Assembly (NCBI GenBank): GCA_902386535.1
Contig: CABMJK010000045.1
Coordinates: 1-32,021 of the forward strand
DNA from: Candidatus Burarchaeum australiense
GTDB lineage: Archaea; Micrarchaeota; Micrarchaeia; Burarchaeales; Burarchaeaceae
Direction: 5' to 3'
DNA length: 32,021 nt
The first letter of the stretch is position 1. Each line of letters begins with the position of its first letter. Positions 1-32,021 of this stretch are shown piece after piece. The translations under genes and the position numbers were made by a program. The notes beneath the pieces are model-generated. The model made no database searches. It was not told the origin of the DNA and worked only from the letters and a program-made list of their open reading frames with translations.

Positions 1-280
1 CAGCTATCAGCAAGCCTATTATTCCACCAGTCAGCAACGCGGTAGCCCAGACGTTGGCCCTCGCCCTCGTCTCAGCGCCCATTATCTGCCCAGCGGCATA
101 TATCAATCCCGCAATGAGCAGCATGACAAACGCAACTATTGGCACGGCGGCCTTAACCGATGCGCAAAGGCCTGCAAGCGCACCAGCGATGTCCAAAGCA
201 GACGCGCCGGGTGCGCTGAGGGCAAAGCTCAGCCCGCTGAACACCATCAAAACCATAAGTATTCCAACTAGTTTCTTCAT
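1..280 (-). CDS. TrbC/VirB2-like small membrane protein, C-terminus beyond window
   Basis: The reading frame starts at an ATG on the minus strand at 280 and runs off the left edge. The visible 93 residues begin MKKLVGILMVLMVFSGLSFA, a secretion signal. After a short spacer come two hydrophobic segments (about residues 44-62 and 77-93) separated by a short polar loop with GAETRARANVW. This signal-plus-two-helix plan is that of TrbC/VirB2-type pilin-like proteins, seen in several small-genome archaea beside secretion or pilus ATPases. A Shine-Dalgarno GAGGTGAG lies a few bases before the ATG and a TATA box about 45 bases upstream, so this is the first gene of a unit running leftwards. The family call rests on architecture only; it could be another two-helix membrane protein. 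Confidence 0.6.
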   Translation of the reverse strand, partial: MKKLVGILMVLMVFSGLSFALSAPGASALDIAGALAGLCASVKAAVPIVAFVMLLIAGLIYAAGQIMGAETRARANVWATALLTGGIIGLLIA

Positions 281-320
281 TAGTCTCACCTCATTGGATA
301 CCTATGTTGTCCCTCGGCCC

Positions 321-335
321 CTATATAAGCTTTTC
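321..335 (-). promoter_or_regulatory. TATA box for the TrbC/VirB2-like gene
   Basis: On the minus strand this reads GAAAAGCTTATATAG, a purine-rich BRE-like stretch followed by a TATA box. It lies about 45 bases before the ATG at 280, leaving a leader of about 20 bases that contains the Shine-Dalgarno GAGGTGAG (285-292). The 218-base space between 281 and 498 holds this promoter and the one for the plus-strand gene at 499. I see no other gene or RNA in it. Confidence 0.6.
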
Positions 336-463
336 GACCCCCAAACGCACCTTCGACGTTCGCCGTAAATGGCGTTTCTCGGGCGCACCGGGGCAAACGG
401 TTGCGAAAGGCCACTTAACCCGCCAATCCTATCCTGACCGTGTCGCTTCCGCCCGTCTAAAAG

Positions 464-473
464 CTTTAAATTA
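464..473 (+). promoter_or_regulatory. TATA box for the PIN-domain gene
   Basis: CTTTAAATTA lies about 30 bases before the ATG at 499, so transcription should begin within a few bases of the start codon. No Shine-Dalgarno precedes the ATG, which fits a leaderless or near-leaderless mRNA. Confidence 0.55.
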
Positions 474-498
474 ATTATGATTTATAAACAACCATTCC

Positions 499-876
499 AT
501 GCGAGTGGTGCTCTTAGATACAAGCCTCATGCTCGACTGCGCGAAGATGAAACTTGACATATTCGCCGGGCTAGACGGGCTGATGGAAGGCGCCTACGAG
601 GTGCGCGTGTCCGAGGGCGTGATAACCGAGTTGCGTGCCAAGGCTGCGCAGAAAAGCAAGGCCGCCGGGGACGCGAAGGCCGCGCTCGCAATTTTGGGGG
701 CCGGGAAGGTCGTCGTTGAAACGGCGGGCTTCAACGTCGATGGCTGGCTGCTCGCGCGCGGCAAGGAGCTGGGCGCGGTCGTCGGGACAAATGACGCTGC
801 GCTCCGTGCAAGGTTGAGGAAGGCGGGCGTGAAGGTCGTTTCGATAAGGGGCGGCTCGCGCCTGGATTTCGTCTGA
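499..876 (+). CDS. PIN-domain ribonuclease, Fcf1/Utp24-like
   Basis: A 125-residue single-domain protein. It opens with the PIN hallmark VVLLDTSLML (acidic residue D7), has a middle acidic residue in VITELRAKA (E44) and ends with VGTNDAALRARLRKAGVKVVSIRGG, where D99 of the TND motif completes the metal-binding acidic set. The length and the TND-x-LR-x(n)-G ending match the stand-alone archaeal PIN proteins related to Fcf1/Utp24, which act on rRNA precursors; some relatives are VapC toxins. No antitoxin gene lies beside it, which favours an RNA-processing role. The next gene begins 72 bases downstream on the same strand, so the two may be cotranscribed. The PIN fold is confident; the subfamily is less so. 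Confidence 0.8.
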   Translation: MRVVLLDTSLMLDCAKMKLDIFAGLDGLMEGAYEVRVSEGVITELRAKAAQKSKAAGDAKAALAILGAGKVVVETAGFNVDGWLLARGKELGAVVGTNDAALRARLRKAGVKVVSIRGGSRLDFV

Positions 877-948
877 AATTTCGTTTGACCGGTTTCGCGT
901 TGGCGATTGAATTCGGTTCTGTTCAAAAGAATCTTGAGGGGTGTTTCG

Positions 949-3180
949 ATGGATTGGCGGGAACTGACAACAACGACTCTTTTGCCATTCATGGCGGCAG
1001 TCTTGCTGGTGGTGGCAGGTTTGTCTGTGCTATCTGGCATGTTCGACATCACGACCCTGGCGCTCTATTTCGCGCCCGCGGTCTCGGTTATCGCGCTTCT
1101 CTATGGCATCTATCTTTCCAAGAAGGTCCTGGCCCGCGATACGGGCACGCCGCAGATGCAGAAAATAGCGGCCGCAATCCAGCAGGGTTCGGTGGCCTAC
1201 ATCAACAAGCAGTTCAAAACAATCCTGCCGTTCACAATCCTGATTGCACTGCTTCTTTGGTATGCCCTCGGCCTCGGCACTGCACTTACCTTCCTGCTCG
1301 GCGCAATCCTCTCCGGCCTTGCGGGCTATTACGGCATGTATATGGCGGTGCGCGGCAACGTGCGCGCTGCATCGGCCTCGAGGCGCGGCCTGCGCGAAGC
1401 TCTTGACACCGCATTCTCGGCTGGCACGGTAAACGGCATGCTGATAGTCGGCCTGTGTCTCCTAGGCGTGAGCCTCATCTACGTAGTCAATTACTTCACG
1501 TATGTTAACTACGGTCAGGAGCGGGTGGCTGCCGAGGCGCTCAAAGTCCTCGTCGGCTTCGGCTTCGGTGCCAACCTGATGGCCCTCTTCATGAGGGTAG
1601 GCGGAGGCATCTACACCAAGGGCGCTGACGTGGGCGCAGACCTCGTGGGCAAGGTCGAGAAGGGCATGCCCGAGGACGACCCGCGCAACCCCGCCGTAAT
1701 CGCGGACAACGTGGGCGACAACGTGGGCGACTGCGCAGGCATGGGCGCCGACATCTTCGAGTCCTATGCAGTGACAATCGTGGCAGCAATGATTCTGGGC
1801 GACATGCTCTTTGGCGTGAGCGGCGTGGCATTCCCGCTCCTCGCGCGGGGCGTGGGCATAATAGCCGCTATCATAGGTACTCTGTTTGTAAAGGCGCTAA
1901 GGCACGAGCAGAACCCCATGGGCCCGATAAACCGGGGCTTCTGGCTCGCAGCGCTTTCGGCCATTGTCTTCTGGTATTTCCTTGTCTCAATGATTTTCCC
2001 TGCCCAGGTTTCGATACACGGTCAGGCGTTTGACAGGATGAACCTGTTCTACGCCGCCGTGGTGGGCATGATTGCGACCTTGCTGATAGGCCGCATAACC
2101 GAATATTACACGGACACGCGCTTCAGGCCCGTGAAGGACATTGCGAAGTCCGCAACTACGGGTGCGGCAACCGCAATAATCTCCGGCCTCGCGTACGGCA
2201 TGCAGAGCACTGTGCTGAGCGTGCTGACAGTGGCCGCGACAATAGTCATCTCCTACCACTTCGCGGGCTCGTACGGCATTGCGCTCGCAGGCATGGGCAT
2301 GCTCGCAACCACCGGCATAATAGTCTCGATGGACACCTACGGCCCGATAGCGGACAACGCGAACGGAATTGGCGAGATGGCCAAGCTGGACAAGAAGGCG
2401 CGCAAGGTCATGTCCGACATGGACGCGGTGGGCAACACCACAAAGGCGCTCACAAAGGGCTTTGCAATAACCTCGGCCGCAGTGGCCGCTGTCGCGCTTT
2501 TCGCGACCTACAGCTCGGAGGTAATCTCAACCGCAACCGCTGTGGGCGATACGGCGCTTGCGAACTCATTCACGCTGAACCTCATGATGCCACCGGTCTT
2601 CGTCGGCCTGTTGCTCGGAGGCATCGTGCCATACCTCTTCAGCTCGATGACAATCAACGCGGTCGGCGTGGCTGCCTACGGCATGATTGAGGAAGTGCGC
2701 AGGCAGTTCAAGGCAAGGCCCGGCATCCTGAAGGGCACGGAAGACCCCGACTACGCGAAGTGCGTTGACATAAGCACTGGCGCCGCGCTGCGCGAGCTCA
2801 TCGGCCCCGCAATCCTTGCAGTCGGCTCGCCGATTCTCATCGGCTACTTGCTCGGAGTCGAGGCGCTCGGCGGCTTCCTCGCGGGCGCCATCTTTACTTC
2901 GCTCTTCCTCGCCCTGTTCATGTGCAACGGCGGAGGCGCGTGGGACAATGCGAAGAAGTTCGTCGAGGACGGCAATTACGGCGGCAAGGGAACGCCAACC
3001 CACGCGGCGGCCGTTGTCGGCGACACCGTGGGCGACCCTCTCAAGGACACGGCAGGGCCGGCGCTCAACCCGCTGATAAAGATATTAAATGTGGTGGCGT
3101 TGTTATTGGTAGGCTTCTTTGTCGCTAACTCGCTGAACCTGGTTAAGGCAGGCGCGATAGTTGCTGGAGGCGGTGCCTAA
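949..3180 (+). CDS. hppA: Membrane-bound K+-independent H+-translocating pyrophosphatase
   Basis: A 743-residue polytopic membrane protein that hydrolyses pyrophosphate and pumps protons. The catalytic segment around residues 220-275 carries the family signatures GGIYTKGADVGADLVGK, DDPRNPAVIADNVGDNVGD and GMGADIFESY. The second conserved region near the C-terminus reads GGAWDNAKKF and GDTVGDPLKDTAGPALNPLI. At about residues 493-503 the motif is GNTTKALTKG. Lysine and threonine at these two positions mark the K+-independent class; K+-dependent enzymes have alanine and glycine. I chose the ATG at 949 because GAGGGGTG stands just before it; the frame also extends to a TTG at 907. Its stop overlaps the next start (TAATG), so it is translationally coupled to the Rpo7 gene. 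Confidence 0.97.
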   Translation: MDWRELTTTTLLPFMAAVLLVVAGLSVLSGMFDITTLALYFAPAVSVIALLYGIYLSKKVLARDTGTPQMQKIAAAIQQGSVAYINKQFKTILPFTILIALLLWYALGLGTALTFLLGAILSGLAGYYGMYMAVRGNVRAASASRRGLREALDTAFSAGTVNGMLIVGLCLLGVSLIYVVNYFTYVNYGQERVAAEALKVLVGFGFGANLMALFMRVGGGIYTKGADVGADLVGKVEKGMPEDDPRNPAVIADNVGDNVGDCAGMGADIFESYAVTIVAAMILGDMLFGVSGVAFPLLARGVGIIAAIIGTLFVKALRHEQNPMGPINRGFWLAALSAIVFWYFLVSMIFPAQVSIHGQAFDRMNLFYAAVVGMIATLLIGRITEYYTDTRFRPVKDIAKSATTGAATAIISGLAYGMQSTVLSVLTVAATIVISYHFAGSYGIALAGMGMLATTGIIVSMDTYGPIADNANGIGEMAKLDKKARKVMSDMDAVGNTTKALTKGFAITSAAVAAVALFATYSSEVISTATAVGDTALANSFTLNLMMPPVFVGLLLGGIVPYLFSSMTINAVGVAAYGMIEEVRRQFKARPGILKGTEDPDYAKCVDISTGAALRELIGPAILAVGSPILIGYLLGVEALGGFLAGAIFTSLFLALFMCNGGGAWDNAKKFVEDGNYGGKGTPTHAAAVVGDTVGDPLKDTAGPALNPLIKILNVVALLLVGFFVANSLNLVKAGAIVAGGGA

Positions 3181-3803
3181 TGGCTTACATGTTGTATACA
3201 ATAAACGACGTCGTGCGCATTCCGCCGAGCATGTTCTCGCTCAAGCCCGAGGAAGCGGTGCTCCAGAGCCTGCGGGAGAAATACGAGCGCAAGATGGACA
3301 AGGAGCTGGGCATAATCCTGGCGGTGAGCGACGTGCGCGACGTGGGGCCCGGCAAGATAATACCCGGCGACGGCGCGTCCTACCACAGCGTAAAGTTCGA
3401 CGTTCTCTGCTTCATGCCCGACATCAACGAGGTATTTGACGGCGAGGTAAGCGAGGTCGTGGAGTTCGGCGCGTTCGTGCGCATAGGCCCGCTCGACGGG
3501 CTCGTGCACCTTTCGCAGATAACCAACGACTTCCTTTCGTTCGACCGCAAGTCAATGGCCTTCGTGGGCCGCGAGAGCAAGAAGACCCTGAAGAAGGGCG
3601 ACATGGTGCGCGCAAAGGTCAGCACCGTGAGCATGAAGGGCTCGATTCCCGAGAGCAAGATAGGCATGACGATGCGGCCCACGGGTTTGGGCAAGCTCGA
3701 GTGGCTCGACGCCGAGGCCAAGGGAGAGGCCAAGCCCGCGACATCGCGGCGCGGCGAGAGGAAGGAAAAGAAGGAAAGGCAGGAGAAGGAGAAGAAAAAG
3801 TAA
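3180..3803 (+). CDS. rpo7: RNA polymerase subunit Rpo7 (RpoE')
   Basis: A 207-residue homologue of archaeal Rpo7/eukaryotic Rpb7, the stalk subunit that with Rpo4 binds nascent RNA and helps open the promoter. The N-terminal tip domain (YTINDVVRIPPSMF to the PGDGASYHSVKFDVLCFMP segment) is followed by an S1 domain beginning GEVSEVVEFGAFVRIGPLDGLVHLSQI and ending ESKIGMTMRPTGLGKLEWL. The last 30 or so residues are an extra Lys/Glu-rich tail that goes beyond the usual length of about 187-190 residues. The ATG at 3180 overlaps the hppA stop by one base; a second in-frame ATG at 3189 is possible. The Spt4 gene follows, a common archaeal pairing. Confidence 0.95.
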   Translation: MAYMLYTINDVVRIPPSMFSLKPEEAVLQSLREKYERKMDKELGIILAVSDVRDVGPGKIIPGDGASYHSVKFDVLCFMPDINEVFDGEVSEVVEFGAFVRIGPLDGLVHLSQITNDFLSFDRKSMAFVGRESKKTLKKGDMVRAKVSTVSMKGSIPESKIGMTMRPTGLGKLEWLDAEAKGEAKPATSRRGERKEKKERQEKEKKK

Positions 3804-3848
3804 TGGTCCGTTTGCCAGGGCAATTGCGGGAAAAATGAGGCGATATAC

Positions 3849-4037
3849 TTGACCGAAAAAGCATGCAGAGCCTGCCACCTGATAATAAGCGAGGGCAACG
3901 TGTGCCCTAACTGCCATTCCACCGAGCTTAGCGAGAGGTGGGACAGCTACGTGCTCATCTTCGACCCCGAGAAATCCGAAGTCGGGAAAAAGCTCAATGC
4001 CAAGGTGGCGGGCAAGTACGCCGTAAGGATACGGTAG
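3849..4037 (+). CDS. spt4: Transcription elongation factor Spt4 (RpoE'')
   Basis: A 62-residue zinc-ribbon protein, the partner of Spt5 that clamps elongating RNA polymerase. Cysteines C6, C9, C19 and C22 form the zinc site (CRAC and CPNC), followed by the typical ELSERWDSYVLIFDPEKSEVGKK region and a C-terminal AGKYAVRIR strand. The start is a TTG preceded by GAGGCGAT, since no in-frame ATG or GTG exists after the upstream gene. It lies 45 bases behind rpo7 on the same strand, the usual archaeal order. Confidence 0.92.
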   Translation: MTEKACRACHLIISEGNVCPNCHSTELSERWDSYVLIFDPEKSEVGKKLNAKVAGKYAVRIR

Positions 4038-4076
4038 AATGCTGTGGAAACGGTAGATGCGGGATAGAGAATAGCC

Positions 4077-4838
4077 ATGCCAACCAGTCCTTCTTCCGCG
4101 CTGCGCTTCGTGCACGGTGAGCCGGCGCTTCTCGTGGGCGACGCGCTCGTGATAGCTGAACTCCACATCGGCTACGAGCAGAAGCTGTTCCCGGACACCG
4201 ACATGTTTTTCACCGACAAGCTCATCGCGAGGGTGAAAGCCCTTGCCGCGCAGACAGGGGCCAAACGGCTCGTGATAAACGGCGACCTGAAGCACAGCGT
4301 AAAGGGCGTCACTCCCGAGGAAGGCCGCGAGCTCGCGAAATTTTTCGAAGGCATCGGAGCCATGGGCCTCGAATGCACGGTCGTCAAGGGCAACCATGAC
4401 GGCGGCATCGAGAATTTCTTGCACGGCCCGCAGGTGCAAACCGTCGGCCAGGGCGGCCTGCGAAGCGGCGATGCGGCAATTTGCCACGGCAATGCCTGGC
4501 CTTCGGCCGAGGTGGCGAAGGGCGCCAAGACGCTGGTGCTCGCGCACTCGCACCCCTGCGTGGAACTTGACGGAAAGCGGTTGCAGTGCTGGCTCGTGGG
4601 CCGGCTTAACGAGCGCGCGGAAGCCCGGTTCCCGCGCTGGCGCTCGCTCAAGGTCATTGTCATGCCCTCGTTCAGCCCCCTCGTCGGCTGCATGGCGATA
4701 AACAAAACCGGAAACAAACGCGATGGAAGCGGCAGGCGCCTGCTCGGGCCGCTTTTCAAGCATGAAATGTTTAAATTAGATGAAGCGCAAGTATACCTGC
4801 TTGACGGCACCTGTATTGGCCGTGCTGGCAATTTGTGA
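4077..4838 (+). CDS. SbcD-related archaeal metallophosphoesterase
   Basis: A 253-residue calcineurin-type phosphoesterase. The metal-binding motifs appear in order: AELHIGYE (about residues 28-35, with the usual DxH reading ExH here), VINGDLKH, VVKGNHDGG, ICHGNAWP and VLAHSHPCVEL. This arrangement matches the archaeal SbcD-like family (TIGR00024 type), whose substrate is not firmly known. The glutamate in place of the first aspartate is common in this family. It sits 39 bases after spt4 and 42 bases before eS26, so it probably belongs to the same transcription unit. I cannot say whether it acts on nucleic acid or on a nucleotide. Confidence 0.85.
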   Translation: MPTSPSSALRFVHGEPALLVGDALVIAELHIGYEQKLFPDTDMFFTDKLIARVKALAAQTGAKRLVINGDLKHSVKGVTPEEGRELAKFFEGIGAMGLECTVVKGNHDGGIENFLHGPQVQTVGQGGLRSGDAAICHGNAWPSAEVAKGAKTLVLAHSHPCVELDGKRLQCWLVGRLNERAEARFPRWRSLKVIVMPSFSPLVGCMAINKTGNKRDGSGRRLLGPLFKHEMFKLDEAQVYLLDGTCIGRAGNL

Positions 4839-4880
4839 TTGCGCGCGGGTTTAGTGAGTTGTGATTCAGGGGTGATTTTG

Positions 4881-5120
4881 ATGGCAGGGAGCAGGGGAAG
4901 GGAACATCTGATAAATTGCAGCAGCTGCGGAAGGCGCTTGCCCCGGGGCAAGGCGGTGAGCTACGAAAGGCGCGTGGTCTTCAGCACCGACACGCGCACT
5001 GCCGACGACGTCAAATATTTCGATACGCACACGGAGCATTACTGTCCGAGCTGCGGCAAGAGCAAGGGCATTTACGAGAAGAAGAAGCGGCAGGCAATGA
5101 GGAAGTACAATACGGGCTAG
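4881..5120 (+). CDS. rps26e: Small ribosomal protein eS26
   Basis: A 79-residue basic zinc-binding protein. Cysteines C13, C16, C55 and C58 make two CxxC knuckles (CSSCGRRLPRGKAV and HYCPSCGKSKGIYEKKKR). The spacing and the flanking motif, a lysine/arginine-rich RGKAVSYERR with an ADDVKYFDTHTEHYC segment, fit eS26, which sits near the mRNA exit channel. The ATG at 4881 is preferred because GGGGTGAT lies 5 bases before it; the frame extends upstream to 4839 without supporting signals. eS26 is found in only some archaeal lineages, so its presence helps to place the organism. The family call is by motif and size only. Confidence 0.8.
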   Translation: MAGSRGREHLINCSSCGRRLPRGKAVSYERRVVFSTDTRTADDVKYFDTHTEHYCPSCGKSKGIYEKKKRQAMRKYNTG

Positions 5121-5220
5121 AGCAGTTCGCCATGCCGGGTCAGCTCCCAAAAGAGTTCAACTCCCCGTTAGTGGAAGGGAGGCGCCCGAGGCATTCGGCA
5201 AGTAGCGCGCCTCAGTCAGC
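5121..5220. other. Convergent intergenic gap with no recognised gene
   Basis: This 100-base space lies between the 3' ends of eS26 (plus) and the lipoprotein gene (minus). It has a small inverted repeat GAGTTCAACTC and GC-rich stretches. I see no tRNA cloverleaf, no C/D boxes and no open frame worth calling. It probably only carries the 3' ends of two transcripts. Confidence 0.5.
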
Positions 5221-5835
5221 CTAGATTATTTGGCTCTTGCACAAGTCTATGAAGCGGACTTCCTCGATGGTGCCCGTGGGCGGAACGTAGCCTGGAGGCG
5301 GCGTAAAGCCCGGCGGCGGGGGTGCCGGAGGAACATATTGCCCTTCCTTGGTCGCGTCCGGGCTTATGTACTCGCAAATGCTCGCGTCATGCAGTATTAT
5401 CGCAATCTCGTAGAAGCAGTCGTCCCTCACTTCCATGTTGCCGGTTTCCGTCGTAGCCAGGTTCGTGACTCCCGGAATGTTCCCGCATGACGCGATGGCC
5501 TGCGCCGATGCGCCCTGTTTGGCAAGTTTTTTCGCAATCTCGTAGTAACAGTCGTTCCGTATGTTCTTCGTGACCGCGTCATCCATGATCGTCAGTGGGA
5601 TGCTCGTCGTGCTGAGTTTTTCCCTCTGAATGTATTGCAGCCCGCATAAATTCTGGTCCGTCCACAGGATTGCGAGGTTGTGGAAGCACTGATTCCTTGC
5701 AGTGAGCAGCTTCATCGTCTGCGTGTTGCCGCAGTAGGCTATGTCCGCGTTCTTGTCGCCGCTGAACCCATTTTTCGCGCATCCTGCCAGGAAAATGAGC
5801 GCCAAAAACGCAATTGCAAGAAGCTTTGCCTTCAT
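5221..5835 (-). CDS. Secreted lipoprotein with repeated cysteine-helix motifs
   Basis: A 204-residue protein starting with a lipoprotein signal peptide; the lipobox LAGC places the modified cysteine at residue 19. The mature part has three copies of a motif written [ND]-x-C-[FY]-x-x-[IL]-A followed 13-20 residues later by another cysteine: NQCFHNLAILW, NDCYYEIAKKL and DDCFYEIAIIL. Each could be a short helix pinned by a disulfide. A proline-rich linker (PPAPPPPGFTPPPGYVPP) precedes the C-terminus. Similar cysteine-helix repeats occur in lipoproteins of many small-genome archaea, but I know no function. A weak AT-rich promoter candidate lies near 5873-5882. Confidence 0.75.
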   Translation of the reverse strand: MKAKLLAIAFLALIFLAGCAKNGFSGDKNADIAYCGNTQTMKLLTARNQCFHNLAILWTDQNLCGLQYIQREKLSTTSIPLTIMDDAVTKNIRNDCYYEIAKKLAKQGASAQAIASCGNIPGVTNLATTETGNMEVRDDCFYEIAIILHDASICEYISPDATKEGQYVPPAPPPPGFTPPPGYVPPTGTIEEVRFIDLCKSQII

Positions 5836-5912
5836 CGTGCACCATCTCGCACCCTTATGCCCGCCCTCCCCTTAATAATTCATCCCCCTTCCCTCTTTTT
5901 TCACATTCTCTT

Positions 5913-6503
5913 TTACACCTTTTTGTTCTTCCTGCCCCGTGCCCTGCGGAAGGGCGAGAGCACCCATTCCATGGACTCGCGCGCATCGATTCCGCGCGCA
6001 AGCCTCTTCGAGATCGCGCTCCTGAGCTTTGTCCATGCGCTCGCTATCCAGTCTTTCGCATACGGATTGCCTGTGTCAACCAGAAATTTGGCCTCGAGCA
6101 TCATCTCCAGTGCATCGGCATCACGCGCCAGCACCGCCTCCCTGCTCCTGCCAGCGCAAAACTCGGAGAAAAGCGTGCGCATCTCGCTCTCGCCGCCCGC
6201 ACCCTTCACCGCGTCCGCGAACGCCTTCTTCTCATCCCTCTTCACGTAGAGCTTGTTCATCAGGTTCAGGTCGCTCATCCTGAGCTCGTGCAGGTCGTGC
6301 AGCAGGCACAGGCGCATCACCTTGGCCTCGTCCGCGCCCTCGCTCCTCGCCAGCTCGGCGCCGACAAGCGCGGCCACGAAGGAATGCTCGGCCACGGACT
6401 CGGGCTTGCGCACGCCGATGGTCCTCCATCCGCTGCGCTCGGTCCTCTTCAGCATGCCCAGTGAGAAAAGGTAGTCAACAAGTGCGTTGTCGCTGGCAGT
6501 CAT
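5913..6503 (-). CDS. HD-domain phosphohydrolase, YfbR/HDDC2-like
   Basis: A 196-residue single HD domain. The metal ligands are visible as H in SVAEHSFVAALVG, the HD pair in LCLLHDLHELRMSDL and a later aspartate in LARDADALEMMLEAKFL. This spacing is that of the YfbR/HDDC2 group, deoxynucleoside 5'-monophosphatases. I start at the ATG at 6503, one base after the stop of cdc6 (6505), which implies translational coupling; a longer frame would overlap cdc6. The pairing suggests a role in nucleotide supply or clean-up linked to replication, which is inference. The C-terminus is strongly basic (RRARGRKNKK). Confidence 0.85.
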   Translation of the reverse strand: MTASDNALVDYLFSLGMLKRTERSGWRTIGVRKPESVAEHSFVAALVGAELARSEGADEAKVMRLCLLHDLHELRMSDLNLMNKLYVKRDEKKAFADAVKGAGGESEMRTLFSEFCAGRSREAVLARDADALEMMLEAKFLVDTGNPYAKDWIASAWTKLRSAISKRLARGIDARESMEWVLSPFRRARGRKNKKV

Positions 6504-6504
6504 G

Positions 6505-7719
6505 TCAATCCTTCTCCACGGGCAGCAGGCTGCGCTCAAGAATCTTGATTACCTTGGCAGGCACGTAGGCCAGCTTCACGAGCCTCGTATGCCCGCGTAT
6601 CCCCTTGCCCGACTCGACCATGGATATGAGGCCGAGCATCTCGAGCTCGTTCAGGTACTCGCGGAACCAGCGTGCGCTCCTCGCCTCCTTGCCGAAACTC
6701 CTGCAAGCGGTCGAATACTGCTCAAAGACCTCGCCCGAAAGCAGGAACCCCTCATCGCCCTCGGCGAGCTTCGAATACCTGCCACCGCCTGCGGCAAGCG
6801 TTGCAACCGCGTAAAGCACCAGCTGCTGGTGCTCGGGCAATGTGCATACGGCGTCAATCGCGACGTTCTCGTCCACGCTCTTGCGCGCCTCCTCGACCTC
6901 GTGCGCCGAAACGCGCTTCGCCCCCGCCTCGTCGGCCAGCTCGGCAGCACGGAGCATGAGTCTGAGCGCATAGCGCGCATCCCCTGTTTCCTGGGCTGCG
7001 ATGGCAGCCGCCAGGCCCAGCGCCTCCTCCTCGACCGCGCCCTCGGCAAACGCGTCGGCCACCCTCTGCTTCAGGATGGCGTGGAGCTGGAGCGAGTTGT
7101 AGGGCGGGAACACGAGCTCGGTCTCGCACAGCGTGCTCTTGCTCCGCGAGTGCAGTTTTTCCTTGAAGTTCAGCTTGTTCGAGATGCCTATCACGGACAC
7201 GTGCCCCTTCTTCAAATCGTCGTTCGAGCGGATGAGCGTGTAAATCAGGTCATCCAGGTCGCCCACCATGTCTATCTCGTCCAGCACCAGGATGAGCACC
7301 TTGCCGTCCTTCTCGACCCAGTCCAGGATTTTCTCGTACAGGAACGACACGCCATAGCCCGGCTTGTCGAACTCGGGCAGGAACTCCTTCACGACATGCT
7401 GGAGCACGCGGTAGCGCGAGTTGTAGATGCGGCAGTTCATGTAGAGCATGCGCGAGGCCGTCTTCTCCTTTTCGAAAAGCTCCATCACGTGCTTCACGCT
7501 GCTTGTCTTGCCCGTGCCCGTCTTTCCGTATATGAACAGGTTCTGCGTGCGGCTGCCCTTCAGCGCCGAAGAGACGAGCCGCATCACGGCCTCTATTTCT
7601 TTCTCGCGGTGGGGCATTATCTCCGGTAGGTAGTGGGGCGAAAGCACGTCCTTTTGGCGGAAAATGCTCTCCTTCTTCAGAATAGATTCGAAAGAACCAG
7701 CCAATCCACCACCGCGCAA
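6505..7719 (-). CDS. cdc6: Replication initiator Orc1/Cdc6
   Basis: A 404-residue AAA+ ATPase that binds origin DNA and loads MCM. The Walker A motif is GKTGTGKTS (residues 65-73), preceded by the family motif MPHREKEIE. Walker B is VLILVLDEID (about 141-150), with a sensor region VIGISNKLNF, a lid domain and a C-terminal winged helix (from about DAVCTLPEHQQLVLYAVATL). The annotated start is a TTG at 7719; another TTG at 7704, preceded by GGTGGTGG, may be the true one. The gene diverges from sepF across 66 AT-rich bases and is followed one base later by an HD phosphohydrolase gene. Archaeal origins often lie beside such genes. Confidence 0.95.
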   Translation of the reverse strand: MRGGGLAGSFESILKKESIFRQKDVLSPHYLPEIMPHREKEIEAVMRLVSSALKGSRTQNLFIYGKTGTGKTSSVKHVMELFEKEKTASRMLYMNCRIYNSRYRVLQHVVKEFLPEFDKPGYGVSFLYEKILDWVEKDGKVLILVLDEIDMVGDLDDLIYTLIRSNDDLKKGHVSVIGISNKLNFKEKLHSRSKSTLCETELVFPPYNSLQLHAILKQRVADAFAEGAVEEEALGLAAAIAAQETGDARYALRLMLRAAELADEAGAKRVSAHEVEEARKSVDENVAIDAVCTLPEHQQLVLYAVATLAAGGGRYSKLAEGDEGFLLSGEVFEQYSTACRSFGKEARSARWFREYLNELEMLGLISMVESGKGIRGHTRLVKLAYVPAKVIKILERSLLPVEKD

Positions 7720-7785
7720 AAAGTTATAAGAAAAGCTTATTAATGCTTATGATATAATTGCATCAGTCGTTATTACCGAGGTGAG
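7720..7785. promoter_or_regulatory. Divergent cdc6/sepF promoter region
   Basis: These 66 AT-rich bases separate the two divergent genes. For sepF, the TATA-like AAAAGCTTATTAATG (7731-7745) and the Shine-Dalgarno GAGGTGAG (7778-7785) are in the right order. For cdc6, TTATAA at 7724-7729 on the minus strand lies too close to the TTG at 7719 but fits the TTG at 7704. I do not see an origin recognition box or an array of repeats, so an origin here is unproven. Confidence 0.5.
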
Positions 7786-8157
7786 ATGATGGGTATTCTT
7801 CAGCGTCTTTCGCATGCTCTTGGAGTTGGTAAGGGTATGGACATAGAGGAATACATGGACACGATCGAGTTAGAGAACGTGGACATGATGCACGAGGCTG
7901 CCGACTTCTATGTCAAGCCCGTGGCCCTCGAGAGCGAGGCGGATGCCAAGGTCATCGCCGAGGAACTCAAGAACAGGAACATTATCCTGCTCAATATAAC
8001 CCCCATGGCTAGGAACCAGCCGAAGCTCAAGATGATCGTCAACGAGCTCAAGAAGTTCGTCACGAAGCTCGACGGCGACATCGCGCGCATCGACGACGAG
8101 AAAATACTTCTCACACCTTCCAAGGTGAAGATAGTCAAGTCGAAGCACACCAAGTAG
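7786..8157 (+). CDS. sepF: Cell division protein SepF
   Basis: A 123-residue archaeal SepF. The N-terminus (MMGILQRLSHALGVG) can form an amphipathic membrane-binding helix. The core from about residue 40 (YVKPVALESEADAKVIAEELKNRNIILLNITPM) and the C-terminal strand segment (KKFVTKLDGDIARIDDEKILLTPSKVKIV) match the SepF/DUF552 fold. In archaea SepF anchors FtsZ to the membrane at the division site. The first of two adjacent ATGs has a strong GAGGTGAG directly before it; either could be used. It shares a divergent promoter region with cdc6, which links division to replication initiation in this genome. Confidence 0.93.
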   Translation: MMGILQRLSHALGVGKGMDIEEYMDTIELENVDMMHEAADFYVKPVALESEADAKVIAEELKNRNIILLNITPMARNQPKLKMIVNELKKFVTKLDGDIARIDDEKILLTPSKVKIVKSKHTK

Positions 8158-8186
8158 GGTCCAGACATTTTTTGACCTGACTGCAA

Positions 8187-8226
8187 GGGGTAGGGCGTTT
8201 GCTCTCCCCCATCTGCTTCTTTTTTC
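8187..8226 (+). terminator. Possible terminator after sepF
   Basis: GGGGTAG and CTCTCCCC can form an imperfect stem, followed about 10 bases later by a run of six T (8220-8225). Another six-T run occurs at 8168-8173. In archaea T-runs alone can stop transcription. The space between sepF and the convergent gene ending at 8279 shows nothing else. Confidence 0.4.
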
Positions 8227-8278
8227 TCTCCTGCCGAGCCCGGGCTACCTGCTGTTTACTGGCTGCTCCAATCAGGCA

Positions 8279-8842
8279 TCAGGCCGCAATTCCCTTTCTC
8301 TTCTCGACATTCTTCTGCGGCGCCACCGACAGGACTACGTAGTCCTGCGAACTCGCGATGCTCGCCACTTTCGCAAGCATGGCATTCAGCTTTTGCACGA
8401 TGCTGCTATCAAGCGTTTTTCCCGCCAGGCCCAGTATTTCCCTCACCAGCACCTTGGGCTCCTCGTGCATGCCGTTGGTGGCGATTATCTTGCTATCGAC
8501 GAATATGCCGTAAACGGTTTCCCCGAACTTCACCAGTTCTAGCGTATGCTTCTTCCCCCCGCTGTCGCCCAGCGGCAATGCGTAGTGCAGGAACTGCTGC
8601 TCGCTTTCCTTCACGCACGAGCCCTCGAGGAAGCTCACGCCCCATATCCTTACCGGCCCCTTCTGCAGCAGCACCCTCGCCTCCTGCAGCAGGTCAAGTG
8701 CCGTGGCGACGTTGCCCGTTCTCCTGAGCAGCGCCAGCTCGACCGCGGGCAGCCCGTACTTCGTGATGTCGTACTTCAGCACGAGCAGCTTGCCGTTCAG
8801 GTAAAGCGAGCCTGCCTTTTCGGTAAGCGAAAGTTTTTGCAT
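8279..8842 (-). CDS. Unrecognised 187-residue protein
   Basis: I do not recognise this family. The protein looks soluble, with a helical first half (VELALLRRTGNVATALDLLQEARVLL) and a mixed strand/helix second half (KKHTLELVKFGETVYGIFVDSKIIATNG). It ends in a basic tail (KNVEKRKGIAA). There is no signal peptide, membrane helix, cysteine cluster or catalytic motif that I can name. It has its own TATA box about 25 bases before the ATG, so its message should be leaderless. It lies just downstream of the TrmJ-like gene and converges with sepF. The codon use looks like its neighbours, so it is likely a real gene. Confidence 0.7.
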   Translation of the reverse strand: MQKLSLTEKAGSLYLNGKLLVLKYDITKYGLPAVELALLRRTGNVATALDLLQEARVLLQKGPVRIWGVSFLEGSCVKESEQQFLHYALPLGDSGGKKHTLELVKFGETVYGIFVDSKIIATNGMHEEPKVLVREILGLAGKTLDSSIVQKLNAMLAKVASIASSQDYVVLSVAPQKNVEKRKGIAA

Positions 8843-8863
8843 GCGGTGTTAACGCTGGCGGAT

Positions 8864-8875
8864 GTTTATAAATGC
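8864..8875 (-). promoter_or_regulatory. TATA box for the gene at 8279-8842
   Basis: On the minus strand it reads GCATTTATAAAC, centred about 27 bases before the ATG at 8842, so transcription should start at or next to the start codon. It lies directly after the stop of the TrmJ-like gene. Confidence 0.7.
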
Positions 8876-9553
8876 TTACTTGGTCTCCGCGTCCTTCAGC
8901 CCGGCCAGCATCGAGCGGGCCTCGAGCGACGAGACGAGCGCCCTCTCAACCACGTTCCTGAAAGCAGCGGTTATCTTGGCCGGGTCGCGCACCTTGCCCC
9001 TGCGCGCAATCCTGCCGAACGCCTTCACGAGTTCCTGCCTCTCCTTCCTTGGCGCCAGGCCTTCCCAGGTTCCTCCCTTTGCGCCCCTCAGCTCATAGAG
9101 CATTATTGCCAGCGCGTGGGAGAGGTTCAGCACCGGGTAGCTGCCGTCAGCCTCGACCGTGGCCAGGAAATCGCACAGCCTGATTTCTTCGGGCGTCAGC
9201 CCCATGCCCTCGCGGCCGAGAAGCAGCGCGACCTTCCCCTTCACTCGCCTAACTTTTTTCGCAAGCTCGGCAATGGACATGGGATTGCGTATGACTCCCT
9301 TGCCCCTTCGCGCAATGCCCGTGGTGCCGACCACCAGCGAGCAGCCTTCCACTGCCTGCCCGATGCCGCGCACCTTCTTGGCTGCCTTCAGCACGTCGGC
9401 TCCGTGCTTGGAATACATGAGGGCCTCGAAGCCCAGGGGGCATTTCGGGCTGACGAGAACGAGTTCGCGGAAGCCGAAGTTCCTCATGGCGCGGCAGCAA
9501 TAGCCCACGTTTATGTCATGCTCGGGCTCTACGAGAACGACTCTTATTTCCAT
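8876..9553 (-). CDS. TrmJ-like SPOUT RNA 2'-O-methyltransferase
   Basis: A 225-residue SpoU-type methyltransferase. The three knot motifs are visible: NVGYCCRAMRNFG (motif 1, about residues 16-28), ALLLGREGMGLT (motif 2, about 128-139) and YPVLNLSHALAIMLYEL (motif 3, about 158-174). The sequence opens with IRVVLVEPEHDINVG, as in the TrmJ group, which methylates the ribose at tRNA position 32. The C-terminal 50 residues form a helical extension. It lies 69 bases behind the HemK-type methyltransferase gene on the same strand, within a set of translation-quality genes. Substrate assignment is by family resemblance only. Confidence 0.88.
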   Translation of the reverse strand: MEIRVVLVEPEHDINVGYCCRAMRNFGFRELVLVSPKCPLGFEALMYSKHGADVLKAAKKVRGIGQAVEGCSLVVGTTGIARRGKGVIRNPMSIAELAKKVRRVKGKVALLLGREGMGLTPEEIRLCDFLATVEADGSYPVLNLSHALAIMLYELRGAKGGTWEGLAPRKERQELVKAFGRIARRGKVRDPAKITAAFRNVVERALVSSLEARSMLAGLKDAETK

Positions 9554-9622
9554 GGCTTCACTTCACGGCCTTTCAGCGCGCTTTCCGCTCTCCAGCCTTT
9601 CGTCGCGTCTTCCAGCCTCCTT

Positions 9623-10237
9623 CTACTGCTTCTTGGCGGCAATCACGGCCAGCTTTTCCTGGAACAGGGAAATTTCCTCGAGCACCTGCGGCTTCATGCC
9701 CTTTCCCTTCAGCGCCGCAAGGGTTTCGTTTATGCCGGAAAGCGAACTGGCGAGCGTGAGCGCCACGCCGCCTTTTTTCAGGAAATCCGGCGCCCCGGCC
9801 AGAAACCGGTCTATGATCTCGCGGCCTCCCTCTCCGCCGTTCCAGGCCGCGTCTATCGCCCCGGCAACCTTCTCCCCCTCGCCCGTGGGAAGATAGGGCG
9901 GGTTGAAAATTATCAGGTCAAACTGCGAGTCATCCAGCTCGTTGAAAAGGTCGCCTTCCAGGAACTCGCATTCCCTCCCGTTCTGCTCCGCGTTGAACCT
10001 GGCATTTTCCACGGCGAGCCTGTTTATGTCCACGCCCAGCACCGAGCTCTCCTCCCCGGCCGCCACCAATGCCTGGATGCCGCTCCCGGTGCCCATGTCC
10101 AGCACGTCGCCTTCTGCAAACTTCGGCACGTGCCTTGCCAGCAGGAAGGAATCCTCTGCCGGCTCGTACACGTCGGAATGAACCTTGAGCACGAGGTCTT
10201 CAAAGTAGACTTTTTTGCAATTCGAGAAGTCTGGCAT
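9623..10237 (-). CDS. HemK/Mtq2-like glutamine methyltransferase
   Basis: A 204-residue class I methyltransferase. The N-terminal VYEPAEDSFLLARHV motif is typical of the archaeal and eukaryotic HemK-related group. The SAM-binding loop is VLDMGTGSGIQAL and the catalytic NPPY is in IIFNPPYLPTGEGE. This short form, lacking the bacterial N-terminal domain, corresponds to Mtq2, which methylates the GGQ glutamine of release factor aRF1 together with Trm112. Its ATG lies inside the end of the Sua5 gene (38-base overlap), so the two are translationally coupled. No Trm112 gene is visible in the window. Confidence 0.9.
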   Translation of the reverse strand: MPDFSNCKKVYFEDLVLKVHSDVYEPAEDSFLLARHVPKFAEGDVLDMGTGSGIQALVAAGEESSVLGVDINRLAVENARFNAEQNGRECEFLEGDLFNELDDSQFDLIIFNPPYLPTGEGEKVAGAIDAAWNGGEGGREIIDRFLAGAPDFLKKGGVALTLASSLSGINETLAALKGKGMKPQVLEEISLFQEKLAVIAAKKQ

Positions 10238-10814
10238 AGCCTGCCCCGCGCCTGAGCACTACGGGTGTGTTTCCGCGCATGTCTACCACCGTGGAGGACT
10301 CGCGCAGTGCGCAGGGTCCGCCGTCAACGACCACGGCAACGCCGTCCCTTATGCTGCCATCCAGCTCTTCCATGTCGCAGGCCGGCGGCTTGCCGGAAAT
10401 GTTGGCACTCGTAGATATTATCGGGAAGCCGAGCTGGTGCACCAGCGTAAGCGTGAAATCGTTCTTGGGAATCCTTATGCCTATGGTGTCTCCGGCCGCG
10501 CTCCTGGCAATCTTCTCTCCTTTCCTGTCGAGCACGAAGGTATAGGGACCGGGCAGCAGCTGCTTGGCGTATTTGGCGGCCAGCGGGCTGACGACGCAGT
10601 ATTGTTCGGCCATCGCCATGTCCGTTACCACGATGGATATGGGTTTGCCCTCCCGGTTCTTGAGCGTATCGACCTTGCGCACCGCGGTTTCGCTCCTAGC
10701 ATCCGCGCCTATGCCGTAAATGGTGTCAGTGGGATAGACTATGAGGTCCCCTTTCCTCACCGCCTCCGAGGCCAGGGCTATGGATTTTGGATCAGTCGTC
10801 TTAACGAGCATCAT
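10200..10814 (-). CDS. Threonylcarbamoyl-AMP synthase, Sua5/YrdC family
   Basis: A 204-residue YrdC-fold protein that makes threonylcarbamoyl-AMP, the precursor of t6A at tRNA position 37. Visible motifs include VYPTDTIYGIGADA, LKNREGKPISIVV, LLPGPYTFVLDRK, GIRIPKN and ISTSANISGKPP. The length is that of the YrdC domain alone, without the Sua5 C-terminal domain. Two adjacent ATGs (10814 and 10811) stand about 30 bases behind a TATA box, so the message is nearly leaderless. The Mtq2-like gene overlaps its end. Its ANN-decoding substrates include tRNA-Lys, which is also encoded in this window. Confidence 0.93.
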   Translation of the reverse strand: MMLVKTTDPKSIALASEAVRKGDLIVYPTDTIYGIGADARSETAVRKVDTLKNREGKPISIVVTDMAMAEQYCVVSPLAAKYAKQLLPGPYTFVLDRKGEKIARSAAGDTIGIRIPKNDFTLTLVHQLGFPIISTSANISGKPPACDMEELDGSIRDGVAVVVDGGPCALRESSTVVDMRGNTPVVLRRGAGYARLLELQKSLL

Positions 10815-10838
10815 GTTAGGTGGACTTTCCCGAGCAAG

Positions 10839-10855
10839 GCTTATAAGTATATTTC
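10839..10855 (-). promoter_or_regulatory. TATA box for the Sua5 gene
   Basis: On the minus strand it reads AAATATACTTATAAGCC. It lies about 30 bases before the ATG pair at 10814, consistent with a leaderless message for sua5-mtq2-trmJ. Confidence 0.65.
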
Positions 10856-10892
10856 CCTTGTCCCTACTGCGCCATCTATAGTCTCTATATAG

Positions 10893-11675
10893 TTAATCCG
10901 CGTCCGCTTTTTCCTTCTGCCCGTTTTTTCCCATCGCAAGTATTTTTTCCAGCGCCCCCTCCCTCTTCACTCCATATTTCGCGAAATAGTGCAGCACGTT
11001 CGTCACGTCGCGCCGCAAAAACTCCTCTGCCTTTTGGTGCCTTCGCAGCACGCCCTGCCCCACATCGATGAGGTAAGGCTCGGCCGGTTGCCCGTGCATC
11101 AGCACGTTGAACTCGCTCACGTCCGCGTGCACGAAGCCTGCCTTCCAGAGTTTGCCCACCATCTCGAGCAGCTGGTCGCAGTGCCTCTCAGGCTCCTCGC
11201 TCCCGACCGCCTGCAGCGTCGAGTCCGGGATGCCCTGCTCGCCCAGGAACTGCATCACGAGCACGTTGTTCTTGAATGCAATGGGCCTCGGCACGTTCAC
11301 TCCCGCCTCCTGGCACAGGCGCAGGTTGCGGAACTCCTTGCTGACCCAGGCATGCACTATGCCTCGCTTGTCGTTGCTTATGTGCGTGAAGCGCGGGTCG
11401 CCGTTGATGTAGTCCTGCATGCGCTGGAAGTTGCCGGTCTCGACGCGGTAGATCTTCACCGCCGCATAGCCGTCCGGCGTGGTGGCCCTGAAGACGTTCG
11501 CCTCCTTGCCCTTCTCAATCGGATAATCGACGCTTCGCAGCACTCCGTTCTTTATGAACTCGCTCAGGAGAAGCATGGTGGGCTTGTCGAAGACCTCGCT
11601 CTCAATCAGGTATTTCTCCTTCATCTGCTTCTGCTCCCGCTCCGGCTGCTTCCGCTTCGATTCCCTCCTTGTCAT
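10893..11675 (-). CDS. rio1: Atypical protein kinase Rio1
   Basis: A 260-residue RIO-family kinase/ATPase needed for maturation of the small ribosomal subunit. The N-terminal helical region leads to the nucleotide loop EKGKEANVFRATT (about residues 59-71) and the lysine in AAVKIYRVET. The catalytic loop is HADVSEFNVL and the metal-binding loop YLIDVGQGV, both standard for RIO1. The first 20 residues and the last 12 are highly charged. A TATA box (minus strand, around 11695-11707) lies 25 bases before the ATG, so it has its own promoter, although it follows aIF1A on the same strand. Confidence 0.95.
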   Translation of the reverse strand: MTRRESKRKQPEREQKQMKEKYLIESEVFDKPTMLLLSEFIKNGVLRSVDYPIEKGKEANVFRATTPDGYAAVKIYRVETGNFQRMQDYINGDPRFTHISNDKRGIVHAWVSKEFRNLRLCQEAGVNVPRPIAFKNNVLVMQFLGEQGIPDSTLQAVGSEEPERHCDQLLEMVGKLWKAGFVHADVSEFNVLMHGQPAEPYLIDVGQGVLRRHQKAEEFLRRDVTNVLHYFAKYGVKREGALEKILAMGKNGQKEKADAD

Positions 11676-11694
11676 GAAGAAGAAATGGGGCTGC

Positions 11695-11707
11695 GCCTAT
11701 AATACCC
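11695..11707 (-). promoter_or_regulatory. TATA box for rio1
   Basis: GGTATTATAGGC on the minus strand, about 25 bases before the ATG at 11675, predicts a near-leaderless transcript. Confidence 0.6.
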
Positions 11708-11769
11708 TTTCCGCATTCGCAGGGGGCGCGGCAGATTTCAGTCCTCGTCTCCCGCCTTCCGCAAAAAGC

Positions 11770-12057
11770 TCAGTCCTTGTAATAGCCTTTCCTTCTCAGC
11801 CAGTCTGCCTGCACCTTCGTGTAGCGCCACTTCACGTCGCCTTTCCTGTCGCCGTCGATTTCCCACGGCTCGACCACGACCACGTCGCCTTCCCGCACCC
11901 AGATGAACCTTCTGATATTGCCCGGAATCCGGCAGAGTCTTTCCTTCCCGTCGCTGCATTTCACCTGCACGCGCGAGCCGCCCATCATGCCGATGACCTC
12001 TCCGAGTATCTCGCCCTCTTTCGGTATCCTTATCTTCATCGGTGCTTCTTCAACCAA
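11770..12057 (-). CDS. eif1a: Translation initiation factor aIF1A
   Basis: A 95-residue S1/OB-fold protein that binds the ribosomal A site during initiation. The core is [42 protein letters not shown] and [20 protein letters not shown], all strongly conserved in the family. The frame starts with a TTG at 12057; an in-frame ATG at 12039 would give the shorter form [10 protein letters not shown], also acceptable for the family. It follows the aIF2-beta gene by 42 bases on the same strand, and I see no convincing TATA box between them, so the two initiation factors are likely cotranscribed. Confidence 0.94.
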
Positions 12058-12099
12058 AATATCAACCCCAACCTGAACAACAAGCCCCGCCCTGTTTCA

Positions 12100-12507
12100 T
12101 CATCCTCTGACTGGCGACCTCGCCCCGCAGGCCTCGCACACCAGCATCTTCACGCCGTGCTCGCCCGTGACTATGTTCGTGTCCGGCTTCTTGCATTCCT
12201 TGCACATCACGAAAGCCTCGTAGAAATTCTTCAGCTTCTCGTTCACCACGCGCGGGTTGAACTTCCCGTGCAGCACGAGCCTCTGGCCCTCCCTGGTGAC
12301 GGGCACGGCCAGCTCCTTCTGCATGTACTTGAGCATCTGCTCGGGCGGCCTCCTGAGCGTGCTGGCTATGGCCTCGAAGTTCTTCACAATGGTCTTGCTT
12401 CCCTGTGGCAGCACGTCGGCTACCGGCATCTCGAACCTTTCGCCCGTGCCGCTCTTCTGCGGCACTGCCTGGTAAGCCCTGTCAAGCAAATCAGTGTATT
12501 CCGCCAT
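12100..12507 (-). CDS. eif2b: Translation initiation factor aIF2, beta subunit
   Basis: A 135-residue aIF2-beta, part of the heterotrimer that carries initiator tRNA. The central domain includes KTIVKNFEAIASTLRRPPEQ, MLKYMQKELAV and LHGKFNPRVVNEKLKNFYEAFVMC. The C-terminal zinc ribbon uses C102, C105, C124 and C127 (CKEC and CEAC). The length is normal for archaea. A TATA box sits about 30 bases before the ATG, so this gene heads the unit that continues into aIF1A. Confidence 0.96.
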   Translation of the reverse strand: MAEYTDLLDRAYQAVPQKSGTGERFEMPVADVLPQGSKTIVKNFEAIASTLRRPPEQMLKYMQKELAVPVTREGQRLVLHGKFNPRVVNEKLKNFYEAFVMCKECKKPDTNIVTGEHGVKMLVCEACGARSPVRG

Positions 12508-12535
12508 GTCATCAGCTACTCTTCTTTCGAGGCTA

Positions 12536-12548
12536 CAATTTATAATCC
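12536..12548 (-). promoter_or_regulatory. TATA box for the aIF2-beta/aIF1A unit
   Basis: GGATTATAAATTG on the minus strand lies about 30 bases before the ATG at 12507. It abuts the end of the upstream A22 protease gene. Confidence 0.65.
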
Positions 12549-12549
12549 A

Positions 12550-13449
12550 TTACAGCCCCGCAAGCTGTACAAGTGCGAGTGCAATAATGCCGGCTGCGGT
12601 AAGGGGCGGCAGCGCCGGAAGGAACACCCGTTTCTCGCTCACGTACCAGAGCACGAAATAAAGCGCGATTGCGGAGGCGGCCACGATGGCCAGCGGCGCG
12701 ATGAGGCTCCCGCTCTTGTAGGATGAGACTGCGAGCATGAGCGGCACCGCGATGTCGCCCGTGCCGAGCTCAAGGCTCGATTTCCTCTCCTCCTCCCTGA
12801 ACTTCGGCCCGGCGCCCTTCCTCTTCTGGGCGGGCGTGGGCTGCACGGGCACGCGCACCTTCTCGACGCTCTCGGCATTCACCGAGAACGAGAGGTTCCT
12901 GCCCCCCAACTCGCGCGCCATCGTCACCATGTGCCGCGTGCCGAAAACAGCCCAGATGTCGTAGATGGACAGGCCGACCATGAACAGCACCGCGGGCAGC
13001 GGGTCGAACGAGAAGCCGAAGACCGCGCCCACGCCCGCGCTTGCTATGACTGCGGTCGTGTTCTTCAGCGAAGGCATCACGAACTTGGCCAGCGCGAGCG
13101 CCAGGGAAAGCAGGAGCGAGAGTTCCAGGTAATCCGGAATCCCGAACGCGAACAGCACCACGTAGAAGACGATGTTCGAAGCCCCGAACACGATGCCTGC
13201 CTCCAGGAGCTTGTAGAGCATCACGCCGTGGTAGACCCGGATGACGAGGAGCAGGAGCGCCGCGCCCGCGAGTATGTAGAGCATGAGGACCAGCGAGCTT
13301 TCGGCATTGCCGCCGCCGGCCGGAGCCACGCTCAGCGACTCGAACTCGGAATAAAAGTGCGACTGGTCTGTCAGCGTCTTGCCCACGAACAGGCCCAGCA
13401 TCTGGGCCGTGAGGAAAAGCAGGATGATGGACGCGATTTCCTTTTTCAA
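12550..13449 (-). CDS. Presenilin/signal-peptide-peptidase-like protease, family A22
   Basis: A 299-residue multi-spanning intramembrane aspartyl protease. The two catalytic aspartates are in the paired motifs LSIYDIWAVFG (D164) and LGTGDIAVPLM (D232, the GxGD motif). The C-terminal PALPPL (about 278-283) supplies the third signature. Eight to nine hydrophobic segments can be counted, and the loop between the catalytic helices is long and charged (KRKGAGPKFREEERKSS). The start is a TTG preceded by GGGGTAC, with an AT-rich TATA-like stretch further up. It lies 96 bases behind mcm on the same strand. The family cleaves transmembrane helices of signal peptides or membrane proteins; the substrate here is unknown. 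Confidence 0.93.
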   Translation of the reverse strand: MKKEIASIILLFLTAQMLGLFVGKTLTDQSHFYSEFESLSVAPAGGGNAESSLVLMLYILAGAALLLLVIRVYHGVMLYKLLEAGIVFGASNIVFYVVLFAFGIPDYLELSLLLSLALALAKFVMPSLKNTTAVIASAGVGAVFGFSFDPLPAVLFMVGLSIYDIWAVFGTRHMVTMARELGGRNLSFSVNAESVEKVRVPVQPTPAQKRKGAGPKFREEERKSSLELGTGDIAVPLMLAVSSYKSGSLIAPLAIVAASAIALYFVLWYVSEKRVFLPALPPLTAAGIIALALVQLAGL

Positions 13450-13545
13450 TTACGTGTACCCCATTGCTATTTTATTCTTTGCATCCTTCCGCGCCCGCGT
13501 CCAACCGCCCAATTCCCCAACCCGCACTCGCGTCTAGCCGCCAGC

Positions 13546-15633
13546 CTAATCGTAGTGCTTCACGATCTTGATGAACCCGTGCTTCGGCTTGTAATAATCT
13601 CCCTTGGTCACCTTCTCGTCTATGAGCTGCAGCACCACGCGCTCGTCGATGCCCTGCGCCTTGGCCGCGTCCACGACAGCCTTCAATTCCACCATGTCCG
13701 AGTTGCGCTGCAGGTCTGCCACCAGGTCTATCACAGTGTTGAACTTGTCTATCTTGGACTTCTGCTGGCCGGTAATCATGTCAATGTCGAGCGTCTGCGT
13801 GGTCATGTCGAAGGCCGTCTGCCTGAGCACGAATTCCATCAGCCTTATAGCCCTTTCCGAGTCTGCCACGGTCACTTCCTGGCTGAGCCTGAGCTTGGCC
13901 ACTGCCTGGCTCATGCGGATGAGGCCCTCGAGCTGCCGGGGCGTGATGGGCACGGGCCCGCCGCGCTTTCCGAGGCTCCTCATCTCCTCATAGTATGACC
14001 TGAGCCTGTCCGACGCCTCCTGCGAAAGAACCGGCCTTATGGTCTTGCGCGCGTAGGCGATGTACTTGCGCAGCAGCTCTGTCGGTATGAGAGGCACGTC
14101 GCTCGAGACCGGCGGGGGCGTGCCGAGCACCGCGCTCCTGTGCGAGTCTAGCACGAACTCCGCGAGCTTCTTGTCCTGGGACGGGTCGAGCACGTCCTTG
14201 ATGGGGAATATGAGGTCGAAGCGCGAGATAAGCGTTGGTATGATTTTGAACTGGTCGGCCACGCTCTTGCTCTGGTCGAACCTGCCGAACTCCGGGTTGG
14301 CCGCTGCCAGTATGGCCGTCTTGGCCTTCATCTGCGCCACTATGCCAGCCTTTGCTATGCTGACCCTCTGCGATTCCATCACTTCGTGCAGCGCGCCCTT
14401 GTCCTCGTCGCTCACCTTGTCAAATTCGTCGATGGACGCAATCCCTCCGCTTGCGAGCACGAGCGCTCCTGCCTTGAGCACCCAGCCCCCTTCGCCGAAG
14501 CCCATGTCCGTGTCCTTCTCGGCCGAGGCCGTGAGGCCAACGCCGGTCAGCGTCTTGCCGCCCACGAAAATGCTCTTGGGCGCAATCTGCTGCACGTATT
14601 GCAGGAAGCGCGTCTTTCCAACGCCCGGGTCTCCGATGAGCAGGATGTGCATGTCGCTCCTTATCTTGCCTCCTCCTGACAGCGTGAGGTCGGGCGTGCC
14701 CCCGAAAAGCTGGAGCGCGATGCCCTCCTTCACTTCGTGATAACCATAGAGTGCGGGTGCGATGGAGCCTATGACTTTTTCATACAGCTTCGGGTCCTTG
14801 GACAGCGCCAGGATTTCCTCCTCCTCCTGCTTGGTAAGCTCCATTTCCTCGAACTCCCTCTGCTGCTTCTTCATGTGCACCGTGTCCACGTACATCGAGT
14901 AGCCTATCTTGCCCTTTATCGGCGGTATTATGCGCAGGACCCCGGTGATCGTCACGTTGTCGCCCGGCACGATGGTGTTGACCAGGTCATCCTCGAGCCT
15001 GATGTCGATGTGCGACGCGGGCTCGCCGCCCCTCAGTTTTTCGAGCGGCTCCTGCGAGTCCGCCCTCTGCAGGTTCACGAAATAGGAGCGGTCCTCGTCA
15101 ATGGTCAGGCCCTTGCGCTTGCACGATTCGCACACGCTCGGCTCGTGGAAGTTCTTGCTGACGGGAATCTTGTATTCGGCATCGCAGTATTTGCACACGT
15201 AGAGCGCTATGCGCACGCGCGGCCTGACCTCCGCCCTCTTGGTCACGAGGCCGTCGAAGGTGATGAGTTTGTTGATATACTGTGCGCCCAGCTGCTCGAT
15301 GAGCAGGCCCCGGTCGGGCAGGCCGAAGAACCTCACGTGAGGCTCGAACGCTTTGCCCGGTATCTTGGGCAGCGGCATCGCCTCAAGCGCCCTCTCCGAT
15401 GCCTCGATGACCTGGTCGGGCTCCTCGATGAGCTCGTCGGCGAGCTCCACGTCGAACCGCTCGAGCTCGGCATAGTCGACTTCGAGGCTCTTCTGCGCAG
15501 GGTAGTTGGCCGCCAGTCTCTCGATTTCCTTCCTGTACTTGAGGTCGAAGAACTCCTCGAACTTCTTGATTAGGTCGTCTAGGTTGTATTCAGGCATTCC
15601 TACCGCCTCGGCCAGTTCTCTGTTACTCTCCAC
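13546..15633 (-). CDS. mcm: Replicative helicase MCM
   Basis: A 695-residue single archaeal MCM. The N-terminal domain contains a zinc site with two CxxC pairs (CKYC and CESC, about residues 146-170). The AAA+ domain has Walker A LIGDPGVGKTRF (about 333-344), Walker B in GIASIDEFDKVSDEDK, sensor 1 ILAAANPEFGRFD and the arginine finger in ISRFDLIFPI. A C-terminal winged-helix region follows (from about IDLVADLQRNSDMVELKAVV). The frame opens with a GTG at 15633. An ATG at 15599 preceded by GAGGCGGTAGGA is at least as good and would leave a long leader holding two hairpins. It shares a divergent promoter region with the peptidase gene at 15817. Confidence 0.96.
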   Translation of the reverse strand: MESNRELAEAVGMPEYNLDDLIKKFEEFFDLKYRKEIERLAANYPAQKSLEVDYAELERFDVELADELIEEPDQVIEASERALEAMPLPKIPGKAFEPHVRFFGLPDRGLLIEQLGAQYINKLITFDGLVTKRAEVRPRVRIALYVCKYCDAEYKIPVSKNFHEPSVCESCKRKGLTIDEDRSYFVNLQRADSQEPLEKLRGGEPASHIDIRLEDDLVNTIVPGDNVTITGVLRIIPPIKGKIGYSMYVDTVHMKKQQREFEEMELTKQEEEEILALSKDPKLYEKVIGSIAPALYGYHEVKEGIALQLFGGTPDLTLSGGGKIRSDMHILLIGDPGVGKTRFLQYVQQIAPKSIFVGGKTLTGVGLTASAEKDTDMGFGEGGWVLKAGALVLASGGIASIDEFDKVSDEDKGALHEVMESQRVSIAKAGIVAQMKAKTAILAAANPEFGRFDQSKSVADQFKIIPTLISRFDLIFPIKDVLDPSQDKKLAEFVLDSHRSAVLGTPPPVSSDVPLIPTELLRKYIAYARKTIRPVLSQEASDRLRSYYEEMRSLGKRGGPVPITPRQLEGLIRMSQAVAKLRLSQEVTVADSERAIRLMEFVLRQTAFDMTTQTLDIDMITGQQKSKIDKFNTVIDLVADLQRNSDMVELKAVVDAAKAQGIDERVVLQLIDEKVTKGDYYKPKHGFIKIVKHYD

Positions 15634-15645
15634 CCCGCTCCCACG

Positions 15646-15700
15646 CCCACTTTCCCTCGCGGGAAAGGGGTCCTCTTTCTCCTCCCAGAGAAAGCGGAAG
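15646..15700. repeat. Two adjacent palindromes upstream of mcm, related to the tRNA intron palindromes
   Basis: The first palindrome, TTTCCCTCGCGGGAAA (15651-15666), is flanked by CCCAC and GGGGT. The second is a 7-bp hairpin, CTTTCTC and GAGAAAG (15675-15694). Both lie between the mcm TATA box and its start codon, so they would be in the mRNA leader. The first is very like the palindrome in the second intron of tRNA-Lys (20907-20926): that copy has an extra TC on the left arm and a matching extra GA on the right, so pairing is kept. Confidence 0.7.
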
Positions 15701-15719
15701 GGGGTTATGCTTGGTTCGA

Positions 15720-15816
15720 AAACTGTTAAATACCTATGCGGGGTGCGTCGCGGGTGACAACATCTTTATATAGCCAAAAAGGCATATGAAAGAACTATTC
15801 CTTGAGGTGGCAGAAA
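15720..15816. promoter_or_regulatory. Divergent promoters of mcm and the M49-like peptidase gene
   Basis: For mcm (minus) the TATA candidate is TAGGTATTTAACAG around 15723-15736. For the plus-strand gene it is TCTTTATATAGCC around 15763-15775, followed by the Shine-Dalgarno GAGGTG at 15804-15809 and ATG at 15817. The mcm TATA box lies about 95 bases from the GTG start and 130 from the ATG at 15599, an unusually long leader for this genome. Confidence 0.6.
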
Positions 15817-17940
15817 ATGAATATGCTGAACAAGACACCGGGCGTTCCACAAAGTCTCGTTTTCTCTTGCAACAGTCCGGGTTCGAGTTTCAAGCGCGAC
15901 GGCGGTTTCAAGGCGCTCTCGAATGGCGAGCGATTCACAATCAACGGCAGCATTGAGCACAAGGTAGTGGTGATTGGCGGCGAGGATACCGCCTTCAAGC
16001 GGCCAGCTGGCCTTTCCGATGCTGAGACGGAGAAATTCAAAGACGCGCTTCGGACGCTCGAGGGCGCGGCGGAAATCATCATGCGCCTGCAGAACAGGCT
16101 GACCGACAGCGAGGACGGCAGGACGACGTTGGGAATTTACCTCCTTACCCGCCACTTGGATTCCCTTTCCCCGGAATTCGCGCAGCAGCTGCGCGGCTAT
16201 CTTTTCGCAATACAGAAGGAGGGCGACTGCTTCGACAAGACCCGAGGCAGCGTTTTCATACCTCCGTGCAGCAGGGAGCGATTCGAGGTCGAGCTCAACA
16301 GCCTGCCCGAGTCGGCGAGAAAAGTGTTCATCCGAAAGGATTGGGAGGCCTGGCTGGACCACCTCTACAACCCCATACCCAAAGTCACCGAAGGCTTCTT
16401 CCTATTCAATAGCAAGGGCGACTGGGAGCGATTCGAGGCGTCGCTGGGCGCCGAGTACGCACTTCTCAAGAACAAGGTCCAGATGCTGTTCACGCTGGCG
16501 CTCGACGAGCCCCTTCCGGCCGACCGCCTAGCGGAATACGATGCGGCAAGCAAGAAGCTATTGGGCATGCAGAAGAAGGCCCTTGAGGCCGCGCTCAAGG
16601 AGGACAAGGAGGCGAGCGGCATGTGCATACGCGTGCGCATCAGCGTGGATGACGCGGGAAAAATTTCGCTTTCAAGCACGCACTATACGGAAGAATTCCG
16701 GCCCTCGTTGGATGCCCTCGCGGCCACGCTGCGCCAGACTCGCGACCTGATTCCCGAATGGGCGACCGAGCTGCGCGGTGTGCTCGAAGCGCAGGCAAGG
16801 CAGTTCGGGGAGAAAAGCAACGACCCTAACTGGGGTAAGACCGTGGCAGAGTGGGTCACTGCCAAGGAAGCCGCCAATTCGATTGGCTGTCTTGCCACGT
16901 GCGAGGAAAAAGTCTCACACGTGGGCCGGAAAAGCACCTTTCACATAATAGTGTATCAGCCTGAAGAGGTTCCGCCCGAACTGCAGGGAATATGGGACAT
17001 TATGCAGGCGCAGGCTCGCAAGGGCAAGGGGGAGGCCGGACTTGAAAAAACCGAGCTGTTCTTCCTTCGGGTTCTGATGATGGCGAACCACCTGACTTTT
17101 TCCGGGGAAAAGCTGCCCGACCCGGCTGGCCAGTCGCTCTACAAGTCCATGACCTTCAGTAATACTGGCGGAGACTTGTTTGCCAAGGCAAACGCCGAGG
17201 CGTTGTCCCAGGCAACTGGTTTGCCGGTCGAGGAGACGCGGCTCCTTGGAAAGGCAGTACTGCTAACCAACGCCCTTCACGAATACGGCCACACGTTGGG
17301 CGAGCAGGTGGAATTTTTGGGTGCGTATGCGGGTCCGGCTGACGAAACCCAGGCGCAGGCAAGCTCAATGTATCTTCCTGTGAGGTTCGTGCCCGAGGAA
17401 CTGCTTCCTGAGATGCTTCCTAAATTACTGGCCTACGATGCCTGCTCCAGGCCCGTAAGGTGGGCGCGTCGGGGCGTGCTAGAAATGCACGCGCGAGCGG
17501 ACCTCGTCCTCTTCGACGAATACCTGCGCGTGGGTGCGCTTGAGATAGCCGAGCGGGATGGAAAGCACTTCGTGCGCGTGCGCGATGCCGACAAGCTGGT
17601 CGAGACTGCCTTCAAGATGGCGCAGAAGCTGCGCCTGTGGGAAAAGGGGATTCCTTCAGCATACCATTTCGCGTTCATGGAGGAACTCAAGCCAGGCGAT
17701 TCCGAGCAGGATGCGCGCATAAGTCAGGCAGCGGTCAAGGCAATGGCAAGCCAGAAAGAAGCTTATCAAAAAGAACTAAGGGCGGAAGTTCTAGCCGAAG
17801 TCAGCGAGTTTTTCTCGGACAAGCGGATGGAGGCGATAGGCGCCGAGCTGAAGCGGGTGACGGACTGCGTGAGCGCGCCAATCGGCATGAGCGCGGTGTT
17901 CCCGGGCGGAGACCCGGCGATTGCCGCATTGGTTGCCTAG
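15817..17940 (+). CDS. Zinc peptidase with HEYGH motif, resembling dipeptidyl peptidase III (M49)
   Basis: A 707-residue protein with no signal peptide or membrane helix, so probably cytoplasmic. The zinc motif is NALHEYGHTLGE (H488, E489, H492), with a downstream glutamate in PADETQAQASSMYL (E510) as the likely third ligand. That second segment resembles the EECRAE-x-VGLYL motif of family M49, and EMHARADLVLFDEYL (about residues 555-570) resembles the conserved helix after it. M49 enzymes normally have HExxxH; here the motif has one residue less (HExxH). The first 300 residues I cannot place. The ATG at 15817 is chosen because GAGGTG lies 7 bases before it. It has its own TATA box. I am confident of a gluzincin and less so of M49. 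Confidence 0.65.
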   Translation: MNMLNKTPGVPQSLVFSCNSPGSSFKRDGGFKALSNGERFTINGSIEHKVVVIGGEDTAFKRPAGLSDAETEKFKDALRTLEGAAEIIMRLQNRLTDSEDGRTTLGIYLLTRHLDSLSPEFAQQLRGYLFAIQKEGDCFDKTRGSVFIPPCSRERFEVELNSLPESARKVFIRKDWEAWLDHLYNPIPKVTEGFFLFNSKGDWERFEASLGAEYALLKNKVQMLFTLALDEPLPADRLAEYDAASKKLLGMQKKALEAALKEDKEASGMCIRVRISVDDAGKISLSSTHYTEEFRPSLDALAATLRQTRDLIPEWATELRGVLEAQARQFGEKSNDPNWGKTVAEWVTAKEAANSIGCLATCEEKVSHVGRKSTFHIIVYQPEEVPPELQGIWDIMQAQARKGKGEAGLEKTELFFLRVLMMANHLTFSGEKLPDPAGQSLYKSMTFSNTGGDLFAKANAEALSQATGLPVEETRLLGKAVLLTNALHEYGHTLGEQVEFLGAYAGPADETQAQASSMYLPVRFVPEELLPEMLPKLLAYDACSRPVRWARRGVLEMHARADLVLFDEYLRVGALEIAERDGKHFVRVRDADKLVETAFKMAQKLRLWEKGIPSAYHFAFMEELKPGDSEQDARISQAAVKAMASQKEAYQKELRAEVLAEVSEFFSDKRMEAIGAELKRVTDCVSAPIGMSAVFPGGDPAIAALVA

Positions 17941-17957
17941 TCGCCCCGAAAGCTAAC

Positions 17958-17968
17958 CCATAAATACC
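17958..17968 (+). promoter_or_regulatory. TATA box for metG
   Basis: CCATAAATACC lies about 45 bases before the GTG at 18008, giving a short leader. Confidence 0.5.
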
Positions 17969-18007
17969 TGCGCATGCCTAACTCTACTCTACAAACGGCT
18001 ACAATAG

Positions 18008-19693
<1,686 letters not shown>

Positions 19694-19701
19694 TTTTTCA
19701 G

Positions 19702-19950
19702 TCATCCGTACGCTTCCTCTCTATGTGCTACCCGCGCTATAATCACGTCCTTGCCTTGCACGGAATAGATGACCCGGTATTTTCCAATATGCAGGCTCTT
19801 CTTGTTTTTGAGTACGTTCGAGAGCGGCTTTCCGAGCTCGGGATTTTCCCTCAGCTGCTTAACTTTCTTCATTATTTGCACTGCGACTGACTTGTCCAGC
19901 TTCTCAAGCTCTGCTGCGGCATCAGGAGAGAAGAAAATGTGCCGGTCCAT
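19702..19950 (-). CDS. RelE/ParE-family toxin
   Basis: An 82-residue basic protein of the RelE/ParE fold. It has the typical opening HIFFSPDAAAELEKLDKSVAVQIMKKVKQL, then NPELGKPLSNVLKNKKSLHIGKYRVIYSVQGKDVIIARVAHREEAYG. The KYRVIY strand and the terminal AHREEAY match archaeal RelE toxins, which cut mRNA on the ribosome. The ATG at 19950 is one base after the antitoxin stop, so toxin follows antitoxin in a coupled pair. A longer frame upstream would run into the antitoxin gene. Confidence 0.9.
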   Translation of the reverse strand: MDRHIFFSPDAAAELEKLDKSVAVQIMKKVKQLRENPELGKPLSNVLKNKKSLHIGKYRVIYSVQGKDVIIARVAHREEAYG

Positions 19951-19951
19951 T

Positions 19952-20170
19952 TTACACGCCCAGCTTCTTCGCAAGCTTTTCATAGGATATTGTTCTGCCT
20001 GCAGAATGCTCCTTTTCCGCCTTTGCTATCGCCTTTAGGTCGGCCAGCAGCTCGGCCTCATCCAGCCTCTCGCTTATGGCCTGGCGGGCCACTTCGCTCC
20101 ACCTGTACTCGGCGTGCTTGGCCATCCGTTCATACAGGACATCCGGAATGCTCAAAGTTAGGTTTGCCAT
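19952..20170 (-). CDS. RelB/VapB-type ribbon-helix-helix antitoxin
   Basis: A 72-residue protein. The first 40 residues (ANLTLSIPDVLYERMAKHAE, then YRWSEVARQAISERL) form a ribbon-helix-helix DNA-binding domain. The remaining charged helical tail (AELLADLKAIAKAEKEHSAG) and the end (ISYEKLAKKLGV) would wrap and neutralise the toxin. It precedes the RelE-like toxin and has a perfect inverted repeat in its promoter, which it probably binds. Confidence 0.9.
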   Translation of the reverse strand: MANLTLSIPDVLYERMAKHAEYRWSEVARQAISERLDEAELLADLKAIAKAEKEHSAGRTISYEKLAKKLGV

Positions 20171-20185
20171 GTGAATCCCGTAAAT

Positions 20186-20211
20186 TATGTGAAATCACAT
20201 ATTTATATACC
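20186..20211 (-). promoter_or_regulatory. Toxin-antitoxin promoter with operator palindrome
   Basis: TATGTGA-AA-TCACATA (20186-20201) is a perfect 7-bp inverted repeat with a 2-base centre, as a dimeric ribbon-helix-helix repressor would bind. It overlaps the TATA box TATATAAATATG (about 20199-20210, minus strand) and covers the expected start site, so binding should block transcription of the pair. The TATA sequence is nearly symmetric and also lies about 25 bases before the plus-strand ATG at 20231. Confidence 0.75.
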
Positions 20212-20230
20212 TATCGCCCAATAAGCCCGC

Positions 20231-20752
20231 ATGCCCGCAACCCCACTTCACCTCGGCCCCGGCCTTTTCGCAGCCGCCCTTCTCCTCGCCGTAGCTGACC
20301 TTCCTTCCCTGCTAATTGCAAGCATCATTCTCGACGTCGAGCCGGGCAGCAATTTGGTTTTGCGCCTCTCCGGCCTCAATCCTCCCTTTGCCTACCATGG
20401 TTTTCTTCATTCGTTCCTGGGCGCGACCGTCGCCGCGCTTATTCTCGCTCCTGTGCTCCTATGGCTCGCCCAGAAGCTGAGAAACCGCAAGTTCTTCGGC
20501 CATTTCTGGGCGCCGACCGCGGGCGCAGTTCTCCTCGCCTGCCTCGTGGGCACGAACCTTCACATTCTCGTCGACTCCTTCGTGAACACCGACATGCAGC
20601 CCTTCTGGCCTTACCTGCAAAATCCGCTGCTGGGCCTCATCCCGCCGCTGGAACTCTACGTCGCCTGCCTGGCTCTTTTCATCCTCGGCGCGGCCCTCCT
20701 TGCTTTCCGCCTCCGCGGCTCTCGTTTTTTAAAGCCTGCCTTCCCTAAATAA
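20231..20752 (+). CDS. DUF457/YdjM-like membrane protein, putative metal-dependent hydrolase
   Basis: A 173-residue membrane protein with four or five hydrophobic segments. Conserved polar groups sit at membrane edges: TPLHLGPG near the N-terminus, LDVEPGSN, YHGFLHSFLGA and LHILVDSFVNTDMQPFWP. This His/Asp arrangement is that of the YdjM/DUF457 family, annotated as membrane-bound metal-dependent hydrolases of unknown substrate. The ATG lies 25 bases after a TATA-like stretch shared with the divergent toxin-antitoxin promoter. The tRNA promoter falls within its last codons. Confidence 0.75.
   Translation: MPATPLHLGPGLFAAALLLAVADLPSLLIASIILDVEPGSNLVLRLSGLNPPFAYHGFLHSFLGATVAALILAPVLLWLAQKLRNRKFFGHFWAPTAGAVLLACLVGTNLHILVDSFVNTDMQPFWPYLQNPLLGLIPPLELYVACLALFILGAALLAFRLRGSRFLKPAFPK
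20725..20734 (+). promoter_or_regulatory. TATA box for the tRNA-Lys/fibrillarin unit
   Basis: TTTTTTAAAG lies about 30 bases before the first base of the tRNA, inside the 3' end of the upstream gene. No separate promoter is visible before the fibrillarin start codon. Confidence 0.6.
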
Positions 20753-20799
20753 CGCAACATGGGCTCGTAACTCAGCTTGGCTAGAGTGTCTGGCTTTTA

Positions 20800-20848
20800 G
20801 CCTTTCTTTCTCGCGAGAAAGAAACCCTAGGGAAAGAAAGAGGCAGCA
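20800..20848 (+). other. tRNA intron 1 (position 37/38), 49 bases
   Basis: The bulge CA|A on the 3' side (20847-20849) fits splicing endonuclease cleavage before A38. The 5' side is UA|G (20798-20800). The central helix between the bulges is poor (only CU with AG pairs well), so this is a relaxed bulge-helix-bulge. Inside, the bases 20803-20813 and 20814-20824 form an 11-bp perfect palindrome (centre TCTCGCGAGA), followed by CCCTAGGG (20825-20832) and AAAGAAAG. The CCTTTCTTTC at 20801 could instead pair with the later GAAAGAAAG. Confidence 0.8.
20803..20832. repeat. Palindrome pair in tRNA intron 1
   Basis: A CGCG-centred palindrome with CTTTCT/AGAAAG arms (20803-20824) is followed at once by CCCTAGGG (20825-20832). 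The order and motif types match the pair in intron 2. Confidence 0.65.
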
Positions 20849-20870
20849 ACCAGAAAGTCGTGGGTTCAAA

Positions 20871-20976
20871 TGGCCCTTTTGCGCCTAAGGGCGCAAAAGC
20901 CCCCCACTTTCTCCCGCGGGAGAAAGGGGCACCATTCCCTAGTAGGGAATGTGTGCAGGGGAAAAGGCCTTGAAAA
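20871..20976 (+). other. tRNA intron 2 (T loop, position 59/60), 106 bases
   Basis: The flanks form a nearly canonical bulge-helix-bulge. The outer helix is the T stem GTGGG (20860-20864) with CCCAC (20978-20982). The 3' bulge is AA|T (20975-20977). The central helix is TTCAA (20865-20869) with TTGAA (20970-20974). The 5' bulge ends A|T (20870/20871), and the inner helix is GGCC (20872-20875) with GGCC (20966-20969). Cutting both bulges after the A gives exactly position 59/60. The body holds three hairpins: CTTTTGCGCC/GGCGCAAAAG (20876-20899), CTTTCTCCCGCGGGAGAAAG (20907-20926) and CATTCCCTA/TAGGGAATG (20933-20951). Confidence 0.88.
20907..20951. repeat. Palindrome pair in tRNA intron 2
   Basis: CTTTCTCCCGCGGGAGAAAG (20907-20926) is a perfect 20-base palindrome. 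It can be extended by CCC and GGG around a bulged A. Six bases later comes CATTCCCTA-G-TAGGGAATG (20933-20951), which holds the same CCCTA/TAGGG core as intron 1. The first palindrome with its flanks (CCCAC left, GGGG right) also matches the element before mcm at 15646-15670. Confidence 0.7.
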
Positions 20977-21002
20977 TCCCACCGAGCCCGTTCGTGATTT
21001 TT

Positions 21003-21677
21003 ATGGACGTCAGGAAAGGCGCATCCAACTTCTACTGGCTTTCCGAAGGCGCGCGCAGGATGCTCGCCACCAAAAGCCTTGCGCCGGGCAGGCGCGTCTA
21101 CGGCGAGCGGCTCGTGCAAGTCGGCGGATCCGAATACCGGACCTGGGACCCGAACAGGAGCAAGCTGGCGGCCGCCATCATGAAGGGCCTGAAGGAGGTT
21201 CCGATTCGCGAGGGCTCGAACGTGCTCTATTTGGGCGCGGCCAGTGGCACGACCTCCTCGCACGTGAGCGACATCGTGGGCAAGAGCGGCGCGGTCTATT
21301 GCATCGAGTTCGCCCCGCGCTCATTGCGCGATTTGATTGGCGTGTGCGAGGCGCGGCCCAACATGCTGCCCCTTCTCGCAGATGCCCGCCAGCCGCAGAC
21401 ATATGCCGACAAGATAGAGAAAATCGACGTCATCTACCAGGACGTCGCGCAGCCGGACCAGGCCCGCATCCTCATCGACAACGCGAAACTCTTCCTGAAG
21501 AAAGGCCAGTTCGCGCTCATCGCCGTCAAATCTCAGAGCATCGACGTGACAAAGAAGACATCGGAAATCTACGAAAACGTGCTGGCCGAGCTAAGCTCGC
21601 ACTTCGAAGTAGTCGAGAAGCTTCCGCTTGAGCCCTATGAGAAGGACCACCTGTTCGTGTCCCTGCGGGTGAAGTAA
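21003..21677 (+). CDS. flpA: Fibrillarin-like rRNA/tRNA 2'-O-methyltransferase
   Basis: A 224-residue archaeal fibrillarin, the catalytic subunit of box C/D ribonucleoproteins that methylate rRNA ribose under guide-RNA control. The N-terminal domain ends in RRVYGERLVQVGGSEYRTWD and NRSKLAAAIMKGL. The SAM site is VLYLGAASGTTSSHVSDIVG, followed by VYCIEFAPRSLRDL, VIYQDVAQPDQA and FALIAVKSQSIDVTK. The ATG at 21003 gives the normal archaeal length; upstream in-frame codons fall inside the tRNA gene. There is no Shine-Dalgarno. The nop5 gene usually beside flpA is not in the window. Transcription most likely comes through the tRNA. Confidence 0.95.
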   Translation: MDVRKGASNFYWLSEGARRMLATKSLAPGRRVYGERLVQVGGSEYRTWDPNRSKLAAAIMKGLKEVPIREGSNVLYLGAASGTTSSHVSDIVGKSGAVYCIEFAPRSLRDLIGVCEARPNMLPLLADARQPQTYADKIEKIDVIYQDVAQPDQARILIDNAKLFLKKGQFALIAVKSQSIDVTKKTSEIYENVLAELSSHFEVVEKLPLEPYEKDHLFVSLRVK

Positions 21678-21679
21678 GC

Positions 21680-22579
21680 CTACTTCTTCTTGCTTTTTAG
21701 GCTAAACCACGACTCTCTCTTCTGCGGAGCCTCGATCTCGAGCAGGTAGAGCGCTCCAGCATCTGTCTTCACTCCTACATCTACGATATTGTTCTTCGCG
21801 GTTTCAAGGAGCCTTGCTTCTTGGCTGCGCGGAGTAAGCTTGCGCCCCTCCAGCCTCGCTTCGGTTATGAAGTATTTTATCATGGAAAATATCGCGGCCG
21901 ACTTTTCGGCATCCCCCGTCCATGCGGGGTCCTTGAGAAGCTGGTCTATGACTTTCATGCAGGTGCTCTTGTGCCTGCCCATTCCAAGTATTATCCGGGT
22001 CCTGTCCCGGCCAGGCTCCATAGCTGAAATCCTGAGGAGATTCACTATCGTGCTATCTGTTTTGTTCAGGGTTATGAACAACGTAGCGTCCGTCCGGTTC
22101 TCTCTCGCCCCCGTCATCACCGGTGATGCGGACAGGTGTTCAAGGCGTTCTTGCAACAGGTCGTCCGGCATAACCCTCGCCGCCTGCCTTGCAAGCCGCT
22201 TCACCTGCGCGCTTTTTGGGTTGTTGAGGCGCGCGCGTTCAAGCACTGCGACAACATTTTCGGCGGTTTGCAGTGCCACGGGCTTCGTACTTGCTTCGCG
22301 CACAATTCTCGTTACCGCGGCGAGGCAGGGTCGTTCCTCGCTGCATATCTGGCGGACATTTACATCCGTCAACTTATAGTGGCCCATCCTAGCAAGTATT
22401 ATTTCGCTCGCGATTCTTTTTCTCGCAAACGGGGCGCAGGCCTTAACGAGGCGACTAATCACATCATCGGTCTTCGGATTCCGTGAACGCCATGCTCTCT
22501 TCAGGTCTATTTGCCCGTTGACCGATGCCGGTATGCTATCGAAAATAGCTGTTTTAGCGGAGGCTTGAATCATTGCCAT
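21680..22579 (-). CDS. Unrecognised 299-residue helical protein
   Basis: I do not recognise this family. The sequence is almost all helix, rich in Ala, Arg and Leu, with repeated helix-turn-helix-like stretches (for example VKRLARQAARVMPDDLLQER and ENVVAVLERARLNNPKSAQ). This could reflect HEAT-type repeats, but I see no clear repeat unit. There is no signal peptide or membrane segment. The C-terminal 40 residues look more strand-like (IVDVGVKTDAGALYLLEIEA) and end in KSKKK. The ATG at 22579 is preferred because GGGTGA lies 6 bases before it, and TATA-like AT-rich sequence lies at about 22603-22621. Confidence 0.7.
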   Translation of the reverse strand: MAMIQASAKTAIFDSIPASVNGQIDLKRAWRSRNPKTDDVISRLVKACAPFARKRIASEIILARMGHYKLTDVNVRQICSEERPCLAAVTRIVREASTKPVALQTAENVVAVLERARLNNPKSAQVKRLARQAARVMPDDLLQERLEHLSASPVMTGARENRTDATLFITLNKTDSTIVNLLRISAMEPGRDRTRIILGMGRHKSTCMKVIDQLLKDPAWTGDAEKSAAIFSMIKYFITEARLEGRKLTPRSQEARLLETAKNNIVDVGVKTDAGALYLLEIEAPQKRESWFSLKSKKK

Positions 22580-22634
22580 GGCATTCACCCGCCTAAACTT
22601 ATGCCTTAAAAAGTATTTAAATGGAATTTCCGGT

Positions 22635-23897
22635 TCAGGCAAAAGCGCTCGCGCCCAAAAACATCGCCTTGTCGCCCAGTTTCTCCTCGATTCTCAGCAG
22701 CCTGTTATATTTGGCGACGCGTTCGCCGCGCGCCGGCGCGCCAGCCTTGATGAGTTCGGCGCCAATGCCCACCGCGATGTCCGCAATCGAGTCGTCGCAG
22801 GTCTCGCCCGACCTGTGGCTCACAATCACCTTCATCCCATTTCCGTGCGCGAACACCGCGGCATCCAGCGCCTCGGTCAGCGTGCCGACCTGGTTCACCT
22901 TGAGCAGCAGGGCCGAGACCGAGCCGAGCGCCTCGGCCTTCTGCAGCCTCTCCAAATTAGTGGTAAGCAAATCATCGCCGACCACGAGCACCTTGCCCAG
23001 CCTCTTGCGCGCGTAGGCGAAGCCCCCGAAGTCCTGCTCGTCCAGCGGGTCCTCGATGCTCACTATCGGGTAATCGCGGCACAGGTCGCGGTAATAGCTT
23101 ATGAGGTTGTCCCTCGCCAGGTGCTTCCCGTCCACCAGGTACGTTTTTTTCTTCACATCATAGAAGCTGGTCGCGGCGCAGTCGAGCGCGAGCACGACGT
23201 GCTTGCCATAGCCTGCCTGCCTTATCGCCTTCTCAATCGCGTCCAGCGCCTCGCGCGTGGTTTTTATGCGCGGCGCATAACCGCCCTCATCTCCCACTCC
23301 GCGCGCAACCGCACCGTATTTCTTCTCCAGCACGTTGCCCAGAATCTCGTAAATTTCGCTGCCCATGCGCAACGCCTCGGAGAACTTGCGCGCACCACGC
23401 GGCACTATCATGAACTCCTGGATTGCGAGCCCGCTGCCCGCATGCTTGCCTCCATTAATCACGTTGAACATGGGCACGGGCATCTTCCGCGCATAGGGGT
23501 CGATGAAATGGTAGAACTCGATGCCCATCGCGTTCGCGGCGCATTTCGCGCACGCCAGCGAGGTGGCGGTAATTGCGTTCCCGCCCATGATGTGCTTGTC
23601 CTTCGTCGGGTCCTGCCTGACGAGCGCCCTGTCCACCGTGCGCAGGCGCCGCACGTCAAGGCCCTTCAGCGCGCGGGCCAGGTAACCGTTCACGTTCTGC
23701 ACCGCCTTCCTCACCCCGCGGCCATGGTAGCGGTCGTCGTGGTCCCTTATCTCGAGCGCCTCGGTCGCGCCCGTGCTCGCGCCGCTCGGCGCAGCCGCCC
23801 TGCCGCTCGCGCCTTTCACGGATACCTCGACCTCCACCGTCGGCCTTCCCCGCGAATCGAGTATTTCGCGGGCATGCACGCGCTCAATGGCAAACAT
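22635..23897 (-). CDS. eno: Enolase
   Basis: A 420-residue enolase that interconverts 2-phosphoglycerate and phosphoenolpyruvate. The N-terminal domain has AREILDSRGRPTVEVEV and AAPSGASTGATEALEIRD. The catalytic glutamate region is GVGDEGGYAPRI, and the metal and base residues are in LALDCAATSFYD, SIEDPLDEQD, VVGDDLLTTN, LLKVNQVGT and SHRSGETCDD. All active-site segments look intact. The ATG at 23897 is favoured over one at 23915, because the TATA box at about 23918-23930 would start the transcript near 23900. It diverges from valS. Confidence 0.97.
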   Translation of the reverse strand: MFAIERVHAREILDSRGRPTVEVEVSVKGASGRAAAPSGASTGATEALEIRDHDDRYHGRGVRKAVQNVNGYLARALKGLDVRRLRTVDRALVRQDPTKDKHIMGGNAITATSLACAKCAANAMGIEFYHFIDPYARKMPVPMFNVINGGKHAGSGLAIQEFMIVPRGARKFSEALRMGSEIYEILGNVLEKKYGAVARGVGDEGGYAPRIKTTREALDAIEKAIRQAGYGKHVVLALDCAATSFYDVKKKTYLVDGKHLARDNLISYYRDLCRDYPIVSIEDPLDEQDFGGFAYARKRLGKVLVVGDDLLTTNLERLQKAEALGSVSALLLKVNQVGTLTEALDAAVFAHGNGMKVIVSHRSGETCDDSIADIAVGIGAELIKAGAPARGERVAKYNRLLRIEEKLGDKAMFLGASAFA

Positions 23898-23994
23898 GGA
23901 GTTAGCTCTCACCATGCCTATTTAAAATTTAGCACCCGTTTATTAACGACAAGCCGACTTGGCGGCAGGGCAGGTGCAGCGGGAAGTTGATTGC
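23898..23994. promoter_or_regulatory. Divergent enolase/valS promoter region
   Basis: On the minus strand AAATTTTAAATAGG (23918-23930) is the enolase TATA box, about 27 bases from the expected start site. On the plus strand GTTTATTAACG (23938-23948) is the valS TATA candidate, with the ATG at 23995 some 50 bases on. Confidence 0.55.
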
Positions 23995-26478
23995 ATGCTC
24001 GACAAATACTCACGGGAGCTTGAAAAGAAATGGGAGGCCAGATGGGAGGAGCTGGGCGTCCACAAATTTGATGAAGACGACCGCGCGAACCGCGCCATCT
24101 ATTCCATAGACTCGCCGCCGCCCTTCACCTCCGGCGACCTGCACATGGGACACGTGCTTTCCTACGCCTACTTCGATTTCGTCGCGCGCTACAAGCGCAT
24201 GAAGGGCTTCAACGTCTTCTACCCCCAGGGCTGGGACTGCCAGGGCTTCCCGACCGAGGTGAAGGTCGAGGCCAAGTACGGCAAGGGCCTGAAGCCCGAG
24301 GAGTTCAGGCAGAAGTGCGTGGAGTGGACGCACACCTACATCGAGCGCATGCGGGGCCAGATGAAGCGCATGGGCTTCTCACCCGACTGGCGCCACGAAT
24401 ACCGGACCATGGACCATGAATATTGGAAGAAAGTGCAGCTCTCGCTCCTCATGATGCACGAGCGCGAGTTGGTTTACCGGGGCGAGCACCCGGTCTTCTG
24501 GTGCACCAACTGCGTGAGCGCAATCGCGAAGGCCGAGATAGACGAGCTAGACCGCGAGACCACTCTAAACTACGTGAAGTTCAAATTTGCAAGCGGCCCG
24601 CAGGCGGGCAAGGACCTGCTCATCGCTACCACGCGGCCCGAGTTCCTGCACGCCTGCGTCGCGGTCTTCGTGCATCCCGACGACGAGCGCTACAAGAAGC
24701 TGGTGGGCAGCGAAATCGAAGTGCCGATTTTCAAGCAGAAGGTAAAGCTAATGACTGACAAGGATGTGGACAAGGAGTTCGGCACCGGCGTCGTGATGGT
24801 CTGCACCTTCGGCGACAAGACCGATGCCGTGTGGGTCTACAGGCACAAGCTCAAGGTAATCAGGGCCATGGACGAGCGCGGCAGGATGCTCGAGTGCGGC
24901 GCGTTCACGGGCATGAAGGCAGCCGAGGCGCGGAAGGCGATTCTCGAGCAGCTCGAGAAGGACGGGCTTTTGGAAAAGCGCGAACCGCTCATGCAGAAGG
25001 TGAAGGCGCACGACCGGTGCGGCAAGCCGGTCGAGCTCATGCTTTCCTACCAGTGGTTCGCCAAGCTCAAGGGCTGGGAGCAGAAGATCATAGATGCGGG
25101 GAAGTCCATGCGCTGGGTGCCCGAGTTCACGATTCAATACCTTTTCGACTGGGCCAACTTCATCGAGTGGGACTGGGTGATTTCGCGCCAGAGAATCTTC
25201 GGCACGCCCCTGCCCTTCTGGAACTGCGGGAAATGCGGCAAGTCGCTGGCTGCCAAGGCCGACGAACTGCCCGTCAACCCGCCCGAGCTGGGCGAGCGCA
25301 AGTGCCCTGCCTGCGGCGGGATTGCAAAGCCCGAGAAGAGCACGTGCGACTGCTGGGTCGACAGCTCCATCACGCCGCTCATAATTTCGGGCTGGCCCGA
25401 CGGCAAGAATTTCAAGAAGCTCTTCCCCGCCTCGCTCAGGCCCCAGGGCACCGAGATCATCCGCACCTGGGCTTTCTATACAATTTATCGCTCGCTCGTG
25501 CTCACGGGCAAGGCTCCCTTCCACGAGCTCCTGCTGAACGGCAACGTGCTCGCGCCCGACGGGAAGAAGATGAGCAAGTCGCTGGGCAACATCATCGCAC
25601 CGGACGAGCTGGTTGAGAAATATTCGGCCGACGCGGTGCGGCAATGGGCCGCGGTGTCGGGAGCGCTGGCGCGGGACAGGCCCTTCAGGCACGAGGACAT
25701 CCAGCACGCGCAGCTGTTCATTACCAAGCTCTGGAATTCCGCGAAGTTCGTGCAGATGATGAGCGAAGGATACGACGGCAAGCTGATGGGCGAGGGCTAC
25801 GATGGCAAGAACGCAAGCAGCGGCACCGACGGGCTTCAGGCTTCCGACAAATGGATTCTGAGCAGGCTCAACCGTGCCATCAGGACCTGCGGCGAGGCCT
25901 ACGAACAGTTCGACTTCCACCTTGCAATCAACACGATTCACGAGTTCATGTGGCACGAGTTCTGCGACTATTATTTGGAGAACGTGAAGCACAGGCTCTA
26001 TAGCCCGGAGCTTTACGGCGAGGGAAGCAGGCGGGCCGCGCAGGCGACAATCAGGCAGGTGCTCTACGCGGTCATCCGCATGCTCGCGCCAATCGCGCCG
26101 CACGTGTGCGAGGAAATCTACCAGGAGCTTTTCGCCAAGAGCGAAGGCAAAGGCGAAAACAACGAGCGCATAGGTGCCGGCGAAAACTGCAGGCGCGCCG
26201 AGAGCATAGCGCTCGCGCCCTTCCCGCAGGCCGACGAGAAGGCGATAAGCGAGGAGGCGGAGAAGAAGGGCGAGCTGCTCAACCGCATGGTCACGGCCAT
26301 GCGGAACGCGAAGCGCGAGAAAAAGCTGCCATTGAACGCCGAACTAGCCAAGCTTTCAGTTTCGCTTCCAGAAGAGGAGCTGAAGCTCGCGAAGGAGTTT
26401 GAGCAGGACCTGAAGGCCATAGCCCGCGCCAAGGAGCTCGGGCTCTCCGCGGGCGAGTTCGGGGTTGTGTGCTCATGA
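23995..26478 (+). CDS. valS: Valyl-tRNA synthetase
   Basis: An 827-residue class I synthetase. The HIGH motif is in SPPPFTSGDLHMGHVLSYAY, followed by GWDCQGFPTEVKVE. The editing domain has IATTRPEFLHACVAVFVHPDDE, typical of ValRS. WCTNCVSAIAKAEI and CDCWVDSSITPLIISGW identify the valine enzyme, and the KMSKS loop is LAPDGKKMSKSLGNIIAPDEL. The C-terminal anticodon domain is followed by a short charged end. The ATG at 23995 is favoured over an in-frame TTG at 23959 because of the TATA position. The stop codon overlaps the next gene's ATG by four bases (ATGA). Confidence 0.96.
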   Translation: MLDKYSRELEKKWEARWEELGVHKFDEDDRANRAIYSIDSPPPFTSGDLHMGHVLSYAYFDFVARYKRMKGFNVFYPQGWDCQGFPTEVKVEAKYGKGLKPEEFRQKCVEWTHTYIERMRGQMKRMGFSPDWRHEYRTMDHEYWKKVQLSLLMMHERELVYRGEHPVFWCTNCVSAIAKAEIDELDRETTLNYVKFKFASGPQAGKDLLIATTRPEFLHACVAVFVHPDDERYKKLVGSEIEVPIFKQKVKLMTDKDVDKEFGTGVVMVCTFGDKTDAVWVYRHKLKVIRAMDERGRMLECGAFTGMKAAEARKAILEQLEKDGLLEKREPLMQKVKAHDRCGKPVELMLSYQWFAKLKGWEQKIIDAGKSMRWVPEFTIQYLFDWANFIEWDWVISRQRIFGTPLPFWNCGKCGKSLAAKADELPVNPPELGERKCPACGGIAKPEKSTCDCWVDSSITPLIISGWPDGKNFKKLFPASLRPQGTEIIRTWAFYTIYRSLVLTGKAPFHELLLNGNVLAPDGKKMSKSLGNIIAPDELVEKYSADAVRQWAAVSGALARDRPFRHEDIQHAQLFITKLWNSAKFVQMMSEGYDGKLMGEGYDGKNASSGTDGLQASDKWILSRLNRAIRTCGEAYEQFDFHLAINTIHEFMWHEFCDYYLENVKHRLYSPELYGEGSRRAAQATIRQVLYAVIRMLAPIAPHVCEEIYQELFAKSEGKGENNERIGAGENCRRAESIALAPFPQADEKAISEEAEKKGELLNRMVTAMRNAKREKKLPLNAELAKLSVSLPEEELKLAKEFEQDLKAIARAKELGLSAGEFGVVCS

Positions 26479-28253
26479 GGCCCGTCTGCCCTGCGCTGCT
26501 CCTCCTGCTGCTATTTGCCATGAATCTCACGGCAGCCGCCTCTTCGGATACGATAACCAAGACCTCCGCCTACCACGAGATAGTGGTGCAGGACGAGGAC
26601 GCGGAAGTGACCTGGCAGCTGAACTACACCATTGCGGTCAGGAGCATCACGCTGTCGCTCACCTTCATCCTGCCCGAGAACGCGAGCCTCATCTCGCTGA
26701 GCGACATCCACGGGGCCATAATCGATTACACGCGCGTGCCGATGAGGCAAGGGGACGAGATCGGCCTGAAGACGCGCAATGACGGCAATTGGGGCCCTCT
26801 GGCAGTGACAATCCGTTATTCCATAAAGGACTTCGCGCCGCAGCAGTACGGCCGGCTTCGCATCTCCTCCCCGCTATGCCTGGCCACTACGGACGAAGTG
26901 GTTGCCCACGTAATTCTTCCTCAAGACGCGGTCCTCCTTTCCTCTTTCCCGCAAGCAACGCCGGGATCGCGCGAAGCGACTTTCACCTACTTGCACGACT
27001 GCATAAAGCTCATTTACAAGAGGGGCGAGCAGTTTGATGGAGTTGGCGGCTACTACGATTACTCGAGCAAACGCTACGAGGCGTTCGCGCCCGAAATCAC
27101 GCCAAAGATGAAGAAAGAGATAGGCGAGGTGGAGGATGCCTACGGGCTGCTCTCCAACATTACGGGCCTGGCATCCCCGCATGAGAAATGGGTTCTCGCC
27201 TTCGTGCCTTCGGGTGCTGATGCAAAGGACAAAGAAGCCGGTTCCTATACGGGCACCGGCCTGATATACATACGCGAGGAGGCGCTGAACGACGACCTTG
27301 GGCCCGTGATAATGCACGAGACGATGCACGGCTTCAACAGCGAGCCGCTCGCGTGGAGCAAGGAAGGCGGCAGCTTCTGGTTCGAGGAAGGCACCGCCTC
27401 CTATGCGGCCCACCTTTACTCGCTCGCCCGCGGACTCGAGGAGGCGGACTTTTTCGTGAAGAACAGCCGCTACTATTCATCCACCTACGACGAGCTCGCC
27501 GACTATTACAAAAGCAATTCAACGCGCATGGAAACCTGGGGATTCGACACGCTCGACTCATTCAGCTACGACTATTCGCAGTTCATCATCCGCGCCTACG
27601 TGGATGCGTATGGGGCGGGCGCTCTCCGGCAAGCCTATGCATGTTTTCCGCGCGTGCCTGACAAGAACATGAGCGACCCGCAGACGAGGAATGCCTTTGT
27701 GCTCGGATGCCTTTCGCTCGCAGCCGGCAACGTTTCCAGCGAATCCATCCTCTACCCGGGCAAGGCGCTCTTCCTCTCGAATGAGCACGACTTCGAGCGC
27801 TATGCGGCCGCGATAGGCTCTGGCCAATGGCAGGGCCAGGAAAAGCCGCTGCCGGCATCGGCCTATGCGCTCCCGCCGCTGCCCAATGAGCAGGAGGCCT
27901 CAGATGCGCTTACCTTGCTCGCCGGCAGGATACAGAACGACTCCGGGGCATTCCAATCATCGGACGCGCTCGAAATTTTCTCGCAGGCAACGGCCGAATA
28001 CGCGCGGGCCAAATCCCTCTTCGACGCGGAGCAATACGATGAATCTCTCGCGGCTTCATCGCGCGCCGGCGCGCTCCTTTTCATGGCCGAGCAGCGCGAG
28101 CAGGCTTCCCTGATAGAGCAGCAGGCAGGCGCAATCGCGGCAGGCATCCCTACACAGAGCGGTTCGCAGCAGAAAATCCCCTGCGCGCCCGCCTTCTCCG
28201 TATTTTCGCTCGCGGGCCTCGCGGCCTTCGCGTCAGTGAGGCGTTCCGCATGA
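26475..28253 (+). CDS. Exported membrane-anchored HEXXH metallopeptidase
   Basis: A 592-residue protein with a signal peptide (RPVCPALLLLLLFAMNLTAA). A beta-rich region follows up to about residue 190. The peptidase core has VIMHETMHGFNSEPL (H281, E282, H285) and FWFEEGTASYAAHLY. E304 lies 18 residues after the HEXXH, the M1/gluzincin spacing. A helical stretch near 480-560 precedes a final hydrophobic helix flanked by a cysteine and arginines (PCAPAFSVFSLAGLAAFASVRR). That tail looks like a C-terminal sorting or anchoring signal. It overlaps valS and the next gene by four bases each, so the three are translationally coupled. The substrate is unknown. Confidence 0.8.
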   Translation: MRPVCPALLLLLLFAMNLTAAASSDTITKTSAYHEIVVQDEDAEVTWQLNYTIAVRSITLSLTFILPENASLISLSDIHGAIIDYTRVPMRQGDEIGLKTRNDGNWGPLAVTIRYSIKDFAPQQYGRLRISSPLCLATTDEVVAHVILPQDAVLLSSFPQATPGSREATFTYLHDCIKLIYKRGEQFDGVGGYYDYSSKRYEAFAPEITPKMKKEIGEVEDAYGLLSNITGLASPHEKWVLAFVPSGADAKDKEAGSYTGTGLIYIREEALNDDLGPVIMHETMHGFNSEPLAWSKEGGSFWFEEGTASYAAHLYSLARGLEEADFFVKNSRYYSSTYDELADYYKSNSTRMETWGFDTLDSFSYDYSQFIIRAYVDAYGAGALRQAYACFPRVPDKNMSDPQTRNAFVLGCLSLAAGNVSSESILYPGKALFLSNEHDFERYAAAIGSGQWQGQEKPLPASAYALPPLPNEQEASDALTLLAGRIQNDSGAFQSSDALEIFSQATAEYARAKSLFDAEQYDESLAASSRAGALLFMAEQREQASLIEQQAGAIAAGIPTQSGSQQKIPCAPAFSVFSLAGLAAFASVRRSA

Positions 28254-28837
28254 GCCTGCGCTTCGTGACCTCGAACGGGCACAAGTTCGCGGAGGCCAAA
28301 AGCATTTTAAATGGTTACGGCGTAAGTATTGACCCTCTCAATCTCGCGATTGAGGAGAAAAGAAGCGAGAGCTGCGCGCGCGTCGCTGAAGCATCCGCAA
28401 AAATCGCCTACGAAAAGGCGAGAGTCCCTCTTTTTGTCGAGGATTCCGGAATCTTCCTGAACGCGCTCCATGGCTTTCCCGGCACCTACTCCGCGTGGGC
28501 ATTCGGCAAGATGGGCTATGAGGGTCTTCTGAAACTCATGCGCGGCGTGCGGGACAGGCGGGCGCGGTTCGTGAGCGCCATCGCCTATGCGGATGAGAAG
28601 GGCGTGAAAATATTCGAAGCCGCGTGCAGGGGAAAAATCTCGGGAAGGCCGGCCGGAAAAAACGGCTTCGGCTATGACCCGATATTCATTCCCTCCGGTT
28701 CGCGGAAGACGTTTGCGGAGGATGCGGCAACAAAGGCGCGCGTCTCGCACAGGCGCAGGGCGCTCGGGTGCTTTGCGAAATGGTATGTTGAAAAAAATAA
28801 TCGGAAAGGAAAAATAATCGGAAAAGAAAAATCGTGA
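28250..28837 (+). CDS. ITP/XTP pyrophosphatase (Ham1/RdgB family)
   Basis: A 195-residue nucleotide-cleansing enzyme that hydrolyses inosine and xanthosine triphosphates. Motifs are FVTSNGHKFAEAKSIL, LFVEDSGIFLNALHGFPGTYSAW, NGFGYDPIFIPSG and KARVSHRRRALGCF. The last 15 residues (EKNNRKGKIIGKEKS) form a basic low-complexity tail encoded by A-rich DNA with a 15-base direct repeat (28793-28807 and 28810-28824). The ATG overlaps the stop of the peptidase gene (ATGA). The next gene's ribosome-binding site begins about 13 bases after this stop. Confidence 0.94.
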   Translation: MSLRFVTSNGHKFAEAKSILNGYGVSIDPLNLAIEEKRSESCARVAEASAKIAYEKARVPLFVEDSGIFLNALHGFPGTYSAWAFGKMGYEGLLKLMRGVRDRRARFVSAIAYADEKGVKIFEAACRGKISGRPAGKNGFGYDPIFIPSGSRKTFAEDAATKARVSHRRRALGCFAKWYVEKNNRKGKIIGKEKS

Positions 28838-28860
28838 TTGAAAAGAAAAAAGGTGATTGA

Positions 28861-29316
28861 ACGGCAAAACTTCATTCAAAGAAGGGCGGCAGGAGCGGCT
28901 CGCGGAAGCCGGTCTCCAAGTCGGTGCCCAACTGGGTTGAATACTCGGGCCCCGAAGTAGAGGAGCTCGTGCTGAAGCTCGCGGGCCAGGGCCTGAGCCA
29001 GGCCATGGTGGGCCAGACGCTGAGGGACACCTACGGCGTGCCGAGCGTCTTCAACGTGACCGGCAAGTCCGTCACGCAAATCCTGACCGAGGGCGGCATC
29101 AAGCACGAATTCCCCGAGGACCTGATGAACCTCATAAGGCGCGCGGTGCGCATGCGAAAGCACCTGAAGGTCAACAGCCGCGACGTCCACAACACATCGA
29201 AGCTTATCCATGTCGAGTCGAAGATAAGGCGGCTCGTCCAATATTACCGCGAGAGCGGCGCGATTCCGAAGAAGTGGTCCTACGACCCGGATGCTGCCGC
29301 GCTCATGGTCAAATAG
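28861..29316 (+). CDS. rps15: Small ribosomal protein uS15, apparently starting at ACG
   Basis: A 151-residue archaeal uS15. The body (PNWVEYSGPEVEELVLKLAG, then GVPSVFNVTGKSVTQIL, MNLIRRAVRMRKHLKVNSRD and ESKIRRLVQYYRESGAIPKKW) is clear. The conserved archaeal N-terminus, here (M)AKLHSKKGGRSGSRKPVSK, is also encoded but has no ATG, GTG or TTG in frame. It begins right after an in-frame TGA, at ACG (28861), and AGGTGATT lies 4-10 bases before it. So either ACG is the start or a T has been read as C. A GTG at 28924 would lose the conserved N-terminus. It heads the uS15-eS1-NAC run. Confidence 0.88.
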   Translation, partial: TAKLHSKKGGRSGSRKPVSKSVPNWVEYSGPEVEELVLKLAGQGLSQAMVGQTLRDTYGVPSVFNVTGKSVTQILTEGGIKHEFPEDLMNLIRRAVRMRKHLKVNSRDVHNTSKLIHVESKIRRLVQYYRESGAIPKKWSYDPDAAALMVK

Positions 29317-29324
29317 GTGCTTGA

Positions 29325-29903
29325 ATGGCGAAACTAAAGGCAGTCGATACCTGGAAGACGAAGCAGTGGTACGCGGTGAACGCGCCCGACCTGTTCGAGG
29401 GCAAGAAAATCGCGAGCGTCATCGCGACCGAGGACAAACTCCTTATGAACCGGAAGGTGCGCGTGAGCCTCAGCGAGTTGAGCGGCGACATGAGCCAGGC
29501 CTACACCCTGCTCGATTTCAGAATAGTCGACGTCAAGGGCAAGACCGCGAACACGATTTTCATAGGCCATGAGCTTTCGAAGAGCTACCTCCGCACGCTC
29601 GTCAGGCGCAGGCGCCACGTCATAGGCGACGTCATCGACGTCACCACGAAGGACGGCAAGGGCGTGCGCATAAAGGCCAGCATCTTCTCAGGCACAAAGG
29701 TGAGCACGCCCGTGAGGAGCGCCATACGCCGCGCAGTGCGCGAAGAGACGCTAAAGATGGCGGGCCAGAGCGACTTCGCCCACCTGGTGCAGGAGCTCAT
29801 CTACGGCAAGTTCGCCTCCCAGATTTACCACCGCATACGCAAGATAGCGCCCATAAGGTCGGTGGAAATAAGGAAGAGCGAGCTCAAGGAAACGTTTGCG
29901 TAG
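29325..29903 (+). CDS. rps3ae: Small ribosomal protein eS1 (S3Ae)
   Basis: A 192-residue eS1, a component of the small-subunit platform. The opening KAVDTWKTKQWYAVNAPDLF and the core IGHELSKSYLRTLVRRRRHV, VIDVTTKDGKGVRIKASIF, FAHLVQELIYGKFASQIYHR and KIAPIRSVEIRKSEL are characteristic. It starts 8 bases after the uS15 stop and is close to the NAC gene, a ribosome-associated set. Confidence 0.95.
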   Translation: MAKLKAVDTWKTKQWYAVNAPDLFEGKKIASVIATEDKLLMNRKVRVSLSELSGDMSQAYTLLDFRIVDVKGKTANTIFIGHELSKSYLRTLVRRRRHVIGDVIDVTTKDGKGVRIKASIFSGTKVSTPVRSAIRRAVREETLKMAGQSDFAHLVQELIYGKFASQIYHRIRKIAPIRSVEIRKSELKETFA

Positions 29904-29925
29904 AATAATTCTACGGGCGATTTGC

Positions 29926-30249
29926 ATGATGCCGGGCATGAACCCAAAGCAGATTGAGAAGCTCATGAGCCAGATGGGCATAAAGTCCACCAATGTCGAG
30001 GCCACCCGCGTCATAATCGAGCGCGAGGGCGACCGCATCGTGATAGAGCCCGCAGAGGTGATAGTGGTCGAGATGCAGGGCAAGAAGAGCTACCAGATAA
30101 GCGGCACCGAGCGCGTTGAGCAGTCCCTCAACGAGGAGGACGTGGCGCTCGTGGCTGCCCAGGCCGGCGTGCCCGCGGCCGAGGCGCGCGAGGCGCTGGC
30201 CAAGGCCAATGGCGACATCGCCCAGGCAATCCTGGAACTGAAAAAATAG
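29926..30249 (+). CDS. nac: Nascent polypeptide-associated complex protein
   Basis: A 107-residue archaeal NAC. The NAC domain (MNPKQIEKLMSQMGIKSTNV to VEMQGKKSYQISG) is followed by a C-terminal UBA domain (NEEDVALVAAQAGVPAAEAREALAKANGDIAQAILELKK). It acts as a homodimer binding nascent chains at the exit tunnel. I start at the ATG at 29926, behind GGGCGATT; a second ATG follows directly. It lies 22 bases after eS1 on the same strand. Confidence 0.95.
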   Translation: MMPGMNPKQIEKLMSQMGIKSTNVEATRVIIEREGDRIVIEPAEVIVVEMQGKKSYQISGTERVEQSLNEEDVALVAAQAGVPAAEAREALAKANGDIAQAILELKK

Positions 30250-30257
30250 AAGTAACG

Positions 30258-30266
30258 ATTATATAG
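30258..30266 (+). promoter_or_regulatory. TATA box for the gene at 30287
   Basis: ATTATATAG lies about 25 bases before the ATG at 30287, so the message should be almost leaderless. Confidence 0.6.
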
Positions 30267-30286
30267 CGCACCGGGAATACTCCATC

Positions 30287-30823
30287 ATGCGCCCGACAGC
30301 CGCGGTTTTTCTGTTCTTCCTTCTGCTGCTACTTGCGCCTTCGGTTCATTCCCAGAGCAAGGCGGGCGAGGGATGCGATTACACCCGCAACTGCTCCGAG
30401 GGCTATTGCCTCAACAAAGTCTGCACGCTTCCTCCAGTGAGTTCGCAGCTGAACACGACTTCCTGCAACACCACTTCCGACTGCTCCGAGGGCTATTGCC
30501 TCAACGGCGGGTGCATACTTCCGACCTCCCGGGGCGAGTTGATTGGCTTTGGCATAAAGAGCGGCTGTGCCGGCATTGCCGAGGAAACCGGCGCGCTGGG
30601 CTCCTTTGCAGTTTGCGATATAATGTGGATTCTGGTGTTCGTCTTCTCGATTGCGGCAGCCTACTCCTCCTACAGGCGCGGAAATGACCGGCTCATCACG
30701 GCGGCATTCTTCTTCCTGCCCTTTTTCCTCGCCCTCATACTTTTCCCGTTCCTCGGCCTTCTCACGGCGCTTGTTGAACTGGCGGTGATTGCCGAAAGAA
30801 AGCGGAAGGCTCCCTCCTACTAG
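30287..30823 (+). CDS. Membrane protein with two extracellular cysteine repeats
   Basis: A 178-residue protein with a signal peptide (AAVFLFFLLLLLAPSVHSQS). Two near-identical cysteine-rich repeats follow: CDYTRNCSEGYCLNKVC and CNTTSDCSEGYCLNGGC, 30 residues apart. Two transmembrane helices come after (about residues 110-128 and 138-165), then a basic end (ERKRKAPSY). The repeats look like small disulfide-bonded modules outside the cell. The DNA of the repeats is identical over 25 bases (30391-30415 and 30481-30505), which suggests a recent duplication or selection at the DNA level. I know no named family. Confidence 0.75.
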   Translation: MRPTAAVFLFFLLLLLAPSVHSQSKAGEGCDYTRNCSEGYCLNKVCTLPPVSSQLNTTSCNTTSDCSEGYCLNGGCILPTSRGELIGFGIKSGCAGIAEETGALGSFAVCDIMWILVFVFSIAAAYSSYRRGNDRLITAAFFFLPFFLALILFPFLGLLTALVELAVIAERKRKAPSY

Positions 30824-30883
30824 CCCCCTGCCGGCCCCGGCCGACCCTCCTCCTGCGGTCAATCCTACCCGCGGCCAACAAGA

Positions 30884-30894
30884 GATATTTAAAG
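30884..30894 (+). promoter_or_regulatory. TATA box for the gene at 30916
   Basis: GATATTTAAAG lies about 27 bases before the ATG at 30916, consistent with a leaderless transcript. Confidence 0.65.
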
Positions 30895-30915
30895 CCAGCC
30901 GTAGAATCACTCCCC

Positions 30916-31464
30916 ATGGGCTTCGATGAATATTTCAAGGGCCTTCCCTATCCTTTTGTCGTGCTATTCATAGCCGACCCAAAAGACTACGTGACGCAGA
31001 ACCTCGAGTTGCTAGCAGACTTCGTGAACGTGCAGAAGCTGAACGGCGTCTACATCACGGTCAACAGGCCCTATGACAGCCTGATATCGCTCCTGAAGCG
31101 CGAGGGCATCGACACTTCGAAAATCTTCTTCATAGACCTCATCACGAAGACCGCGCGTGATGCGCCCGAGCGCCGGGGCAATTGCATATTCATGGGCAAT
31201 GCCTCGAACCTGACCGACCTGAGCGTCGCCATCTCGCAGGCAGTCTCGGTCGACCCGAACGCGAAAAAATTCATCTACCTCGACTCGCTTTCCACGATGC
31301 TCATCTACAACGAGGCGGGCTCGCTCTCAAAGTTCTCGCATTTTCTCACGAGCCGGCTGCGGGAATGGAACGTGGACGGGGTGTTCATCTCGCTCGACAG
31401 CGAGTCTGACCGGACGCTGACCAACACGCTCTCGCAGTTCTGCGACCGCGTGGTGCGCGCCTAG
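30916..31464 (+). CDS. RecA/KaiC-fold-like protein without a P-loop
   Basis: A 182-residue soluble protein. The strand/helix pattern (VVLFIADPKDYVTQNLELLADF, then NGVYITVNRPYDSLISLLKR, IFFIDLI and KKFIYLDSLSTMLIY) resembles KaiC/RAD55-type or DUF835-type proteins. The hydrophobic strand ending in D (FIYLDS) sits where Walker B would be. However, the P-loop position (LFIADPKDY) has no GKT/GKS, so ATP binding by the usual means is unlikely. It may be a signalling or adaptor protein. It has its own TATA box, and a small membrane protein gene follows it by 34 bases. Confidence 0.6.
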   Translation: MGFDEYFKGLPYPFVVLFIADPKDYVTQNLELLADFVNVQKLNGVYITVNRPYDSLISLLKREGIDTSKIFFIDLITKTARDAPERRGNCIFMGNASNLTDLSVAISQAVSVDPNAKKFIYLDSLSTMLIYNEAGSLSKFSHFLTSRLREWNVDGVFISLDSESDRTLTNTLSQFCDRVVRA

Positions 31465-31498
31465 TCGTTGAAATTCTGAATGAATGAGAAGACCATGA

Positions 31499-31882
31499 AT
31501 GGACGAGAAGAAGACCGCGAATGAAGGTGATTGGATGGTTGCGGACGTGGTGCAAGCTGCATTGGACTTCATTGTCGCCTTCATAGGCCTGAGCACAGTC
31601 GTCATGCTTTACGTGGCAAAAAGCAGGCTGACAAAGGGGATGCTATACAATCTGATGAACTGGTTGTTCTATTCCGTGGTTTTCTTCGCGCTTCCCTACT
31701 CGTTAATGGCATTCCTCCAGTCGAGCGGCCTGATAGTGATTGCCGACCAGCGGCTGATAGAGCTGAGCGCGCGTGTCCTCATCACGCTCTTCTTCCTGTC
31801 CATGCTGCGCGCCGCCTTCTATGCCAAGGGCCTCGCGGACATGTTCGGCTTCAAGACGTTCTTTCCGAACGAGGACATGTAA
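31499..31882 (+). CDS. Small three-helix membrane protein
   Basis: A 127-residue protein with a short acidic N-terminus and three hydrophobic segments (about residues 18-41, 50-74 and 87-105). The C-terminus is cytoplasm-like (DMFGFKTFFPNEDM). I recognise no family. It follows the RecA/KaiC-like gene by 34 bases, so the two may function together, for example as a membrane partner and a soluble one; that is inference. An A-rich stretch lies directly after its stop. Confidence 0.7.
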   Translation: MDEKKTANEGDWMVADVVQAALDFIVAFIGLSTVVMLYVAKSRLTKGMLYNLMNWLFYSVVFFALPYSLMAFLQSSGLIVIADQRLIELSARVLITLFFLSMLRAAFYAKGLADMFGFKTFFPNEDM

Positions 31883-31892
31883 AAAATAAAAA

Positions 31893-32021
31893 TTACTTTT
31901 CCTTCGCGTAGCGCGAGGCCAGCTCCTCCAGCGCGCCCCTGAGGATTTCTATTGAAAGCAGGTAATCGTCAATCTTCACGCGCTCCGCGTCAGTGTGGTC
32001 GAGCTTGGAATCGCCCGGCCC
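31893..32021 (-). CDS. M20-family peptidase/deacylase, C-terminal fragment
   Basis: The minus-strand frame enters from the right edge and ends at a TAA (31893-31895). The 42 visible residues begin GPGDSKLDHTDAERVKIDDY and continue LLSIEILRGALEEL. The GPG-x-S-x-LDHT-x-x-E-x(3)-ID-x-YL pattern is the conserved end of the M20 group that includes ArgE, DapE and LysK. Which substrate it uses cannot be told from this fragment. It converges with the membrane protein gene ending at 31882. Confidence 0.8.
   Translation of the reverse strand, partial: GPGDSKLDHTDAERVKIDDYLLSIEILRGALEELASRYAKEK

Follow-up and report, generated by a model that had tools for sequence, protein, structure and literature searches.

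A tRNA-Lys(UUU) gene of Candidatus Burarchaeum australiense with two predicted introns, one of them in the T loop

Background

The route by which archaeal tRNA genes acquire introns at unusual positions is a long-standing question, debated chiefly with reference to Thermoproteales. Introns with bulge-helix-bulge (BHB) splice structures are known from non-canonical positions of archaeal tRNA genes, including position 59/60 (PMC4090602). Multiple tRNA introns have been described in ARMAN-1 and ARMAN-2, and intron transposition in Thermoproteales (PMC4033280, PMC4090602), which average 0.84 introns per tRNA gene (PMC8450103). The splicing endonucleases of the epsilon2 type display broad specificity (PMC6379350, PMC12397907), and alanine mutants of residues Y160 and K161 of the ARMAN-2 enzyme EndA lost the cutting of both BHB and BHL substrates (PMC12397907). 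Our search of the literature on Micrarchaeota and DPANN archaea yielded nothing specific on tRNA introns.

Here we describe a locus in a 32,021-nt contig of the very small, uncultured archaeon Candidatus Burarchaeum australiense (CABMJK010000045.1), hereafter the window. Its genome (G000) is a draft assembly of 68 contigs, 91% complete and with 5.4% contamination. The closest genome compared (G002) belongs to the same genus, Candidatus Burarchaeum, of the Micrarchaeota. We consider it very likely that positions 20761-20990 of the window are a functional tRNA-Lys(UUU) gene, probably the only one of this genome, with introns at 37/38 and 59/60 that an epsilon2 EndA would cut and a ligase that would join the exons into a 75-nt tRNA.

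This gene resembles the archaeal non-canonical BHB introns in position, in a BHB-type junction, in having more than one intron and in the need for an endonuclease of broad specificity. It differs from them by its occurrence in Micrarchaeota, by the ten T-loop introns found in one genome, by the empty site of a congener and by the mobile palindrome nested within the intron. Compared with the transposing tRNA introns of the Thermoproteales type, those of Burarchaeum belong to another phylum and go with an epsilon2 rather than a heteromeric enzyme; they display presence and absence between congeners, and one of their families (family A, in G002) also has copies outside tRNA genes, one in a spacer and one within a protein gene. 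As far as the literature consulted shows, two things are new: dense T-loop introns with empty sites between Micrarchaeota congeners, with the qualification that priority on T-loop introns in the phylum is not certain, and a palindrome common to tRNA introns and protein genes. The position and the enzyme type are already known; what seems to be a new variant is the composite intron with a repeat in it.

Results and discussion

A lysine tRNA gene in three exons

The locus comprises the following features, all on the + strand of the window:

20725..20734, +: TATA-like stretch TTTTTTAAAG, a possible promoter read from the sequence, 27-36 bases 5' of the tRNA
20761..20799, +: exon 1, tRNA-Lys(UUU) positions 1-37, GGGCTCGTAACTCAGCTTGGCTAGAGTGTCTGGCTTTTA; identical in the congener G002
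20800..20848, +: intron 1, 49 nt, canonical position 37/38, with a relaxed splice structure (G002 homolog, predicted fold)
20849..20870, +: exon 2, tRNA-Lys(UUU) positions 38-59, ACCAGAAAGTCGTGGGTTCAAA (ARAGORN on the joined exons)
20871..20976, +: intron 2, 106 nt, in the T loop at position 59/60; without counterpart in the G002 ortholog
20871..20899, +: 5' part of the core of intron 2 (family C), sharing 28 of 29 bases with the T-loop intron of the G002 tRNA-Lys(CUU)
20901..20961 (ends approximate), +: two-hairpin palindromic repeat nested in intron 2; missing from the homologous G002 intron
20977..20990, +: exon 3, tRNA-Lys(UUU) positions 60-73, TCCCACCGAGCCCG; no encoded CCA
21003..21677, +: fibrillarin gene, probable start 21003 (Pfam PF01269, E 8e-91); same neighbour in G002

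The exon and intron coordinates had been proposed in an earlier note made from the sequence alone, and they proved exact. ARAGORN recognised the three joined exons as a tRNA-Lys(ttt) of 75 nt whose stems are all paired. No tRNA was called when both introns or the T-loop intron alone were retained, and retention of the 37/38 intron alone led to a miscalled tRNA-Glu with a wrong intron. Removal of both introns, which the earlier note had held necessary, thus restores a complete cloverleaf, as expected of archaeal BHB tRNA introns.

That note had also expected ordinary tRNA searches to miss the gene, and they do. In the whole unspliced window there was no ARAGORN tRNA and no Rfam match above threshold. 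A permissive Rfam search of the locus gave 26.8 bits, short of the cut-off of 29; this match had a wrong 3' end, with the 3' half of the acceptor stem drawn from inside the intron. The problem extends over the genome: only 16 of the about 33 recognisable tRNA genes of G000 passed the Rfam cut-off, so that much of the tRNA set of such genomes is lost to standard annotation.

The AAA codon is in use, with 59 AAA and 261 AAG codons in ten genes of the window. A search for another tRNA-Lys(UUU), proposed along with the first reading of the locus, found none in the assembly; as the latter is 91% complete and carries 5.4% contamination, it may miss a second gene. A second, dissimilar tRNA-Lys(CUU) lies on a 7-kb contig (L008, contig C65); its 37/38 intron is short and its T loop uninterrupted, and it is possibly part of the contamination.

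The longest open reading frame of the fibrillarin gene begins within the tRNA intron (window 20949-21003), and therefore automatic annotation would overlap the tRNA; its real start is probably the ATG at 21003. An assignment of this downstream gene to FtsJ/RlmE was ruled out by Pfam, and its protein had no match when viral contigs were searched.

Precursor fold and splice sites

The unconstrained minimum free energy (MFE) fold of the 230-nt precursor is a cloverleaf with one insert in the anticodon arm and one in the T arm. Its energy is -110.9 kcal/mol, against -78.3 +/- 4.8 for shuffled sequences (z -6.85; no shuffle was as good), and the T arm folded alone gave a z of -6.18.

At 59/60, the MFE fold displays a near-canonical BHB. 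The T stem pairs 20860-20864 with 20978-20982, and a central helix of 5 bp (TTCAA/TTGAA) pairs 20865-20869 with 20970-20974, with a GGCC/GGCC helix beyond. The earlier note had drawn this helix with an AAT bulge on either side. The 3' bulge is AAT as drawn (20975-20977); the 5' bulge, next to the 5-bp helix, is the 2-nt AT (20870-20871). When the helix is drawn with 4 bp (TTCA/TGAA), both bulges are 3-nt AAT, and in this form they agree on one cut at 59/60, as had been proposed. Meanwhile, the 37/38 junction folds as an internal loop of 6 x 5 nt. A strict BHB at 37/38 is absent from the precursor MFE, and by this predicted fold the site is relaxed.

The two 59/60 junctions have A's and T's in common (TTCAAAT and GAAAAT), and because of these shared bases cuts at 58/59 or 60/61 are also allowed by sequence alone, all three giving one and the same product. 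An exact cut one base to either side is nevertheless unlikely, since both bulges point to 59/60, which is also a known intron position (PMC4090602). The cut is thus predicted at 59/60 by the BHB rule, not one base off.

A natural empty site in the congener

The G002 ortholog (C21:9846-9967, minus strand) has the same downstream gene, fibrillarin, and its 75 exon bases are identical to those of the window gene. Its 37/38 intron, of 47 nt, is homologous to intron 1 (45/47 aligned bases identical). Its T loop is uninterrupted, which makes it an empty site at 59/60 and thereby fixes the excised length of intron 2. The predicted spliced product can hence be read directly from the sister species. 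With its one intron in place, the ortholog scored 56.3 bits in Rfam RF00005; a covariance model therefore accepts the same exons, one of the points on which the first reading had staked its refutation.

Over the next ~600 downstream bases, the window and G002 are only ~81% identical (484/598 aligned), and the contrast with the 75/75 exon bases indicates selection on the mature tRNA. This bears on the alternative that the locus is a pseudogene, killed by a mobile repeat in its T loop, while another gene supplies tRNA-Lys(UUU). Such a reading would account for an insert that holds a repeat found elsewhere in the genome, protein genes included. We regard it as very improbable, given that the exons match an uninterrupted congener gene in full despite diverged flanks, that the search of the assembly revealed no other UUU gene, and that nine other G000 tRNAs carry inserts with BHB-like ends at exactly the same site.

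An epsilon2 splicing endonuclease

An EndA of the epsilon2 or heteromeric type had been named in the earlier note as something to look for, and one of the epsilon2 type is encoded on G000 contig C42. This protein of 386 aa aligned over its full length (residues 5-386) with the ARMAN-2 EndA (PDB 4fz2; 464 bits, E 4e-138). It has the epsilon2 architecture, a single three-unit chain of ~390 aa that matches the ARMAN-2 enzyme from end to end. The catalytic residues Y236, H251, and K282 all have conserved equivalents, and so do Y160 and K161 of the ARMAN-specific loop, the latter as K160 of the G000 protein. Among the named relatives of this protein, the best is from Candidatus Burarchaeum sp. (92%); many Micrarchaeota come next. 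Full-length homology, catalytic triad and loop Tyr-Lys pair are thus kept in comparison with the ARMAN-2 enzyme (PDB 4fz2, 9w2k; PMC6379350, PMC12397907), a relative for which an RNA complex has been solved. The G000 protein is an ARMAN-2-like epsilon2 splicing endonuclease, and we predict that it cuts the T-loop introns.

Based on these features, we propose that the 230-nt precursor is transcribed and that its introns form protruding hairpin arms. An epsilon2 dimer would then cut the bulges of the 37/38 and 59/60 sites, and a ligase would join the exon ends into the 75-nt tRNA. The cutting, joining and charging in the cell, as well as the order of these events, are put forward here as a model.

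T-loop introns in two Burarchaeum genomes

We compiled T-loop introns from weak Rfam hits and repeat searches that were read by hand. Ten were found in G000 (Lys-UUU, Lys-CUU, Ala-GGC, Ser-GCU, Gln-CUG, Glu-CUC, Ser-CGA, Met-CAU, Arg-UCU, and Pro-GGG) and seven in G002 (Lys-CUU, Ala-GGC, Gln-CUG, Glu-CUC, Ile-GAU, Ile-UAU, and Gly-CCC). ARAGORN accepted the joined exons of these tRNAs, with a misread anticodon in Ser-CGA and Gly-CCC; this is due to the 37/38 splits, which were placed by hand about one base off and leave the T-loop introns unaffected. At the 3' end of most T-loop introns stands YGAAAA or a sequence close to it, which could pair with T54-R57. Altogether, the about 33 recognisable tRNA genes of G000 hold about 33 introns, in a count made by eye that is not complete. 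Two more distant Micrarchaeota also carry T-loop introns in tRNA-Lys(UUU), of 15 nt (G179) and 42 nt (G009).

An assembly error caused by the repeat is another conceivable origin of the window's T-loop insert, as the repeat has many copies and the draft genome is broken into 68 contigs. We judge this extremely improbable: the insert is framed precisely by exons with a BHB, an independent genome has an intron with a matching core at this site in another tRNA, and the same architecture recurs in ten tRNAs.

Introns also occur in the D arm, in tRNA-Val(CAC) (L017, L147), tRNA-Gln(CUG) (L211), and tRNA-Arg(UCU) (L022). Those of tRNA-Val(CAC) occupy the same site in both congeners and are unrelated in sequence.

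Intron turnover and intron families

The two genomes differ in which sites are filled. The 59/60 introns of Lys-UUU and Pro-GGG and the 37/38 intron of Asn-GUU are present in G000 only, their G002 sites being empty, and this presence and absence at one site between close relatives is a property of transposing introns. Lys-CUU has a 37/38 intron in G000 only, and its T-loop introns in the two species are unrelated. At 37/38 of Gly-GCC, G000 and G002 carry different intron families.

A further property of transposing introns, similar intron sequences in different tRNAs and at different positions, is displayed by two families, for which reversed-pattern controls gave 0 matches. Family C, to which the core of intron 2 belongs, had six matches in G000 and G002 combined, 6/6 of them in tRNA genes: at 59/60 of Lys-UUU, Lys-CUU, and Ile-GAU, and at 37/38 of Val-GAC, Glu-CUC, and Gln-CUG. 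Family A had 12 matches, ten of which lie in tRNA genes at 37/38 or 59/60. Its two other copies belong to G002: one is inserted in frame into the N-terminal part of a ribonucleotide reductase gene (peptide GVNVRGRIVVPPA), the other separates rpoA' from rpoA''. Both (L218 on C1 and L214 on C23, respectively) are absent from the orthologous G000 loci (L231, L229). The narrow pattern of a third intron family (CCCTTTTCTTTnnnnAAAGAAAAGC) added few matches. The recurrence of intron families across tRNAs and at both 37/38 and 59/60 indicates that introns turn over quickly.

Intron 2, with the palindrome nested in it, may have been gained recently, either through transfer of an intron that resided in a different tRNA gene or through recombination with tRNA-Lys(CUU). 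We place gene conversion from the paralogous tRNA-Lys(CUU), as opposed to transposition of a free intron, a little short of an even chance. The closest match of the intron 2 core is the T-loop intron of the G002 tRNA-Lys(CUU), with 28 of the first 29 bases shared, and near the site the two lysine tRNA genes hardly differ. However, the tRNA-Lys(CUU) of the window's own genome has an unrelated T-loop intron, and conversion between lysine genes leaves family C at 37/38 of Val, Glu, and Gln and at 59/60 of Ile without explanation.

A palindromic repeat in tRNA introns and protein genes

The window's intron 2 is a family C intron split by a two-hairpin palindrome, and the homologous G002 intron is without it. 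With up to two mismatches, the palindrome signature GAAAGGGGCACCATTCC occurred at 20 places in G000, against 0 for the reversed control. Several copies lie in tRNA introns (Lys-UUU, two Arg, Gly, and Pro-GGG), several beside tRNAs, and others in protein genes. In GAPDH and in a UDP-glucose epimerase homolog, a copy adds about 16-18 residues in frame, and solved relatives have none. The G002 tRNA-Gln carries a similar nested copy within its family C intron at 37/38, and therefore the composite itself may have spread.

Rickettsia palindromic elements (RPE) are short palindromic repeats that interrupt protein genes without breaking the reading frame. The copies in GAPDH and the epimerase likewise are palindromic repeats in frame within protein genes, a functional resemblance; the Burarchaeum copies differ from RPE in lying also within tRNA introns and beside tRNAs. 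As a tentative and on balance doubtful hypothesis, the tRNA introns of Burarchaeum could be born from mobile palindromic repeats that also land in protein genes and spacers and are removed from the tRNAs by the epsilon2 EndA. The window's T-loop intron would then be a young case in two layers, a family C intron that holds a second palindrome. The filled and empty sites, the epsilon2 enzyme and the repeats common to tRNA introns and protein genes allow direct tests both of splicing and of where new introns come from.

We considered an IS200/IS605-type Y1 transposase as the mover of the palindrome. A search for Y1 transposases (PF01797) in G000 found none, which leaves this candidate unsupported for the window's genome; one copy is present in the congener (L228, G002 C54:10271-10615).

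Related repeats occur in frame, adding about 12-18 residues, in the epimerase (L164, C24), GAPDH (L170, C67), a mevalonate-kinase-like gene (L162, C17), and a PurL-like gene (L166, C39) of G000. In the window itself, a CTTTC..GAAAG hairpin like that of the palindromic repeat lies at 15667 on the minus strand, just 5' of the MCM helicase ORF (13546-15633). Finally, a perfect palindrome, AAGAACCGTAGGTTCTT or GGGACCTTGGTCCC, adjoins the first base of many tRNAs (L007, L011, L013, L014, L017, L020, and L021), and related sequence also lies within some introns (L012, L016).
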